64,000 nucleotides of DNA from Theionarchaea archaeon (GTDB taxonomy: Archaea; Methanobacteriota_B; Thermococci; Methanofastidiosales; SZ-28-30), in contig JACVGT010000018.1 of NCBI GenBank assembly GCA_018992685.1, forward strand, positions 186,001 to 250,000, given 5' to 3'. Below the pieces are notes generated by a model that saw only the letters and a program-made list of their open reading frames with translations, had not been told where the DNA came from and did no database searches. Position 1 is the first letter of the stretch. Each line of letters begins with the position of its first letter. Both the position numbers and the translations under genes were made by a program. Below, piece after piece: positions 1 through 64,000 of the stretch.

Positions 1-799
1 GTATTTTTTCATCCTTTCTGGAATAGGAGACTGCTTTCTCAGGAGTGTCCACTGGAGGATCAGAAACAGTGTCCAATAGGGGCAGAGTCTCAACAGTCCG
101 CGTTTCCAGGATGCTCTGGGAAAGAGTGTTCACGGTGTATATGTAGTATATCCGGGCTTTCTCATCCTCTCTCTGGACCACTACTGACCATATGTGGGGT
201 AAAGCAGTGGGGAGACCATAGCCCTCTTCTCCTGCCTCTTTTTGGACAGTGGCGAGGGCCACTCCTTTTTCGTAGTACCGTATTCCAAAAAAAGTGGCTA
301 CAAGACAGAGAGATACCACCGCGAGGACCTTCACGGTCTTTCTATCCTTGCGATAGTGACCAACTACAGCAGCCAAAAGGAAAATGGCGAAGAAGACTGG
401 ATCAAAGAAACTGGTGATATCGAACACAGTTCTCGAATCTGAGAATGGCCATCGTATAGCCATGCTCCACGGAGTCAGTAAATCAAGGAAAAGGTGACCA
501 AAAGCTCCGATCATGAATAGACAGAGCATCAAGAGGACCTTGTTCTTCTGAAAGTTGGACAGTTGGACAGTCATCACGAGATACAGCAGTCCCAGAACAA
601 GAGCCCCAACAATAACTCCCACAATCGAGTGAGTGACTCCTCTGTGGTACTGGAATACAGCATCTATGCCCCCCAGAATGGAGACACCGTCAAAGTCAGG
701 GAGCATGCATGCCGCTACAAAGAGCACCCAGGATTTCTTATCCAGGTTCAGCCCTCTGCCAATCACGATTCCTACCAGCCCATGAGATATGAGGTCCAT
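1..799 (-). CDS. DUF457/YdjM-family membrane metal-dependent hydrolase, 3' end cut by window edge
   Basis: The frame is read leftwards from an ATG at 799 with AGGTGA seven bases before it, and stays open to position 1, so at least 266 residues are present and the C-terminus is missing. Conserved family features are visible: H6 in the first residues, LPDFDG at 33-38, HRGVTHS at 52-58 and GHLFLDLL around 101-108, separated by several hydrophobic segments. This His/Asp pattern is that of the YdjM/DUF457 inner-membrane putative metal-dependent hydrolases, whose substrate is not established. A second ATG at 803 is in another frame. It stands alone, leftward, with a TATA-like AGTATTTAAC upstream. 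Confidence 0.8.
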   Translation of the reverse strand, partial: MDLISHGLVGIVIGRGLNLDKKSWVLFVAACMLPDFDGVSILGGIDAVFQYHRGVTHSIVGVIVGALVLGLLYLVMTVQLSNFQKNKVLLMLCLFMIGAFGHLFLDLLTPWSMAIRWPFSDSRTVFDITSFFDPVFFAIFLLAAVVGHYRKDRKTVKVLAVVSLCLVATFFGIRYYEKGVALATVQKEAGEEGYGLPTALPHIWSVVVQREDEKARIYYIYTVNTLSQSILETRTVETLPLLDTVSDPPVDTPEKAVSYSRKDEKI

Positions 800-921
800 T
801 CATGAATCACCTGTATATGGTCAATCCAGAGTCTCAATTGTTAAATACTTTCTCACTATCACGGAAATAATCAAAATGTCTGCACAACACAGAACCATCA
901 ATATATTGACGTGTTGTACCT

Positions 922-945
922 TGAGCTTTCTTCCTCGAAAGCTCA
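922..945. other. 9-bp hairpin at the stop codon of the flavoprotein gene
   Basis: TGAGCTTTC and GAAAGCTCA are perfect inverted copies (922-930 and 937-945) around a 6-base loop. The stem starts with the TGA stop of the leftward gene ending at 943. It may end or protect that transcript; there is no T-run behind it, so it is not a standard archaeal terminator. Confidence 0.5.
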
Positions 946-2199
946 TTCCCCTAGTCTAATAACATCAAAGTGCAGTTCCTCATTCACATTTTCAAGTACA
1001 GCTTTTTCCATTTGCACCTTGACCATTTCAGGAGGTTTGACAATCCTCTCCTTTTTTTCCTTGACTACTTCCCCTTGTGAGGATATGATAACCTTCACAT
1101 TCTTCTCAATTTCCTTTACACGTAGGTAAAACACAATGTCTTCCTTGGGATGTCCTCGGATTATCTGAGGAACAACATAACTAACATTTCGTCCCTTTTT
1201 TACTGAAACGACGGTATCCCTTCTCTCTACGGTTCCTTTAACGCAGGCTGCAGCACCTTTACCTGCGACTTCAGCCGCCTGAGATACGTCATCCACCAGG
1301 TCGTGGACATGCACCACATTTCCACAGGCGAATATCCCAGGAACAGAGGTTTCCATCGACTCATCTACCACCGGCCCTCCTGTGGTCAAGTCCATTTCAA
1401 TGGTAGCTTTCCTGGATAACTCGTTTTCTGGAATCAGTCCCACAGACAACAACACGGTATCACACGGAATATACCGTTCAGTTCCAGGTACCGGTTTGAA
1501 TCTCTCATCAACTTGCGCCACTGTCACTCCCTCGACTCTCTCCTTCCCTTTGATGTCAACGATCGTATGTGAAACATGCAAGGGTATCCCATAATCCTCC
1601 AGACACTGAACCACATTTCTGGTCAACCCCCCAGCCCTTGGCAGAATCTCGTATACTCCCTCCACGTCTCCGCCTTCCAGAGAAAATCGCCGAGCCATGA
1701 TTAACCCCACATCGCCTGAACCCAGAACAACCACTTTCTTTCCTGGTAGTAGTCCTTCCATGTTGATGAACCGCTGAGCAACCCCTGCAGTATAAATGCC
1801 TGATGGCCTCTCCCCCGGAATCAAGATCTGTGAGCGTGTTCTTTCCCTGCATCCCATGGCCAGTATTACGGCTTTCGCCTTCATGGTGACCACCCCCTCT
1901 TCGGGATTCACAACAGTCACCTTTTTGTCAGAGTCCAGGTCCACCACCATGCTATTTAGCATAACGCTGATTCCTGTTTTCTCAATCTCCTCAATGTATC
2001 GCTGGGCATATTCAGGACCTGTCAACATCTCGCCAAAGACAAAATTCCCAAACCCATCATGAATACACTGAGGCAGGATACCCCCCAGCTCGAAATCACG
2101 TTCCAGAATTACCACCTGTTGAGCTCCAGCCCTGTATGCACTCAGAGCAGCCGCCAACCCCGCAGGACCGCCTCCAATGACCACAATATCCACATTCAT
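943..2199 (-). CDS. NAD(P)/FAD-dependent pyridine nucleotide-disulfide-type oxidoreductase
   Basis: The 418-residue protein begins with a Rossmann FAD motif (GGGPAG, 9-14), has an MGCRER segment near 117 and a second nucleotide-binding GSGDVG near 160, as in the oxidoreductases that accompany GlpA-like dehydrogenases and the alpha subunits of sarcosine oxidase-type enzymes. The C-terminal 80 residues form a separate domain without a cysteine motif. Its start overlaps the last codons of the upstream GlpA-like gene by 4 bases (ATGA), so the two are translated together. Its likely role is to pass electrons between FAD, NAD(P)H and its partner's iron-sulfur centre; the substrate cannot be read from the sequence. 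Confidence 0.85.
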   Translation of the reverse strand: MNVDIVVIGGGPAGLAAALSAYRAGAQQVVILERDFELGGILPQCIHDGFGNFVFGEMLTGPEYAQRYIEEIEKTGISVMLNSMVVDLDSDKKVTVVNPEEGVVTMKAKAVILAMGCRERTRSQILIPGERPSGIYTAGVAQRFINMEGLLPGKKVVVLGSGDVGLIMARRFSLEGGDVEGVYEILPRAGGLTRNVVQCLEDYGIPLHVSHTIVDIKGKERVEGVTVAQVDERFKPVPGTERYIPCDTVLLSVGLIPENELSRKATIEMDLTTGGPVVDESMETSVPGIFACGNVVHVHDLVDDVSQAAEVAGKGAAACVKGTVERRDTVVSVKKGRNVSYVVPQIIRGHPKEDIVFYLRVKEIEKNVKVIISSQGEVVKEKKERIVKPPEMVKVQMEKAVLENVNEELHFDVIRLGE

Positions 2200-3953
2200 G
2201 AGACCACCTTTGTTTTGCTGGCCACAATGTATGATCCTCCACCCTTTTTCGTAACTCTCTCCAGTGGTAAGCCCTGCTCTCTGGACAGTATTTCAGCTAC
2301 CCTGGGTCCACAGAACCCACCCTGACACCTTCCCATCCCCGCCCTGGTTCTCCTCTTGACTGCGTCCATAGTCACAGCTGGTATTGACCCATGGATTGCA
2401 TTAACAATCTCAGCTTCAGTAACCTGCTCACATCGACACACTATGTGTCCATATCGTGAATTTTTCTTGATCAGTTCTGTCTTTTCTTCTGCAGACAGTT
2501 CTTTAAACACTGGAGGTGCCTTCCTCACTGGGTTAAACCCTTCCTTCTCCTTCAAAGGAACACCTGATTTTCTCAATATGTCCACAACCCTCTTGGCAAT
2601 CACAGGAGCAGCTGTCAACCCGGGGGATTGTATGCCTGCTGCATGGATGAATCCCCTTACCCTGGAAGGTCCAATCACGAAATCTTCAGTGTACGTGGCA
2701 GCTCTCACGCCGGCAAAATATGTAATAACAGAATTCAAGGGAAATTCGGGGACTGCTGGATGGTATTTCTCCACCATGGTCTCAAGTTCACTCTTGCTCA
2801 CAGATGTATCCTCCCTGTCTGAGACTTCCACTGCTGTGGGTCCCCACAACATGTTGCCGTCCACGGTCTCTAGGACCCCGCCTCCCTTGGTATGGGGATC
2901 CTGAGGGAATCGTAACTCGCTAACCTGGTGTGTAAGATACCCCTCAGTCTTATCAAAGAGCAAGATACTTCCTTTCCGGGGATGGATTGTGTACTCTCTG
3001 GCCCCTGCCATGCCGGCAATCACATCCGCATACACACCTGCTGCATTGATCACGGTCCTACAGGAAATGTCCCCTCTGGAGGTTGCTACTTTCCTGACAG
3101 CATCATTCTCTACCATAATGTCGAGCACTTCAGTATCTAGAACAAAGGTGACTCCATTCTCGACAGCGTTTTCTGCCAGGGCAATTGTGATCTTATAGGG
3201 ACAGGTTACACCATACCCAGGCATTAATATGGCTTTTACTGCCCTTTTCGTTATGTGGGGCTCCATCTGTAGCAGTTCCTTTCTGTTCACAACGCGGGGA
3301 GTATCTCCCACACTTTTGCCCCTGTGAGCCACAAAGTATGGTACTATGTACGTGAGAATAATTCGGGAAAGAAAAGAAGGAACCCACTGGGGCAGACTCT
3401 CCTCTGTTAATAAGATTAAGAGCCCATTCTTCTCATAGGGAACATCCAGATCTTCTGCAATCTTTTGGTATAGAGGCCAGGCTTCAGCACACAATTCTTT
3501 CTTAAGAGTGCCGGATTTCTCTCCGACCCCGGTGTGGATCTGTCCATTATTGGCTTTGGTTGCCCCACATGCCACATCTGATTCTTTTTCCACCACCACA
3601 ACATCTAGATTATACCGGGACAGCTCCCTGGCAACAAAACAGCCAATGACCCCTGCCCCTATGATGACTACATCTGTTTTTCCTGGAAGTTTCATACGTA
3701 TTCCAGAATCTCTGAAAAAGGACTGAGCCTCATCTTTACGCTCTGTGATATCTCTGCTTTTAGTATTATTGACAATCCCCCTCACTCCTTTCAGGCTGCC
3801 CGCATAGTGACCTATCTGCACCACGTCGTCCCATGTGTCAGCTAATCCAGCAATGGTGACAATTCTATCTTCTACAGAAACTTTAATAGACGATAGATTC
3901 TTTTTTTCCAGGAATTTTTCTAATTTTTTCTTTATTTTTTCATTTGTGGTCAT
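2196..3953 (-). CDS. GlpA-like FAD dehydrogenase with N-terminal BON domain and C-terminal [2Fe-2S] BFD domain
   Basis: Three parts are visible in 585 residues. Residues 1-65 form a BON-like domain (IVTIAGLADTWDD). Residues 93-480 are a DAO-type FAD domain with GAGVIG at 99-104. Residues 497-560 are a BFD-like domain with C506, C508, C543 and C548 to bind a [2Fe-2S] cluster. The DAO plus BFD order is that of anaerobic glycerol-3-phosphate dehydrogenase GlpA and relatives; the leading BON domain is unusual. It has its own promoter (CATTTAAAATC about 45 bases upstream) and GGAGGG before the ATG. It is the first gene of a pair with the oxidoreductase that follows. The substrate is probably glycerol-3-phosphate or another alpha-hydroxy/amino compound. 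Confidence 0.8.
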   Translation of the reverse strand: MTTNEKIKKKLEKFLEKKNLSSIKVSVEDRIVTIAGLADTWDDVVQIGHYAGSLKGVRGIVNNTKSRDITERKDEAQSFFRDSGIRMKLPGKTDVVIIGAGVIGCFVARELSRYNLDVVVVEKESDVACGATKANNGQIHTGVGEKSGTLKKELCAEAWPLYQKIAEDLDVPYEKNGLLILLTEESLPQWVPSFLSRIILTYIVPYFVAHRGKSVGDTPRVVNRKELLQMEPHITKRAVKAILMPGYGVTCPYKITIALAENAVENGVTFVLDTEVLDIMVENDAVRKVATSRGDISCRTVINAAGVYADVIAGMAGAREYTIHPRKGSILLFDKTEGYLTHQVSELRFPQDPHTKGGGVLETVDGNMLWGPTAVEVSDREDTSVSKSELETMVEKYHPAVPEFPLNSVITYFAGVRAATYTEDFVIGPSRVRGFIHAAGIQSPGLTAAPVIAKRVVDILRKSGVPLKEKEGFNPVRKAPPVFKELSAEEKTELIKKNSRYGHIVCRCEQVTEAEIVNAIHGSIPAVTMDAVKRRTRAGMGRCQGGFCGPRVAEILSREQGLPLERVTKKGGGSYIVASKTKVVS

Positions 3954-4107
3954 AGTAGTCCCTCCAGCAACCTCAGATCACCAAGAACGGGCTAAGATTT
4001 TAAATGTTTCTGTGTACTGAAGCGTCTTTTCTAGGAATTGAGCAGGAAGCAGCATCATAGCTCTGTGTCCACAGCAATCCACTGAATCCTTCAGCAGAAT
4101 CTATACT

Positions 4108-5310
4108 CTATTGATTCATGCTTTCAAAAACGATTTCTGACAGATCACGCGATTCAGAATTCCTGGTCCTCTTAAAAGCAATTTTGCACGCAGGGCAGGC
4201 AGTGACCACAGTGTCAGCAAGCTCACACAACTCACTGTCCCTAGCTCGCAGCAGTGTGACAGAAAGTTCAGGATTGGTCATGGCCAGGAGCCCACCTATT
4301 CCGCAGCATCGAGTGTGCTCCCTGGTCAGAGGAGGCTCCCTCACGGATACGCCCGGGATAGCTTCCAAGACCCTTCTTGGCTGTTCAATGATATGCAATT
4401 TCCTGGCCAGGACACAGGGATCATGATACACCAGGTCTTTGTTGAGCTCTTTCAACTGAATCTTCCCTTGTTCAATCAATTCCAGAAAATACTCAGACGT
4501 GTGCATCACGTCAGCTTTCACGGGGAATCCTGCTTCAGCATATACGTCCTTGAAGGTATACACACACTCAGGACAGCTACAGATCATCTTCTTACAGCCA
4601 CTTTTCTCAATGATATCTGCATTACGGGCTGCGAATTCCTTGAAATCATTTTCAAACCCCAAGAGATTCAAAGGAGCCCCGCAGCACCATTCCTCGGGTA
4701 ACGTAGTCACAGCAATTCCTACTTTCTCGAGAATCTTCATGGTGGTCTGGGCAATGACTCGTTCCTTGTTCAGCACCGTGCACCCAGCAACGTACAGTAT
4801 ATCTGCTTCTCGTGGCTCCAGCCCCAGGGAAGTCCTGGAATTCTGATAGATGGTGTGGCTGTTGACAATCTGATCTCTAATGCCCATCAGCATCTCTGGA
4901 GCCAGATTCCTGTCCACCAGATCTCTTCTCACCCCTATTAAGAGATCATCCACAGAAAAATCAAAAGGACACCACTGCTGGCATGCAGAACATGCAGCAC
5001 ATGCATACATCAAATCCACGGCATCTTGAGATGAAACCCGGCCCATCTCCAGTAAATAAGCTATCCGTGCCCTGCCTGCGGGTGCATATGTTTCAGACTT
5101 GGCTGCCTGCAACACGGGGCAATCAAATCGGCACATATTAGGACAGAGTGCACACTTCAAAATGTCATCCACGTGTGCCTTCGTTTTGCCATCTGGTAGA
5201 TACTTCTTCTTTGCTGTGAGAAACCTGACCACAACTTCCTTTTGCGTAGAAAGGGCCAACCTTGAGATAGCTTTTGCAATCCAGAAATACTTTTTGAATT
5301 CTTCCAGCAT
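4108..5310 (-). CDS. GlpC/GlcF/HdrD-type iron-sulfur protein with two CCG domains
   Basis: The N-terminal region holds two [4Fe-4S] motifs (C53, C56, C60, C64 and C104, C107, C110, C114), followed by two cysteine-rich CCG domains with WCCGAP and RCCGIGG. This is the layout of GlpC, GlcF and HdrD, which carry electrons from a flavoprotein to a membrane or thiol acceptor. It starts one base after the stop of the FAD_binding_4 gene upstream, so the two probably form one enzyme, as GlcD and GlcF do. 400 residues is normal for the family. There are no membrane segments. Confidence 0.88.
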   Translation of the reverse strand: MLEEFKKYFWIAKAISRLALSTQKEVVVRFLTAKKKYLPDGKTKAHVDDILKCALCPNMCRFDCPVLQAAKSETYAPAGRARIAYLLEMGRVSSQDAVDLMYACAACSACQQWCPFDFSVDDLLIGVRRDLVDRNLAPEMLMGIRDQIVNSHTIYQNSRTSLGLEPREADILYVAGCTVLNKERVIAQTTMKILEKVGIAVTTLPEEWCCGAPLNLLGFENDFKEFAARNADIIEKSGCKKMICSCPECVYTFKDVYAEAGFPVKADVMHTSEYFLELIEQGKIQLKELNKDLVYHDPCVLARKLHIIEQPRRVLEAIPGVSVREPPLTREHTRCCGIGGLLAMTNPELSVTLLRARDSELCELADTVVTACPACKIAFKRTRNSESRDLSEIVFESMNQ

Positions 5311-5311
5311 G

Positions 5312-6790
5312 TTATAACCCCATTTTTCCCGGATTCATTACATACTCAGGATCCAATGCTTTCTTTATCGTTCTCAGAACTTCAAGAGATGATCCCAGTT
5401 CCTGTTGTACCCACGGGCTCCGCAAGATTCCAATGCCGTGGTGATGACTTATGGAACCTCCAGCGTGCAAGCACGCTTTCATGGCAGCATCCCATACAGT
5501 CTGGTAGAAATCTGTAGGACTCCCAGTCATGGGTGTTCCCCCGAAAGTGAAATAGAAACACACACCCTGGGGATAGAAGTGTGAGGCGTGGGCAGATGCG
5601 ATAATCACCCCGTCAATTGATTTCATTGCAGAAATCATGGATTGATATAACTCCATGGATTTATCCCACATGACAGAGACTTCAATGGTGTCAAAAACAA
5701 CATCTCGGGGGGTGAATTCTGAGATTTCCTTCACATTGAAGCGGGTCTCTAACCAGTGGGCTGCGGGTCCCTCACCTACTGAGATTCCGCCGTGCTCTGT
5801 GCATACTGCATGAGAGACGGATCCTTCAAGGTCTACCAGCTCTCTGTCTCCTTCCAGAATCAGAATCAAAACACACTTTCCTCTTGTCTTCTTTGTACGG
5901 TAAAAATGCCTTTCTGTCTCCACCTGATCATATAATCGGGCCACAGCAGGAAAGATGCCTCTTCTCAAGATGATTCGTATGGATTCTAATGCCTCTTCCA
6001 GATGGGAAAAAACATAGGATTGCAATACCCTCTTTTCAGGGTAGGGCCAGATCTTCAGGGTTGCTTCTGTAATGATTCCGAGGGTCCCTTCTGCTCCCAG
6101 CAGGAGCATGTCAATCCGGGGGCCTGTGGAGGATTTGGGAACTGGTTTTGACCTGATAATTGTCCCCTGAGGGAAAACGGCTTCCAAGGAAATGAGTATG
6201 TCATCAATCTTGCCGTATTTAGTGGAGAATTGACCTGCCGCCCTGCAAGCAAGCCACCCACCTAGCGTGGAGCAGTACAATGACTGTGGTATGTGTCCCA
6301 GAGTGTAGCCCTTCTGATTGAGGAAGCGTTCCAAATTCATGCCGTTGATCCCTGGTTGGACAGTTATAGTCAAATTAGTATCGTCAAGGGCTAGAACTGC
6401 ATTCATTCTCTTCATGTCGACGATAATTCCTCCCTGAACAGGGATAGCTGCTCCTAGTACTCCTGATCCTTCCCCAAAAGGTGTAACAGCCAGGTTTTCT
6501 TCATTAGCCATCCTCATGATGCGAGAAATGTGATCTGCTGTTTCCGGCCACACCACGAATTCGGGAAGGGCAGGGACTTTCCCCTCTAACATCCATCTCA
6601 GTGCAATGGGCCAGTAGTCTCTAGAATAGGACAGCCGATCCAGCTCCCTGTGAGACACATTTCGCTTACCCACTATCTTCTGTAGGTTCACCAGGATCTG
6701 TTCTTTCTGTTCAGCAGACAACGGTGTCTGTGGGTAGACTATTTCGTAGTCCGAGCCATGAGTGTGTCCTGTAGTATTTTCTGAAGACAT
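5312..6790 (-). CDS. FAD-binding type 4 oxidase, alkylglycerone-phosphate synthase/GlcD-like
   Basis: About 492 residues with a PCMH/FAD_binding_4 domain in the first half (FVVWPETADHIS, then TPFGEGSGVLGA) and a C-terminal flavin-linked oxidase domain. Near residue 450 it has SHHHGIG, the triple-histidine active-site signature of alkylglycerone-phosphate synthase, where glycolate and D-lactate dehydrogenases usually show EHGIG. The next gene encodes a GlcF/GlpC-like protein, which fits a GlcD-type dehydrogenase. So this could be an ether-bond-forming AGPS or a 2-hydroxyacid dehydrogenase of the AGPS-like branch. The ATG at 6790 is chosen because GAGGAA lies nine bases before it; a GTG at 6799 is possible. 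Confidence 0.8.
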   Translation of the reverse strand: MSSENTTGHTHGSDYEIVYPQTPLSAEQKEQILVNLQKIVGKRNVSHRELDRLSYSRDYWPIALRWMLEGKVPALPEFVVWPETADHISRIMRMANEENLAVTPFGEGSGVLGAAIPVQGGIIVDMKRMNAVLALDDTNLTITVQPGINGMNLERFLNQKGYTLGHIPQSLYCSTLGGWLACRAAGQFSTKYGKIDDILISLEAVFPQGTIIRSKPVPKSSTGPRIDMLLLGAEGTLGIITEATLKIWPYPEKRVLQSYVFSHLEEALESIRIILRRGIFPAVARLYDQVETERHFYRTKKTRGKCVLILILEGDRELVDLEGSVSHAVCTEHGGISVGEGPAAHWLETRFNVKEISEFTPRDVVFDTIEVSVMWDKSMELYQSMISAMKSIDGVIIASAHASHFYPQGVCFYFTFGGTPMTGSPTDFYQTVWDAAMKACLHAGGSISHHHGIGILRSPWVQQELGSSLEVLRTIKKALDPEYVMNPGKMGL

Positions 6791-6827
6791 GATATTCACT
6801 TCCTCAGTACCCGTATCAATAAAAGGT

Positions 6828-6836
6828 ATTTAAATT
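6828..6836 (-). promoter_or_regulatory. TATA-like promoter of the redox cluster
   Basis: On the minus strand GAATTTAAATACC lies about 40 bases before the ATG at 6790. This leaves room for a short leader holding the GAGGAA binding site. With the rightward promoter at 7074 it fills most of the 335-base gap 6791-7125, which has no other convincing gene. Confidence 0.5.
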
Positions 6837-7073
6837 CTCCTGTAGATTTTTTCTTTGCCTGAGTACATCGTTTAATTACTTTCTCTATTCCTCGTTTTTC
6901 TTCCATACTTGTGGTTCCTCAATAAGACTCCTGACACACCCTGAGGTTGTCCGGGATGGAATCCTTTCAGGTTCTGAGAATCGAAAGTCCCTTGTGCCGG
7001 GTCTGATAGAGAGCAGTGTGAACACGCATTCTGCACGGATTTCATCATTTCTCCTTAGCGCAGGCAGGGAAAT

Positions 7074-7083
7074 CCTTATATGG
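7074..7083 (+). promoter_or_regulatory. TATA-like promoter of the subtilisin gene
   Basis: CCTTATATGG lies about 45 bases before the ATG at 7126, with GAGGTGA at 7114-7120 as ribosome binding site. Together they favour 7126 over an in-frame start at 6994. Confidence 0.55.
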
Positions 7084-7125
7084 ATAAGACGCCCAAGAAT
7101 AAGAAATGTAAAAGAGGTGAGAACC

Positions 7126-8268
7126 ATGAGGAAATTCGCGATAGGAGTTCTTGTTGCATTTCTGCTGCTGTCGTTGTATTCTGTGTCTGCTCCAGCACCC
7201 GAGAGAGTGATCGTGGTCTTTAATACGGGGCCAGATGTGGGGCTGGTGAGTCAGTACGGACAGGTTCATCAAACCTTCCACTTGATTCCTGCTGTTGTGG
7301 CGACACTCCCTCAGCATGCAGTTGAAGCACTCTCCAAGAACCCCAACATCAAGTACATTCAGATAGATCACTACAGGCCATACGTGGGCCCACCAGCAGA
7401 GGTGAAAGCCAAACCGGAACCTCCTGCTGAAGAACTTCCCTGGGGTGTGGACAGAATCGATGCTGACCTGGCTTGGAGCACCAGTAAGGGAACAGGTGTC
7501 AAGGTAGCCATCGTGGATACCGGGATTGACATGGATCACCCGGACCTGGTTGCAAACATTAAAGGCGGATTCAATGCCATTGCACCTTCCAGAAAGTACA
7601 AAGATCCCAGTAATTTCGATGATGATCATGGTCATGGAAGCCACTGCGCAGGAATCGTGGCGGCCGTTGACAATGAGATTGGGGTCATCGGTGTGGCACC
7701 AGAGGCATGGTTATACGGTGTCAAAGTACTAGATTCATCTGGTTCGGGGTATGATTCAGACATCATTGAGGGAATTCAGTGGTGCGTGGACAATGACATC
7801 CAGGTGCTCTCCATGAGTTTCGGAGGATATGATGATGATCAGACCTTCCACGATGCCATTGATGCTGCCTGGAATGCAGGATTGCTCCTGGTAGCAGCAG
7901 CCGGAAATGAAGGATATGAAGAACCTGACCTGTATCCTGCTGGCTACTCTACAGTGATGGCAATTTCTGCCATGGACTCCAGTGACGCAATCGTCGAATG
8001 GAGCAACACGGGCTCAGAAATTGAACTGGCAGCACCAGGTGTTAGCATTTACTCAACCTACAAGAGAGGTGGATACACTACCATGTCGGGTACGTCCATG
8101 GCCTGCCCCCACGTTTCTGGTACGGCAGCTCTGGTGTGGGCTGTTCATCCCAGTTACACAAATGCCCAGGTCAGGCAGACCCTCTGGAATACAGCGGAAG
8201 ACCTAGGGGTTTCTGGATGGGATCCATACTACGGCTATGGGTTGGTAGATGCTCAAGCAGCAGTTTGA
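7126..8268 (+). CDS. Secreted subtilisin-like serine protease (S8 family)
   Basis: From the ATG at 7126 the 380-residue product starts with a signal peptide (about 1-22), then an I9-type propeptide (about 27-81) and a complete S8 catalytic domain. The triad is D131 (VDTG), H170 (HGSHCAG) and S324 (GTSMACPH), with oxyanion N261 in AAAGNEG. The size is that of a minimal pyrolysin/thermitase-type enzyme with no C-terminal anchor, so it is probably released to degrade proteins outside the cell. GAGGTGA five bases before the ATG supports this start. It is a single gene with its own promoter and a T-rich tail. Confidence 0.95.
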   Translation: MRKFAIGVLVAFLLLSLYSVSAPAPERVIVVFNTGPDVGLVSQYGQVHQTFHLIPAVVATLPQHAVEALSKNPNIKYIQIDHYRPYVGPPAEVKAKPEPPAEELPWGVDRIDADLAWSTSKGTGVKVAIVDTGIDMDHPDLVANIKGGFNAIAPSRKYKDPSNFDDDHGHGSHCAGIVAAVDNEIGVIGVAPEAWLYGVKVLDSSGSGYDSDIIEGIQWCVDNDIQVLSMSFGGYDDDQTFHDAIDAAWNAGLLLVAAAGNEGYEEPDLYPAGYSTVMAISAMDSSDAIVEWSNTGSEIELAAPGVSIYSTYKRGGYTTMSGTSMACPHVSGTAALVWAVHPSYTNAQVRQTLWNTAEDLGVSGWDPYYGYGLVDAQAAV

Positions 8269-8300
8269 ATTTAATTCTTTTCTTTCTTTTCTTGATTGCG
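8268..8300 (+). terminator. T-rich transcription stop after the protease
   Basis: The stop codon is followed by a pyrimidine stretch rich in T (TTCTTTTCTTTCTTTTCTT), the usual form of intrinsic archaeal termination. Confidence 0.5.
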
Positions 8301-8500
8301 AACTCTTTGGTGGAAGTCATCAAAGTTCTGAGGTAGGTGAATGTGTAGCTGGGGTTGATTCACCAGGCCACGGTATGGAAGAGTGGCTTCACGCATCACT
8401 TTCTCGCTCTGAATTATCACAGTCAACAGCAGAACTCAGTTCAAAAGAAAGAGGTTGACCAGGGAGTCTGGTGTCAACCTCGGTTCGGTTTCCAGCGAAC

Positions 8501-9247
8501 CTATACCAATCTCTTGTAGGCGTGCCTGTACAGAGAACATCCCACGAATATAAAAATGTCTCCAGAAAGCCACAGAAGATCCACAGGATGGCCACTCCAG
8601 TACAACTCTTCCCAGGTGAGATACGAGAATGCCAGATCAGCAAAAGAGAACAGTATGAATCCTACTGAAATCAGGATCCATGATCTGCCTAGGCGGCCTC
8701 CAAAGTACACAAAGCACAGAAGAAAGGCAGCATACAGCAACGCCATATCACCAATGGGATACGTCAAGTCTAGGAATTTTTCTGTTGTGGAGATTTCATC
8801 TGATATTGCGATGGAATACAGCAACGTCCAGATCATTATGACAGAGGCAATAAGAACAAGAGCCAGAATTCCCGTTTTTTTAGCGCTGCCAAGATCTATA
8901 TCCAGTCTCCTATACTCCAGGAAAAGAGCAGCAAAAAGCACAGGATATCCAGCAAGCCAGGAGACATCTGCCACAGAAGGGAAAGGTACTTCCTGTAGGG
9001 TTTCTTCTAGATACAGCCACAGGGTTTCGCCTCCCAGGTACAGAAGCAGTCCCAGAGCCAAAAGCATCCACACAGTACTTTCTCCTTCTCTTTCTCTCAA
9101 GCGAAGCCAGGTGAGGACTGAAGCAGCGAACCCCAGGAAGGCAGCTATCACTGCAAGAGCGTCAGTGAGCGTTGGAGCGGGGTACACAGCATAAATAACA
9201 ACCGCCGCTGCCATAAAGAGAGCAGCTATACCATATTCAATTTTCAT
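8501..9247 (-). CDS. Polytopic membrane protein resembling 7TM sensory input domains
   Basis: The 248 residues make about eight hydrophobic segments. Motifs such as PFPSVADVSWLAGYP, YPIGDMALLYAAF and a late LLWLSGDIF resemble the multi-pass N-terminal modules of bacterial GGDEF signalling proteins, but here the module stands alone with no cytoplasmic output domain. Its start overlaps the stop of the DUF4388-like gene upstream by 4 bases, so it belongs to a three-gene leftward unit. The function is unknown; a membrane receptor that works through the DUF4388-like partners is one idea. Confidence 0.6.
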   Translation of the reverse strand: MKIEYGIAALFMAAAVVIYAVYPAPTLTDALAVIAAFLGFAASVLTWLRLREREGESTVWMLLALGLLLYLGGETLWLYLEETLQEVPFPSVADVSWLAGYPVLFAALFLEYRRLDIDLGSAKKTGILALVLIASVIMIWTLLYSIAISDEISTTEKFLDLTYPIGDMALLYAAFLLCFVYFGGRLGRSWILISVGFILFSFADLAFSYLTWEELYWSGHPVDLLWLSGDIFIFVGCSLYRHAYKRLV

Positions 9248-10140
9248 AGGATACCTCCAAATATTTCTTTCATGGGAGAGTTCATTTCTCCTAGCAGCCT
9301 CCGGTAGAGGCTGTGAGTTGCTTCTTCTCCCAGTTCTCTCTTGAAAAGGGTTAACTCACATTTCATAAGGGTCTTCAGGATCTTCTCCCGTTCCCAGGGG
9401 TCTCGAGGGAGCTCTTCAAGCCTAAATTCAAGGTGTCCCACTTCCACTCCTTTGACCTTCTTAACGCATGATGATAGTCTTTTCCACATCTTTTGAGTCA
9501 GCATCGTACCCTTGAGGTCTGTGTAAGCAGAAAGAAGACCCTGCGACAACATAACGAAAGCATCTGTCAAGGGTAATGAGGCAAGCGGGTAAACGCTGAT
9601 AGAGGCTTGCATTTGACTCATATCGTTGAAGATTCTCTCCAGTGCGCCTGCTCCTCTCACAAGGTTCCCTGATGAGAAATGGAGAGCTGTTCTCGGCCCA
9701 CCATCTTCCATAGTGATGTAGTAAGCCCCACTCTCAGTTTCCAGCTCTACGAAGCCACTGAACTTTTCTGCTTCTAGACTCTTGAGCAGTGTCCTGAAGT
9801 CAGTGAAGGATGAAGAAAGGTTGTGATGCAGAGGCGTACACAGGAGAAGACGGGCTATCATTTCAACAATCTCTGGGGGGAGCATCACTCCTCTCACCTC
9901 ACCGGAATGCAATTCCTTGAGAATGTCATCGGCATGGTGCAGGCCAGGACTCCCATCGTGCATGCTGAAGGACCTCAGTATTTCGCCCTTCTCGAAGAGG
10001 ATGACAGCCCGAGTGTCACCTGTATCAAATTCCAGAAATCCAGTGAACCTGTCCTGTTCAAGAGAGAGTAAGAGTTTGTCCACGTTGACCAACTCAATAT
10101 TGATGGGCTTATAACGTGTGGTACCTTCTGGCAAGAACAT
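9244..10140 (-). CDS. Protein with two DUF4388/PATAN-like repeats
   Basis: 298 residues without signal peptide or membrane segment. Two repeats share the pattern (L)LLxSLExxxFxGFxEx(E/D)T followed by a beta-rich stretch ending in a gly-rich turn: one at about 26-70 and one at about 112-165. This is the look of DUF4388 (PATAN) domains of prokaryotic signalling proteins. The last 120 residues are helical and charged. It directly follows the shorter DUF4388-like gene and overlaps the membrane protein gene, so the three are co-expressed. The function is not known. Confidence 0.6.
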   Translation of the reverse strand: MFLPEGTTRYKPINIELVNVDKLLLSLEQDRFTGFLEFDTGDTRAVILFEKGEILRSFSMHDGSPGLHHADDILKELHSGEVRGVMLPPEIVEMIARLLLCTPLHHNLSSSFTDFRTLLKSLEAEKFSGFVELETESGAYYITMEDGGPRTALHFSSGNLVRGAGALERIFNDMSQMQASISVYPLASLPLTDAFVMLSQGLLSAYTDLKGTMLTQKMWKRLSSCVKKVKGVEVGHLEFRLEELPRDPWEREKILKTLMKCELTLFKRELGEEATHSLYRRLLGEMNSPMKEIFGGIL

Positions 10141-10515
10141 TTATCCACCTTCTGTGGGGTTCTGCACCAAGAGGTAAGTGAGTTCATTCTCCTCGAGAAA
10201 TCGCTCCAGGCTCCTCCTGTCAATATCAGGCAAGGGAGATATGTACAGTTCCTCTTCATCATACAGGAGTTCCTGCCATTTCAACCACAACTCGACCTGG
10301 CGCTGAGAGAGCTGCGTGACTTGCGTGTTAAAGGGAAGAGGAAGCGGAGACATCGTGTCGAGAGCTGAGCGACCTGAAACATCCTTGTATGACACGAGCT
10401 TAACACTTCCCCCTATGAAGAGAATTTTCCCCTTCTCAAAAGTAAGTGCACCGGTGAAATTCTTACCCCTAAGGATTGTAGTCAATGCTTGCACTGTTAT
10501 GCGATTATTATGCAT
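10141..10515 (-). CDS. Short DUF4388/PATAN-like protein
   Basis: From ATG 10515 the product has 124 residues. Residues 1-40 repeat the motif of the next gene (LTTILRGKNFTGALTFEKG followed by a beta strand and VSYKD). The open frame reaches further upstream, but a TATA-like GTTTATATTC at 10552-10543 sits 30 bases before this ATG and the region beyond it has the composition of non-coding DNA, so the short form is preferred. The stop touches the start of the 298-residue paralogue. Function unknown. Confidence 0.6.
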   Translation of the reverse strand: MHNNRITVQALTTILRGKNFTGALTFEKGKILFIGGSVKLVSYKDVSGRSALDTMSPLPLPFNTQVTQLSQRQVELWLKWQELLYDEEELYISPLPDIDRRSLERFLEENELTYLLVQNPTEGG

Positions 10516-10542
10516 ACTATCCTTGTTATGTGACTTTGAAGA

Positions 10543-10552
10543 GAATATAAAC
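10543..10552 (-). promoter_or_regulatory. TATA-like promoter of the DUF4388 operon
   Basis: GTTTATATTC on the minus strand, about 30 bases before the ATG at 10515. It drives the unit 10515-8501 and decides the start of the first gene. Confidence 0.5.
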
Positions 10553-10726
10553 GTTACTATGATTATAGTGTTCAAAATGGTGAATATCCCTTCTTCTTCT
10601 GGTGAGACTGATGCGGTGAAGTCAGAAAGAGGCTGCTCTGAAGGGTTCTTCGGTTGAAGGTGTGGTCGTGTGATCATATCGTGAAGCACTGCAAACCCTC
10701 TTATTGGGGAAAGATATCCGTGCACC

Positions 10727-11197
10727 ATGGAACCCACCATACGAATCGCTCAGAAGCAGGACCTTGATGTGATTACAGAGCTGAACAGTGAACTTGCAGA
10801 TTACCATAGAGCTCTGGATGCGTACTACCGATCAGGCCAGGAGACCCGCAACGTATTCAATGAGTATGTACGTGAAATACTGGGGAAGAACCATGTGAGA
10901 ATTGTGGTTGCAGACATGGGAGGGAGAGTCGTCGGGTATTGTATTGGCAAGATTGAACCTACCAAACCATTCATTTCTCCCGAAAGAATCGGGAAGATAT
11001 CTGATGCAATTGTCAAAAAGGCATACAGGAATTGTGGAATTGGAAGACACATGGTGTACTCACTTTTTGACTGGTTTGAAGAACATGGCATTTGCCAGAT
11101 AGAACTTTCAGTGGATTCTCGGAACGAAGATGGAGTGAAAGCCTGGGAAAGTCTTGGATTTTACGAATTCATGAAGAAGATGAGAATAGAACTCTAA
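10727..11197 (+). CDS. GNAT-family N-acetyltransferase
   Basis: The 156-residue protein is one complete GNAT domain: an N-terminal IRIAQKQDLDVITEL segment, a central beta strand VVGYCIGKIEP, the acetyl-CoA motif A as VKKAYRNCGIGRHMV (Q/R-x-x-G-x-G/A variant) and the closing ELSVDSRN..GVKAWESLGFYE. It stands alone, divergent from the DUF4388 unit. The substrate (amine or protein N-terminus) cannot be told. Confidence 0.88.
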   Translation: MEPTIRIAQKQDLDVITELNSELADYHRALDAYYRSGQETRNVFNEYVREILGKNHVRIVVADMGGRVVGYCIGKIEPTKPFISPERIGKISDAIVKKAYRNCGIGRHMVYSLFDWFEEHGICQIELSVDSRNEDGVKAWESLGFYEFMKKMRIEL

Positions 11198-11588
11198 TGC
11201 ATCTGTGGTACCTGGTTGAGTGATACGCTTCTTTCCTCACACCGGAATGACTATTCCGAATCCTGCAACCTAAGGCATCAAAATGAACTTCCTGACCAGT
11301 GCCATTGGATTTGAAGGCAGAGATACAGTGGGGAGGAGAAGGATGGTGCGCCCCCAGTGGACTCGAGCCCTTCACTATAGCTCTCAAAGCCTGGACACTC
11401 TTCATGAGCGTCTTGACTTCAATCGTGGTCTTTTTGCCGTAGGACAGCACGGGGGGGAACTTCTGGGCAGTTCACATGTTTCGCAGTAGACCAAAGGTTT
11501 ATAAGGCCTCGACGTGGTGTATTATCGGATAACATATGCGAGCCTTTTTCAAGAAGCTTAACTATGTTACTAACCAGGAGGACTAGCT
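11198..11588. other. Intergenic stretch with one hairpin and a promoter
   Basis: No convincing gene in about 390 bases. A perfect 6-bp inverted repeat CGGAAT/ATTCCG (11243-11248 and 11253-11258, loop GACT) lies shortly after the GNAT gene and may end its transcript. The right end holds the promoter of the small zinc protein. Confidence 0.4.
11498..11506 (+). promoter_or_regulatory. TATA box of the small zinc-protein gene
   Basis: TTTATAAGG, a very good archaeal TATA box, lies 90 bases before the ATG at 11589 and implies a leader of about 60 bases. Confidence 0.6.
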
Positions 11589-11753
11589 ATGAGAAGTAGT
11601 AGACCTCGCGGTCGTAGAAACTACGGGCCACGAGAAATGCATAAGGCAGTTTGTAGTGAGTGCGGTCAGGAGTGTGAAGTTCCTTTCAAGCCCACAGATG
11701 GCCGGCCGGTATACTGCAAGGAATGCTATATGAAAAGGAAGAAGGGTTACTGA
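11589..11753 (+). CDS. 54-residue CxxC-x17-CxxC zinc-ribbon protein
   Basis: A small gene from ATG 11589 to TGA 11753, preceded by AGGAGGA six bases before the start and a strong TATA box at 11498. The basic N-terminus (RSSRPRGRRNYGPRE) leads into CSEC, exactly 17 residues including EVPFKPTDGRPVY, then CKECY and a basic tail. This spacing defines the CxxC-x17-CxxC family of small zinc-binding proteins in archaea and some bacteria, usually thought to bind nucleic acid; the function has not been settled. The four cysteines are all present. Confidence 0.85.
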   Translation: MRSSRPRGRRNYGPREMHKAVCSECGQECEVPFKPTDGRPVYCKECYMKRKKGY

Positions 11754-11780
11754 TTCTTTGAAATATAGTGGAAGAATAGA

Positions 11781-11811
11781 CTTTATTTTTTGTTCCTTTA
11801 TTATTTTTTTT
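11781..11811 (+). terminator. T-rich terminator after the small zinc protein
   Basis: Runs of 6 and 8 T within a T-rich stretch between the TGA at 11753 and the convergent gene's end at 11811, typical of archaeal intrinsic termination. Confidence 0.6.
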
Positions 11812-13451
11812 CATTGATTGACCTTGAATATGATGATATCTTCATTCTGGTAGACTATGGTAAACCACTCGGTGAAAAACTTATCGGGGGGGATTTCCAA
11901 TCCCCATTTCTCTTTCTGGAGATACGTGCCGAAATAACCAGTTGCTTCCAGGTTTCTCGAGTAGAATACATGCGTGATTCTATACCGTCTGATAATCTGT
12001 AGAGCTTCTTCCACGTCTTCTGTCGTATATAAAGTGTAGATATCATCCTGAACCTGTCCCGGTGCCTGTATATACGGGTAGTCCACATTTCGTAAGGGGA
12101 ACAGGCCTCCCAGTAAAGCTTTCCCTCCACATACACCAGCAATCATCTGGGCTCTGTAATAGTCTGCTACAATCAATGCATCCTCTGAGGAATTCCCCCT
12201 GAACCATACAGCGGCATCATACTCGGGCCGTGTGATTCCAGCATTGATCAGATCAAATGTAATGTCATACATCCACAAATTGAGAGCAAGTAACAGGAGG
12301 ACCCCTGAGAATACCACCTTGGCAGAGATTCTCTGGGTCAGCTTCCACACCAGGACCCCGCCTGCAATACTCACCGGCTGAGCGAGAAAACAGTAAAACC
12401 TGAACCCTTCCAATGGTTTGGCCAGTGTTTCCCAGGAAAGTTCAACGTGCCCAATCAGCTGAAGAATTGTCTCGTTCTGAGTTTCCAGAAAGAGGGGGAG
12501 AATCCACAGTCCCAGCAGAGCAAAATACCTGTCACGTTTCACAGCCAGATACACCAGCCCAACAGCACCCAAGAGCGCAGGAACAGCACCGAATTCAAGA
12601 AAGTGCTTCAACGGCGTATAGTATCCCGATGAGGATGTGAGCCCTTTGATCCACCACCAGTACAAATCCCTTGGGTACCACCACCAGAATGCCACCATTT
12701 GTGAGAGTCCGACAAGAACAACAAAGGCAATCAAGGGCCTCCTGATACTGTTTTGGGTAGCAAAGTATACGAGAACCATGAACAGCACCAGGATAAGGAC
12801 GAAATAGGAAAGATGAAAGAGAAAGGCGACACCCAGCAGAGTCCCCATGATGACCAGAGAGGTATTCCCATACTCTCCTTTAGCATACTTGATGAACCAC
12901 AAAATATACAGTGGAATGAGGAATAGCACGAATGATTGAGGGTCAGCTATCCCTGTCCAGTAGATGAAGCTGGAAGTAGCTGCCAGAATGACGGTGGAAT
13001 AGATAGCAATGTGCTGGCGGTACAAATATCGAGCCAGAACATATATGGACAGAGGGGACAGAGCCTCGAAAAAGGGAATTACCCGAGTGACAACTTCCGG
13101 GATAGTGAGAGTGGTAACCTTGGAGAGAGCTGCGAGAACCGCAACAGAGAGTGGTGGATACCACATGGGCACAAACCCGTAAGGGAGATATCTGATATCT
13201 GGCTCTGGAAGCCGCCCATGATCAAAGATGTGCTGGGCCATGCAAATTCGGTACCATACATCACCCTGAAAGGCAGGTAAGTGAGGATCTACCGCCAGTT
13301 TGGGCCCCAGTCTGATGGCTACACTAAAGAGGTAGATGGAAATGAGAAAGTACACTTCCCAGCGCTTCAGGTTCCACGTCATATGTTTTCTATGCTTCCT
13401 GTTATTAAACATTGCTGTCCCGCTGAGTCCTCGTGGCTGGATATGACCCAC
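11811..13451 (-). CDS. STT3/PMT-like membrane glycosyltransferase (GT-C fold)
   Basis: About 546 residues with roughly 12 membrane segments and a C-terminal extracytoplasmic domain of about 130 residues. After the first segment comes a loop with GDVWYR and YLPYGFVPMWYPPL, the place where oligosaccharyltransferase STT3/AglB and PMT-type enzymes hold their catalytic acid. The soluble tail (SSEDALIVADYYRA, then ITHVFYSRN) resembles STT3 ends, but the WWDYG acceptor motif of true AglB is absent. It probably moves a sugar from a lipid carrier to protein or lipid outside the cell. The start is uncertain: GTG 13451, ATG 13412 and ATG 13382 are in frame. Confidence 0.7.
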   Translation of the reverse strand: MGHIQPRGLSGTAMFNNRKHRKHMTWNLKRWEVYFLISIYLFSVAIRLGPKLAVDPHLPAFQGDVWYRICMAQHIFDHGRLPEPDIRYLPYGFVPMWYPPLSVAVLAALSKVTTLTIPEVVTRVIPFFEALSPLSIYVLARYLYRQHIAIYSTVILAATSSFIYWTGIADPQSFVLFLIPLYILWFIKYAKGEYGNTSLVIMGTLLGVAFLFHLSYFVLILVLFMVLVYFATQNSIRRPLIAFVVLVGLSQMVAFWWWYPRDLYWWWIKGLTSSSGYYTPLKHFLEFGAVPALLGAVGLVYLAVKRDRYFALLGLWILPLFLETQNETILQLIGHVELSWETLAKPLEGFRFYCFLAQPVSIAGGVLVWKLTQRISAKVVFSGVLLLLALNLWMYDITFDLINAGITRPEYDAAVWFRGNSSEDALIVADYYRAQMIAGVCGGKALLGGLFPLRNVDYPYIQAPGQVQDDIYTLYTTEDVEEALQIIRRYRITHVFYSRNLEATGYFGTYLQKEKWGLEIPPDKFFTEWFTIVYQNEDIIIFKVNQ

Positions 13452-13672
13452 GTATTAAGTCACTCCTGCAGTACCTGTCACTAATGAGACCCTCACACGT
13501 GAAGAGGATCAAGAATCTTGTAGAAAGGATACCCATACTCCTCAAAAAATGACGTCATCGGCTCTTATGTCCTTCCCTATTGATTGTGTCAGGAATTTCA
13601 AAGAAAGAACACATTCATACAAGAATTCAGTGAAGTGGATATGATTCTCCAAGCATTTCGCTTTCCGAAAAC

Positions 13673-13683
13673 CATTTAATACC
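13673..13683 (+). promoter_or_regulatory. TATA-like promoter of the AOR-MoaD unit
   Basis: CATTTAATACC, about 30-35 bases before the ATG at 13712, with GGTGAT just before the ATG. Confidence 0.5.
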
Positions 13684-13711
13684 CCCATCCTCATACTACT
13701 GTGGTGATTAT

Positions 13712-15526
13712 ATGCACGGATGGAATGGAAAGATCCTGCGAGTGAACCTAAACGAAAAAACATCTGCGGTTCAGTCCTATGATAGAGATTTCGCTCTCAA
13801 CTATCTGGGAGGTCGAGGATTTGCCATCAAGATACTTTGGGATGAACTCCCTGCAGGCACTGATCCTCTCTCTCCCCGGAACAAGCTGATTTTTACAACA
13901 GGCCCTCTGACCGGGCTCCCTGTAGCCAGCAGCGGCAAGATTGTGGTGGCGGCCAAGAGCCCTCTGACCAATGGATACGGTGATGGTAACCTGGGGTCAC
14001 GAGCTGCAGTCACATTGAGAAAGGCAGGGTACGAAGTCCTCGTAGTGGAGGGAAAAGCAGATTCTCCAGTCTACATCCTGATTGAAGATGATTCTGTTGA
14101 AATAAAGGATGCAAAAGACCTGTGGGGAAGAGGAACGTTTGATGTAGAGGATGACCTTACCAGAACCCATGGGAAAAGTGCAGGGGTCTTGCTCATCGGC
14201 CAGGCAGGGGAGAATCTGGTGAAATTCGCTCCTGTCATGTCACAGAAGGGAAGAGCAGGCGGTCGTCCTGGAATGGGTGCAGTCATGGGTTCAAAGAACT
14301 TGAAAGCAGTGGTCATCAGAGGAACGAAAGATATCCCTCTTGCAGATCCTGAGAGCCTTAAAGAACTTGGAAGAGATGCATATAAAGACATCAGAGAGAA
14401 GGAAAGCTATGACTTCTGGATTCGGCAGGGCACCATGCAAGCTTTGGAATGGGCTAACGAGAGCAGCTGCCTCCCAAGCTACAACTTCAAGGAGGGAGTC
14501 TTTGATGAAGCAAAAGGCATTGATGGGTACAAAGTAGAGGAACTGAAGGTGGATAGACGGGGATGCCCCAACTGCAACATGCAGTGCGGTAATGTCATCA
14601 AGGACATAGAGGGTCAGGAGGCGGAACTGGACTACGAGAATGTCGGATTGCTGGGCTCCAACATCGGAATTGGAAAATTGAAAGAGGTTGCCCTCCTAAA
14701 CAGACTGGCAGATGACTGGGGAATTGACACTATATCTGCTGGAAACATCATCGGCTTTGTCATGGAGGCCTCAGAAAAGAACCTACTATCAGAGACCTAC
14801 AGGTGGGGTTCAGTAGATGATGCGCGCTCTCTCTTGGAAGCTATAGCATTCAGAAAAGGATTTGGAAAGACCCTGGCTGAGGGTGTGAAACATACCGCAG
14901 CCACTATTGGAAAGGGCAGTGAGAAATGGGCGATTCAGTGCAAGGGGCTTGAGTGTTCTGCATATGACTGTCATGCAGCACCTGGGATGGCTCTGGCCTT
15001 TGCCACCTCCAGTATTGGTGCTCACCACAAGGATGCATGGTTGATCTCCTGGGAGATAGCAACGGATCGGTCTGGATACAACAGGGAAAAAGTGGCAAAG
15101 CTCATCGAACTGCAACAGCTGAGAGGAGGAGTCTTTGAAGGGTTGGTGGCCTGCAGGCTGCCCTGGATTGAAGTTGGGTTTGCTCTTGATTGGTACCCCA
15201 AGTTCCTGAAGGCAGCTACTGGAGAGAATCTCTCCCTGGATCAGTTGAAAACCGCAGGTGATCGCATCTTTGCATTGATAAGATGCTTCTGGAAGCGGGA
15301 AAATCCGGATTTTGGGCGTTCCTGGGACATGCCGCCTGAACGGTGGTTTACTGAACCATTAACCAAGGGACCCATGAAAGGTACAAAAGTGGACCGCGAA
15401 GGGTATACAAGGATGCAGAACTGGTATTATGAGATAAGGGGATGGGACAGTAACGGAATTCCCACCAGGAAGACGCTGGAATCGCTGGGGTTGGCCTATG
15501 CGGCCGAGGCTTTGCACATTGCATGA
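13712..15526 (+). CDS. Tungsten-dependent aldehyde:ferredoxin oxidoreductase (AOR family)
   Basis: 604 residues, full length for the family. The AOR N-terminal pterin domain is clear (LGGRGFAIKILWDELP and FTTGPLTGLPV). The [4Fe-4S] ligands are C285, C288 and C292 (CPNCNMQC), and C481 (ACRLPW) is the likely fourth ligand. Such enzymes oxidise aldehydes to acids with ferredoxin, using a tungsto-bispterin cofactor, commonly in amino-acid or sugar fermentation; the exact aldehyde is unknown. The last 4 bases overlap the MoaD-like gene. GGTGAT precedes the ATG and a TATA-like box lies upstream. Confidence 0.95.
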   Translation: MHGWNGKILRVNLNEKTSAVQSYDRDFALNYLGGRGFAIKILWDELPAGTDPLSPRNKLIFTTGPLTGLPVASSGKIVVAAKSPLTNGYGDGNLGSRAAVTLRKAGYEVLVVEGKADSPVYILIEDDSVEIKDAKDLWGRGTFDVEDDLTRTHGKSAGVLLIGQAGENLVKFAPVMSQKGRAGGRPGMGAVMGSKNLKAVVIRGTKDIPLADPESLKELGRDAYKDIREKESYDFWIRQGTMQALEWANESSCLPSYNFKEGVFDEAKGIDGYKVEELKVDRRGCPNCNMQCGNVIKDIEGQEAELDYENVGLLGSNIGIGKLKEVALLNRLADDWGIDTISAGNIIGFVMEASEKNLLSETYRWGSVDDARSLLEAIAFRKGFGKTLAEGVKHTAATIGKGSEKWAIQCKGLECSAYDCHAAPGMALAFATSSIGAHHKDAWLISWEIATDRSGYNREKVAKLIELQQLRGGVFEGLVACRLPWIEVGFALDWYPKFLKAATGENLSLDQLKTAGDRIFALIRCFWKRENPDFGRSWDMPPERWFTEPLTKGPMKGTKVDREGYTRMQNWYYEIRGWDSNGIPTRKTLESLGLAYAAEALHIA

Positions 15527-15738
15527 AAGTGAAATTTCTGGGCTGGATCTCCTCACTGGCAGGAAGAAGAGAAATGCAGGTTGATCTAGACAATCCTGTC
15601 AAGTTAGGAGAAATTCTACCCTTTTCTTTACAGGGGAGGAGTATTATAATCATTGTGAACAATGAACCTGGTTCAGGAGAGACCGTAGTAAAGAATTCAG
15701 ACCAGGTTACACTCATGCCTGTGATTTCTGGGGGGTAG
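15523..15738 (+). CDS. MoaD/ThiS-family sulfur carrier protein
   Basis: 71 residues with a beta-grasp pattern, a MKVKFLGWIS start and the essential C-terminal Gly-Gly (PVISGG) that is thiocarboxylated for sulfur transfer. It overlaps the AOR gene by ATGA. MoaD-like partners of AOR genes are common in archaea and probably supply sulfur for the pterin dithiolene. It may be a MoaD dedicated to the tungsten cofactor. Confidence 0.9.
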   Translation: MKVKFLGWISSLAGRREMQVDLDNPVKLGEILPFSLQGRSIIIIVNNEPGSGETVVKNSDQVTLMPVISGG

Positions 15739-15935
15739 GGGTCTTTCATTGTGCAGGTGTATCAAAGTGAATGGTGAGGTACTGATGGGGATTTACATGT
15801 GAAGAGAATTGTCTGAATACTGAATTCTGTCTTTCAGAAAAGACAACCCCCTTGTGGCAGGGCAAAGAGCTTCTTTTGAACCCCATAATGCAAAACCCAT
15901 TATCCTAGTATACCCCTGGAGTCATAATGAAAATC

Positions 15936-15944
15936 TTTTTAAAT
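15936..15944 (+). promoter_or_regulatory. TATA-like promoter of the secreted thioredoxin
   Basis: TTTTTAAAT lies about 25 bases before the ATG at 15965, so the mRNA probably has no leader. Confidence 0.55.
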
Positions 15945-15964
15945 GAGAAGTCTCCACCTCTGGC

Positions 15965-16717
15965 ATGAAATGGTTACTTCCACTGTTACTCTTCATCTTA
16001 CTCTTGGGACCAGTGAAGGTGGTGGTGATCTCAAACTCCATTGATTACTCACCAGAACTCATCCAGTACATCAGTCAGGAATTTCAGACGATATCCATTA
16101 CTGCTGACCAGTTCCCTAATTATCAGAACTACCAGTACTTTGTGATACTGGGAGGGCCAGATGCTCCCGAGGGTATTGGGGAGCTTGTGAGTACCATTTT
16201 GTCACTCCGCGAACAGGAATATCTTCGAACTACAGAAGAATATAATTTGTTTATCAGGGTGAAGGACGGAAAGACTTTCTTTGTCCTGGCAGGATCAGAT
16301 CGGGAGCAGACAAGGCTGGCGGTGGACACTCTGAAAGATGATGTGTTGACATATATACCAAAGCAGCCCATCCAGTGGATGGATGACTACGAGGCTGCAC
16401 TGGAGAAGGCCCAAGCGGAGAATAAGCTGATTTATATAGACTTCTATACAACATGGTGTAAATACTGTACACAAATGGACGAAGAGACCTACAGTGAAAT
16501 TCGTATCATCAAACTGCTCACGGAAGACTTCGTAGCCGTTCGATTGAACAGGGAAGATCCAGAGAATGAGGATATTGTCTCGTTGTACAGAATTTTCGGT
16601 CAGCCAGTCGAGATTGTAATTAATGCTCAAGGTGAAATTGTCTGGACTCATCAGGGCTTTCTGGATGCACCTGAGTTATACTATTACTTGACTACCATTC
16701 TCTCTGAAACGCAATAA
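15965..16717 (+). CDS. Secreted or membrane-anchored thioredoxin-like protein
   Basis: 250 residues. A hydrophobic N-terminus (1-16) acts as signal or anchor. Residues 17-130 form a domain of the kind found in archaeal surface proteins (VVVISNSIDYSPELIQYI, FVILGGPDAPEG). Residues 135-250 are a thioredoxin fold like the DsbD gamma/thioredoxin_7 group with WCKYC (C165, C168) and a cis-proline in FGQPVEIVI. It probably handles disulfides or metals outside the membrane. Single gene with a leaderless promoter. Confidence 0.85.
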   Translation: MKWLLPLLLFILLLGPVKVVVISNSIDYSPELIQYISQEFQTISITADQFPNYQNYQYFVILGGPDAPEGIGELVSTILSLREQEYLRTTEEYNLFIRVKDGKTFFVLAGSDREQTRLAVDTLKDDVLTYIPKQPIQWMDDYEAALEKAQAENKLIYIDFYTTWCKYCTQMDEETYSEIRIIKLLTEDFVAVRLNREDPENEDIVSLYRIFGQPVEIVINAQGEIVWTHQGFLDAPELYYYLTTILSETQ

Positions 16718-16817
16718 AGTCCAACAGGGGATTTCAGGATTTATCCACCGAATTTCAATTGAATGAACCAAGGTTGAGTTTTCTCAACCACGTCCAGCTG
16801 ACCTTCTGGGAAACCAT

Positions 16818-17945
16818 TCATGTCTTACCGTCCAATTCATTCATCAACTCCCTGATGAATTCTGCCTTTGCCCTCATGGTGAACTCTTCTGTAATCAAAT
16901 AGGCCCTCTCAAGAACGTTGAGGATTTCAGAGAAGCCCGCGGACTCAGTATCTTCAGGAGTACGATCCTGCATTCTATGCAGCAGGTCTTCTATCTTGCT
17001 TCGGGTTGTTGACGCATACGCAAATCCACGATCATAGTAATTCAGAATCAATTCCGCAAGCGACACAGCTGGCCTGTACATCTTTGTGCGAGAGCCGGAA
17101 ACCTTCTCAACCACAATGAACCCTTCTTCAACTGCAACAGACAGCATATCTGATATAGTACTCTGGGGAAGCTGGGTCGACTCCTGTAGTGCTTTCTGCG
17201 TTGTGGTCTTCTCGATAATCACATCATGTACGACGATTAGCAGGTCTGCTGCACTTTGAGCGTAGAGGGGATTGAGACCTGTCTTGATTCCCCTGAAGTA
17301 CTCTCTCTTTAGTTCAATGTAGTGAAGAGGTGGCTTGCCCTCTGTAGATCTATCTTCTGTTCCAGAAAGATCTTCTGAACCCTTTAGACGACGGAGGAAA
17401 CCAATTACTTCGTTGGAGTTGAGAGCTGTAACCTCCGGAATGTTCAGACCGGCGAATGAACCAGACTGGAGAACTTTCTTGAATGTTATAAGGTTACTTT
17501 TTCGGACAGAATGCATGATCTTCAAGTAGAGCTGCAATTCTTCAAGATACTGAAGGAGTCTACGGTATGAAACATGCTTTAGTACCTTCTTTTCTGCTTT
17601 CTTCTGAATGGTGCGAATCATCTCTGGATTGATGTCTGGTATATCTGTCCTCCTGCTAAGTATGTCCACAAGAAACTGCTCTGGATCTTTCTCGTACGTG
17701 TAATAATGCTTTCGGTCACCCATGATCTTGAGCGTTCGTACTGGTAATGTCAACTGGATTTTCTGAAGAGCAAGGGAAACAGATGCCCGTGAGTATCGCG
17801 TCAGCTCCATGATTCTTTCCTGAGTAGTGGGTCCATCTTCTACAAGGAGTGCTGTCAAACATCCAAAGAAATTGTGATGATATCGTCTTCCATGGGCCTT
17901 TTCCATATACTGGACTAGCTCTCTCTTGAAGTCATCTCCTGTCAT
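16818..17945 (-). CDS. Transcription regulator with two winged-helix domains (GbsR/MarR-like)
   Basis: 375 residues. Residues about 20-95 are a GbsR/MarR-like winged helix (GPTTQERIMELTRYSRASVS, then a wing with GDRKHYYTYE). Residues about 230-300 hold a second one (TTQKALQESTQLPQSTISDML with wing SGSRTKMY). The rest is helical. It is divergent from the acyltransferase gene, and the shared region holds two kinds of palindrome, one over each promoter, so it most likely controls both itself and its neighbour. The signal it senses is unknown. Confidence 0.8.
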   Translation of the reverse strand: MTGDDFKRELVQYMEKAHGRRYHHNFFGCLTALLVEDGPTTQERIMELTRYSRASVSLALQKIQLTLPVRTLKIMGDRKHYYTYEKDPEQFLVDILSRRTDIPDINPEMIRTIQKKAEKKVLKHVSYRRLLQYLEELQLYLKIMHSVRKSNLITFKKVLQSGSFAGLNIPEVTALNSNEVIGFLRRLKGSEDLSGTEDRSTEGKPPLHYIELKREYFRGIKTGLNPLYAQSAADLLIVVHDVIIEKTTTQKALQESTQLPQSTISDMLSVAVEEGFIVVEKVSGSRTKMYRPAVSLAELILNYYDRGFAYASTTRSKIEDLLHRMQDRTPEDTESAGFSEILNVLERAYLITEEFTMRAKAEFIRELMNELDGKT

Positions 17946-17982
17946 CTCGCATCACTGAGTCCTTTTTCCGGTCGCATGATAC

Positions 17983-18031
17983 GCGCAACTATATGCGCTT
18001 GTTATTTCGAAACTTTTAAAAACTTTCGAAA
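17983..18031. promoter_or_regulatory. Divergent promoters with two palindromic operator candidates
   Basis: Two perfect TTTCGAAA palindromes (18005-18012 and 18024-18031) flank the TATA-like TTTTAAAAAC of the rightward acyltransferase gene, about 25 bases before its ATG at 18045. To the left, GCGCA-N6-TGCGC (17983-17998) encloses CATATAGT, the probable TATA box of the leftward regulator gene. The placement suggests repression of each promoter by the regulator at 16818-17945. Confidence 0.6.
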
Positions 18032-18044
18032 TATAATTCTTCTC

Positions 18045-19448
18045 ATGGCCATGACACATCGTGTAGGAGAAATCAACTCTTTTCGACGGGCTGTAACACC
18101 GCAGGAACGAAGATTCGTTATGGCTCCCACATCTCACATCTCGCTGGGAGTCAAAGTAAAGGGGAACTTATCAAAAGAGTCATTGCGAGATGCCGTAGAC
18201 AAGATGCTGGTCACCTATCCTCTATTCGGTGTACGAATTCTATGGGATTATGAGATAACACAGTCTACAACGGAAGATGCTGCTGAGGTACCTGTGAAGG
18301 TATACAGAAGAGAATCAGAAACCAGTTGGCTGGAGGCATTGAACAAGGAACACTCAATCCCCATCAAACCCTCCAGTGGCCCTCTTACTCGCATCATTCT
18401 GGTGAAGGGCCCAGATGTATCAGAACTATTCATCTTCTGCCATCATTCCATTTGTGATGGGAGATCTCTGGAGTTTGCTCTTCGAGAGATACTCCTTCAT
18501 CTGAGAGATCCTGGCAGAGTTCCTCATCTACTTCCTGAGGTACCGCCACAGACTCCTGAGATATTTCCGGAAGGTGTTTCCAGGAGCAGACTCAAATTAT
18601 GGTTCATCGAACGACTCAACAAGAAGTGGCTCAAAGAGAAGGTACTGTTTGATGAAGAGGATCTGTTGAATGTATGGGAGTCATTTTGGAAGAACTCTAG
18701 CTATGGTGTTGAACTTGTCACCCTTGATGCGCGTGAAACACAGAACCTCGTGGAGGCATGTAGAGCTAATAGTGTAACAGTCAATTCAGCGTTGCTTGTT
18801 GCATTTGTTAGGGCACGATGGGAAGCTTTGGGACCCTACAAGGACACGGTGAAAATCGGTACTGCAGTTGATACTCGTGACCGACTTCGCATTACAGTTG
18901 GAGATGCAGTTGGTCTCTATGCAGGTGGAATATCTCTTGCATTCAAGTACAGAAGCGATCGTCCTTTCTGGGAGAATGTCCAAGAATACCATAAGGAGGT
19001 CAAGAGACATCTGAAGGACAACAATGTGTTTGGTCCCATATACGACCAAATCGCATTAGACCCGACGTTGCTCGATGCCTTGCTCTTTGCCATGATTGGA
19101 GATCAGGTGGAACCTCATCAGAGTCGATACAAGAAAATATCGGAGTTCGCCAAGCGTCAAAAAGGTCTCGTGGCAGAATATCTCGACAAGTTTTCAAGCA
19201 ACATACCGGATGTCATGAGCACCAACCTTGGTGTATTGAATCTACCTGATGAGATTCATGGGTTGGAGATAGAAGAAGCATTTTTCACACCCTCCTCTGG
19301 CTTGAAGATGGAAATCGTCCTGGGTGTTGCTACAGCTGGAGGTTGTCTTACTGTATCTTTGAACTATCATGATGCATATGTCGACGGTGAAAAGATCAGG
19401 CGCGTTCGTGATAGGGCTGAAGAGATATTGAAGACCATACTCCCTTAG
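18045..19448 (+). CDS. Condensation-domain/alcohol acyltransferase-like enzyme (HHxxxDG)
   Basis: From ATG 18045 the protein has 467 residues. It bears HHSICDG (H133, H134, D138, G139), the catalytic motif of condensation domains, PapA/ATF acyltransferases and wax-ester synthases, followed at about 295 by a DTRDRLRI segment in the DFGWG-like region and a VSLNYHDAYVDG end. It is a free-standing chloramphenicol acetyltransferase-fold enzyme that joins an acyl-thioester to an alcohol or amine. The longer frame from 17976 would cover the promoter palindromes, so ATG 18045 with a leaderless mRNA is preferred. A GbsR/MarR-like regulator is divergent. Confidence 0.8.
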   Translation: MAMTHRVGEINSFRRAVTPQERRFVMAPTSHISLGVKVKGNLSKESLRDAVDKMLVTYPLFGVRILWDYEITQSTTEDAAEVPVKVYRRESETSWLEALNKEHSIPIKPSSGPLTRIILVKGPDVSELFIFCHHSICDGRSLEFALREILLHLRDPGRVPHLLPEVPPQTPEIFPEGVSRSRLKLWFIERLNKKWLKEKVLFDEEDLLNVWESFWKNSSYGVELVTLDARETQNLVEACRANSVTVNSALLVAFVRARWEALGPYKDTVKIGTAVDTRDRLRITVGDAVGLYAGGISLAFKYRSDRPFWENVQEYHKEVKRHLKDNNVFGPIYDQIALDPTLLDALLFAMIGDQVEPHQSRYKKISEFAKRQKGLVAEYLDKFSSNIPDVMSTNLGVLNLPDEIHGLEIEEAFFTPSSGLKMEIVLGVATAGGCLTVSLNYHDAYVDGEKIRRVRDRAEEILKTILP

Positions 19449-19638
19449 AAGTCGTACTGAGAAGACAAAAGATCATTCTTTTGCCTCGATTCTCATTTCG
19501 AAATGCTAATGCTGTTCCTGGCCCTGCACTCATGTCACTGAACATTAATCGTCTGACTAAGTGTTGAAGAGTAGCTTCAGAACCCAATGTTCTCACTACT
19601 CAGATGAAAACTGACTAACGCCTGCGATGAGGCACAGA

Positions 19639-19650
19639 AAAACTTAAGAA
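19639..19650 (+). promoter_or_regulatory. TATA-like promoter of the ABC exporter operon
   Basis: AAACTTAAGAA about 25 bases before the GTG at 19671, pointing to a leaderless mRNA. Confidence 0.4.
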
Positions 19651-19670
19651 GGGTACTGCCATCACAGCGT

Positions 19671-20627
19671 GTGGACGCCATCACCTGTGAGCATGTGGAT
19701 AGAATTTTCGAAAGCAAAAATAGAATGGTGAAAGCACTCAATGATGTGACAATTACTGTGAAGAAGGGAGAACTCTTTGGGCTACTCGGTCCAAATGGGG
19801 CTGGGAAGACTACCCTCATCAAAATTTTGACTACACTACTCCTCCCTACATCAGGAGAAGCCCACGTTTATGGCTATGATGTCACCAAAGATGAAACCAA
19901 GATCAGACCCATTATCAACATGGTGTCAGGTGGGGAATTTTCTGGCTACGGACTACTAACCGTCCATGAAAATCTCTGGATGTTCTCTCAATTCTACGGA
20001 ATACCTGGAAAAGAAGCCAACAAGAGAATCGAAACCCTCATGGAACGGTTAGGAATAGTACATATGGGGGACAGAAAAATTAGAACATTATCCACTGGGG
20101 AAAGGCAGAAAGTAAGCATCATTAGAGCATTCATGACAGATCCACGGGTAGTTTTCCTGGATGAACCCACGTTGGGACTGGATGTGGAAACTGCCCGGCT
20201 GATCCGACGGTTCATTCAAGAATGGCTGGCACAAGACTCTCAGAGAACCGTCCTTCTGACTACTCACTATATGATGGAAGCAGATGAACTCTGCAGCAGG
20301 ATTGCCATCATTAATGAAGGGAAGATTGTGGCTCTGGACACTCCTGGAAACCTAAAGAACATGGTAAAAAAGGAAATCTCCCTGAACATAGAGGTCTTCC
20401 CAGAAATTAGAGTGGACTGGCTCAATACCCTAGAAGGTGTCATGGGATTCAATTCCAGGGATGCTGGAGGGAATCTCAATCTGAGGGTTGTGGTTGATAA
20501 CGATGCTACTGTGGGGGAAGTTCTCGCAGGTATTAGCCAGCGTGGAGGAAAGATCAGCTATTTAAACAAAGAAGAACCTACTCTCGAAGACGTCTTCCTC
20601 AAATTAACAGGGAGAGGACTGGAATGA
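19671..20627 (+). CDS. ABC transporter ATP-binding protein (ABC-2 exporter type)
   Basis: 318 residues from a GTG start. Walker A is GPNGAGKTT (K46), the signature is LSTGERQ (140-146), Walker B is VVFLDEP (D164, E165), and TTHYMMEADELC gives the switch histidine. The C-terminal 90 residues are the extra domain of DrrA/CcmA-like ATPases. It overlaps the first permease gene by 4 bases. With two different permeases downstream it forms a heteromeric exporter for a lipid, drug or polymer; the cargo is unknown. Confidence 0.93.
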   Translation: MDAITCEHVDRIFESKNRMVKALNDVTITVKKGELFGLLGPNGAGKTTLIKILTTLLLPTSGEAHVYGYDVTKDETKIRPIINMVSGGEFSGYGLLTVHENLWMFSQFYGIPGKEANKRIETLMERLGIVHMGDRKIRTLSTGERQKVSIIRAFMTDPRVVFLDEPTLGLDVETARLIRRFIQEWLAQDSQRTVLLTTHYMMEADELCSRIAIINEGKIVALDTPGNLKNMVKKEISLNIEVFPEIRVDWLNTLEGVMGFNSRDAGGNLNLRVVVDNDATVGEVLAGISQRGGKISYLNKEEPTLEDVFLKLTGRGLE

Positions 20628-21436
20628 ATGTCATGCTCAATCTCCGGGCTCTCAAGGGGAGAGCCTACCCACGAATGATTGGCGCAGTACGAGAACCCTC
20701 CTGGATGTTCTGGGATACATTCTTACCCATTCTCAGTATGGCCGCCTACATATACGTATATCGAAGCCTTGATGCCCCAAAGGAATTTGAAGGATTCGTG
20801 GTTTTAGGCGGAGTCATGACCACCTACTGGATGAACGTCTTGTGGGGAATGGCCTCCCAACTGTACTGGGAGAAAGAGACTGCAAACCTCCAGTTGTACC
20901 TGGCAGCTCCCATGTCAAAAATGTCGATTCTGGCTGGAATGGCTCTGGGTGGCATGTTTTCCACCAGCGTCCGCTGCATCAGCATAATTCTGATAGGCAT
21001 AGTAATTTTCAAGGTGGAATTTGTTGTCACCAGTGTAGGACTACTTCTCGGGATATTCGGTGTTACCCTAGTAGCTCTCTACGGGATGGGTATGGTGTTT
21101 GCCTCTCTCTTTCTCATGTGGGGGCGAGAAGCGTGGCATCTGAATATGATTATGGAGGAACCCATATACTTTCTCTCTGGCTACTCATTCCCGGTGAAGG
21201 CTCTGGGATCACTTTCAGCCTTTGCTACCGTGATACCCTTCACCCTGGGATTGGACGCCATGAGACAGTTGACCTTCCCGAGCATGGCTGCCCAGTGGGG
21301 ATTGGTGTCCCCTCACCTGGAGCTGGGAATATTACTGGTCATGAGCATTACTTTGTTGTACGTTGCCAGGCTCTCATTGGATCGCATGGAACGTATGGGG
21401 AGATCAAAAGGGACACTCACCATGAGGTGGCAGTAA
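20624..21436 (+). CDS. ABC-2 type transporter permease, subunit 1
   Basis: 270 residues with about six membrane segments of the ABC-2 permease kind (LGGVMTTYWMNVLWGMASQLYWEKETANLQLYLAAPMS is the conserved cytoplasmic turn region). It starts inside the ATPase gene's end (ATGA overlap), and its TAA overlaps the ATG of the second permease by one base (TAATG). Confidence 0.9.
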   Translation: MNVMLNLRALKGRAYPRMIGAVREPSWMFWDTFLPILSMAAYIYVYRSLDAPKEFEGFVVLGGVMTTYWMNVLWGMASQLYWEKETANLQLYLAAPMSKMSILAGMALGGMFSTSVRCISIILIGIVIFKVEFVVTSVGLLLGIFGVTLVALYGMGMVFASLFLMWGREAWHLNMIMEEPIYFLSGYSFPVKALGSLSAFATVIPFTLGLDAMRQLTFPSMAAQWGLVSPHLELGILLVMSITLLYVARLSLDRMERMGRSKGTLTMRWQ

Positions 21437-22251
21437 TGGCAATTAGGAGTTCACTATGGCTGGAATACCAGATTGAAGCCAATTGGACGTCACCTGTGAT
21501 ATTTATACTGTATAATACGTTAAAACCAGTCGGGGGCTCATTGTTACTTCTGGCCATGTACTATGTAGTCACTGGCGGCTTTCTGGGAGGTGAAGGCCTG
21601 TATTTTTTGTATATTGGTAACGCATTCTACATGCTGGTGGCCCAGACACTGTTTAGCGTGGGCTGGATCATCCACGATGATAGAGAGCACTACCAGACCA
21701 TGAAGTACCTGTACATATCGCCCCTGTCGTACTTCACCTACTTGATGGGGAGAAGTGCCATGAGATTTCTCCTGAGCTTACTCCCTCTGTCAGTGTTGAT
21801 AGGGCTGGGTATCCTTCTGAAGATACCATACCGCATTGAGATTCTGTTGCTGATTGGCACATTTTTTCTAGGATGGATTTTTGTTATATCGGCAGGGCTG
21901 CTCTTGTCAGGGGTCAACATGCTCACAGCGCGTCACGGGAATTCAATTGGACAGGCCTTTTCAGGGATATTCTATCTCTTTTCAGGGGTTGTCTTTCCCA
22001 TACACGTCCTCCCAGGTTGGGCAAGCACTGCAGCTCTCGGGCTGCCTTCAACGTATTGGTTCTCATTGGTGAGAAGGAGCGTCCTGGGAAAAGAGGTTGA
22101 CAGCATTATGAGTGGGTTCACCACAGGGGACGTTGCTGTCCGGTTGATCATTATTTCAGTACTATTCTTTGTGATTTCTTATCTCACGTTTAGACTGGCC
22201 GATTACCTGGCCAGGAAGAAAGGCATCATTGACATGTCCACTACCTACTAG
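21436..22251 (+). CDS. ABC-2 type transporter permease, subunit 2
   Basis: 271 residues with about six membrane segments and the family turn with IIHDDREHYQTMKYLYISPLS, plus GVVFPIHVLPGW near 195. The frame is open much further left, but that part lies inside permease 1 in another frame; the TAATG junction marks the true start. It completes the exporter with the two preceding genes. Confidence 0.88.
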   Translation: MAIRSSLWLEYQIEANWTSPVIFILYNTLKPVGGSLLLLAMYYVVTGGFLGGEGLYFLYIGNAFYMLVAQTLFSVGWIIHDDREHYQTMKYLYISPLSYFTYLMGRSAMRFLLSLLPLSVLIGLGILLKIPYRIEILLLIGTFFLGWIFVISAGLLLSGVNMLTARHGNSIGQAFSGIFYLFSGVVFPIHVLPGWASTAALGLPSTYWFSLVRRSVLGKEVDSIMSGFTTGDVAVRLIIISVLFFVISYLTFRLADYLARKKGIIDMSTTY

Positions 22252-22289
22252 GGTATACTAGAGCTGGAGTTCCCATAGAATAGTTGAAT

Positions 22290-23402
22290 CTAGCCCACAA
22301 GGGACAACAATACTCCAGCAGCAATTGCTGAACCGATAACTCCCGCCACATTGGGACCCATAGCATGCATTAGCAGGTAGTTCTTGGGGTTCTCCTTCAG
22401 CCCGACCTTTTGAACCACCCGTGCTGCCATGGGAACTGCTGAAACCCCTGCTGCTCCAATCAGTGGGTTAACCTGCCCCCTGGTGAGAAAGCACATGAGT
22501 TTCCCAAACAGCACACCTGCTGCAGTGCCAAAACAGAATGCAATTAGCCCCAGAACGATGATTTTAATGGTCCCCATTGTCAGAAATTGGGAAGCAGTCA
22601 TGGTAGCCCCCACTGATAATCCCAGAAAGATGGTGACCAGGTTGATCAGTTCATTTTCAGATGCTTTCCACAACCTGTTGACCACTCCTGATTCTCTGAA
22701 AAGATTTCCCGCCATGAGCATGCCAATCAGGGGAGTAGCAGAAGGCAGAAGGAGTGCAGTCACGATGGTGATGGCAATGGGAAAAACAATCTTTGTCTTC
22801 TTGCTCACAGGTCGCAACTGAACCATCTCAATACTGCGTTCCCTCTTCGTGGTAAGTGCCCGCATGATGGGGGGCTGAATAATTGGAACCAGAGCCATGT
22901 ACGAATACGCAGCCACTGCCACTGGTCCCAGAAGATGTGGAGCGAGCTTGCTGGTTAAATAGATGGCAGTTGGACCATCTGCCCCTCCAATAATCCCTAT
23001 AGAAGAAGCTTCTGGTAGACTGAATCCAAGGTACAGTGCACCCAGTAGCGTCCCGAAAATTCCAAACTGGGCAGCAGCTCCCAGCAGGAAAGTCTTTGGA
23101 TTGGCCAGTAGAGGGCCAAAATCAGTGAGAGCGCCCACCCCCAGGAAAATTAGCGGAGGAAAGATACCATATCTAACTCCCTGATAAAAGAAATAGAGCA
23201 GTCCTCCCTCTTCCATCAATCCTGCCAGGGGAATATTGGTTAGAATCGCACCAAATCCAATTGGCAGGAGCAGTAATGGCTCATATTCCCTGGTGATGGC
23301 TAGATATATGAGAACACAGCCGATACCGATCATGACAACACTTCCCAGTGTGAGGTTGCTGAACCCTGTCAACTGAAGAAACTCACGCATCACGTCCTGC
23401 AT
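22290..23402 (-). CDS. mmdB: Sodium-translocating decarboxylase, beta subunit
   Basis: 370 residues, nearly all in hydrophobic segments. [14 protein letters not shown] carries the conserved intramembrane aspartate used for Na+ transport in OadB/GcdB/MmdB. It releases CO2 from carboxybiotin and pumps Na+ outward. The ATG at 23402 has GAGGTGA five bases before it, preferred over a GTG at 23411. It is the last gene of the mmdA-oadG-biotin carrier-mmdB operon. Confidence 0.93.
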
Positions 23403-23413
23403 TTTAATCACCT

Positions 23414-23830
23414 CTAAGAAATGATTGCCAGTGAATCCCCTGTATTCACAGCCTGCCCTTCTTTCACCAGAATTCTCTTTAAGGTGCCTGTAAGTGGGGA
23501 CGATATCTGGTTTTCCATCTTCATGGCCTCCAGCGTGAACAGAAGGTCGCCTGCTGAAACCGTCTTCCCTTCCACAGCATGGATTTTGAGAATGGTTCCC
23601 GGCATAGGGGAAGGCACTGATCCTGGAGACATGGCTCTGGATGTGGGAATAGAGGGCGATGAAACAACGACGGGTCCCTGAGCGTGCAGGGTTTTCTCTT
23701 CCCTGACCCTCTCTTCCTGGATTGAGACTTCATATGGGACTCCGTCCACGATTACTGAATAGGAGGGTCCTTCTCCTTCTATTTCCACTTCATAGGGCTT
23801 GCCTTCAATTTCGACTGTGTATTTGGTCAT
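23414..23830 (-). CDS. mmdC: Biotin carrier subunit of the decarboxylase
   Basis: 138 residues. The C-terminal 70 form a biotinyl domain with EAMKMEN, K104 being the biotinylation site. The first 45 residues are a short beta-rich part ([16 protein letters not shown]) and the middle is a proline/serine linker, as in archaeal and bacterial MmdC/PycB-type carriers. It overlaps the OadG-like gene by 26 bases, so translation is coupled. Confidence 0.93.
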
Positions 23831-24086
23831 GGTATGATCTCCCTTGTTGTATCCACAAACTCTCTGCTACGGTGTCAAACCGGATGAAACCTTTTCTTTT
23901 CAGGTGGTAGGTCAGAGCACAGGCTATCACCGCCTTCACACGTGGCTCTGGCTCACCATGTGCAATCTGCTCTGCAGGCTCAGTCCTGAACATTCGTTCC
24001 AGTCCCCAGGCGATGACTGCTAAAAGCCCCAGAGCGGAAAACACGACCCCCATGCCCACCGCTGTCAATATGTATCCTGATACCAT
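23805..24086 (-). CDS. OadG/MmdD-like small membrane subunit
   Basis: 93 residues with one membrane segment (about 5-28, TAVGMGVVFSALGLLAVIAWGLERMF) and a soluble tail, the shape of OadG/MmdD, which holds the decarboxylase complex together at the membrane. Position between the alpha subunit and biotin carrier supports the call. Confidence 0.8.
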   Translation of the reverse strand: MVSGYILTAVGMGVVFSALGLLAVIAWGLERMFRTEPAEQIAHGEPEPRVKAVIACALTYHLKRKGFIRFDTVAESLWIQQGRSYHDQIHSRN

Positions 24087-24097
24087 GGACCATCCAC

Positions 24098-25642
24098 CTA
24101 CAACGGGATACTCCCGTGCTTTTTTCGGGGCCTGTCTTCTCTCTTTCTATGTAACATCTTTACTGCCTGTATGAGATGGTATCTAGTTTTTCTGGGGTCA
24201 ATGACGGCATCTACAAACCCACACCTGGCTGCTACATACGGATTTGCAAACCTCTCCCTGTATTGTCTCACTTTTTCTTCCCGCACTTTCTCGGGGTTCT
24301 CTGCCGCACTGATCTCTCTCCTATGGGCGACATTAACTGCACCTTCAGGCCCCATGACAGCAATCTCTGCCTGTGGCCAGGCCAGTACTAGATCAGTTCC
24401 GAGCTTCTTGCTGCACATGCATACGTAGGCTCCCCCGTATGCTTTTCTCACAATCAACGAAATCTTGGGAACATTGGCTTCAGCATAGGCGAACAGCATT
24501 TTAGCGCCGTGACGGATGATTCCGCCATGTTCTTGGGACACACCCGGAAGAAACCCAGGAACATCCACAATAGCAACCAGAGGAATGTTAAAAGCATCAC
24601 AGAACCTGATGAATCGTGCACCCTTGTCAGACGCATCGATATCCAGACAGCCAGCCAAGACTGCAGGTTGGTTCGCTACAATCCCCACCACTTTCCCGTT
24701 GAGGCGAGAGAATCCCACCACCAGGTTCCCGGCAAACAGTGCATGAACCTCTATGAACTCACCATTATCAACGACACTGCAGATGATGTCCTTGACATCA
24801 AAGACTTTCTGTGGATCTTCTGGGACAACTGTTAACAAAGACTCATCCTCCCTGAAAGGAGAATCAGTGACCTCTTTTTCTGGTGGGTCTTCCACATTAT
24901 TCGACGGTAGGTATTCCAGCAGCTTTCTCACCTTCAAGAGACACTCTTTTTCAGTCTGATCAAAGAAGTGGGCAACTCCGCTGCGCGTGCTGTGAGCGGC
25001 TGCGCCTCCAAGTTGCTCGAACGTCACCTCTTCACCGGTGACCGTTCTGATTACATCCGGCCCGGTGATGAACATGTGGGAAACTTGGTCCACCATGAAT
25101 ACGAAATCAGTGATCGCAGGTGAATAAACGGCTCCCCCTGCACAGGGGCCCAGAATGATAGAAATCTGTGGAATAACTCCTGAAGCAAGCGTATTGAACT
25201 TAAAAATCTCGCCATATCCCTCCAGAGAGGCCACACCTTCCTGGATGCGGGCTCCTCCTGAATCATTGATCTGTATGAATGGCACTCCGTTTTTCAAGGC
25301 CAGCTCCTGGGCATAGACAATCCTTCTGGCATGCATTTCTCCCAAGGAACCCCCCATTATTGTAAAATCCTGGCTTGCCACATACACCAATCGACCATCA
25401 ATGGTTCCACACCCCGTGACCACACCATCTCCCAAGAATTCTCTTTGATCGGCCACAAGGCCATGACATCCCTGGGAAATGAACATATCGATTTCCTCAA
25501 AGCTTCCCTCGTCAAGCAGGACAGAAATGCGTTCACGTGCCGTCAGTTTTCCTTTCTGATGCCGCTGTTCAATCCGTTCGAGTCCTCCTCCCAGGCAGGA
25601 TTCCTGCAGTTTTTCCTGGAGCTCCTTCAATTTTTCTTCCAT
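24098..25642 (-). CDS. mmdA: Methylmalonyl-CoA decarboxylase alpha / acyl-CoA carboxyltransferase subunit
   Basis: 514 residues of the PccB/MmdA carboxyltransferase family with both crotonase-like halves (GGSLGEMHARRIVYAQELALKNG; NDSGGARIQEG; later GVSQEHGGIIRHGAKM and KAYGGAYVCM). In an operon with beta, biotin and OadG-like subunits it is best read as the alpha subunit of a Na+-pumping methylmalonyl-CoA decarboxylase; a propionyl-CoA carboxylase role is the alternative. ATG 25642 lies 25 bases after a TATA-like box, so the GTG at 25657 is less likely. Confidence 0.92.
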   Translation of the reverse strand: MEEKLKELQEKLQESCLGGGLERIEQRHQKGKLTARERISVLLDEGSFEEIDMFISQGCHGLVADQREFLGDGVVTGCGTIDGRLVYVASQDFTIMGGSLGEMHARRIVYAQELALKNGVPFIQINDSGGARIQEGVASLEGYGEIFKFNTLASGVIPQISIILGPCAGGAVYSPAITDFVFMVDQVSHMFITGPDVIRTVTGEEVTFEQLGGAAAHSTRSGVAHFFDQTEKECLLKVRKLLEYLPSNNVEDPPEKEVTDSPFREDESLLTVVPEDPQKVFDVKDIICSVVDNGEFIEVHALFAGNLVVGFSRLNGKVVGIVANQPAVLAGCLDIDASDKGARFIRFCDAFNIPLVAIVDVPGFLPGVSQEHGGIIRHGAKMLFAYAEANVPKISLIVRKAYGGAYVCMCSKKLGTDLVLAWPQAEIAVMGPEGAVNVAHRREISAAENPEKVREEKVRQYRERFANPYVAARCGFVDAVIDPRKTRYHLIQAVKMLHRKREDRPRKKHGSIPL

Positions 25643-25662
25643 TACAGTTCTTTTCACTAGGG

Positions 25663-25671
25663 CTTAAAATA
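25663..25671 (-). promoter_or_regulatory. TATA-like promoter of the decarboxylase operon
   Basis: On the minus strand TATTTTAAG lies about 25 bases before ATG 25642, implying a leaderless mRNA for the four-gene operon. Confidence 0.5.
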
Positions 25672-25713
25672 GCTTTCTCATAAAGTGGGGCTTGAAAGCG
25701 TAAGATTCAAATA

Positions 25714-26538
25714 ATGAACCTGACTACCAGTAATATGCATCTAGTAACTGCAGACGTACTCGATGAGTATGGCCTCCCCGACTTTTCTTTCATCATTGCC
25801 GATCCGGAGAACACTCGCTACGTACGAGACCTCGCACAGTTCTCCTACATCAAGGATGGATCTGACGTCGTAGGATTCCTGGCTTTTCACGAGCAGGAGT
25901 CCCAGATGGTCATCCATTATATCTCCCTAGATGAGCATGTTTCTCTGTCCAGTGCTGAAACCTTTATCAACAACCTCGCGTCCGGAAAGGAAGTCTACGC
26001 TGTTACCTACGATTGCAACAGGGCAACAGACCTTTTCGAAACCATGGGATTCTACAGGGAGGCTGGTCTCCAGTACATGGAGATGAAAACCATCCCCCAT
26101 TTCAGATCGCCCTATGGATTAGAATTCGTATCCATAGCAACCTCGAAAATCCCCCAAAAAATGTCCAATCTGTACAATACCTGTTTTTCAGTGTCTGATG
26201 GAAAGAAGACTCTGGAGGAATTTGTCGTTGACCCCTTTTCCACCACAGGAATTGATCTTATTTTGCGAAGAGAAGGGAGGAATATCGGGTTCTGGGTAGA
26301 TGTCACCTACTTCGGGACTGTGTGCTTCAACTGCTGGATCGGCATTGTTCCCCGACACAGAAGAAAAGGGTATGCAACTCAGCTAATGGAGTACGCTCTG
26401 ACTGTTGCCACTGAAAAAGGATGTACCAGAGCTGGTCTCCTTGTAAACCCGCGGAATGATGCTGCAGTGAGTTTTTATGATCAGATGGGGTTCGAAAAAC
26501 GGTGGGGAAGACTCCATTTTAGAAGCGAATCCGACTGA
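25714..26538 (+). CDS. Protein with two GNAT acetyltransferase domains
   Basis: 274 residues. The second half is a complete GNAT domain with motif A VPRHRRKGYATQLM and the end NPRNDAAVSFYDQMGFEKRW. The first half (about 1-130) has the same fold pattern, ending ATDLFETMGFYREAG, but no acetyl-CoA loop, so it is probably a degenerate copy. It is convergent with the primase gene, whose stop is 5 bases away. Substrate unknown. Confidence 0.85.
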   Translation: MNLTTSNMHLVTADVLDEYGLPDFSFIIADPENTRYVRDLAQFSYIKDGSDVVGFLAFHEQESQMVIHYISLDEHVSLSSAETFINNLASGKEVYAVTYDCNRATDLFETMGFYREAGLQYMEMKTIPHFRSPYGLEFVSIATSKIPQKMSNLYNTCFSVSDGKKTLEEFVVDPFSTTGIDLILRREGRNIGFWVDVTYFGTVCFNCWIGIVPRHRRKGYATQLMEYALTVATEKGCTRAGLLVNPRNDAAVSFYDQMGFEKRWGRLHFRSESD

Positions 26539-26543
26539 GGTTT

Positions 26544-27461
26544 CTACATTTCCTTCAAGAAGTGAGGGGTGGCATCCCGCACTGGGTCGAATTTCTCCCA
26601 GTTTTTGACCACAGTACACACCATGGATACCTTGGAATGCAGTGAAGTCGGCAGCCTCAGAATTCGTTTAATATCTATGGTACATTTCCCATCGACCGAT
26701 TCTGCATTAACCAGTGATAGTTCCTCCAGCAAAGATTCCAGAGCTTTTTTCTTGATTATTCCTTCCAGGCGCATTTTATCTCTGCTGGTCAAAGCTTCAA
26801 TGATGGAATCTCTGTTCTCGAGAAGTGTTGAACCCCCTCTCATGGCAAGGCTCCTCATTTTGGAGAGTGTCACCCCACTCATCCTCCGGAAAGCTGAAGA
26901 ATACCCCTTCACCATGAAAAGATCTGAGGGAACCTTAGACCCTGTCACAAATGTGAAAACACTGCCCCTGTCTCTGATGCTCATGGCTTCCTCATCAGTA
27001 CACCTGACGTGATATCCCCTCCCTGAGTAGACCAGGAACAGCTTGCTCACTCCAAAGCTCTCTTTCAGCGTCTCGATGAGGGTCAGAGCGACATCTCGCG
27101 CATCTTCCAGGCAGATTTCACACACCTCCCCTGCTTTGCATTCGCATCGGCGAGCAGGGAGATCACGAGCATCAATATCAAATACCAGCTCAGCCCTCAG
27201 CCATCCTTCTCTCTGGGAAGGCACGTCGTAATGAGAAACACTGGAGTATATGGCGTACGGTGCAGCCTTTCGGATTCTGGAACTCAACTCGTCAAGAGAG
27301 GAAAAGGCATTGTACCTGTCATTTGGGCCTGTACCATCATTATCAAAGGCGAATTCCAGAAAGCGAAAATAATCAGTAATAAAAGAAGGAAGATCACGAG
27401 GATTCCATTCCCGAGCAAAATACTCTCGTCTATCTTGAAGGGTAGCTTCTCTGAACTCCAT
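26544..27461 (-). CDS. priS: DNA primase small (catalytic) subunit PriS
   Basis: 305 residues with the archaeal-eukaryotic primase signature: metal-binding acids D95 and D97 (VFDIDARD), a zinc site C106, C108, C114, C117, and SGRGYH (146-151). It makes RNA or DNA primers for replication with PriL, which is not in this window. The start lies inside the adenylate kinase gene (32-base overlap), so the two are co-translated. Confidence 0.95.
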   Translation of the reverse strand: MEFREATLQDRREYFAREWNPRDLPSFITDYFRFLEFAFDNDGTGPNDRYNAFSSLDELSSRIRKAAPYAIYSSVSHYDVPSQREGWLRAELVFDIDARDLPARRCECKAGEVCEICLEDARDVALTLIETLKESFGVSKLFLVYSGRGYHVRCTDEEAMSIRDRGSVFTFVTGSKVPSDLFMVKGYSSAFRRMSGVTLSKMRSLAMRGGSTLLENRDSIIEALTSRDKMRLEGIIKKKALESLLEELSLVNAESVDGKCTIDIKRILRLPTSLHSKVSMVCTVVKNWEKFDPVRDATPHFLKEM

Positions 27462-28107
27462 GGTCTTTCTCTAAACGAGTTATTATTCCCCCAACCTCAG
27501 CTGAAATTTCATCAATTGATCTGGTTCCGTCAAGGGTGATAAGGGTTCCTTTGTCCTTGTAGTACTGGATCAGAGGAGTTGTCTGCTTCTTGTAGATTTC
27601 AAATCGGTGTGTAATAGCTCCGGGGGTATCATCAGCTCTTTGATACAGATCTTCCCCACACGTGTCACACAGACCTTTCTGGCGGGGTGGATTGTACGAT
27701 GTGTGATAAATGGCGTTGCACTCAGGACAGGTCAGCCTTCCTGAAAGTCTTTCCACCAGGCTATCAAGAGGTACATCAATGGAGATTACGGCATCAAGGG
27801 CGAGGTTCATCTCTTCCAGAACATCATCCAGTGTTGTGGCCTGCTCCAGGGTTCGGGGAAACCCATCCAGGATGAACTGGTCTCCGTTGGAAATAGCTTC
27901 TCTCACAAGTTCAATGACTATTGAGTCAGGAACCAGAGCTCCTCTTTCCATGTACTCCTGGGCCTTTGTACCTGCAGGAGTACCCTTGTCTGCTGCTTCC
28001 CTGAGGAGGTCTCCTGTAGAAATCTGAGGAATTCCCAGGCTTCTGGCTATTACTTGAGCCTGAGTCCCCTTTCCGCTCCCGGGGGGTCCAAGAAAAACGA
28101 TCCTCAT
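27430..28107 (-). CDS. adk: Adenylate kinase, bacterial type with zinc lid
   Basis: 225 residues. The P-loop is GPPGSGKGT (7-15), DGFPRT is at 81-86, and the lid has four cysteines (C127, C130, C147, C150) for a structural zinc. This is the long Adk form of bacteria and eukaryotes rather than the archaeal trimeric AdkA. AGGTGA stands four bases before ATG 28107. It overlaps priS by 32 bases. Confidence 0.95.
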   Translation of the reverse strand: MRIVFLGPPGSGKGTQAQVIARSLGIPQISTGDLLREAADKGTPAGTKAQEYMERGALVPDSIVIELVREAISNGDQFILDGFPRTLEQATTLDDVLEEMNLALDAVISIDVPLDSLVERLSGRLTCPECNAIYHTSYNPPRQKGLCDTCGEDLYQRADDTPGAITHRFEIYKKQTTPLIQYYKDKGTLITLDGTRSIDEISAEVGGIITRLEKDHGVQRSYPSR

Positions 28108-28188
28108 ACTGTCACCTGAGCATACACAGAGTACCACCATAAAAAGCTTTTCAGTGCCAGGTGATTTGCCCAGCTATCTTGTCTCCAC

Positions 28189-29556
28189 TCACTGTTCAGC
28201 CATATTGGGTTCAGGGGGACTCTTCAACTCCTTCTCGAGAATGGCAAGATTCTCCCTATCAAAGGCCCTGCCGTCATAGCTCAGGATAAATCTGCACTGC
28301 TGCTGGACAACTCTGTCATCAAGACAATACAGAAACTTCATGATCGTGTCAAACGAATTGTGGATCATGAGAAACTCAAACCCTTCAAACAGTACGCAGG
28401 AAACGGGGTACTCTTTTATGAAACTGCTTATCATGTGAGTCAGCTTGGCGAGGTCGATGGGACTCACACTCCACGAATTCTCCTCATTGATGGCAAGCCA
28501 GATCATGGGGACACGGTCCAGGTCCCATTCCCTGAAAAAGATATCAGGGTGCTCTCTGCTCACCACAAGCCCGAAATCGCCCCGTATCAGCTGATCTCTA
28601 AAGATCCCCCTGGCTACCCCATAATCAGGTGAATCTACCCTGTAGGAGCTGCCCACAGGAAGTTTTTTCGCATGATCCATAAATGGACATTGTTCCCTGT
28701 ATTGAGCGAATATCTGACACCATGTAATCTGACTGCAACGATGGCAGTTGACGCCCTTTTCATTTGCACATATGTATATCGGGCACTCCCTCTTCTGCTG
28801 CTCCTCGGCTGCTGCACAACTCTTGCATCTCCCCGTCTGAAAAGAAGAACACAAAGAACACCTGCCTCCACACAGCGCATCTTTCATGGTCAATGCTTTC
28901 TGCACAGGGTAAATAATGGAACTTCCCTCCACATAGGAATATCCAAACGCCACCGTGCTGAATAAAGCAAACATAGACCCGATTTTTGGCAACCCCCATC
29001 CCATCAAAGGGGAGAAGACTTCAAAAATATAAGCAAATGCCATGGAAAACATGAATCCCTGCATCATAACGTCCACACGATGAATCTTTCCCAACTCTTT
29101 GAGTTTCATCCTCTCAGCATAGAGGAGTATGAATACCGTGACCGTCAGCGTGAGGTGAATCACTGCCAGATATAAAAACGTGGGCCCCGGCTCAAATGGG
29201 GGCGAGGTACCCGGCCGAATGAAAGCGTCTGTGAGGATTAGAACCATGAAGGGAATGCACAAGACTTTCGAGAAATAGTAAGGGATCTTGAATCTATTTT
29301 CGGAAATATGATAAGCCAGGTGATACAGTTCTGAAGGCAAAATGAAGAAGGGTATATACGACAGTCGTGTCCACCATATTGTCTCCCGATGTGAAGCTAA
29401 TGCACCCGCTTCGGTAATTCCCCACGCCCCAATAAGCAGTGCAACCAAGAAGAACCTTCTCACTATTTTTGAGTCGGGGGATTCCCAGTATATCCACAAT
29501 CCAATGCCGAGGCTGCACAAGGCTCCCAGCATGGCTGCAGCTCCGTAAACCTCCAT
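28189..29556 (-). CDS. Membrane sensor: 7TM input, cysteine-rich DUF3795-like region, DUF835 domain
   Basis: 455 residues. Residues 1-215 hold about seven membrane segments like histidine-kinase 7TM input domains. Residues 229-290 hold eleven cysteines (C229, C233, C236, C244, C247, C258, C263, C271, C274, C280, C290) with CPIYICA as in DUF3795. Residues about 300-445 are a DUF835 domain (SSYRVDSPDYG; GDFGLVVSREHP; VLFEGFEFLMIHN), an archaeal signalling domain of unknown action. There is no kinase domain. It may sense metal or redox state through the cysteines. Confidence 0.75.
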   Translation of the reverse strand: MEVYGAAAMLGALCSLGIGLWIYWESPDSKIVRRFFLVALLIGAWGITEAGALASHRETIWWTRLSYIPFFILPSELYHLAYHISENRFKIPYYFSKVLCIPFMVLILTDAFIRPGTSPPFEPGPTFLYLAVIHLTLTVTVFILLYAERMKLKELGKIHRVDVMMQGFMFSMAFAYIFEVFSPLMGWGLPKIGSMFALFSTVAFGYSYVEGSSIIYPVQKALTMKDALCGGRCSLCSSFQTGRCKSCAAAEEQQKRECPIYICANEKGVNCHRCSQITWCQIFAQYREQCPFMDHAKKLPVGSSYRVDSPDYGVARGIFRDQLIRGDFGLVVSREHPDIFFREWDLDRVPMIWLAINEENSWSVSPIDLAKLTHMISSFIKEYPVSCVLFEGFEFLMIHNSFDTIMKFLYCLDDRVVQQQCRFILSYDGRAFDRENLAILEKELKSPPEPNMAEQ

Positions 29557-29773
29557 TGCATCTACTCCCTTTCATCCTCCCCTCCTTTTCCTGAAAGAAT
29601 GTAGGAGTGCGATCATAAAAACCTTTCCATCCTGAACAGGGAATCTTCCGAGTGTGGAAAATACTCTTCGCCTGATTGGCAAAAAGTGTGAGGTCTGCTG
29701 TTCGTAGACGCGATCTTCTCAGTCACAATCAACAGTCCAGTGGGTACGTGCTGCATCTCGCGTTATGGGCACA

Positions 29774-30913
29774 CTATCCCACTACATACGCTTCTCCAGT
29801 GATTTCCCCTTCAAACCGGCTCAAGGTAAGATCATCTATGGGCATGGATGGTTTCCCATCTACAATGAGCTCAGCAACTAACTCAGTAACCTTGGGGGCA
29901 ACCATGAACCCGTGTCCACTGTAACCATTGGCCTGGCAGAACCGATCTACCCCCTCTGTCCATCCCAGAATTGGTTGTGCATCTGGAGTAACATCATACA
30001 GCCCTGCCCACTGGCGGAGAACATTGAGATGACCAAAGGCAGGCACCAGCTCAACCATGGTCCTGGCCATTCGTTTCAAGAACCGCAGACTCCCTGAAAG
30101 GTTGTAGGACGATGGTTCTTCAGGGTCACCAATACCTCCAATGATAGAACCATGCTTCTGCTGTGAGAAGTATATTCCTGTCTTAAAGGATATGACCATG
30201 GGATCCAGTACGTGTTCCAACGGTTCAGTTACCAGGATCTCATGACGGTAGGGTTTATTAGGCAAATCTACCCCCACCATAGCAGCAATGTCTCTAGAAT
30301 GGGCTCCTGCAGCATTGACTACGGTGTCGGTCTTTACTGTTCCCTTATCAGTCCTTACGGCCTGAATATGACCATCTACAGCTACAATGTCTGTAACATT
30401 GGTGAATTTGTTGATCTCAACCCCCATCTCCTGCGCTTTCCTTGCATATCCATGAACTACCCGGAAGGGGTTGGCATGTCCATCAGTCTGGCAGAACGTT
30501 GCTCCTGCTATGGGATCCGTATTCAACAAAGGGACAATCTCCTGAGCTTCTGCGGGAGTGATAAACCTGCTGTGGAGGCCCAGCGAGTTCTGCAACCTGA
30601 CGTTCTTCCTGAACTGATCCACGTCGTCCTCATATGCAATGATCAGGTACCCTCCCTGTTCATACTCAATGTCTGTATCAAGTTCCTCTGAGAGCTGCTC
30701 AAAAAGGCGCACACTTTCCATTGCCAGAGCAATATTGGCTTCTGTCGTGAACTGCTGTCTGATACCCCCACCGCACCGGCCGGAGGCTCCCGTACACAGA
30801 CCCCCCCTCTCCAGAACTACAACATCGGTCAGTCCCTTCTTCGCCAGGCTATAAGCAGTTCCACATCCCGTGACCCCTCCTCCTATGATCACTGCTTCTG
30901 CCTTTTCTCTCAT
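29774..30913 (-). CDS. DAO-family FAD dehydrogenase, beta subunit of proline dehydrogenase/sarcosine oxidase type
   Basis: 379 residues with an N-terminal GGGVTG (11-16), the GASGRCGGGIRQQF flavin loop, and a late RQWAGLYDVTPDAQPILG and ANGYSGHGFM, all typical of the catalytic beta subunit of multisubunit sarcosine oxidase and archaeal PDH. It oxidises the C-N bond of a secondary amine or amino acid. It is the last gene of four overlapping genes and starts 4 bases inside the BFD-like gene. L-proline is the most likely substrate given the ornithine cyclodeaminase at 39.5 kb, but sarcosine or another amine is possible. Confidence 0.85.
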   Translation of the reverse strand: MREKAEAVIIGGGVTGCGTAYSLAKKGLTDVVVLERGGLCTGASGRCGGGIRQQFTTEANIALAMESVRLFEQLSEELDTDIEYEQGGYLIIAYEDDVDQFRKNVRLQNSLGLHSRFITPAEAQEIVPLLNTDPIAGATFCQTDGHANPFRVVHGYARKAQEMGVEINKFTNVTDIVAVDGHIQAVRTDKGTVKTDTVVNAAGAHSRDIAAMVGVDLPNKPYRHEILVTEPLEHVLDPMVISFKTGIYFSQQKHGSIIGGIGDPEEPSSYNLSGSLRFLKRMARTMVELVPAFGHLNVLRQWAGLYDVTPDAQPILGWTEGVDRFCQANGYSGHGFMVAPKVTELVAELIVDGKPSMPIDDLTLSRFEGEITGEAYVVG

Positions 30914-31173
30914 TCTTCGTCACCTGCAAATAGTGATAGGGACAGGGGCTGTAAGGGTGGTCTGGTCGTGGGACGTGATACTTCTGCTGCAGATTTTCCA
31001 GTCTCCCGGGCTACCACCCTGGTTATCAGAGGTATACATGTCCGTCCCTGACAGGGCCCCATGCCGCACCTCAATACGTGTTTTATTTCGTCCAGCGTGG
31101 TATATCCCTGGTCAATGGCCTTCAAAATGTCTTCTTTGGTTATGTCCTCACATCTGCACACCATTTCCGTCAT
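30910..31173 (-). CDS. BFD-like [2Fe-2S] subunit
   Basis: 87 residues. C6, C8, C41 and C46 (VCRCED and GPCQGRTC) form the BFD-like [2Fe-2S] site; an extra C36 is present. Residues 60-87 form a proline-rich tail. In related operons this domain is fused to a larger subunit; here it is a separate electron carrier between the two flavoproteins. It overlaps both neighbours by 4 bases. Confidence 0.88.
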   Translation of the reverse strand: MTEMVCRCEDITKEDILKAIDQGYTTLDEIKHVLRCGMGPCQGRTCIPLITRVVARETGKSAAEVSRPTTRPPLQPLSLSLFAGDEE

Positions 31174-31643
31174 TGAATCCTCCTCACATTGCGGACCTTC
31201 ATAGCCAGATCTCTTGGAACTAGAACAGATAAGACAGCAGTCTTATTCTTGTGAACTCTCACTCTTTCAATCTCACCCTTTCCGCACGGAGTTCCTTCTC
31301 TATCCAGGAGGTCAACTCGTTCTCCCTTTTCCGGAAGAGGGATGAATTCGTAAGGCAGCATCACCAGTGCTTTGTCCTGAGAATAGTCAAAATCCACCAC
31401 AAAGACTGCCAGCCCAGGGCATTCTGCAATGCAGGCGCCGCACCCCCCACACTTCTCAACAATGAGCTGTGGTCTGCCCACCAGTGAATCCTTAACCAGG
31501 GCATCAGAAGGACAGGCTGTCACACAGGGGTCGCAGGGGATGTCTTCAACACATTCAACAATGGCTATCTTTCCTTTGAGTTCAGGCGTCATCTCTTTCA
31601 ACTGAGATTCTGTAAGCACTCCTGTCTTACGGTGTTCATTCAT
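31170..31643 (-). CDS. Ferredoxin-like subunit with two [4Fe-4S] clusters
   Basis: 157 residues. First motif C31, C37, C40, C44 (CVEDIPCDPC, with a longer first gap), second C65, C68, C71, C75 (CGGCGACIAEC). The C-terminal 75 residues are a beta-rich domain of unknown role. Such ferredoxins accompany archaeal and clostridial PDH-like flavoenzymes. It overlaps the alpha subunit by 8 bases. Confidence 0.88.
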   Translation of the reverse strand: MNEHRKTGVLTESQLKEMTPELKGKIAIVECVEDIPCDPCVTACPSDALVKDSLVGRPQLIVEKCGGCGACIAECPGLAVFVVDFDYSQDKALVMLPYEFIPLPEKGERVDLLDREGTPCGKGEIERVRVHKNKTAVLSVLVPRDLAMKVRNVRRIQ

Positions 31644-33060
31644 GCAATTCCTCCATTATGGCAAATACTCTCTCCTTTCCCTGACGGGCCCTTTCCCCAA
31701 AGGATCCTGAACGTAACAGCCGTAATTCTTCGTATGATTCTTTCGACTCCTTTTCTGTCTCAAGTGTTGATAGTCCCAGAGCTTTCACGCAGGAGAGGGC
31801 TGCTATTTTCCCCTCCATCATGGCAGTATTGGCTTCACCGATTCCTGCTGCATCCCCTGCAGCATACATACCCTTGACAGTCGTTTCCATTGCGGGAGAG
31901 TGTACTGGTGTATTTCCACCCAGTTCAGGGATGTGAGCAATCCTGCACCCTGCCTGACAGAAGAATTCAATTGAGGGCGATAACCCTACTGCCAGACAGA
32001 TTGTATCCACATCGAATTTTCTCTCGGTTCCAGGTATGTGATTCCAGTCTTTATCCAGTGAGACTGTGACTGCACCGGTCACGTACTCTTCTCCCAGGGC
32101 TTTCAAAATGCTGGTAGAGGTATAAATGGGAACACCGCACCGCCTGACCTTGGCTGCGTGTACGTGGTATCCTCCGATACGCGGAAGAGCCTCCACAACC
32201 CCCACTACTTTCACACCTGCCTGCAATAGCTGGTAGCTGACAATCAATCCCACATTTCCTGCCCCAACCATGAGTACTGAATTTCCGGGTACAATACCAT
32301 ATACATTCATGAGAGTCTGGACTGCCCCTGCTCCATACACACCAGGAAGGTCATTATTTTCAAAAAGCAGCATATTCTCAGAAGCACCTGTTGCCACAAT
32401 GACTTTCTCAGCCTCCAATTCAGCAAGGGTTCCATCTTTCACCAGGACAAGCCGGTGGCCCCTGTCATTGTAGTGCCCCACGACAGCTGCCTGCAGCATG
32501 ACGAAGGACTCAGCCTCCCGGTACAAGATCTTGGCAATCTCTGTTCCTCTGGTACCTGCACGTTCCCTGCTTGATCCAAAAAACTTGTGAGTCTGCTTAA
32601 CCAACTGTCCACCCGCATGGGGATTCTCATCGATGACCAGAACAGAAGCCCCATATGCATGGGCAGTCACGGCTGCATTGAGTCCTGCAGGTCCTGCTCC
32701 TATCACCGCAACTTGTGTTTTCATGTGGCTGATATGGGATTTCTTCGGCCCTGTAAACGGTTTCAAGACACCCTTGTGCTGTGATTCAACCACCATGCCC
32801 TCCTCAACCAGCGTGACACAGGTTTTAACATTGGGCACACCGTTGACATTCATCATGCACGAGGCACACTTCCCGATGGCACAAAAAAACCCCCTGGGCC
32901 TGGAATAGGTAATACTCCGGGAGAGGACTTTGATCCCTGCTGCATGGAGTGCTGCTGCAATAGTCTCTCCTTCATATGCTTCAAGTGGCCCTCCATTGAA
33001 GGTAAAATGGATTACTCTCTTTCGTTGAAAACTAAGGAGTGGATGCTCTGTGATTCTCAT
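31636..33060 (-). CDS. FAD/NAD(P) oxidoreductase alpha subunit with N-terminal [2Fe-2S] domain (SoxA/HcnA-B/PDH-alpha type)
   Basis: 474 residues. Residues 1-95 are an Fer2_4-type domain (C60, C65, C68, C81). Then comes a two-nucleotide-binding flavoprotein with VIGAGPAGLNAA near 117 and VGAGNVGLIVSYQL near 260. This fusion corresponds to the alpha subunit of heterotetrameric sarcosine oxidase, hydrogen cyanide synthase HcnAB and archaeal proline dehydrogenase. It is the first gene of a four-gene operon (alpha, ferredoxin, BFD, beta) that feeds electrons from amine oxidation to NAD(P)+ or ferredoxin. Confidence 0.88.
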   Translation of the reverse strand: MRITEHPLLSFQRKRVIHFTFNGGPLEAYEGETIAAALHAAGIKVLSRSITYSRPRGFFCAIGKCASCMMNVNGVPNVKTCVTLVEEGMVVESQHKGVLKPFTGPKKSHISHMKTQVAVIGAGPAGLNAAVTAHAYGASVLVIDENPHAGGQLVKQTHKFFGSSRERAGTRGTEIAKILYREAESFVMLQAAVVGHYNDRGHRLVLVKDGTLAELEAEKVIVATGASENMLLFENNDLPGVYGAGAVQTLMNVYGIVPGNSVLMVGAGNVGLIVSYQLLQAGVKVVGVVEALPRIGGYHVHAAKVRRCGVPIYTSTSILKALGEEYVTGAVTVSLDKDWNHIPGTERKFDVDTICLAVGLSPSIEFFCQAGCRIAHIPELGGNTPVHSPAMETTVKGMYAAGDAAGIGEANTAMMEGKIAALSCVKALGLSTLETEKESKESYEELRLLRSGSFGERARQGKERVFAIMEELHE

Positions 33061-33090
33061 GATACTCGACCTACCGCTTGCATAGCTCTT

Positions 33091-33119
33091 ATCCTATATA
33101 AGGTTTTAGCGCTTTAGCG
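33091..33119 (-). promoter_or_regulatory. Promoter of the amine dehydrogenase operon with a repeated upstream element
   Basis: On the minus strand CTTATATAGG (33102-33093) is the TATA box for ATG 33060. Directly upstream, the plus strand shows TTTAGCG twice (33105-33111 and 33113-33119), one helical-turn-like step of 8 bases apart, a candidate regulator or BRE-side site. Confidence 0.45.
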
Positions 33120-33152
33120 AAGCTCTTCCTTTGTGAAGCAACCATTCTCTTT

Positions 33153-33183
33153 CATTGGTGTTGGCGAGAACCCATCACCAATG
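33153..33183. other. 8-bp inverted repeat between the amine operon and arsR
   Basis: CATTGGTG (33153-33160) and CACCAATG (33176-33183) are perfect inverted copies around 15 bases. It lies downstream of arsR and upstream of the next leftward promoter, so it may end the arsR transcript. Confidence 0.4.
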
Positions 33184-33245
33184 GGCCTCAGAATCGTCTG
33201 TCCTGACCTCCTGAGATAGTTCCACGTCCATGAAACCCCTGAAAT

Positions 33246-33539
33246 TCAGTAGATCTCCAGCAGGCGTCTTACAGCATTCTCTGCAATTCCTTCCAGATCA
33301 TCAAGGCACCTGTAGATATCCCCATCCACAATAGAATAGTAGATTGATTTTCCTTCCTTCCTATCTGTCAGTACATTCGCATCTTTAAGAATTCTCAGAT
33401 GCTGTGATACGTTGGACTGAGAGGTGCCGATGTAGGGCACAATCTCGCAAACACATTTCTCCCCATCCCGCAAGAATTCCAGGATATTCAACCGAGTTTC
33501 GTCACTTAATGCCTTCAGAATCCTGAGCTTAAGATGCAT
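33246..33539 (-). CDS. arsR: ArsR-family transcriptional repressor
   Basis: 97 residues of a winged helix: LRILKALSDETRLNILEFLRDGEKCVCEIV is the family start, ISQ-like recognition helix TSQSNVSQHLRILKDANVL, and wing RKEGKSIYYSI. ECVCE-like DGEKCVCEI gives the CxC metal site of the ArsR/SmtB alpha-3 type. It is divergent from acr3 and should release DNA when As(III) or Sb(III) binds. TATA box TTTAAATATAAG about 20-30 bases before the ATG. Confidence 0.93.
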   Translation of the reverse strand: MHLKLRILKALSDETRLNILEFLRDGEKCVCEIVPYIGTSQSNVSQHLRILKDANVLTDRKEGKSIYYSIVDGDIYRCLDDLEGIAENAVRRLLEIY

Positions 33540-33540
33540 A

Positions 33541-33632
33541 ATAATATTAGTGATGACTTATATTTAAACCTACGGGTACTGTCTCTCAACCGATCAATAA
33601 GTATATAAATACATCATTATATATTGGCCAAT
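33541..33632. promoter_or_regulatory. Divergent arsR/acr3 promoter region with a palindrome
   Basis: Leftward TATA box GGTTTAAATATAAG (33570-33557) serves arsR; rightward AAGTATATAAATAC (33599-33611) serves acr3. The perfect 10-bp palindrome ATTGGCCAAT (33623-33632) sits where the acr3 transcript should begin, a candidate ArsR operator. Confidence 0.5.
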
Positions 33633-33670
33633 CATGCTGGACATCAACAAGATCTGTGAGGAGGAAGAGA

Positions 33671-34798
33671 ATGAAAGAAAAAAAACTATCCATCTTTGAG
33701 AAATACCTGACTGTATGGGTTCTTGGCTGTATTGCGGGAGGCATCCTCCTGGGAAAGCTGGCACCTGGAGTCGCTCTCGCTCTGGATTCATTCTCGGTCT
33801 ATCAGGTTTCAGTTCCGATTGCAGTGTGTCTCTTCTTCATGATGTACCCCATTATGGTGAAGATCGATTTCGCAGAGGTGGTGAGAGCTGCCAAAACCCC
33901 CAAACCTGTGGGACTCACTCTGTTCATCAACTGGGCAATTAAGCCTTTCACCATGTACCTGATCGCTTCTTTCTTTCTGGGGGTTGTGTTCAGAGGATTC
34001 ATTCCGGGAACTGAAGTAGTGAAGACAGGACAGGAGGTTGAATTGTGGAGAAGCTATATATCTGGTGCAATTCTGCTGGGGATTGCTCCCTGTACTGCCA
34101 TGGTTCTCATGTGGAGTTACCTTGCTAAAGGGAATGATGGGTTAACCCTGGTCATGGTGGCTATTAATTCTCTGACAATGCTGGTGCTGTATGCTCCTTT
34201 GGGAGGATTTCTCTTGGGAGTCAACGCAATGCCCATTCCCTGGCAAACTATTGTGCTGTCTGTAACCTTCTATGTGGCAGTGCCGTTGGTTGCAGGGTAT
34301 TTCTCCCGAAAACAGATCATCAAGTCCAAGGGAAAGCAGTGGTTTACTGAGAAATTCTTGCATCTCCTTACTCCAGTAAGCATTGTTGCACTTCTGGCGA
34401 CCCTGGTATTACTATTCGCCTTCAAGGGGGAGGTAATTGTTGAGAACCCCCTGACCATTCTGTGGATTGCTGTCCCTCTGTTCGTTCAGACAGTCGTAAT
34501 CTTCAGTCTGGGATACTTCGTGCTGGCCCGTCTGCTAAATCTATCCTATCACGATGCAGCCCCGTCCGCAATGATAGGTGCTTCAAACCATTTTGAGGTG
34601 GCAATTGCAACCGCCACGATTCTGTTCGGGCTATCATCAGGTGCATCCCTGGCTACTGTTGTCGGGGTGCTCATTGAAGTGCCTGTCATGTTGATGCTGG
34701 TTTCTGTCTGTAAGAGAACATGCCATCTCTTCTCTGAATGCAATCTGGACCTGCCTCAGTGTCACAACGATTCTGAGGCAGATAGTACTGCTCATTGA
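33671..34798 (+). CDS. acr3: Arsenite efflux permease Acr3
   Basis: 375 residues with about ten membrane segments. [19 protein letters not shown] holds the conserved thiolate C141 of Acr3 transporters. It exports arsenite as an As(OH)3/H+ antiporter. GAGGAGG lies seven bases before ATG 33671, so a GTG at 33656 is not used. It is divergent from arsR and convergent with the ArsG-like gene. Confidence 0.95.
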
Positions 34799-34818
34799 CA
34801 GGATCTTCCCTTTTTTCC

Positions 34819-35631
34819 TCAGGAAATTTCCCCGCTATTCTTTGACCTTCTCTCTGCAAGTTCCCGTGCTATTACCAATCCCACACCTATTATGCCTACT
34901 ACAAGGGGAAGCCACCTGATGAGCGTGGGGTCAGAACTCACACAAGGGACAATATAGGATATGCCCACACTGATGAGGACAACTCCCAGGACACTGCTGA
35001 CCTCCCTCCACAGATGAGAAAGCCTCTGGAGAGCGGTCCTCGCCCTGGTAGCCCCGAAATACAGCAGACCTGTGTACACAAGTATTGGCACATTGACTCC
35101 TAATCCAAAAAAGAGAGGCAGAGAGTACCCTTCTGATACCTGGACTGCCAGCGGGATCAACATTCCAAAGAAGAGCGCAGCAGAGTACGGGCAGAAAGCA
35201 AGCCCCAGCAGGAGTCCCAGTACCAGTGCTCCCACAAGACCCATGGTATGGGTCTTGAACATCAATCGGGCAAGAATCCCTCCTCCAAAGCCCCGATTAA
35301 TGGAAATCACGTTCAAGAACAGCGCACCGAAGAGAATGAGCATGCATCCCAGCAAAAGACTTCCTGCAGTCTGAGAGAATAGCGCAATCTTGCCGATGGT
35401 GTGACCTGCAGAGATCATCAGACCACCAATGATCAAGAACGTGATGATTCTTCCCAGACTGATAAGGGTTCCCACCACCACAGCATACTTGGGCAAAACC
35501 ATTGTGCGGGATATGAAGGCTGCTCCTGAAACATTGGCGGCCAGTGCACAGGGACTGACTGCTGTCACCAGCCCCAGAAAGAAGGCAGTGGCAATTGGGA
35601 TCTGGTTTGTTGCTTGTGTCCAATCAAACAC
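34819..35631 (-). CDS. arsG: ArsG-family (CcdA/DsbD-like) membrane permease
   Basis: 270 residues with about seven membrane segments. The paired cysteines sit in TAVSPCALAANVSGAAF and GLAFCPYSAALFFGMLIPL, the pattern of the ArsG branch of CcdA-like proteins, which exports aminobenzylarsenicals in bacteria. The ArsF- and ArsE-like genes directly upstream strengthen this. The GTG at 35631 has GGAGGT six bases before it and is preferred over an ATG at 35667. A CcdA-type electron carrier is the alternative. Confidence 0.8.
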   Translation of the reverse strand: MFDWTQATNQIPIATAFFLGLVTAVSPCALAANVSGAAFISRTMVLPKYAVVVGTLISLGRIITFLIIGGLMISAGHTIGKIALFSQTAGSLLLGCMLILFGALFLNVISINRGFGGGILARLMFKTHTMGLVGALVLGLLLGLAFCPYSAALFFGMLIPLAVQVSEGYSLPLFFGLGVNVPILVYTGLLYFGATRARTALQRLSHLWREVSSVLGVVLISVGISYIVPCVSSDPTLIRWLPLVVGIIGVGLVIARELAERRSKNSGEIS

Positions 35632-35647
35632 GACATGACCTCCCAAT

Positions 35648-36082
35648 TCACAGCTGCTGTAGCGCATCGTCCAGCACTGTTTTCAGCAGGCTAATATAGC
35701 GGTCGTGGTCAAAACAATACTGCCACACTTCTGCATTTTCATTGATATGGTCAGTACCTTCTTTCACTATGTTAATGTACAACGAGGCGCCATACGCGTC
35801 GTATTTACTGGCCAGCTCCGGATTTTCCTCAACACAAACATCCAGGTATCTGATCGTCTCGGATTCAAATTCTCCTGGGAAGAATTCTTTGATAGTTTCT
35901 TCCGCCCACTTGCCCACGTTTATGCAACAGGTACACTGATTGATCCTGTGAAAATGCACCACCAGAATCTGGGATTCCTTTGTCACATCAGTTGACATGT
36001 CAGAGGATGGTTCCTCTGGGCTGTCTTGTAGGCACAGGCTGAAAGCCATCAAGATTCCGAGCAGGATAAGAGCGCGTCTCAT
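35648..36082 (-). CDS. arsF: ArsF-family thioredoxin-fold lipoprotein
   Basis: 144 residues. A hydrophobic start ending in FSLC17 is a possible lipobox. The rest has a thioredoxin-like pattern with VVHFHRINQCTCC (C50, C52, C53) and KWAEETIKEFF, matching the family named ArsF (nitrophenyl-compound nitroreductase subunit). Its real catalytic role is little studied. ATG 36082 overlaps the stop of the upstream thioredoxin gene (ATGA) and has GGAGATGG before it. The 40-residue upstream frame extension is not used. Confidence 0.8.
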   Translation of the reverse strand: MRRALILLGILMAFSLCLQDSPEEPSSDMSTDVTKESQILVVHFHRINQCTCCINVGKWAEETIKEFFPGEFESETIRYLDVCVEENPELASKYDAYGASLYINIVKEGTDHINENAEVWQYCFDHDRYISLLKTVLDDALQQL

Positions 36083-36345
36083 TCCGAACCATCTCCTAAG
36101 ACCTTTTTCACCGCGCTTTCCAGGGTTTCGACAGACGGTATCCTGCCAACCTCCACTGTCAGATCGTTGACCATTACAGTGGGAGTCATCATAATGCCAC
36201 ATTCCTCAGCCTCCTCTGAAAACACATCGCACTTCTTCACAGTTACTCCTTCAAATTTCTGAGCCACTTCAGCTGCAACCTTCTCTGCACCTTTGCATTT
36301 TGCGCAGCCAGGCTCAGGACCGAACACACGGATAACGACCTCCAT
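36079..36345 (-). CDS. Small thioredoxin-like disulfide protein (ArsE-like)
   Basis: 88 residues with a glutaredoxin-like thioredoxin fold. Active-site GCAKCK (C14, C17), cis-Pro in MTPTVMVND. It has the form of redox-active disulfide proteins of the MTH895 kind and takes the place of ArsE in arsEFG operons. Extra cysteines C39 and C49 are present. It probably reduces ArsF or ArsG, or handles the arsenical itself. Confidence 0.8.
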   Translation of the reverse strand: MEVVIRVFGPEPGCAKCKGAEKVAAEVAQKFEGVTVKKCDVFSEEAEECGIMMTPTVMVNDLTVEVGRIPSVETLESAVKKVLGDGSE

Positions 36346-36366
36346 TTTACCACCTCCTCATTTATT

Positions 36367-36639
36367 TCATTCTCTGGGTTGATCTCTTTTTAGATCGGTG
36401 ATGAAAGCCTTGATCTCCTTGATATCAGGAAATGAAATGGCACCTTGGGGACATAGCGACTGGCAATTGGAACAGCCCACCACACACTGATACGGGTGAT
36501 CCACTTTCGCGGTAGTGCCTTCCATTTGGTATACAGAATGAGGACAGAACTCAAAGCACGTCTTGCACGCGGTACACTTCTTTTCATCAATGGTAGGAAA
36601 CCACGGGATTTTTTCCCTCTGAATATTGCGCCACATCAT
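36367..36639 (-). CDS. Ferredoxin with two [4Fe-4S] clusters
   Basis: 90 residues. C22, C25, C28, C32 and C52, C56, C59, C63 form two cluster sites; the second has a CxxxCxxCxxxC spacing. It lies between the ArsP-like and thioredoxin genes, with its ATG overlapping the arsP stop. It may supply electrons for reduction of an arsenical by the ArsEF proteins; this is an inference from position. Confidence 0.88.
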   Translation of the reverse strand: MMWRNIQREKIPWFPTIDEKKCTACKTCFEFCPHSVYQMEGTTAKVDHPYQCVVGCSNCQSLCPQGAISFPDIKEIKAFITDLKRDQPRE

Positions 36640-37676
36640 GCTATCCCTCCATAGACTATTCCTGAGATACTGGCAAAGAGGATTACGAGTCCAATATACG
36701 TGAGTGTTTTCTGCGTCCCCAGAACTTGTCTGATGGCCAGCATATTAGGCAGGGAAAGAGCAGGTCCCGCCAACAACAAGGCCAATTCTGGTCCCTTTCC
36801 CATCCCAAGGGAGACCAGGGAGTTTACAATGGGGACCTCAGTGAGTGTTGCAAAATACATCAATGCTCCTGCAACAGACGCAATCACATTTGCTGATACA
36901 GAATTTCCTCCCACAAATCGGGACACATAGGCTGGAGGCAGCCCTTGTTTGATAATACCGGCTACAAAGACACCGACAAGTAAGTAGGGTATGATTAGCT
37001 TGGAGAGCTGCCACGTTTCGCTCATCCACAGCCTCGTCTCTGAACGATCTTGCCACGCAATCACAACATATATCAGCACTACCAGCAATCCAATGACCAC
37101 CGGCCACTTCACCACCCCCGGCAAGGTGGAAGCTCCAATTACCAGAATGAGCACCAAATCCACAAAGAATAGCCATTTCCTATACGATCTATCTTCAGAT
37201 TCAGTAAAGCTCTTGCTCTTGGGTAGAGGGGTGATGCTGTCTTCTTTCTGATAGATAAAAGCCATGATCAGCCCGATGACTACTGCCATGAGGATCGCAA
37301 GGACAGCCCTTGCTACTCCAATTTCGACTCCCAACACACGGGCGGTAAACACAATGGCCAGAATATTGATGGCTGGGCCTGAGTATAAGAAGGCTGTGGC
37401 AGGTCCTATCCCTGCCCCTCTCTTGTAGATTCCTGCAAACAATGGAATGACTGTGCATGAGCAGGCAGCCAGAATGCATCCAGAAACGGAAGCTACAGGA
37501 TATGACACATATTTCTTGGCCTGGGCTCCAAAATATGCAAGAACCGATTGCTTGGAGACAAAAACAGCTATTGCTCCAGCAATGAAGAACGCAGGCACCA
37601 GACAGGTAACCACATGTGCCTGCAGGTAATCGAGGAGTTCAAGAACTCCTGCCTCGAGTAGGGTTACGACATTCAT
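36636..37676 (-). CDS. arsP: ArsP/DUF318-family permease
   Basis: 346 residues with about eight membrane segments. C67, C72 and C74 in SGCILAACSC, followed by SGPAINI, are the conserved features of the DUF318 permeases that include ArsP, an exporter of trivalent methylated and aromatic arsenicals. It is the first gene of a five-gene leftward unit with ferredoxin, ArsE-like, ArsF and ArsG. GGTGGAT before ATG 37676. Confidence 0.85.
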   Translation of the reverse strand: MNVVTLLEAGVLELLDYLQAHVVTCLVPAFFIAGAIAVFVSKQSVLAYFGAQAKKYVSYPVASVSGCILAACSCTVIPLFAGIYKRGAGIGPATAFLYSGPAINILAIVFTARVLGVEIGVARAVLAILMAVVIGLIMAFIYQKEDSITPLPKSKSFTESEDRSYRKWLFFVDLVLILVIGASTLPGVVKWPVVIGLLVVLIYVVIAWQDRSETRLWMSETWQLSKLIIPYLLVGVFVAGIIKQGLPPAYVSRFVGGNSVSANVIASVAGALMYFATLTEVPIVNSLVSLGMGKGPELALLLAGPALSLPNMLAIRQVLGTQKTLTYIGLVILFASISGIVYGGIA

Positions 37677-37700
37677 ATATCCACCTATCAGTATATGCTA

Positions 37701-37719
37701 ATATATTCATTTATAAATG
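37701..37719 (-). promoter_or_regulatory. Promoter of the arsP-arsG operon
   Basis: The palindromic CATTTATAAATG (37708-37719) gives a TATA box about 36 bases before ATG 37676. Between it and the start is ATATATTAGCATATAC, which shares ATATTRG with the arsR and acr3 promoters. Confidence 0.5.
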
Positions 37720-37730
37720 TTGCTATTCTG

Positions 37731-38423
37731 CTAGAGAGAAATAGAGGTTACCTGCTCTTTCAGGTGGATATGGTTTCTCTTCAACTGAGATGTGAAAACC
37801 ATGAGGTTGACACCTTGCTCGGCTGCCTTCCGCAAAGCAGTCGTAAACTGAGGATCTGTTTCTTTGTTAGGTGAGAATGCAGACGCATCTGGTCTTTGTA
37901 TGAGGAACAGAACATAGGAGATGTATCCCAGGTTCGTTGCAGAGGTCAGGGTTTCTACATGGCGTCTGCCCCGTTGAGTTGGGGCATCTGGAAACAGAGC
38001 CAATCCGTTTTTCACCAGAGAGACTCCTTTTACTTCTATGAGTATTCTGTGGTCGAGGCAGAAATCAATCCTGGAATTCTGAAATGAAAACTCCGGGACA
38101 ATCTCCCGATATTCAGGCAGGCCAGGAAGAGAGGTTTCTTGAAGTGCCTTTTTGACCAGTTGGTTTGGAACTCGAGAATCGCAGCACACAGGAGTTGAGT
38201 GCGTGTATATAACTACCATATCATAATGAGTTCTCCTGTGGGATCCTGGCTCTTTACGAAGCAGAACGGGGACTCCTTCAACCAAGAGCTCCTCAAGTCG
38301 TCCCGGATCGTGAAGATGAGCTTCCTTTATGCTGCCATCAAGCAAAACTGTACATAGAAACCTGTTAACCCGTTTGATGAACCGTCCTCTCACGAGTTCT
38401 CCTAGGTGAATGGAAGCCATCAT
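37731..38423 (-). CDS. sfsA: SfsA family DNA/RNA nuclease
   Basis: 230 residues. An N-terminal OB-like part (LVRGRFIKRVNRFLCTVLLDG, AHLHDPGRLEELL) and a C-terminal restriction-enzyme-like domain with the conserved FCLDHRILIEVKGVSL (D, E, K catalytic residues) and PTQRGRRHVETL. SfsA proteins are nucleases or DNA-binding proteins in bacteria and archaea. Its ATG overlaps the stop of the amidohydrolase gene. Confidence 0.93.
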   Translation of the reverse strand: MMASIHLGELVRGRFIKRVNRFLCTVLLDGSIKEAHLHDPGRLEELLVEGVPVLLRKEPGSHRRTHYDMVVIYTHSTPVCCDSRVPNQLVKKALQETSLPGLPEYREIVPEFSFQNSRIDFCLDHRILIEVKGVSLVKNGLALFPDAPTQRGRRHVETLTSATNLGYISYVLFLIQRPDASAFSPNKETDPQFTTALRKAAEQGVNLMVFTSQLKRNHIHLKEQVTSISL

Positions 38424-39295
38424 CCTGACCTGATATTGAGAATTCTGGCCATATTTTCGCCAAATATCTTTGCCTGATCTTCCTCACTGATCTGAAGGGA
38501 GTCAAGAATGAGTCTCTGCTCCTGTAGTATGCTGTATCGGTATCCTCGGGGGAAAAAATTGGAATCTGTTCCATATATGAGTCTTTCTGGCCCCAGGACC
38601 TTCAAGCATTTTTGGAAAACCTCTTTCAGAGTGATCTCATAGGGCAGATACTCCATCCATCTATTGGAGCTCGAGGTATCAAAATAGATATTCTGACATT
38701 GGTAGCTCAAGAAGAGGGACTCCCGCAAGAAGCCGCATCCAAAATGAGCCAGAATGAAGGTAACGTCGGGGAAATCTCTTGCCACAGGATGAAGATCTAT
38801 GGGATTCCCATATCGTAGATCACTGAAGTACCCAATTGAGACGCCAAAATGGATGGTAACTGGAATTCCCAATGCCTGTGCTGTCTCATACACAGGGTAG
38901 CAGCGTTTGTCTGAGACAGAAAACCCCCTGTTTACAGGATAGAGTTTCAACCCTTTCAGCCCCGCTCTAATGTCTTCTTCCACCATGGCAGGAGCGTCCT
39001 CTTCGGTGGGATCAACACTGGTAAACCCGATGAACTGAGTATCTTTTACAAAAGAGAGCATTTCATCATTGTGAGGCTCATGTGTAAGAAAGACTCCCTT
39101 CCATATGTTATATTTATTGAACTCCGACTTCCACAGTTCCGTTGTCTTCTGAAGTGAGTGTAACTCAAAACGTGGGATCTTGAACTGCTCTCTCCTCTTT
39201 TTTATTATGGACTCTTCCTGTTCAGATCGCGTCCATTTTCTTACCATGGAATCTGTCGCAAGATGCATGTGACCGTCAATAATAGGGAAAGGCAT
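38420..39295 (-). CDS. Amidohydrolase_2 family metal-dependent hydrolase
   Basis: 291 residues from ATG 39295, directly followed by IDGHMHL, the HxH metal motif of the family. Later motifs are HFGVS, ILAHFGCG and a catalytic aspartate in YGTDSNFFPRGYR. Family members hydrolyse or decarboxylate cyclic and aromatic substrates; this one's is unknown. A TATA box (TTTATATACAC) 25 bases upstream supports a leaderless start here and not 28 residues earlier. It is co-transcribed with sfsA. Confidence 0.85.
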   Translation of the reverse strand: MPFPIIDGHMHLATDSMVRKWTRSEQEESIIKKRREQFKIPRFELHSLQKTTELWKSEFNKYNIWKGVFLTHEPHNDEMLSFVKDTQFIGFTSVDPTEEDAPAMVEEDIRAGLKGLKLYPVNRGFSVSDKRCYPVYETAQALGIPVTIHFGVSIGYFSDLRYGNPIDLHPVARDFPDVTFILAHFGCGFLRESLFLSYQCQNIYFDTSSSNRWMEYLPYEITLKEVFQKCLKVLGPERLIYGTDSNFFPRGYRYSILQEQRLILDSLQISEEDQAKIFGENMARILNIRSG

Positions 39296-39310
39296 GACCG
39301 GGATGTGAAT

Positions 39311-39325
39311 TATGTGTATATAAAC
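39311..39325 (-). promoter_or_regulatory. TATA box of the amidohydrolase-sfsA unit
   Basis: Minus-strand GTTTATATACACATA about 25 bases before ATG 39295. Confidence 0.55.
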
Positions 39326-39498
39326 GCTTCCATGAAAAAAGACTGAGAATTCCTTATTCAGGTCATTCAGGGAATCCACAGGAGCTACGATTTCTCCCAG
39401 AGTTGCTGGCTGAAATACAGCTGGAACTTCGCTGCAAATGGACTAAAATCCTCACGGAGCATTCATGACTGTGACAGTAGTCACAAAGTGATGGAAAT

Positions 39499-39509
39499 CT
39501 ATTTAAGCC
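39499..39509 (+). promoter_or_regulatory. TATA-like promoter of the ornithine cyclodeaminase gene
   Basis: CTATTTAAGCC about 25-28 bases before ATG 39529; decides for a leaderless start at 39529 or 39532. Confidence 0.5.
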
Positions 39510-39528
39510 GTTCGTTTTCTTGACATGG

Positions 39529-40758
39529 ATGATGGATGAGAACAATCCCCGCCCTGTTGAGAAGACTGTCAGATTACAAGGTCATCTCGTGGATTCGGAC
39601 ATTATGTCTTCTGTACTGGACAGAATCGTAAGCTTGGAAGGCAAATTTAGATTCGAGGAGTTTGATATCGGAAAGACAAATGTTGATCCTTCTGTCACAA
39701 TCCTAACAGTTTTCGCAAAAGACAATGAACACATGGGACTGATACTGGGAGAATTGACCCAGCTTGGAGCGTTTGTTGATGATGAGAACGCCATGGTGGA
39801 GAAAGCCCCAGCAGACTGCGTGGTCCCTGAGAATTTTTATTCCACAACAAATCATCGTACAGCAATTAGGATAAAGGGAACGTGGGTAGAAGTGGAGGAG
39901 CAAATGATGGACAGTGTCATTGTCGTTTCTCCTGATTATGAGAGGGCTTCATGCAAGAAACTCCGTTACATAGAGAAGGACGATTATGTCGTTGTTGGAA
40001 CCAGAGGCATACATGTCATGCCCAGAGAAAAATCCAGGAAGCGATCCATCTTTGACTTCATGCATTCTGTGGTAAGCTCTGAAAGGAATATCACTGTCTT
40101 CGTAAAACAGGCAGCCCATATCATGAAAGACATCAAATCAGCGGGAGGGAAAACATGTGTTGTTCCAGGACCAGCCGTAATCCACACCGGGGGCTCACGT
40201 CACCTTGCCAGTTTGATAAGGAAAGGGTATATTGACGGTCTTCTTTCAGGAAATGCGCTTGCGGTCCACGATGTAGAGACCATGCTGTTCGGAACTTCTC
40301 TGGGTGTTTCCCTGGAATCTGGACAGAGTGTTGAGGGAGGACACAGGCACCACATGGCAGCCATCAACCACATAAATAAATACGGGGGCTTGAGGGGACT
40401 ATTCGAGAAAGGGCTGTTGACCTCTGGAATTTTCTTTGAGTGCTTGAGTCATGATGTTCCATTCGCACTTGCAGGATCTATCAGAGACGATGGACCAATT
40501 CCAGATGTTATTACAGATGTGAGAACTGCCCAGGAGCAATACATTGAATTACTGGAAGATGTCGATCTGGTGCTCATGCTGGCAAGCATGTTGCACTCCA
40601 TCGCCGTTGGGAACGTTCTCCCCAGCTATGTGAGGACAATCTGTGTGGACATAAATCCGGCTGCAGTTACAAAGCTGGTTGACAGGGGTTCTTTTCAGGC
40701 ATTTGGCATCGTGACTGATGTGAGTTTGTTTCTCAGAGTACTGGATTCTCTGCTGTGA
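39529..40758 (+). CDS. Archaeal ornithine cyclodeaminase (TIGR00300 / LOR-SDH family)
   Basis: About 409 residues. The N-terminal 110 are a LOR/SDH-type domain (VRLQGHLVDSDIM, VDPSVTILTVFA). The rest is the archaeal cyclodeaminase body with VPGPAVIHTGGSRHLASLI, LLSGNALAVHDVE, and GGHRHHMAAIN. The family converts ornithine to proline plus ammonia and is reported to depend on the nickel-pincer nucleotide. It is a single gene. Proline made here could feed the PDH-like enzyme at 29.8-33.1 kb. Confidence 0.9.
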   Translation: MMDENNPRPVEKTVRLQGHLVDSDIMSSVLDRIVSLEGKFRFEEFDIGKTNVDPSVTILTVFAKDNEHMGLILGELTQLGAFVDDENAMVEKAPADCVVPENFYSTTNHRTAIRIKGTWVEVEEQMMDSVIVVSPDYERASCKKLRYIEKDDYVVVGTRGIHVMPREKSRKRSIFDFMHSVVSSERNITVFVKQAAHIMKDIKSAGGKTCVVPGPAVIHTGGSRHLASLIRKGYIDGLLSGNALAVHDVETMLFGTSLGVSLESGQSVEGGHRHHMAAINHINKYGGLRGLFEKGLLTSGIFFECLSHDVPFALAGSIRDDGPIPDVITDVRTAQEQYIELLEDVDLVLMLASMLHSIAVGNVLPSYVRTICVDINPAAVTKLVDRGSFQAFGIVTDVSLFLRVLDSLL

Positions 40759-40945
40759 TCAACATTAGTCTGCTTGAATCCACCTGCGGAACGGGTCACA
40801 GGAAGAGAGCTCTGAAAGAGTCTTTCATGAGAACTCAAGAACAAGGAGTGTCTCGCGGCTGTCATTACCGGTGTACGTGGGGCTGATTCTGACTGTGGTT
40901 ATCCTGCTCACGAATGTTTCGGAGAGAATTCAACCCCTGCAAACC

Positions 40946-40953
40946 CTTAAAAG
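40946..40953 (+). promoter_or_regulatory. TATA-like promoter of gcvTH
   Basis: CTTAAAAG about 25 bases before ATG 40975; leaderless mRNA likely. Confidence 0.45.
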
Positions 40954-40974
40954 AACGCGCCAATAATCACCATC

Positions 40975-42111
40975 ATGAAGAAGCTGAAGCTTTACGACTG
41001 GCACACGGCACATGCCAAAATGGGCGAATATGCTGGCTGGCACATGCCCCTATGGTATTCTTCAGTGAAAAATGAACATCTGGCAGTGAGAAACAATGTG
41101 GGAATATTCGACGTCTCCCACATGACGGAGATCTATGTAGGAGGGAAGGATGCCCTCAAATTCCTGCAGTATGTGGCAACTGCTGATGTGTCAATTCCTC
41201 CCCCCATATCTACCACCTACACGACCTTCCTCAATGAAAGGGGTGGAATTAAGGATGAAGGACTTATTTACAACCTTGGCGACAAGTACATGATTGTGTG
41301 TGATGCAGTAGCTATGGAAAAGCTGTACTCCTGGCTGATGTCCCTGAAAGGGGCTGCTTCTCTAGCCGGTGATCTTGATGTAGGTATTACTAATAAGACT
41401 TTTGACATCTCATTACTTTCGGTTCAGGGCCCCAAAGCCCGTGCCATAGCTGAGAAGCTTTTTTCCATCGACATTCAGGATTTGTGGTGGTTCCAGTGCC
41501 GGGAAACAGAGTACAAAGGCGAACCCGTTCTCCTGTCGAAATCAGGATACACTGGCGAGAATGGATTTGAGCTCTTTGTGGAGATGGATCCTTTACCCTT
41601 ATGGGAGAACCTACTGGAGCTGGGGGCAGCGCCTTGTGGACTTGCCACGCGGGACACCACCAGAATTGAGGCCGGATACACGTTATATGGTCATGAAACC
41701 ATGGAAAAACAGGTTCTTTCCCAGCCGTACGATGAATACACACCCCTCCATGCTGGGTTCCACCTGTGGGAATTCTCCCCCATCAAATGGGAAAAGGACT
41801 TCGTTGGAAAGGAAGCACTGGAAATCCAGAAACGAATGGGTATTGACAAGAATCTTATCCATCTGGAGATGGTAGACAGGGGAATCCCCAGAGAGGGATA
41901 CATCATCACAAAGGCTGGAACCCCCATCGGGGAGGTAACCAGCGGGACACAATCAGTGATAACAGGAAAGGGAATTGCCATTGGATACAGTTCTGAAGGC
42001 AAACCTGGAGAATCAGTGGAAATCATTATAAGGGAAGAACCAAGGAAAGCAACCATAGTGACGCCGCCCTTTTACGACCCCAAGAAATATGGAGCATTCA
42101 GAGAGGTGTGA
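40975..42111 (+). CDS. gcvT: Glycine cleavage system T protein (aminomethyltransferase)
   Basis: 378 residues, normal GcvT length. Conserved parts are YDWHTAHAKMGEYAGWHMPLWYSS, VGIFDVSHMTEI, LSKSGYTGENGFELF and LGLATRDTTRIEAGYTLYGHE-like CGLATRDTTRIEAG. It moves the methylene group from the H-protein-bound intermediate to tetrahydrofolate or tetrahydromethanopterin. gcvH follows after 3 bases. The P-protein and L-protein genes are not in the window. Confidence 0.95.
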   Translation: MKKLKLYDWHTAHAKMGEYAGWHMPLWYSSVKNEHLAVRNNVGIFDVSHMTEIYVGGKDALKFLQYVATADVSIPPPISTTYTTFLNERGGIKDEGLIYNLGDKYMIVCDAVAMEKLYSWLMSLKGAASLAGDLDVGITNKTFDISLLSVQGPKARAIAEKLFSIDIQDLWWFQCRETEYKGEPVLLSKSGYTGENGFELFVEMDPLPLWENLLELGAAPCGLATRDTTRIEAGYTLYGHETMEKQVLSQPYDEYTPLHAGFHLWEFSPIKWEKDFVGKEALEIQKRMGIDKNLIHLEMVDRGIPREGYIITKAGTPIGEVTSGTQSVITGKGIAIGYSSEGKPGESVEIIIREEPRKATIVTPPFYDPKKYGAFREV

Positions 42112-42114
42112 CTC

Positions 42115-42501
42115 ATGAAATACAAAACCAAGGAAGGATTGTACTACACGAAAGAGCATGAATGGCTGAACGTGGAAGATGGCACTGGTACAGTGGGACT
42201 GTCCCACTATGCTGCAGAAGAACTGGGAGATATCGCGTACATAGAACTCCCAAAACCTGGGAAGGTTACACAGGGAGGAAAATTATGCGAAATTGAGTCA
42301 GTCAAGGCAGTATCAGACATATATGCACCGGTTTCTGGCCTCGTAGTTGAGGTGAACAATGCGCTGACTGATTCGCCAGAACTAATTAATCAAGACTCGT
42401 ATGCAGCCTGGATATGCAAGATTGACATAGAAGACAAAAAAGAAATCGAAAAGCTCATGTCTGCCCAGGAATACGCCACATATGTAGAGTCTCTCACATA
42501 G
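42115..42501 (+). CDS. gcvH: Glycine cleavage system H protein
   Basis: 128 residues. The lipoyl site is K64 in EIESVKAVSDI, with the usual YYTKEHEWLNVEDG start and PGK/ELGDIAYIELP turn. It carries the aminomethyl group between the P, T and L proteins. Starts 3 bases after gcvT. Confidence 0.95.
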   Translation: MKYKTKEGLYYTKEHEWLNVEDGTGTVGLSHYAAEELGDIAYIELPKPGKVTQGGKLCEIESVKAVSDIYAPVSGLVVEVNNALTDSPELINQDSYAAWICKIDIEDKKEIEKLMSAQEYATYVESLT

Positions 42502-42917
42502 AGAGATCGGGACCAGAGCGAACCAGCCCGATAACACGTAGGATGGTGCGAACGGAAAGCAGATGTGAAAATGAGGTAACGCACATTGCATGAGTCTTCG
42601 GGTTTTTGAACACCTTGGAGTACTGCGTCCACACAGATAATGGCTGAGCCACGGTTACAATCCCCGGCACTTTGCGAGCGACAAGATCAGCTTTCATCAA
42701 CCCTCTGTGGCTTCTGTAAGATCGTCCTGAACCCATATTCCGAAGAAAGGGAGATTCTTGCTGCTGAAGCTTTGATTCTCGTTCCTGCATTTATTTCTTC
42801 CTGAATTGAAAATTAATCCCAGATAAGGAACCTGTAACCCTCAAGTAAATACACCATAGTCACACCCTGGCATGAAGGAAAATTCAGAAAAAGAAAAGAA
42901 AATGAATGATTGTCCAT
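42502..42917. other. Intergenic stretch without a supported gene
   Basis: About 416 bases between gcvH and the convergent histone gene. A 98-residue leftward frame (42494-42790) is open but matches nothing I recognise and has no promoter. The right end (42881-42905) is the T-rich tail of the histone transcript. I see no RNA gene or repeat here. Confidence 0.4.
42881..42905 (-). terminator. T-rich terminator of the histone gene
   Basis: Minus strand CATTTTCTTTTCTTTTTCTG shortly after the histone stop; typical archaeal T-rich termination. Confidence 0.6.
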
Positions 42918-43115
42918 CTATCTAAGCGCCAGCTTGACGTCCTCAGCTTTCACTGTCTTGCGTCCAGCGTGCTGAGCGTATTCTACAGCGAGTTTTGAGA
43001 TTTCGATTGCTTCTTCTTCAAGTATGCTAGCGAGTGCCTTAGCGGCGGCCTCAGAGACTCGCTCTGCACCGGCCTTCCGCATAATCCTGTCAATGGGCCT
43101 GTGAGACAATGCCAT
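42918..43115 (-). CDS. Archaeal histone
   Basis: 65 residues, a single histone fold ([27 protein letters not shown], then a central helix and [15 protein letters not shown]). It packs DNA as dimers and multimers like HMfB. GAGGAGGTG before the ATG and a TATA box 60 bases upstream point to strong expression. Confidence 0.97.
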
Positions 43116-43170
43116 GATAGCACCTCCTCTTTAAGCTTTATTTTGCGATCAGATTCAGGTTTTGAATCAA

Positions 43171-43180
43171 TTTTATAATC
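43171..43180 (-). promoter_or_regulatory. TATA box of the histone gene
   Basis: Minus strand GATTATAAAA, about 60 bases before ATG 43115, leaving a short leader that carries GAGGAGGTG. Confidence 0.55.
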
Positions 43181-43254
43181 ATCTCTCTTCTAACCCTTTT
43201 TAAACTTTTCGGTTGAAGGGACTAAAGAACATCAAATTTGAGGTTTTAATTACT

Positions 43255-44166
43255 TTAGACTAGAGTTGCGCTTCTGTTTTTGCTGACAACTGTAAGCTTC
43301 CACCGTGAACCAGATAAAACCTCGTCAAAGAAGACAAGGGTAAAGATGAGGTTCATGTTGCTAGTCCTTTCGAGAAATTCACAAAAAGAAGAAAACTCAT
43401 GGAGAGTCGTGCAAGGTAATGTACTTTTCAGACCAGTGGAGAAGGCTTTGTGTGCTGTTGATGATGAACTGGAGGTCCTACCCGGTGGCTCGTGTTCATG
43501 AGGCAATACAGGTTGGATATCCTGCCTTGAAGGACACAATCCCCGTATGACACAGGATCGACATTCGGGATTATGAGCATGACATATAGCTCTTCCATGG
43601 TAGATGAGCAGGGTTGAAAAGTGAAGCCATTCCCTGCGAGGGACGATACGCATGAGATCTTTCTCAACCTGTTGCGGATTCTCCTGTGAAGTCAACCCAA
43701 GTCTTCGGGACAATCGGTTTACGTGAGTATCCACAATGATGCCTTCTTCTTTGCCAAAAGCATTTGAAAGGATGACGTTGGCTGTCTTTCTTCCAACACC
43801 AGGTAGAGTGGTTAAATCTTCCATGGAATTAGGGACAGTACTGTGGAAGTTCTCTACAATCTTTTGGCACGCGCCTATGATGAAGGCAGCTTTGCTCTTA
43901 TACAATCCAAGAGGTTTGATGAAGCCCTGAAGGGCCTGGAGGTCGACTTCAGCAAAGTCCTTGCATGTCCGATACTCCTTGAAAAGTGCTGGCGTTATTC
44001 GATTTACCCGCTCATCAGTGGATTGAGCTGATAGAATGGTCGCAACGAGAAGCTGAAGAGGATTCTCAAAGTCCAGTGTTATCACCGCATGGGGGTATTC
44101 CTTTGAGAGCCGCATGATAATGTCTGACACTCGTGACATGTTATCCGTACTCACTAGTCCATTCAC
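43255..44166 (-). CDS. nth: Endonuclease III (DNA N-glycosylase/AP lyase) with a long C-terminal extension
   Basis: Residues 10-215 are a full Nth: helix-hairpin-helix LPGVGRKTAN with catalytic K127, D146 (VDTHVNRL), and the [4Fe-4S] loop C195, C202, C205, C211. It removes oxidised pyrimidines from DNA. Normal enzymes end near here; this one continues for about 88 residues of serine-rich, then hydrophobic sequence with no known domain, probably read-through after loss of the usual stop. GTG 44166 overlaps the IPK stop; ATG 44139 is an alternative. Confidence 0.92.
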   Translation of the reverse strand: MNGLVSTDNMSRVSDIIMRLSKEYPHAVITLDFENPLQLLVATILSAQSTDERVNRITPALFKEYRTCKDFAEVDLQALQGFIKPLGLYKSKAAFIIGACQKIVENFHSTVPNSMEDLTTLPGVGRKTANVILSNAFGKEEGIIVDTHVNRLSRRLGLTSQENPQQVEKDLMRIVPRREWLHFSTLLIYHGRAICHAHNPECRSCVIRGLCPSRQDIQPVLPHEHEPPGRTSSSSSTAHKAFSTGLKSTLPCTTLHEFSSFCEFLERTSNMNLIFTLVFFDEVLSGSRWKLTVVSKNRSATLV

Positions 44167-44921
44167 TATCTGTGGATTCTGGTCCCGTCCACCTCACCTG
44201 AAACAGCCTTGGTCAGGGTATTCTCCCTGATGAGATTGATCAGATTGACTTCAATTCCAGGAATCTCGGAAATCTCCTGGAGTTTTCCCTTCATACCGAG
44301 TGTAACATCCCCCACTTCTCCTGCAGAAATCGAATCCAAATCGGCAAATGTGATATCTTTCAAAAGGTGAGCACTCTCGGTTCTGGGATCTTCAGTGTAC
44401 AGCCCATCCACTTCAAGCCCAAAAACAACCTTTCGGGGACTGAGGGCTCCAGCCAGATAGGACACTATCTGATCTCCTGACAAGATGCAGAATCCCATCT
44501 CTGTATCTGTAACTACGTCACCATAGAGGACGGGCGTGCAACCCAGAGCCAGTAATCCTTTAACTGGTTCAAGGAAACTGTGTGAAATCCTTTTGTTTTT
44601 ACAGATAAAGCAAGCTGAAGGCTGCACTGACACAGCACTAACACCATGCCTCAACAGAATCGAGAGAATGATCTGGTTAAGCTGGGTCATTGAATATCGG
44701 GTCTGAGAGACACCGGACAGTTGCCCGAGATCAGAAAACCCCTTGTGCAGACAATACTCTTTTGCCAGTGGATGCCCATAGCTCCCTCCTCCATGAACCA
44801 GAATTACCTGCTCACTGACCTCGCCTATTTGGCTGGCCGCATTCTCAATTACCTCAGGACGCGGCGTGAAGTCCTTGCTCTTGTCTGTTACAGCAGAGCC
44901 ACCCAGCTTGATAATGATCAT
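44166..44921 (-). CDS. Isopentenyl phosphate kinase
   Basis: 251 residues of the amino-acid kinase fold. IKLGGSAVTDK at the start, HGGGSYGHP with H50 equivalent to the catalytic histidine of archaeal IPK, and GDVVTD near 143. It phosphorylates isopentenyl phosphate to IPP in the archaeal variant of the mevalonate pathway. Its ATG overlaps the stop of the small membrane peptide gene. The IPP isomerase is at 53.5 kb. Confidence 0.92.
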   Translation of the reverse strand: MIIIKLGGSAVTDKSKDFTPRPEVIENAASQIGEVSEQVILVHGGGSYGHPLAKEYCLHKGFSDLGQLSGVSQTRYSMTQLNQIILSILLRHGVSAVSVQPSACFICKNKRISHSFLEPVKGLLALGCTPVLYGDVVTDTEMGFCILSGDQIVSYLAGALSPRKVVFGLEVDGLYTEDPRTESAHLLKDITFADLDSISAGEVGDVTLGMKGKLQEISEIPGIEVNLINLIRENTLTKAVSGEVDGTRIHR

Positions 44922-45055
44922 GATTTTTCCAGCCACTTGTATATTATATGTGCTAGTGCGAGAACAACCAGCAGTGGCCAGGCACACCGTATGACATAGA
45001 AAACCACAAGAGCCAGGATGATGGCCACTATCAGCAATGTGATGTCAACCTTCAC
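44918..45055 (-). CDS. 45-residue membrane peptide between alaX and IPK
   Basis: The frame runs from GTG 45055, which overlaps the alaX stop (GTGA), to TGA 44920-44918, which overlaps the IPK start (ATGA). GGAGGTG lies five bases before the GTG. The product has a short charged start (MKVD), two hydrophobic stretches (ITLLIVAIILALVVFYVI and PLLVVLALAHII) broken by RCAW, and a YKWLEKS end. The tight overlaps on both sides make it very likely to be translated. I do not recognise it; it may anchor an isoprenoid-linked enzyme. Confidence 0.75.
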   Translation of the reverse strand: MKVDITLLIVAIILALVVFYVIRCAWPLLVVLALAHIIYKWLEKS

Positions 45056-45675
45056 AAAAACACCTCCACTCTCTCTTTACCCTTACCCACATTCTTCCGT
45101 TTCAGCTTTGAAAGATATCCAATCTCTTGTGTTGACTTCGTATGTAACCCACCGCAGGGCATGGGGTCATACCCCTCAATCTGAACCAGTCTCTTGTTAC
45201 CTTCCCACCACGCTGTGATGGGTCTGTCCTCATCAATAAGAGCCGAAAAACGCTTTTCCAGTGCAGCCCGTTTTGGCTCATCCAGGACGTCATCGTAAAC
45301 CAAGTCCAGTCTGCTTTTTTCTGCCTCCACATTGGAACCTGCGCTTGCAGATATGCCAAATAGCTCCCCTGCCACATCAAAGAGAAGATGGAGAGCAGAA
45401 TGCATACGCATGACAGCATATCGGTAATCCCAATCCAGTAAACACCTCACTGTATTCCCCTGCAGGAAGGGAGCCTGGTCCAAAACGTGCACAACATCTG
45501 ATCCCAGTTCGAAAACATCCTGAATTTCTTGATTGGAAATAGTCCCTCTATCATGGGGTTGTCCTCCACCAGTAGGGTAGAAAATTGTATCTTCCAAAAT
45601 CACCTGGTTGTCATCCACTTTCTTTACTGCAGTTTTCAGTTCTCTCAGGTATGGATCGAGGTAGTATTTCCACAT
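45052..45675 (-). CDS. alaX: Alanyl-tRNA editing protein AlaX
   Basis: 207 residues of the AlaRS editing-domain family. [13 protein letters not shown] at the start, zinc-binding HSALH (HxxxH), and the [13 protein letters not shown] end with cysteine and histidine. It hydrolyses mischarged Ser- or Gly-tRNA(Ala). ATG 45675 with GGTGAC before it is preferred over a start 29 residues earlier. First gene of the unit alaX-peptide-IPK-nth. Confidence 0.92.
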
Positions 45676-45763
45676 TGTGTCACCACCCTCCAGGGGGAGT
45701 CTTCCATTATATAGATTGCGCTTGATCTCGTATGGGGGGTTGGCCTCAGTCATGGACACCACA

Positions 45764-45775
45764 TATATTTATAAG
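45764..45775 (+). promoter_or_regulatory. TATA box of the mutase B12 subunit-meaB unit
   Basis: TATATTTATAAG, about 35 bases before ATG 45806. Confidence 0.6.
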
Positions 45776-45805
45776 CTCGAGTCAAAAGTAGACACGGTGA
45801 CTTCA

Positions 45806-46198
45806 ATGAGGAAGATTCGCGTGCTTGTGGCAAAACCGGGATTAGATGGCCATGATCGAGGCGCAAAAGTGGTGGCCAGAGCCTTGAGAGATGCAGGAAT
45901 GGAAGTCATCTACACCGGATTGAGACAAACCCCAGAGCAGATTGTGGAGACTGCCCTTCAGGAAGATGTGGATTGCGTAGGACTCTCTATCCTTTCTGGA
46001 GCTCACATGACATTGGTCCCAAAGGTAATCGAATTGTTGAAGAAGAATCAGGCTGCGGACATGCTTGTGGCAGTGGGAGGCATCATTCCTGATGAAGATG
46101 CAGCCAGACTGAAAGAAATGGGAGTACGAGGTGTCTTCGGTCCGGGGACTTCAACCCAGGAAATCATCACGTTTATTCAATCTCATGTAAGTGCATAA
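45806..46198 (+). CDS. Methylmalonyl-CoA mutase, B12-binding subunit
   Basis: 130 residues. [18 protein letters not shown] holds the DxHxxG cobalamin motif; then [14 protein letters not shown] and a [10 protein letters not shown] loop. It is the separate small subunit found in archaea; the catalytic large subunit is not in this window. It works with MeaB, encoded next. GGTGAC precedes the ATG. Confidence 0.93.
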
Positions 46199-46199
46199 T

Positions 46200-47129
46200 A
46201 TGGAACTGGTAGATCGACTCCTGGCAGGAGACAGAAGGGCCTGCGCCCGCCTCATCACCCTGGTGGAGAACGAGGCCCCGGAAGCACAACAAGCACTCAA
46301 AGAAATTCATCCCCATACCGGGAAAGCACATGTAATCGGGGTAACAGGTCCTCCAGGAGCGGGAAAATCCAGTCTGGTGGACAAACTCACCCAGTATTAT
46401 CGGGAACAGGGAAAGACCGTTGGAGTCATCGCAGTTGATCCTTCCTCGCCTTTTACAGGTGGTGCTCTCCTGGGGGACAGGATCAGGATGCAAGAAAGAT
46501 CCACAGACCCTGGCGTGTTTATCAGAAGCATGGGTACACGGGGTCACATGGGGGGACTGGCCCTCACCACAAAAGATGCTATCAAGATTCTGGATGCATT
46601 TGGTAAGGATATTATCCTTGTTGAGACGGTGGGGACTGGCCAGGATGAGATAGACATCATAAGAGCTGCAGATACCGTACTGGTGGTGACGATGCCCAGT
46701 CTAGGAGATGATATCCAGGCTATAAAGGCCGGAATCTTGGAGATTGGAGATATTTTTGTGGTTAACAAGGCAGACCTCGATTTTGTGGATAAGGCAGTAA
46801 TGGAACTGGAAATGATGCTGGATTTCAATTCAGGTAAGGGGTGGCGTCCTCCAGTGGTGAGGACTGTGGCCAACATGGGGGGAGGTATTGAGGAACTGGC
46901 TGAGGCTATTCAGGCACACATTGAATACTTGAAGAAAGAAGGTCTCTATGAGGAGAAAAGGAGACTGAAGGTTGAGATGGAACTCCTGGAAGTACTGAAC
47001 AGACGTGTTGTCAAGGAAGTCCTTGAAAAAGCCAAAAAAACCAATGAATTCGACAGGTTGGTTGATCTAATACTGGAACGAGAGACAGACTGTTATTCAG
47101 CAGCAGAAACCCTTCTGCAAAAGAAATGA
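46200..47129 (+). CDS. meaB: MeaB/ArgK-type GTPase, mutase chaperone
   Basis: 309 residues. P-loop GPPGAGKS (50-57), VDPSSPFTGGALLGDRIRM, and NKAD near 193 of the G3E GTPases. It loads and protects B12 in methylmalonyl-CoA mutase. The ATG at 46200 is two bases after the stop of the B12 subunit gene; GTG 46191 is possible. Confidence 0.93.
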   Translation: MELVDRLLAGDRRACARLITLVENEAPEAQQALKEIHPHTGKAHVIGVTGPPGAGKSSLVDKLTQYYREQGKTVGVIAVDPSSPFTGGALLGDRIRMQERSTDPGVFIRSMGTRGHMGGLALTTKDAIKILDAFGKDIILVETVGTGQDEIDIIRAADTVLVVTMPSLGDDIQAIKAGILEIGDIFVVNKADLDFVDKAVMELEMMLDFNSGKGWRPPVVRTVANMGGGIEELAEAIQAHIEYLKKEGLYEEKRRLKVEMELLEVLNRRVVKEVLEKAKKTNEFDRLVDLILERETDCYSAAETLLQKK

Positions 47130-47253
47130 AATCCCCTTGCCTCTCATCATCTGAGAAAATGGCATTATCTTGTATGATTGATTGCACTGTTACCTGACAT
47201 CGTTGAAAAGAAGAACATGGATTCGGAAACAGGTTGACATTTTGGTGACAAAA

Positions 47254-47322
47254 GATTTATAAGGCGTAATCCGTTCTCATCATCTACTGACAGAAACAAG
47301 TTGAAGGACTTGTTCATGATGG
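47254..47322 (+). promoter_or_regulatory. Promoter and structured leader of the L7Ae-led translation operon
   Basis: GATTTATAAGG (47254-47263) is the TATA box. The leader of about 50 bases has a perfect 7-bp hairpin, AACAAGT/ACTTGTT (47295-47314, loop TGAAGG), with CTGA (47287) before and TGATGG (47317) behind it. These resemble box D and box C, the K-turn parts that L7Ae binds. Confidence 0.5.
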
Positions 47323-47335
47323 ATGAGGTGATTTT

Positions 47336-47701
47336 ATGCCCAGTTATGTCAAATTCAAGGTACCAAAAGAAGTAGTGGAAAAGGCTTATGAAGCACTTGA
47401 ACTCTCACGGGACACAGGAAAGGTAACGAAAGGAACCAATGAAACCACCAAAGCAATTGAACGCGGTGTGGCCAAAATTGTGTTTGTTGCTGAAGATGTC
47501 ACTCCTGAGGAAATCGTAGCACATCTTCCCGTGCTCTGTGAGGAAAAGAAAATCCCGTACGTATATGTCCCCAAGAAGTCTGACCTTGGCACGGCCAGCG
47601 GTCTGGACGTGGGGACTGCATCCTGTGCCATTGTCCAAGCAGGGAAAGCCAAGAAAGAAGTGAAAGCCCTGGCCAGCCAGATAAAAGAGTTGACCGGTTA
47701 G
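47336..47701 (+). CDS. rpl7ae: Ribosomal protein L7Ae
   Basis: 121 residues with the L7Ae RNA-binding features [14 protein letters not shown] and LVVIAEDV-like [15 protein letters not shown], then [12 protein letters not shown]. It binds kink-turns in 23S rRNA, box C/D and H/ACA RNAs and RNase P. GAGGTGA before the ATG. First gene of the operon. Confidence 0.97.
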
Positions 47702-47724
47702 GAACGAAGGTGAAAGTGATATCC

Positions 47725-47940
47725 ATGGACGAGAAGCTTGGTACTCCTGCAGAAGTTGTAGAAGTGAGAACGCGAACTGGTGCCACTGGAGACATCTTCC
47801 AGGTCAAATGCAAGATTCTGGAGGGTCCAGACAAAGGAGGAGTGAGAACTCGGAATGTGAAAGGACCCATCCAGGTGGGAGATGTTCTGGTTCTCATGGA
47901 GACTGAACGCGAAGCCAAGGAAATCAAGGTGCCCAGATGA
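47725..47940 (+). CDS. rps28e: Ribosomal protein S28e
   Basis: 71 residues from ATG 47725. [26 protein letters not shown] and the basic [25 protein letters not shown] end are typical. A GTG at 47710 would add five residues; the ATG gives the usual length. Confidence 0.95.
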
Positions 47941-47950
47941 AGGTGAGAAC

Positions 47951-48121
47951 GTGAAATGCAGTTTCTGCGGGAAGGACATTGAAAAGGGAACCGGCAAGAT
48001 GTATGTGAAGAAGGATGGCTCAGTTCTGTACTTCTGTTCGGGGAAATGTGAAAAAAATATGGTTAACCTGCGGAGAAAACCACGCAAGTTCAAGTGGGCT
48101 CGGCAGGAGCAGATAGAGTGA
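47951..48121 (+). CDS. rpl24e: Ribosomal protein L24e
   Basis: 56 residues from a GTG start with AGGTGA four bases before it. The zinc finger is [15 protein letters not shown] with [10 protein letters not shown], then a basic [10 protein letters not shown] end. It follows S28e and precedes ndk as in many euryarchaea. Confidence 0.95.
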
Positions 48122-48125
48122 TCGC

Positions 48126-48704
48126 ATGGAACGTACATTCTGCATGATAAAACCTGATGGAGTACAGCGGGGACTGGTGGGAGAAATTCTCTCACGGTTT
48201 GAACGTGCCGGTCTCAAATTGGTGGGACTCAAAATGGTCCGTCCCACAAGACAGCAGGTTGAGAGTCACTATCCTTCAACAGACAGCTGGTTTACCATTG
48301 TGGGAGAGAAAACATTGAACTCATATGCAGAATTAGGACTGGATCCTATGAAGCATCTGGGAACATCCTCAGCATTGGAGATTGGAAAGATTGTCAAAGG
48401 TTGGCTTATCGATTTTATTTCTTCTGGCCCCGTGATCTGCATGGTGTGGGAGGGAAATCACGCTATCCAGAATGTACGGAGGCTTGTGGGGAATACACTA
48501 CCCATAAATGCAAATCCTGGGACTATTCGGGGCGATTTCGCCTGCGATTCCCCAGATCTTGCCAATCAAAAACGTCGACCCATTCGGAACCTTATCCACG
48601 CCTCGGGAGACCCGGAAGAGGCTCGGCACGAAATCACGTTGTGGTTCAAAGAAGAAGAACTGCACACCTACCAGAGAGCAGATGAATCAATCATGGTTGG
48701 GTAG
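48126..48704 (+). CDS. ndk: Nucleoside diphosphate kinase
   Basis: 192 residues. MIKPDGVQRGLVGEI start, phosphohistidine H158 in NLIHASGDPEEA. Longer than the usual 150 because of an insertion at about 66-97, as in several archaeal Ndk proteins. It makes NTPs from NDPs. Confidence 0.96.
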   Translation: MERTFCMIKPDGVQRGLVGEILSRFERAGLKLVGLKMVRPTRQQVESHYPSTDSWFTIVGEKTLNSYAELGLDPMKHLGTSSALEIGKIVKGWLIDFISSGPVICMVWEGNHAIQNVRRLVGNTLPINANPGTIRGDFACDSPDLANQKRRPIRNLIHASGDPEEARHEITLWFKEEELHTYQRADESIMVG

Positions 48705-48746
48705 CACGTATTCGTGTCAGCTTTCTGTGGGTTTCACGGTGATCCC

Positions 48747-50486
48747 ATGATTCGCCAGCCAATTATTTCAGTTCTTGGTCACGTAGACCACGGAAAAACC
48801 ACCCTCCTAGACTACGTCAGAAAAAGCGCAGTGGCCCAAAGAGAGTCTGGGGGAATTACCCAGCACATCGGAGCCACTGAAGTGCCTATTGAAGTCGTCC
48901 AGGGGATTTGCGGCGACATTCTCAAGAACTGGAAAATCACCATCCCTGGCCTCTTGTTCATTGACACTCCTGGACACAGGGCTTTTGTCAATCTACGGAC
49001 CAGAGGAGGCTCCCTGGCTGATCTGGCTGTCCTGATCGTGGATATAAATGACGGGTTCCAGCCCCAGACACTGGAGTCCATTACTATTCTCAAGCGACTG
49101 AAAACCCCCTTTGTGGTAGCTGCCAATAAGATTGATCGCTTGGGCTGGAAAGGAAGCGACGTTTCCTTTGTCAAATCCGTGAGGGAACAGGCAGAATTCG
49201 TGCTGCAGGAATTGGAGGAGAAAATGTGGTCATTAATTGGTGATCTGTCCCTCAACGGATACGAAGCAGACCGATTTGACCGGGTCAGAGATTTCACTGA
49301 GAGAGTGGCCATCGTGCCCATCTCAGCCAAGAATGGAGTGGGCGTGTCAGAAATCTTGATGCTCATTGCTGGGCTATCCCAGCGCTTTCTGGAGAAAAAG
49401 CTGGCTCTGGACCTGACGGGAGAAGCCAAAGGAACCATTCTTGAAGTCAAAGAAGAGGTGGGGCTGGGGACTACCATCGATGTCATTCTGTACGATGGCA
49501 CCCTGAGCAAAGGAGACGCCATTGTACTGGGTGGGATGGAGGATCTCATTTCTACCAAGGTGAGGGCTCTCTTGAAACCCATGCCCCTGGACGAGATCAG
49601 GGACCCGCGTCAGCGATTCCAGTACCTGGATCTGGTATCTGCTGCGTGTGGAGTCAAAATCTCAGCGCCCGCCCTGGAAAGGGCTCTGGCCGGTGCACCT
49701 CTCTGCATTGATACCCCTGAAAACAGACAAAAGATACGAGAAGAGATTCAGAAAATCCGTATTGTGAAGGAAGCCTTGGGAGTAGTCATCCGTGCTGACA
49801 CGCTAGGAACACTGGAGGCATTAGTATCTGAGCTCAAGGACGTGGTGACCATCAGGAAGGCAGATGTGGGGGAAGTGGGAAAGACAGATGTCATGGAAGC
49901 CCTGTCAGTAAGAAAAGAGGACTACTACCTGGGAGTAATTTTTGCCTTTAATACGAAAGTCACTGAAGAGGCCCGTCGGGTGGCAGAAGACAACAGAATA
50001 AAGATTTTTGAAGATGACGTCATTTACCGGCTCACTGAAGGCTACACTGAGTGGGTCGAAAAGGAAAAACTTAAGGAAATGACCAGGAAGAGGGAAGTAT
50101 TGATCATCCCCTGTAAGTTCAGGATTCTCCCTGAATACATATTTAGAACCACCAAGCCTGCCATCGTAGGGGTGGAGATTCTGCTGGGAACTCTCAAACC
50201 CAAGTATGATGTAATAACAGGTGAAGGAAAAAGAGTGGGAACCATCAAGAGTATCAAGAGCAGAGATGAGTTCCTCTCTGAAGTTCAGAAGGGTGAGCAG
50301 GTAGCAGTCTCCATAGAAGGACCCACTGTGGGAAGACAGATTTCTGAGGAGGAAGTTTTATATAGTGATCTCCCAAAAGAAGATTATAAAATCCTATTGA
50401 AATCTGACCTTTCAGAGGACGAACGGCAGGCTCTGGAAGAAATAGACCAGATCAAAAGAAAGCACAATGAGTTCTGGTATTTGTAG
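48747..50486 (+). CDS. infB: Translation initiation factor aIF5B
   Basis: 579 residues from ATG 48747 with GGTGAT before it. G1 GHVDHGKTT (11-19), G3 DTPGH, G4 NKID, then the IF2/eIF5B domains II, III and IV. It joins the ribosomal subunits with initiator tRNA. The usual euryarchaeal length; no intein. Confidence 0.96.
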   Translation: MIRQPIISVLGHVDHGKTTLLDYVRKSAVAQRESGGITQHIGATEVPIEVVQGICGDILKNWKITIPGLLFIDTPGHRAFVNLRTRGGSLADLAVLIVDINDGFQPQTLESITILKRLKTPFVVAANKIDRLGWKGSDVSFVKSVREQAEFVLQELEEKMWSLIGDLSLNGYEADRFDRVRDFTERVAIVPISAKNGVGVSEILMLIAGLSQRFLEKKLALDLTGEAKGTILEVKEEVGLGTTIDVILYDGTLSKGDAIVLGGMEDLISTKVRALLKPMPLDEIRDPRQRFQYLDLVSAACGVKISAPALERALAGAPLCIDTPENRQKIREEIQKIRIVKEALGVVIRADTLGTLEALVSELKDVVTIRKADVGEVGKTDVMEALSVRKEDYYLGVIFAFNTKVTEEARRVAEDNRIKIFEDDVIYRLTEGYTEWVEKEKLKEMTRKREVLIIPCKFRILPEYIFRTTKPAIVGVEILLGTLKPKYDVITGEGKRVGTIKSIKSRDEFLSEVQKGEQVAVSIEGPTVGRQISEEEVLYSDLPKEDYKILLKSDLSEDERQALEEIDQIKRKHNEFWYL

Positions 50487-50496
50487 AGGTGATCTA

Positions 50497-51144
50497 TTGG
50501 AATTCAAGGTAATCATATCTGATGGTGGAAACACCTATCAAAAAGAAATCAAAGGAGAAGAAGCAGCCCGTCTGGTAGGCCTCCGCATTGGGGAGCAGTT
50601 TGACGGCTCCCTGATTGGAGAGTCAGGTATGCTCCAGATTACAGGAGGAACTGACAAAGATGGGTTTCCCATGAGAAAAGGGATTGCAGGTCCCAGAAGA
50701 GTGCAGGTCCTGCTGCGGGGAGGTCCGGGATTCATCCCCACCCGTGCAGGGGAACGCCGGAAGAAGAGGGTGCGAGGAGATACCGTTTCTGAGACTACTG
50801 TCCAGATAAACACAAAAATGGTTGGAAAACCCGGAAAGAAGAAAGTGGAGAAGAAAGAGACAGAGCCTGAAGAACGGGCAGAAGAAGTGGAAAAGAAAGA
50901 GGAAAAACCTCCAAAGGCCAAAGAAGCCAAAAAGGAAGAAAAGGAGAAGCCAACTGCAAAACCAATCCCCCTCACCAAGATATATGGCGTGGGAAAGGTC
51001 ACAGCAGAGCAGCTCCAGGCAGCAGGGATAACCAGTGTACAGGAATTCCTGGCTGCAGACATTCAGAAAATCTCCAAGAAATCAGGGCTAACCCCCGCCC
51101 AGGTAGAAAAGCTGCTTGAAGAAGCACGGAAACTAGTGGGGTGA
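50497..51144 (+). CDS. rps6e: Ribosomal protein S6e with a fused C-terminal helix-hairpin-helix domain
   Basis: 215 residues from a TTG start that follows GAGGTGAT. Residues 1-110 are S6e ([31 protein letters not shown]). Residues 111-157 are a lysine/glutamate linker. Residues 158-215 are a helix-hairpin-helix region ([27 protein letters not shown], then a second hairpin). Typical archaeal S6e ends near 125. The addition may contact rRNA or DNA. Confidence 0.92.
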
Positions 51145-52358
51145 TCCAGATACCTGCAGAACCCAAACAATCAGAAATAAACATTGGAATGATCGGTCAC
51201 GTGGATCACGGGAAGACGACGCTGACGAAAGCTCTATCCGGGATCTGGACAGACACCCATTCAGAGGAACTGAGAAGAGGAATTACCATTCGCCTGGGAT
51301 ATGCGGATACTACTTTTAGAATGTGTCCTCAATGTCCTCCCCCACAGTGTTATACTGTGGAAGAGACCTGTGGTGAGTGTGGCAAGGCCACCAAAGTGCT
51401 GAGGAGAGTATCATTTGTGGATGCTCCTGGCCATGAAACACTGATGGCAACTATGTTGTCTGGTGCAGCCATTATGGATGGCGCAGTTCTGGTCATAGCT
51501 GCCAACGAACCGTGTCCCCAGCCACAGACCAAGGAGCATTTGATGGGGCTGGAAATCTGCGAGATACGAAATGTGGTGATTGTCCAGAACAAGATTGAGC
51601 TCATATCAAGAGAAGAGGTCATGGAAAACTACAACCAGATCAAGAGATTCACCAAGGGAACGATCGCAGAAAATGCCCCCATTGTACCCGTGTCAGCCAT
51701 GCACGCAGTGAATATTGATTTGCTGGTACAGGCAATAGAGAGGTATATTCCCACCCCCTCTCGAGACCTGGAAAAGTCTCCCCGTATGTATATTGCCCGT
51801 TCTTTTGATGTGAATAAGCCAGGAACTGTGCCTGAAGATCTGGTGGGAGGAGTCATAGGGGGCTCTTTGCTGCGAGGGCAGCTCAAGGTTGGAGACGAGA
51901 TTGAAATCAAACCAGGGATAGCAAGAGAAGTCCTTGAGGCAGACGTTGCCTCGCTGCATGCGGGAACTACCGAAATAGATGTGGCCACTCCGGGAGGGCT
52001 AATGGCTATCGGGACGAGACTGGATCCATCTCTGACCAAGTCTGATTCTCTCTCAGGATCCGTAGTGGGTGCCCCGGGAATGCTTCCTCCATTGTGGAAA
52101 CAGCTGACCCTGAAGGTACATTTGCTGGAACGGGCCATTGGTACCAAGGAAGAAGTGGAGATCACTGAGATTAAGAGGGGTGAAACTCTTATGTTGAACA
52201 TCGGAACAGCCAAAACTGTGGGTGTGGTGTCCAAACCAGGGAATGAAATCGAGATGGAACTGAAGCTTCCCATTTGCGCAGATCCAGGTGAGCGAGCCGC
52301 CATTTCACGGCGAATCGGTGCTCGATGGCGATTGATTGGATATGGCATCATCCAGTAG
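51141..52358 (+). CDS. eif2g: Translation initiation factor aIF2, gamma subunit
   Basis: 405 residues. [19 protein letters not shown], and the zinc knuckle C-x2-C...C-x2-C (MCPQC and CGECG). It brings Met-tRNAi to the ribosome with the alpha and beta subunits. The GTG start overlaps the S6e stop (GTGA). Confidence 0.97.
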
Positions 52359-52719
52359 TCCCGTACTGATCGACACGAATTTTGTTCTGAGTTGTTATCG
52401 GTTCAAAATACGTCTTGACGAAATCCACCAAGTGGTTGAGGAAAAGCACCACATCGTAGTGCCCGAAAACGTCCTAGCTGAACTGAAGAGCCTGCATCTT
52501 ACGGGATCTAACAAAGAGGGACAGACTGTCATGCTTGCTATTCTTGAAAAGTACCCCACTATACCACTTCACGGTGCCGTGGATAGATCACTGCTGGACT
52601 ACGCAGCAGACCACACGTGTATTATATGCACCAACGACAGGATTCTGAGAAAAGCATTGAAGAAAATGGGAGCCCGAGTTATTATGGTCAGGGCACAATC
52701 TCACCTCGTCTTGGACTGA
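52342..52719 (+). CDS. PIN-domain protein (Fcf1/VapC9-like)
   Basis: 125 residues. Acidic active site D12 (LIDTNFVL), E43-like ([11 protein letters not shown]) and D97-like ([15 protein letters not shown]). This is the archaeal PIN protein encoded after aIF2-gamma in many euryarchaea, thought to act in rRNA processing. Overlaps the aIF2-gamma gene by 17 bases. Confidence 0.9.
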
Positions 52720-52936
52720 CATTCTTCCTGACAAATAGTGCCTGTCCTACTTCCTTTTACCGTGACGAGGTTGTCTCACAACATTTCAAGACATTCCAGA
52801 ATGTTGAATGAAACATCGCGATATTCGCGGAGCTTTGATATGAAGATTTGCGATCTTCACCATTATTTCTTCGCGAAAAATACAATAATTGAAAATTCTA
52901 CCTCCATTCACACATTTTCACAACGATTCACAATAA

Positions 52937-53013
52937 CCTTTATATACACTGGAGGAACTTACCTGAAGTGGGGAAGGTGAAGACGCATGAGGATAGGAGG
53001 AGATAGGTGCTAG
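52937..53013 (+). promoter_or_regulatory. Promoter and leader with an 8-codon upstream frame before the roadblock-like gene
   Basis: CCTTTATATAC (52937-52947) is the TATA box. In the leader, AAGGTGA (52974-52980) precedes ATG 52987, which opens an 8-residue frame (MRIGGDRC) that ends with TAG 53011-53013, one base before the ATG of the main gene. Confidence 0.45.
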
Positions 53014-53014
53014 T

Positions 53015-53344
53015 ATGAACATAGATGATGTAAACCATATGCTCGCTGAACTCCAGGGGAGTGTTCGTGGTGTGAAGGGCTCATTCTTGGTGAAAAAAGA
53101 TCGAGTTATCACAGAGAACCAGTGTGACTCTACATTCATTTCTTCCTCGCTATTCTTCCTTGTGGACCAGCTCAGGACTCAGGATAAAGAAGTATCTCAA
53201 ATCGTGATGCAGGCGGAAGACCGGTTCACTGTTTTCGTGTTTGAAGACTATATTTTGGGAGTTCTTTCTGAAGGAAGTACAAATATACCCTACTTAGGGC
53301 TGTTGGCCGGACGTATACTTAGAGAGTTCAATGGACATTTCTAG
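53015..53344 (+). CDS. Small roadblock/LC7-like protein
   Basis: 109 residues. The order helix (MNIDDVNHMLAELQGS), beta strands (VKGSFLVKKDRVI), helix, beta strands (RFTVFVFEDYILGVLSE) and a final helix (GLLAGRILREF) fits the roadblock/LC7 fold of archaeal small GTPase regulators and MglB. The sequence match is weak, so the call is structural guesswork. AGGAGGAGATAGGTG precedes the ATG. Confidence 0.55.
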   Translation: MNIDDVNHMLAELQGSVRGVKGSFLVKKDRVITENQCDSTFISSSLFFLVDQLRTQDKEVSQIVMQAEDRFTVFVFEDYILGVLSEGSTNIPYLGLLAGRILREFNGHF

Positions 53345-53450
53345 CTGCACTCTTTCACTCCCGTCAAGACCAGTTCGTGCAGAAACGCAGAAGAGGTGAG
53401 AGAGCAAGACCAATTTGTAGTGCTCGTTTTAGGTCTCTCCACAACAGTTA

Positions 53451-53462
53451 CTCTTAAATATG
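53451..53462 (+). promoter_or_regulatory. TATA-like promoter of the IPP isomerase gene
   Basis: CTCTTAAATATG about 25 bases before ATG 53482. Confidence 0.5.
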
Positions 53463-53481
53463 ATTAGAGCCCAGATGCTCT

Positions 53482-54576
53482 ATGGAACAGCAGGGTTCTT
53501 ACAGGGCGGATGACTCATCGGTAACGGAAAAGCGAAAGGAGGATCACATTAACATTTGTCTTCAGCAACATGTCGAGTCTCAGATTGGGCCAGGGTTTGA
53601 TGACATTTTCCTGATTCATCAATCAGTTCCAGAGGTAGATTTTTCTCAAATCTCTACAGAGGTTACTCTTTTTGGCAAGACATTGGATGCCCCCTTGCTG
53701 GTGGAAGGAATGACTGGAGGAACAGCGAGGGCGAAGAGTCTCAATGAAACCATGGCAACTGTGTGTCAGCGATTGAAGCTGGGCATGGGGGTGGGCAGTC
53801 AGAGAGCCATGATAGAAGACCATGCACTTTCCTATTCTTACAGCGTGAGAGAGAGTGCTCCTGACATACTGCTCATTGGGAATCTGGGACTTCCTCAGTT
53901 CATCATGGGATATACTGGAGTCGAGGCGGAGCAGGCAATCACCACCATAGGGGCGGATGTTCTGGCTATTCATCTCAATCCCCTACAGGAAGCCGTTCAA
54001 CCAGAAGGAGACTGCAACTTTGAATCTGGAGTTAAAGTCTTGAGATCGTTGAAAAAAGAGATAGATGTCCCTATCATCGCCAAGGAAACGGGTGGTGGCA
54101 TGTGCCGTGAGGTGGCGAAAAGGCTGTCGTTTCTTGATGGACTGGATGTCGGTGGATTAGGAGGAACGTCCTTCTCGGCTGTGGAATACTACCGAAATAC
54201 AGAAGAGGATAGGGAGATTGCAGCTCAGTTCTGGAACTGGGGCATGCCCACGGCAGTGAGTATTGTGGAATGTGCTGGAGCTCGAGCCCTGATTGCATCC
54301 GGGGGAATCCGCACAGGCATTGACATGGCCAAAGCGATAGCCTTAGGTGCTGACTGCTGTGGCCTCGCCCTGCCTGCACTGAAAGCAGCTGTGGAAAAGG
54401 AAGGTACACTTGAAGAAATGCTGACACGTATGATCAAAGAACTGAAAATTGCTATGTTCCTCTGTGGATGCAAAACCCTCGATCACTTGAAAAGGACCCC
54501 CGTGGTAATCACAGGAAAAACAAGAGAATTCCTAAAAGAAAGAGGAGTGAAAACAGAGCTGTATGCTCAGAGGTAG
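53482..54576 (+). CDS. fni: Isopentenyl-diphosphate delta-isomerase type 2 (FMN)
   Basis: 364 residues of the FMN-dependent TIM barrel. RKEDHINICL at the start, the FMN-site GMTGG, LGMGVGSQRAM, NLGLPQF, HLNPLQEAVQPEGD, VGGLGGTSFSAVEYYR, and SGGIRTGIDMAKAIALGAD. It interconverts IPP and DMAPP for lipid and quinone synthesis, downstream of the IPK at 44.2 kb. Confidence 0.96.
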   Translation: MEQQGSYRADDSSVTEKRKEDHINICLQQHVESQIGPGFDDIFLIHQSVPEVDFSQISTEVTLFGKTLDAPLLVEGMTGGTARAKSLNETMATVCQRLKLGMGVGSQRAMIEDHALSYSYSVRESAPDILLIGNLGLPQFIMGYTGVEAEQAITTIGADVLAIHLNPLQEAVQPEGDCNFESGVKVLRSLKKEIDVPIIAKETGGGMCREVAKRLSFLDGLDVGGLGGTSFSAVEYYRNTEEDREIAAQFWNWGMPTAVSIVECAGARALIASGGIRTGIDMAKAIALGADCCGLALPALKAAVEKEGTLEEMLTRMIKELKIAMFLCGCKTLDHLKRTPVVITGKTREFLKERGVKTELYAQR

Positions 54577-54583
54577 CTCCTGG

Positions 54584-55228
54584 TTATTCTTTCTTCTTCC
54601 TCATGAATATTCCACCCATGCAACCTGCGAATGCAATCCGGGCAACAGGCACAAGGTACGAGACAGGAAAAGCCACCATCAGAAGTACAGCGAAGTTCTG
54701 AACAGGGAATCGTCCCGAAGCAATCTTCTTGAAAGTCATGGAGCATACCATCAAATAGGAAACTACAAGGGCTGCACCGATCACTAGGATTTCATGCATG
54801 TGACCAGATACGGCGAAAACCAGCAAGAGAGCGCCGATAGGAATTGGCATACCAATAAAGGTTCCTTCCTCCATTTCTTTGAAACTGACATTGTACCGGG
54901 CCAGCCTCAAAATACCGGCAACGAGATATACCACTGAAACCACCGCGATCCACCAGTAATCTACATATGAATAAATAAGAAGCGCAGGTGCTATCCCAAA
55001 AGACACACAGTCTGAAAGGGAATCGAAATTCATTCCGAATTCAGATTCAGTTTCTGTTTTACGAGCAAAATATCCATCAAATCCATCTGCTACTACTGCT
55101 ATTAGAATTAATCTTGCAGCCAGATCAATATTATTGCGCATCAAGAATATCATTGCAAGAAATCCCAGAGAGATATTTGAAATCGTTAAGATATCTGCTT
55201 TTTTCAAGTAGGTCTGCATTTCATGCAT
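54584..55228 (-). CDS. pssA: CDP-alcohol phosphatidyltransferase, PssA/archaetidylserine synthase type
   Basis: 214 residues with about seven membrane segments. The motif D-G-x2-A-R-x8-G-x3-D-x3-D is complete (DGYFARK to NFDSLSD). In archaea the PssA branch makes archaetidylserine from CDP-archaeol and serine. Start ATG 55228 or ATG 55219. It is convergent with the IPP isomerase gene, 7 bases apart. Confidence 0.85.
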   Translation of the reverse strand: MHEMQTYLKKADILTISNISLGFLAMIFLMRNNIDLAARLILIAVVADGFDGYFARKTETESEFGMNFDSLSDCVSFGIAPALLIYSYVDYWWIAVVSVVYLVAGILRLARYNVSFKEMEEGTFIGMPIPIGALLLVFAVSGHMHEILVIGAALVVSYLMVCSMTFKKIASGRFPVQNFAVLLMVAFPVSYLVPVARIAFAGCMGGIFMRKKKE

Positions 55229-55355
55229 GCGCTGGTTTCTGTTGGCTCTCGCTTATAACTGTTTCCATTGGAAGAAATGAAATTTCATCCAATTTCAACT
55301 AAATGAGAGAAATAAGAAATAAGGCTACAAAATGAGGGTCGAAATGGGCAAAAGC

Positions 55356-57512
55356 TCATTCACACTGAGTGTAACCGCAACGTGTACAAACCCAACATCC
55401 TTCCTCCTGATGCATAATGCTCTTACAAAGGGAACACACAACTACCGGCTTAGGCGAGGGCCCAACCTTAGGGATGAATGTTCCAGATCCTTTCAATTGA
55501 GCTTCAACTGCTCTGGATATTGCCTCAGGACAGGATAACACAATGGTGTCTTCATCAGAAACACAACCGATACACCGGACTCCCTGTATTTGCTTCAGCA
55601 CAGCATTCATTTCGATCCCTGACCTCAAGGCTAGACTAATCAGCCGCCCTACGGCTTCACTGAGGGGGGGACATCCTTCGCCCCCAATATTCACAAAGAC
55701 CTCACATACACCCTTTTCATCCTCATTCACCGTGACATACAGGTTCCCGCAGTTTCCGATCTTGAACTTGGTAGTGGTACCCCGCATGACATGTTGCCGT
55801 GTCCTGGGCTTCTTCCCTGATGTTAACACTTGTTCCAATCTGCTTCTGTCCCTGTACACTGTAATCCCTTTGCATCCCAGTGTGTATGCAAGAAGAAAAG
55901 CACCTTTTACATCTTCTCTGGCGGCAGAATGAGGTAGGTTGATGGTCTTAGAGACCGCATTATCTGTGTATTTTTGAAAAGCTGCTTGCATTCTCACATG
56001 CCACGGATAATCAATTTCAAGAGCAGTCCTAAATAGACTTTGTATGTGTCCAGGTACTCTGCCATTATTCTTGACACTGCCCTCTTCTGCAATCTCCTTC
56101 ATCAGTACATCTGAATGAAATCCTTCTCTCCGGGCAGTCTCCTCTAGATATGTGTTCACCACCGGCAATTCTTCATCAACAGCCTTGCGTACGTAGGCCA
56201 AAGCGTAGTATGGCTCAATCCCGGAAGAACAGTCAGCAATGATGCTGAGAGAGCCAGTTGGAGCCACTGTGGTGGTCGTGGCATTTCTCATGGGGGAAGA
56301 ATATATCGATTTTTGAATATTGGGAAAAGAACCTCTTTTTTCTGCCAGCTCTTCTGAAGCTCTCTTAGACTGGACCTGAATGAATTCCATAATTGCCTCT
56401 GCAGTCTCAAGCCCCTCCTCAGAATCATATGGAATTTCGAGTTGGACTAGTAAATCAGCAAATCCCATGACTCCTAATCCAACTTTTCTATTGCCCCTGG
56501 TTACGTGGTCAATCTTCTTGAGAGGAACCTTATTAACATCAATAACGTTGTCCAGGAAATGGATAGCAGTTCTCACCGTCTTTCCCAATCTTTCCCAGTC
56601 CACTTTCAGGTTGCCAGGTTTCTCATCTGGCACAACCATATTCCCCACATTTATGGATCCCAGGTTGCAGGACTCATAGGGGAGTAAAGGCTGCTCTCCA
56701 CACGGATTTGTAGACTCAATTTCTCCCAATTGAGGTGTGGGCTGGGTCTCATTTATCCTGTCAATAAAGATCAGCCCCGGCTCTCCATTCTTCCATGCCT
56801 GTTCTACAATTCTATCAAAGATTTCTTCTGCTGAAATCGTTCTTACCGGGCTCTTGGTTCTGGGGTTTGTGAGTTCGATCTCCCCTCCATCCTCAAGAGC
56901 TCTCATGAATTCATCAGTGACAGCCACGGAAATATTGAAATTTTGCAGAGCCTCCTCATACTCTTTGCAGGTGATAAATTCCAGGATATCGGGATGATCA
57001 ACGCGCAGTATGCCCATATTGGCACCTCTTCTCTTCCCCCCCTGAACCACCACATCAGTGGCTGCATCGATGACCCGCATGAATGAGATGGGTCCTGACG
57101 CTTTGCCATCGGTGGAGTGCACAATATCCCCTTTGGGCCTCAGCCTGGAGAAGGAAAACCCTGTTCCCCCTCCTGACTTGTGAATAAGAGCAGTGTCCTT
57201 CACTGTCTGGAAAATGCTTTCCATGCTGTCTTCTATGGGCAATACAAAGCATGCTGACAACTGCTGGAGCTTTCTTCCTGCATTCATCAAAGTGGGAGAA
57301 TTGGGCAGAAAAGCAAGAGATGTCATAGCCTCATAAAACTCATCAGAAACTTTTTGCAGGTCTGTCTTCTCGTCATAGACCAGATCTGCCTGAGCCACCG
57401 TATCTGCCACTCTTCTAAAAAGCTCTTCCGGGGTCTCTGCAGGGGCTCCCTGATCATTCTTCTTGAGATACCGCCGCTCCAGAACTTTTCGTGCATTTGG
57501 TGAGAGCTCCAT
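55356..57512 (-). CDS. nrdJ: Adenosylcobalamin-dependent ribonucleotide reductase (class II)
   Basis: 718 residues from ATG 57512, preceded by GGAGG. Visible are the FLPNSPTLMNAG start of the barrel, STNPCGEQPLLPYESCNLGSIN with the thiyl/disulfide cysteines, APTGSLSIIADCSSGIEP, and a C-terminal zinc ribbon (CSLC and CTRCGYTQC). It reduces ribonucleotides with a B12 radical, with no need for oxygen. There is no intein. The in-frame part up to 57632 reads through the leader and is not used. Confidence 0.95.
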   Translation of the reverse strand: MELSPNARKVLERRYLKKNDQGAPAETPEELFRRVADTVAQADLVYDEKTDLQKVSDEFYEAMTSLAFLPNSPTLMNAGRKLQQLSACFVLPIEDSMESIFQTVKDTALIHKSGGGTGFSFSRLRPKGDIVHSTDGKASGPISFMRVIDAATDVVVQGGKRRGANMGILRVDHPDILEFITCKEYEEALQNFNISVAVTDEFMRALEDGGEIELTNPRTKSPVRTISAEEIFDRIVEQAWKNGEPGLIFIDRINETQPTPQLGEIESTNPCGEQPLLPYESCNLGSINVGNMVVPDEKPGNLKVDWERLGKTVRTAIHFLDNVIDVNKVPLKKIDHVTRGNRKVGLGVMGFADLLVQLEIPYDSEEGLETAEAIMEFIQVQSKRASEELAEKRGSFPNIQKSIYSSPMRNATTTTVAPTGSLSIIADCSSGIEPYYALAYVRKAVDEELPVVNTYLEETARREGFHSDVLMKEIAEEGSVKNNGRVPGHIQSLFRTALEIDYPWHVRMQAAFQKYTDNAVSKTINLPHSAAREDVKGAFLLAYTLGCKGITVYRDRSRLEQVLTSGKKPRTRQHVMRGTTTKFKIGNCGNLYVTVNEDEKGVCEVFVNIGGEGCPPLSEAVGRLISLALRSGIEMNAVLKQIQGVRCIGCVSDEDTIVLSCPEAISRAVEAQLKGSGTFIPKVGPSPKPVVVCSLCKSIMHQEEGCWVCTRCGYTQCE

Positions 57513-57650
57513 GACTACTCCTACCTCCTTCATCCATATAAAACTTTCTACTGCGATAGGAACTTTATCTCGACGAGTGACATATGCAGCTGAACCCAAT
57601 AACATCTGCTTTGCCAGACTCAATACCCGCATTTTTTTTGGCTCTTTCTA

Positions 57651-57702
57651 AATTATCCACCGTAAATCGAATCCATTTCAATCTGAAACTCGGTGGATAA
57701 TT
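57651..57702. other. 12-bp inverted repeat upstream of nrdJ
   Basis: AATTATCCACCG (57651-57662) and CGGTGGATAATT (57691-57702) are perfect inverted copies with 28 bases between. It is in the 335-base gap 57513-57847 between nrdJ and the lipoprotein gene, 140-190 bases before the nrdJ start. A regulator site or RNA stem is possible. Apart from promoters the gap holds no other gene. Confidence 0.65.
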
Positions 57703-57817
57703 GCTCACGTCTGGAATAATATCTGAACAATCTAACACCAGAGGTTGTGATGGTAGTAGAAATGATGCGCCACTGATTCTGGGAATGCCAACAATTTGCC
57801 AGGAGTCGGCCAGCAAA

Positions 57818-57830
57818 GTATTTATAGATG
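57818..57830 (+). promoter_or_regulatory. TATA box of the lipoprotein gene
   Basis: GTATTTATAGATG about 25 bases before ATG 57848, so the mRNA is leaderless and the start is not 49 codons earlier. Confidence 0.55.
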
Positions 57831-57847
57831 TGCAGACCACCGATGAC

Positions 57848-59269
57848 ATGAAACGTACCTTCATCCTTCTCATCATAATATCAGGATGCATTGGCCAGCA
57901 ACAGCTCTCTTTTCAGTCCTGCAGTCCAGCAGAACAGGCTGTGACAATCGTCGAGGGAGAAGAACTGGAATTTTCCTGCATATTAACAGAGCCACAGAAT
58001 GCATCGTATACGTGGCTCGTGGATGGAGAAATAGTTTCACAACTCAGCTCCTTCACGTTCAGCGAAGAGCCAGGGGCCTATACGGTTGCCTTGGAAGTTA
58101 CCAATGGGAGAAAGACTATTTCCAATGGATGGGAAATCACTGTTGAAGAGTCCCCAGAATCATTGGATTTTCCAGCAATTGAATCAAGAGTGGAAGTTAT
58201 TCGTGGATTGAAGTTCTTGGAACCGGTGAGAAGGGTTATTATAGGTAGAATGGAGATGCGAGAGAACTTCCTTGAGAGTATGCAGGAAGAGAAGGAAGCT
58301 ATAGAAATAGAACAGAAAGTGTATGAAGCCCTCCATGTATGGAATCCTGAAGACAGTCTTTTCCAGGTACACGTAGATGTCCTGACTGAACAGGTTGCAA
58401 GTTACTACGACACAGGAGATCACACATTCTATCAGGTGGTCGATCTAGGCAGCCCTCTTGCATACCGGGAGTTTATTGCCTCCCACGAACTAATCCATGC
58501 CCTTCAGGACCAACATGACTATCTGGACTTTGATACAGAGAACGATGATGAGTACCTAGCATTTCTCTGTCTTGTGGAAGGGGATGCTCTCTTCCACGAA
58601 TATGAATACTTGTACAAGATGCCCTATCAGAAGCAGGGAGCCATATTCAATTATATAAAGAATCTCAATGTGCCGGTTGTCAATTCATTTCTGGAGAATC
58701 TGCTGACAGTGCGGTATGATCTTGGAATCAATTTCATTATCGAAATGAGGATGATTAGTATTGACAGCCTGTACGAGAGACTGCCGTCATCTACAGAGCA
58801 GATCATTCATCCAGATAAATATATGTCAAATGAACAGCCAATTCTCTCAGATGTCCCTGTTATGCCGGGGTGGGAACTTATCGCTGAAAATACGCTGGGA
58901 GAAGCTTTCATCGCTACCGTTTTGAAAGAATACCTTGATGCTGAACAGGCAGATGCTGCTGCTTCCGGCTGGGGCGGAGATTCATATGGCTACTATGAAT
59001 GGCTAGATGAGTACCTTTTCATCATAAATAGTTACTGGGATACTGAAGAGGATGCTTCAGAGTTCTTCATAGCGTACTACGATTTTACTGCTTCATGGAG
59101 CAATGGAATAGTGAAGAAGAGTGGCTCAACCATGTATGAGATACCCACAGGATTCATCTCCTTTGTGTGGAAAGGGAATCAGGTTACTGTAATAGAGGCA
59201 TCCTCCCGGGAAGCTGTTGAACAAGCGCTTTCTGTGCTGGGTGGGAACTCCACGGTAGATTTCTGCTAG
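57848..59269 (+). CDS. Lipoprotein with Ig/PKD-like domain and HExxH zinc peptidase-like domain
   Basis: 473 residues. Signal peptide with a lipobox (IISGC, C14). Residues about 27-100 form a PKD/Ig-like domain (YTWLVDGEIV, GAYTVALEVTNG). Residues 110-470 hold HELIHALQDQHD (H213, E214, H217) and CLVEGDALFHEYE (E244), the pattern of a gluzincin metallopeptidase in which a later glutamate is the third zinc ligand. It is anchored outside the cell and is probably a peptidase; the family name is not known to me. Confidence 0.75.
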   Translation: MKRTFILLIIISGCIGQQQLSFQSCSPAEQAVTIVEGEELEFSCILTEPQNASYTWLVDGEIVSQLSSFTFSEEPGAYTVALEVTNGRKTISNGWEITVEESPESLDFPAIESRVEVIRGLKFLEPVRRVIIGRMEMRENFLESMQEEKEAIEIEQKVYEALHVWNPEDSLFQVHVDVLTEQVASYYDTGDHTFYQVVDLGSPLAYREFIASHELIHALQDQHDYLDFDTENDDEYLAFLCLVEGDALFHEYEYLYKMPYQKQGAIFNYIKNLNVPVVNSFLENLLTVRYDLGINFIIEMRMISIDSLYERLPSSTEQIIHPDKYMSNEQPILSDVPVMPGWELIAENTLGEAFIATVLKEYLDAEQADAAASGWGGDSYGYYEWLDEYLFIINSYWDTEEDASEFFIAYYDFTASWSNGIVKKSGSTMYEIPTGFISFVWKGNQVTVIEASSREAVEQALSVLGGNSTVDFC

Positions 59270-59419
59270 AATGGGGACAGTGAATCAGGTATTCAGGATC
59301 AATACTCTTCTCCGTCTCACTCTATCCTATCCCCTGATTGCACTATAGAGAATGTGACAACCTATCTGCCTTTGAGACTCCTTCTCGTGTACCTGCTACC
59401 AACAACTGCAACCGAAAGC

Positions 59420-59540
59420 TTTATAAAGGAAAGTTACTACCAAAGTAGTAAGTAATAAACACGACTTCAATCATATTCTTTCCTCCTTGGAGTCAGGCGA
59501 AATGTCTGGCTACCACCTTCTTTTCTTTTTCTACAGATTA
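59420..59540 (+). ncRNA. Candidate small RNA gene with its own promoter
   Basis: A TATA box GCTTTATAAAGG (59419-59430) is followed by TTACTAC-CAAA-GTAGTAA (59434-59451), then a hairpin TTGG-AGTCAG...CTGGCT-ACCACC (about 59488-59518) and a T-rich run CTTCTTTTCTTTTTCT. This looks like promoter, structured RNA and terminator, with no start codon or reading frame. It occupies most of the gene-free stretch 59270-59663. No known RNA family is recognised. Confidence 0.35.
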
Positions 59541-59632
59541 CCACGGGACTCGTCAAAGGTATTGAGCGATCACGCCAGTGAGCCAGGCCATTCTGGAGGA
59601 ATTGAGCCACTAGACTGCTTCTGACGAGCAAA

Positions 59633-59643
59633 AGTATTTATAA
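59633..59643 (+). promoter_or_regulatory. TATA box of the surface protein gene at 59664
   Basis: AGTATTTATAA about 25 bases before ATG 59664; leaderless mRNA. Confidence 0.55.
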
Positions 59644-59663
59644 CAGATAACCACACGTGCACT

Positions 59664-60872
59664 ATGCGAGTTGCTTGGCTCCTCTGTCTGTGCGCCCTGA
59701 TGGCACAATCCCTGCCAGATCCCCTCGTGCTTGACTCCTTTGAAAGCCAAGAAGGATGGGATCAGGTGGCAGCAGAGGGATGCTCAATCAGGCTCACATT
59801 GGACAGGATGAATTCTCGGGAAGGTCAGGCCTCCATTCGGATTGAAGCTCAATTTCCAGAAGGCTGTGAAGAAGGACGATGTTACGCAGGGATGACGCGC
59901 AGAGTATCTGGATTTGAAGGATACCACTTTTTCAGATTTTGGATAAAGCCGGATGCTGCAGCATCCAATGCAGTTTTTGCAATCCATCTAGCCATTTCAG
60001 GAGGCAGGGAAGGGTTTTGCCTTGTCCCTCTGGACCAGACAGGATGGCATCTAGTTACTGTTTCTTTCACGGACTTCGAAAGTGACAAAAAGGAAACCAT
60101 ATCCTTTTCACCCGGTGACATTGAAGCTGTTTCCTTACTTTTGGCATCAAACAAGGCAATGAAAACAGTGATCAATGTCGACGAGCTTCTGGTGCTGCAG
60201 GATTCCAATGGAAATGGAATTCCTGACAAAGATGAGACCAATATGCTTGAGGCAGCAAGAAATTCCGAACAAATGGCAGATCGGTACTATGAAAACGAGG
60301 ACTATGAGAAAGCAAGGAAATACTACGAGGAAACCAGAAGTCTCTATCAGAAGGCAGGGAATGCTGAAAAGGCCCAGGAAATGGACAAAAATGCCAAACA
60401 ATGTGTTGCTTTGCTGGAATATGAACAAGCAGAAGAGTCCTATGCTCAAGAGGATTACGCCAGCGCTATGGAAGCATATGAAAGAGCCAGGAGAGAATTT
60501 GTCCTTCTGGGAGACCTGGATATGGTAGGCATCATTGAAGAGCGACTGGGAGAACTGAGCGCCCTGACAGGAAAACCAACCTCACCCCCTCCAGCCAGAA
60601 CTGGTCTGCCTCCTGCCAGCGAGAGACCTCGAAGTGGTGGAGCAGGGGGACTGTTTCTAGTGCTGCTTCTGGTGGCTGTTGTGGGGGGAGGAGTGTACAT
60701 GTGGAAGTTCAGGAAGCCTGCTCAGCCAGAACCGGAAAAAGAGACGGAACCTGCCCTCCCTTCAGAAGGAAAAGCTGAAGAAATCCGCAAGTTGAAAGCT
60801 CGATTCGTATATGGCGAAATCACCAGAAAGGATTATGAAAAGAAATTGAGAGAATTGGAGGGCGAATCATAG
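59664..60872 (+). CDS. Surface protein: signal, jelly-roll-like domain, TPR-like helices, TM segment and SHOCT-like tail
   Basis: 402 residues. Signal peptide 1-17, then about 20-175 a beta-sandwich like carbohydrate-binding modules (LDSFESQEGWD, GYHFFRFWIKPD, GWHLVTVSFTDFES). A short SNGNGIPDKDE calcium-like loop follows, then TPR-like helices (YYENEDYEKARKYYEETRSLYQKAG, repeated as SYAQEDYASAMEAYERARREF). After a Pro/Ser linker comes a membrane segment (about 332-352) and a SHOCT-like end (EEIRKLKARFVYGEITRKDYEKKL). Function unknown. Confidence 0.75.
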   Translation: MRVAWLLCLCALMAQSLPDPLVLDSFESQEGWDQVAAEGCSIRLTLDRMNSREGQASIRIEAQFPEGCEEGRCYAGMTRRVSGFEGYHFFRFWIKPDAAASNAVFAIHLAISGGREGFCLVPLDQTGWHLVTVSFTDFESDKKETISFSPGDIEAVSLLLASNKAMKTVINVDELLVLQDSNGNGIPDKDETNMLEAARNSEQMADRYYENEDYEKARKYYEETRSLYQKAGNAEKAQEMDKNAKQCVALLEYEQAEESYAQEDYASAMEAYERARREFVLLGDLDMVGIIEERLGELSALTGKPTSPPPARTGLPPASERPRSGGAGGLFLVLLLVAVVGGGVYMWKFRKPAQPEPEKETEPALPSEGKAEEIRKLKARFVYGEITRKDYEKKLRELEGES

Positions 60873-60912
60873 GTTACGCGGCTCAACCCAGGGTTCTGAG
60901 TTCCATTGCAGG

Positions 60913-61638
60913 TTATTCCTTCAGAAGAATCACCAAACCGCTGGGAGTTTCCAGTTTGATCAGCTGCCCCTCCTTGGTGACGTAGGCAACGTATCCTTCG
61001 GGTGCAGAGAACGTCAGCGTGTAGCATGACCAGCTTTTTCCTGCAGCCTCCATGAGGGAAGGTATTTCCGCAACAGATGCTCTGACCGCGACTCTTTCCA
61101 TGGGCTGAGGTGCAAACACATTGGCAGCAAACGTTCCGTCGGGGACTATGAGGACTGCTGAAAACATCAGATCCCACTGGCCAATCATGTTGTTGTCCAC
61201 GCACAGCGTGTTTACGGGCAATTCTATGGTTTTATCATAGGCGGAATCGGGACGGGAGGCAACAACATACACTGATTCCTCTGAGAAATCTGCTTTCACC
61301 GTGTGCAACTCGCCATCAATTGTACCCTCAAACTCGTAGTGCAGGCATCGATCTGATGTGTCCACGATATACATGGCCTCAATATGCAGCGTCACTTCAT
61401 TGCTTTCTATGTCTGTTACTGATTCTATGAAATAGGCGTCTATCCCGTTATACAGTTCCTGCTTAACAACAGAATAGCTATTGTAACCGATGTAGACTCC
61501 ATCACTAAAAAACTCAAAGGTATGACCTGTCCCCACCTCGAGGCTCAGGGGCTGCACATTGTATTGGGGAGTCTGGCCCATGCACATCGAAAGAAAGCAC
61601 AGGGCCACAATGCTAGTGGCTATCATCAGTGAATTCAT
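60913..61638 (-). CDS. Secreted protein of unknown function
   Basis: 241 residues from ATG 61638 with a TATA box 25 bases upstream. Signal peptide 1-21, then a beta-rich protein with no motif I recognise (VYIGYNSYSVVKQELYNG, ALHIEAMYIVD-like strands, and GYVAYVTKEGQLIKLETPSG at the end). It might be a lipid- or ligand-binding domain. It is convergent with the surface protein gene and divergent from the PAS/GAF sensor. Confidence 0.6.
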   Translation of the reverse strand: MNSLMIATSIVALCFLSMCMGQTPQYNVQPLSLEVGTGHTFEFFSDGVYIGYNSYSVVKQELYNGIDAYFIESVTDIESNEVTLHIEAMYIVDTSDRCLHYEFEGTIDGELHTVKADFSEESVYVVASRPDSAYDKTIELPVNTLCVDNNMIGQWDLMFSAVLIVPDGTFAANVFAPQPMERVAVRASVAEIPSLMEAAGKSWSCYTLTFSAPEGYVAYVTKEGQLIKLETPSGLVILLKE

Positions 61639-61656
61639 GCTCTCCCATAGAGGGAT

Positions 61657-61669
61657 GCTTTTAAAAACC
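61657..61669 (-). promoter_or_regulatory. TATA box of the secreted protein gene
   Basis: Minus strand GGTTTTTAAAAGC, about 25 bases before ATG 61638. Confidence 0.55.
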
Positions 61670-61777
61670 TTCCTTTCTCGTTGCTGAATTCTCTGTAAGT
61701 ATGAAGAGTAATTCAGTGTTCTTTTACTGCAACTAGCGTCGATCATTTTAATTCCTGGAAATGTAGAAAGGCGGAAG

Positions 61778-61788
61778 TTTTATATTTG
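61778..61788 (+). promoter_or_regulatory. TATA box of the PAS/GAF sensor gene
   Basis: TTTTATATTTG, about 25 bases before GTG 61808; supports a leaderless GTG start. Confidence 0.55.
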
Positions 61789-61807
61789 TAGAAAATATTG
61801 CATCTAC

Positions 61808-64000
61808 GTGTCTGAAGCAAACACAAAGTTGATAAATCAAGCTGTGCGGGCTCTTGTAGAAGATGCAAAAGACGCTTTCATTGTCGTGGGTATTGAAGGA
61901 AAAATCCACCTTCTTAATAGAAAAGCACTTCGTCTTACCGGCAAGAATGAATCTTGTCTTGTGGGAGCCCCTGTAACAGACATCCTCACTGTACCTGGGG
62001 GACTTAGCATTTCTGCAGATTCTTCAGGTGATGAAGAAAGAGTTGTAAGAGCCCGTATGGCTACGTCAACCGGAAGAATTCCTGTCGATGTCCGGATAAA
62101 ACCCCTGTGCAATGGCACGGGATGTGTCGGGGCTGTCCTCATGATAAGAGGGAGAACCAGAGGGTTCGAGTTTTTAAGCTCCTTTGAGACAATGGGTGCA
62201 ATCCTTCAGAGACATTCTGACATAGAGCAGATTTACGAGACTCTGGGGGGGGAACTATCCCGCCTCCACATCAAAGTACTCCTGCTTGGCTACGAGAAAG
62301 AGTATTGCACCGTGGAATTCCATACACTGAGCAGCAAAAGAATGCGCATTATGGAGTTTATTGGAAGAGTGGTTTTCTCCACAATCAAGTTGAAAATAAC
62401 AGAAGAGGCATTCAGGAAAATGATGATCCAAAAAGCCCTCTTTTTCAATAATGTTTCTTCCATTGTGGAAAGTGCATCCCTGGACTATACAAGTGACGAC
62501 CTTAGGCAATTCCTCTCTTCAATTGGGATTTCCAGGGGGATCGCCGTGCCCCTACTGGCAGAAGATAAGGTATCGGGCATCCTCATGGTGTTTTCGTCTG
62601 AATTTATACCTGATGATACTCCTTCGGCATCCACGCTAGGGATTCAGGTATCTGTTGCCCTTGAACGGGCCCACCACTTCCAGCGGCTGGTTACCGATCT
62701 TAAAGCCCTGGAAGGACAGATTGCCATCAGAACTCAGGAACTGGTCCGGGTGAAGAATCAAATGGAAAGTATCGTGCAGAGCTCAGCAGATGCAATCGTT
62801 GCTACTGACTTGGAGGGAACGATAACCTTCGTTAACAGAGGGGCTGAAAGTATGTTTGGATTCCCCAAATCAGTCATTTTAGGGCAGCCCATTACCAATT
62901 TCTTTGCTGAAGGAAAGAAAGCAGCAAAGAGCTTGAGAAAGATTGTGTTAGAAAGGGGACGCATTGAGAATGCAGAGCTGTCTTTTAAAGTGAGTGGGGG
63001 AAGGTTGGCACCCGCACTGGCTTCTTTTTCTCTACTAAAAGATGAGAAAAGCAACGTCACTGGCATAATGGCCGTGTTGAGAGACGTCACCGAGCAGAAG
63101 AGGCTGCAGGAAACTCTCGAATCCCTGAATAGTGCAGCCAACCGTATCCAAAAATGCAGAACCCTGGAAGAGATCTTAAAGATCACTGCTGAGGAATTGA
63201 AGCGATTCAATTTTCACGTCGTATTCATGCTGTTCAACAATGACCACAGAAGAGGGAGAATCTCCCACATGACATCGAAGGAAAGACTGCAGCCAGTCGA
63301 GAGGAAAATGGGGAAACCCCTGAATGATATTGATTTTTCTCTTGAGAATCCACTGTATGACCAGCTGATCAGAAAAAAGGAAGCCATCTTCATTCAAGAT
63401 CTGCGATCCTTCTCCAGGTTACTTGTACCGTTCCCCATCACGAAGGTCTTTGATGAAGGATTTGATTTGCTGGAAATCTCGGACAAGAAAGCAATAGCAG
63501 TTCCTCTCATCCTTCATGACGAGGCAGTTGGGCTGCTGGGCGTACTGTCTGATGTGATCACTGCTCACGATATCCCCTCTATGACAGCTTTTGCCAACCA
63601 AGTATCCACAGCTCTGGAAAATGCCAGGCTGCTGGAAGAGAGTCAGCAGAGAGCAAGTGAGCTGACCAGGAACCTAAAGGAACAGGAAATGCTGCGAGAA
63701 CTGAATACGCGGCTGTTCCAGGCACGTTCCAGGAAAGTGGTGTTTGATGCAGCTTTTGAACGTATCCAGCAGATGGGATATCCCCTGTGTGTCCTTGTCA
63801 TGTTAAATGAAGAGAGGGATCGTGCCATGGTGGTCAGACTGGAAATGGACGATTTTTTGGTGGAATCCGTTCAGGATATGATTAGAACTGTGATCCCAGG
63901 ATTTACTATTAATGACTTTGCTGTTCCTGTTGAGAAGAACACTGTCCTTAGCTTGTTTTTTGAGAAGGAAATACCCCTGGTTACCTCTGACATCAGACAG
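61808..64000 (+). CDS. Multi-domain PAS/GAF signal-transduction protein, 3' end cut by window edge
   Basis: 731 residues are present from GTG 61808 and the frame is open at the edge. Order: PAS (about 12-115, DAFIVVGIEGKIHLLNRKAL), a GAF-like region (120-300, RGIAVPLLAEDKVSGILMVF), a coiled-coil linker, a second PAS (317-440, DAIVATDLEGTITFVNRGAESMFGF), a second GAF (445-610, AIAVPLILHDEAVGLLGVLS), then the beginning of a third GAF. No membrane segment is seen. A histidine kinase or other output domain may follow beyond the window; a cytoplasmic sensor is likely. Confidence 0.85.
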   Translation, partial: MSEANTKLINQAVRALVEDAKDAFIVVGIEGKIHLLNRKALRLTGKNESCLVGAPVTDILTVPGGLSISADSSGDEERVVRARMATSTGRIPVDVRIKPLCNGTGCVGAVLMIRGRTRGFEFLSSFETMGAILQRHSDIEQIYETLGGELSRLHIKVLLLGYEKEYCTVEFHTLSSKRMRIMEFIGRVVFSTIKLKITEEAFRKMMIQKALFFNNVSSIVESASLDYTSDDLRQFLSSIGISRGIAVPLLAEDKVSGILMVFSSEFIPDDTPSASTLGIQVSVALERAHHFQRLVTDLKALEGQIAIRTQELVRVKNQMESIVQSSADAIVATDLEGTITFVNRGAESMFGFPKSVILGQPITNFFAEGKKAAKSLRKIVLERGRIENAELSFKVSGGRLAPALASFSLLKDEKSNVTGIMAVLRDVTEQKRLQETLESLNSAANRIQKCRTLEEILKITAEELKRFNFHVVFMLFNNDHRRGRISHMTSKERLQPVERKMGKPLNDIDFSLENPLYDQLIRKKEAIFIQDLRSFSRLLVPFPITKVFDEGFDLLEISDKKAIAVPLILHDEAVGLLGVLSDVITAHDIPSMTAFANQVSTALENARLLEESQQRASELTRNLKEQEMLRELNTRLFQARSRKVVFDAAFERIQQMGYPLCVLVMLNEERDRAMVVRLEMDDFLVESVQDMIRTVIPGFTINDFAVPVEKNTVLSLFFEKEIPLVTSDIRQ

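Follow-up and report, generated by a model that had tools for sequence, protein, structure and literature searches.

An ArsEFG system has reportedly been described in Shewanella putrefaciens by Chen, Zhang and Rosen in 2019. One published account presents ArsG as an efflux transporter of aromatic arsenicals and ascribes organoarsenical resistance to ArsE and ArsF (PMC9144182). For ars operons carrying CcdA-like proteins, a relay through these proteins was suggested in 2010 and then judged less likely, in view of the cytoplasmic location of ArsC.

We analysed an arsenic island from an archaeon, lying in a stretch of 64,000 nucleotides (the window). The island resembles the Shewanella system, whose three families it carries in unchanged order within an ars cluster, but its ArsG and ArsE score below their curated cut-offs and it carries an additional ferredoxin and PF03773 permease. 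Its gene set is also similar to that of the ars operons considered in 2010, although here a predicted exported ArsF would provide an acceptor outside the membrane. The contiguity of arsE, arsF and arsG, together with arsenic genes, places them with ArsEFG, and from profile scores we class the island as a divergent ArsEFG, because ArsG (177/200 bits) and ArsE (39/62 bits) fall short. The gene combination is already known; the new point is the mechanism, a putative membrane relay.

Layout and distribution of the island

A sequence-only reading of the window had described arsR and acr3 as divergent, with arsP, ferredoxin, arsE, arsF and arsG running toward acr3 with overlaps, and the coordinates confirm this arrangement (Table 1). 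Stop and start codons overlap by 4 bp between permease and ferredoxin (36636-36639) and between arsE and arsF (36079-36082), and the convergent arsG and acr3 are separated by 20 bp. The mechanical reading frame of acr3 begins at GTG 33656, the gene being called from 33671, and the likelier start of arsG is GTG 35631, preceded by GGAGG; a longer mechanical frame for arsF reaches 36202, where a start is unlikely.

Table 1. Genes of the arsenic island, by position in the window, with profile scores
Gene and product	Position	Strand	Evidence
arsR, ArsR/SmtB-family repressor	33246..33539	-	NF033788 97.6 bits, cut-off 55
acr3, arsenite efflux permease	33671..34798	+	TIGR00832 384.7 bits, cut-off 282.8; dN/dS 0.05
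arsG-like, CcdA/DsbD-superfamily membrane protein	34819..35667	-	NF040495 177.1 bits, below cut-off 200
arsF, predicted exported thioredoxin-fold protein	35648..36082	-	NF040494 64 bits, cut-off 60
arsE-like, small cytoplasmic thioredoxin (CAKC)	36079..36345	-	TIGR00412 39.1 bits, below cut-off 62
ferredoxin, two four-cysteine [4Fe-4S] motifs	36367..36639	-	PF00037 and PF12838 above cut-off
'arsP', PF03773 permease	36636..37676	-	PF03773 270 bits, cut-off 32.3

Gene order is identical in the sole other genome of the genus (locus L043, genome G020), where an assembly gap interrupts arsG and the end of acr3; the loss of arsG in that genome is only apparent, the stretch of N being this gap and not a deletion. 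Comparison of the two genomes gave dN/dS values of 0.05-0.34 across all seven island genes, indicating purifying selection, and the arsR copies are 95% identical. Because the order is kept in the other genus member and dN/dS lies at 0.05-0.34, the island is not a chance arrangement. An Rfam search of the window returned no matches, and sigma-70-type promoters were as numerous in the window as in shuffled sequence, as expected for an archaeon.

Acr3, against the curated model TIGR00832, and ArsR both exceed their family cut-offs, in agreement with the earlier identification of an arsenic island. ArsR carries a CVC motif (GEKCVCEI) where R773-type ArsR has its As(III) site. Profile searches showed the ArsE, ArsF and ArsG candidates to be relatives of the named families, so the suspicion that they might have no arsenic link falls away. 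We conclude that the cluster is a genuine arsenic-resistance island, of a type widespread in bacteria and archaea. The combination of Acr3, ArsEFG and ArsP is not special to the host archaeon, as had first been supposed: it is also present in Chloroflexota, Bacteroidota, DPANN and Methanosarcinales, and an annotated Prevotella nigrescens plasmid (NZ_CP072340) carries arsR-arsF-arsG-trx-permease-arsC-acr3, a gene set equal to that of the island save for the ferredoxin, which it lacks, but with arsC and in another order.

Permease and ferredoxin

The 'arsP' product contains an AACSC motif and is encoded by the sole PF03773 gene of the genome. It is like the methylarsenite permease ArsP of Campylobacter jejuni in its PF03773 family and its acr3 neighbour, but unlike that protein it matches no curated ArsP model; the nearest curated families are the SO_0444 Cu/Zn exporter (112/300 bits) and the SaoE exporter (105/325 bits), both far below cut-off. 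Of the organoarsenical exporter originally proposed, membership of PF03773 therefore stands and the demonstrated function does not, and we describe the protein as a PF03773 permease whose putative organoarsenical substrate is unproven.

The ferredoxin, whose [4Fe-4S] motifs are CTACKTCFEFCP and CVVGCSNCQSLCP, is the sole copy of its subfamily in the genome. The subfamily is rare; it is found in the arsEFG operons of four other loci (L063, L071, L120 and L099) and also at acr3, arsA or arsP loci, in several unrelated lineages. Because a rare subfamily recurs in this way at arsenic loci of unrelated lineages, the ferredoxin is probably functionally tied to the island, much as the sequence-only reading had proposed. 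It was rejected as an obligatory part of ArsEFG, being present in a minority of clusters. Elsewhere the genome encodes the catalytic subunit of a ferredoxin-thioredoxin reductase (FTR), above cut-off, and ArsM (NF008823, 328.9 bits, cut-off 263).

ArsF, ArsG and a candidate transmembrane dithiol relay

The arsE product belongs to the "redox-active disulfide protein 2" family; TIGR00412 is its best family despite the sub-threshold score, and PF13192 is above cut-off. ArsF has an N-terminal signal with a lipobox-like FSLC and an active-site-like CTCC motif preceded by FH, and within the taxonomic order of the host its only invariant positions are F, H and CxxC. Its AF2 model (pLDDT 84.6) has a thioredoxin fold with thioredoxins as best PDB matches; PDB sequence searches with the ArsF and ArsG alignments gave no matches. 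Judged by hydropathy and lipobox pattern, an export signal, mostly with lipobox, is present in 83/85 measurable ArsF proteins gathered through ArsG and in 34/35 of a set derived from ArsF and not chosen via ArsG (the remaining one is in a shifted frame), while the control family ArsE has such an N-terminal segment in 7/109. Several members of the order also have a Pro/Thr-rich stalk after the ArsF membrane anchor. ArsF is thus predicted to be exported in essentially every homologue examined.

Of the two proteins without a signal among the 85, a contig end truncates the first and the second reflects a mis-located motif. Many same-class relatives gave weak matches to the ArsF profile (frames of 226-290 aa, E ~1e-5 to 1e-3), which we did not count as ArsF, their scores being far below cut-off, and which are presumably protein disulfide oxidoreductases.

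ArsG matches PF13386 (47.5 bits, cut-off 24.9), and hhalign aligned it end-to-end with the CcdA of the same genome (probability 98.4, 214 columns), in contrast to alignments against ArsP and Acr3, which gave no end-to-end match. Its conserved cysteines, Cys40 (PC, TM1) and Cys159 (FCP, TM4), are kept in all complete ArsG sequences examined, although loci L044-L123 were gathered by two scan patterns, one including FCP, and are biased for Cys159, a bias of which the ArsF-derived set is free. ArsG sequences seemingly without FCP have LCP, with the cysteine retained. arsF adjoins arsG in 31 of 35 unbiased loci, and an actinobacterial protein (L058) fuses signal, ArsF and ArsG in a single chain that scores above the curated cut-offs of both families; the chain has a match to DsbD_TM as well (PF02683, 41.5 bits vs 27.1). 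The ArsG of the window shares a deep clade (support 100/99) with the f4 genomes, and the ArsG of L036, a relative from the same taxonomic order, reaches 201.2 bits on NF040495, cut-off 200. A scan of viral_contigs with ArsG found no matches.

CcdA and DsbD relays share with these proteins a cytoplasmic thioredoxin, a polytopic membrane protein with a TM1/TM4 cysteine pair and an exported thioredoxin-fold acceptor, and DsbD, like the L058 protein, is a natural fusion of acceptor and membrane protein; ArsG differs in being a separate subfamily, found at arsenic loci, with its second cysteine before a proline. We suggest, with a probability of roughly 0.6, that an ArsE-ArsG-ArsF relay within an ArsR-controlled arsenic island best explains the locus as a whole, because ArsF appears exported, ArsG aligns with CcdA and has a cysteine pair, and ArsF and ArsG occur fused. 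Since ArsF is exported and ArsG is of CcdA type, the most likely site of reduction is outside the membrane, and electrons are likelier than arsenicals to be what ArsG carries. Points against the relay include the published view of ArsG as an efflux permease; the second ArsG cysteine, which is CP where CcdA has PC and is offset by two columns in the alignment; the unreliable AF2 model of ArsG (pLDDT 49.8), which was set aside; and the true exporters of the LysE clan among the relatives of ArsG.

From these features we infer the direction of electron flow, the relay partners and the substrate. ArsR would control the island and Acr3 would expel arsenite, while a further arsenical, perhaps methylarsenite formed by ArsM, would leave through the ArsP-type permease. 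The cytoplasmic thioredoxin ArsE would pass electrons to CcdA-like ArsG, and ArsG to a membrane-anchored, outward-facing ArsF, which would reduce, or bind and hand over, an arsenical at the membrane's outer face. In the host genus the electron source would most likely be the ferredoxin, possibly via the FTR encoded elsewhere.

Other readings and meaning for arsenic resistance

The published reading, carried by the NCBIfam names NF040494 and NF040495 and by the passage on ArsG efflux and ArsE/ArsF resistance in PMC9144182, has ArsE and ArsF reducing nitro-aromatic arsenicals and ArsG pumping out trivalent amino-aromatics, making the island one of aromatic organoarsenical detoxification. We consider this unlikely, as the export signal of ArsF in essentially all homologues, a feature that nitroreductase-plus-permease names do not reflect, the L058 fusion of ArsF N-terminal to ArsG behind a signal peptide, and the homology of ArsG to CcdA all speak against it, as does the fact that clusters accompanied by acr3, arsC and arsM occur in anaerobic organisms and in DPANN archaea, whose presumed ecology makes synthetic nitro-arsenicals improbable there. 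Slightly less probable again is envelope thiol repair or As(III) buffering, in which an outside ArsF dithiol, kept reduced by ArsE via ArsG, traps trivalent arsenicals or repairs thiols with no arsenical turnover. The topology suits it as it suits the relay, As(III) is naturally bound by a CxxC dithiol, and rhodanese, OsmC and additional exported thioredoxins are found repeatedly near arsEFG; but PF03773 permeases in 76/92 arsEFG clusters and arsM at 11 loci point to a substrate that is specific and either organic or exported, and these data draw no firm line between buffering and an arsenical reductase. Very improbable is the sequence-only proposal that a ferredoxin-driven system reduces methylated or aromatic arsenicals, read here as a cytoplasmic step, and exports them through ArsP. 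Of this the ferredoxin tie survives, with its recurrence at arsenic loci and ArsM and FTR in the genome, but not the cytoplasmic site, as ArsF is by its sequence not cytoplasmic, ArsG is of CcdA type, and the cluster has no cytoplasmic arsenical reductase besides the thioredoxin ArsE.

We extend the ArsE-ArsG-ArsF relay only tentatively to the family: ArsEFG across bacteria and archaea may be a reductase that works on arsenicals outside the cell and draws its power across the membrane, and not a nitroreductase with a pump. Here the power would come from ferredoxin, possibly FTR, through ArsE and ArsG to ArsF, and the arsenicals would be those expelled by Acr3 or the PF03773 permease or arriving from outside. 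A literature search on the ArsF and ArsG family names found no papers. If this is right, the widely propagated database names "efflux permease" for ArsG and "nitroreductase subunit" for ArsF misplace the chemistry, and arsenic resistance would gain a DsbD-like arm that exports reducing power, of which we found no demonstration in the literature. The recurring ferredoxin, if its role is true, would link ArsEFG to the low-potential metabolism of anaerobes.

Architecture and distribution of the arsenic island

All seven genes lie where the sequence-only reading had placed them: arsR (minus strand) and acr3 (plus strand) are divergent, and arsP, ferredoxin, arsE, arsF and arsG run on the minus strand toward acr3. 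The stop/start overlaps it had noted, between permease and ferredoxin genes and between arsE and arsF, are each 4 bp; arsG and acr3 stand tail to tail, their ends 20 bp apart. Against curated profiles Acr3 and ArsF score above cut-off, and the proposed ArsG and ArsE have the named families as best matches but fall below cut-off (177 vs 200 and 39 vs 62). The identity of "ArsP" is certain, from its sequence, at the level of PF03773 only, and its substrate class is putative. Gene order is the same in the sole other genome of the genus, where an assembly gap interrupts arsG and the acr3 end, and between the two genomes dN/dS is 0.05-0.34 for every island gene, ferredoxin included. We conclude that the island is genuine and looks functional, and that it is a divergent representative of an arsenic cluster with a wide distribution.

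ArsF exceeds its cut-off in 13 of 115 genomes of the phylum, all within Methanofastidiosales. One family of this order, f4, has the form arsR-arsP-arsE(s)-arsF(s)-arsG; Methanofastidiosum has arsF-arsG with arsP, arsR, acr3, an arsC-like gene and arsM close by. In a tree, the window's ArsG groups with those of f4 in a clade that is deep and has long branches, apart from Methanofastidiosum ArsG. An ArsG-alignment scan across genomes matched at least 591 stretches, 539 of them encoding relatives. Among 92 loci (the best 80 relatives and 12 members of the order, several of them short, read with purpose-built profiles), neighbours were ArsF in 88, ArsE in 83, ArsP and ArsR in 76 each and Acr3 in 31, with rhodanese-like (13), arsM-like (11), arsC-like (10) and OsmC-like (8) genes also recurrent. 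Because it recurs across these loci and on a Prevotella plasmid, whose NCBI annotation shows the same gene set, the Acr3/ArsEFG/ArsP combination is a common module and did not originate as something peculiar to archaea.

Features of the window and of loci in the same or other genomes
Locus	Coordinates	Feature
Window	33246-37676	Arsenic island
Window	29774-33060	FAD/2Fe-2S/4Fe-4S oxidoreductase set adjoining arsR, same strand; judged by eye, similar to dehydrogenase complexes for glycine or hydroxyproline
Window	13712-15526	Tungsten aldehyde ferredoxin oxidoreductase-like gene (by eye); similar gene adjoins arsP in Methanofastidiosum clusters, ferredoxin in L230
Window	22290-25657	Genes for what looks by eye like a sodium-pumping decarboxylase (carboxyltransferase, beta subunit and biotin carrier)
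L254	1303-1800	FTR catalytic subunit with fused C-terminal rubredoxin-like domain
L246 (G000:C4)	1369-2277	Arsenite methyltransferase, NF008823 over cut-off; near contig end
L042	8738-8992	ArsE paralogue
L036	6817-7071	ArsE paralogue
L046	6415-6678	ArsE paralogue
L058	7524-8708	Signal peptide-ArsF-ArsG fusion
L193	1492-2100	arsF split between signal peptide and domain by a frame shift, probably an assembly error
L047	416-1363	Extended ArsF
L063	6979-7953	Extended ArsF
L072	6970-7959	Extended ArsF

Export of ArsF and the CcdA likeness of ArsG

Two arrangements account for every ArsF in the order: a signal that contains a lipobox-like cysteine, and a membrane anchor with a Pro/Thr stalk after it. 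In the wider, ArsG-derived set a hydrophobic N-terminal segment is present in 83 of 85 measurable sequences, the exceptions being truncated at a contig edge (L088) or having a mis-located motif (L122). Among 35 loci collected through ArsF itself in two other phyla (those of Formosa and Methanophagales genomes), 34 have the segment and the remaining one carries it in a shifted frame; in the control family, ArsE, it occurs in 7 of 109. Judged from these sequences, ArsF is an exported protein. Its predicted structure is confident (pLDDT 84.6), with thioredoxins as best PDB matches (E about 3e-4), and F-H and CxxC are invariant within the order. Dehalococcoidia ArsF (L047, L063, L072) has ~170 extra residues, lacking a Pfam match, between lipobox and thioredoxin domain.

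ArsG resembles CcdA: the family aligns to CcdA of the same genome with probability 98.4 across 214 columns, and to ArsP and Acr3 with probability under 0.5 each. Wherever the ArsG sequence is complete, TM1 retains one cysteine (PC) and TM4 another (FCP; LCP in three cases). The TM4 cysteine is displaced two columns relative to CcdA, and its conservation is best judged on ArsF-derived loci because one of two scan patterns required it. The natural fusion in an Actinomycetota MAG (L058) is over both curated cut-offs and also matches DsbD_TM. Since it sits behind a signal peptide, ArsF is predicted to lie outside, on the N-terminal side of ArsG, as in DsbD. Two ArsE-like genes lie directly upstream of the fusion, together with a thioredoxin that carries a lipobox.

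The ferredoxin and a proposed transmembrane relay

The distinguishing part of the island is its recurring ferredoxin, the sole member of its subfamily in its genome. The subfamily is rare (11/247 and 5/251 genomes in two phyla, scoring the best 19-20 first-look candidates per genome), and occurs inside arsEFG clusters of an unclassified bacterium (L120), Dehalococcoidia (L063), Micrarchaeota (L071) and Altiarchaeales (L099, there with arsF-arsE); a ferredoxin fragment adjoins arsG in an actinobacterium (L045). Searching with ferredoxin only gave acr3, arsA/arsD-like genes or arsR-arsP-arsE in six contexts (L229, L231, L235, L239, L240, L241); in L230, L232-L234, L236-L238 and L242 an arsenic operon is not evident immediately next to the gene. 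In L229, L231 and L235, clusters without arsF/arsG, the ferredoxin adjoins DUF169 or DGC-domain-like genes by acr3/arsP; these may form a second ferredoxin-linked arsenic module.

Elsewhere in the window's genome, the FTR (ferredoxin-thioredoxin reductase) gene adjoins glutaredoxin-like and two-domain disulfide oxidoreductase-like genes, and the arsenite methyltransferase is unlinked to the island. The ArsE paralogues, from f4 archaea and Dehalococcoidia, have CSGG replacing CxxC and stand in tandem with a normal ArsE.

Work on ArsEFG, as cited in PMC9144182 (Chen, Zhang, Rosen 2019), describes ArsG as an aromatic-arsenical permease and ArsF as a nitroreductase subunit, and NCBIfam names them likewise. 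In 2010 electron transfer across the membrane by CcdA-like proteins of ars operons had been considered and then judged less likely, ArsC being a cytoplasmic protein. The literature searched yielded no use of the ArsF or ArsG family names, and as it left out most subscription papers this does not prove novelty. Electrons may pass from ferredoxin through FTR to ArsE, and exported ArsF would be the acceptor outside the membrane. Sequence evidence favours ArsEFG as a transmembrane dithiol relay over a cytosolic nitroreductase plus pump.
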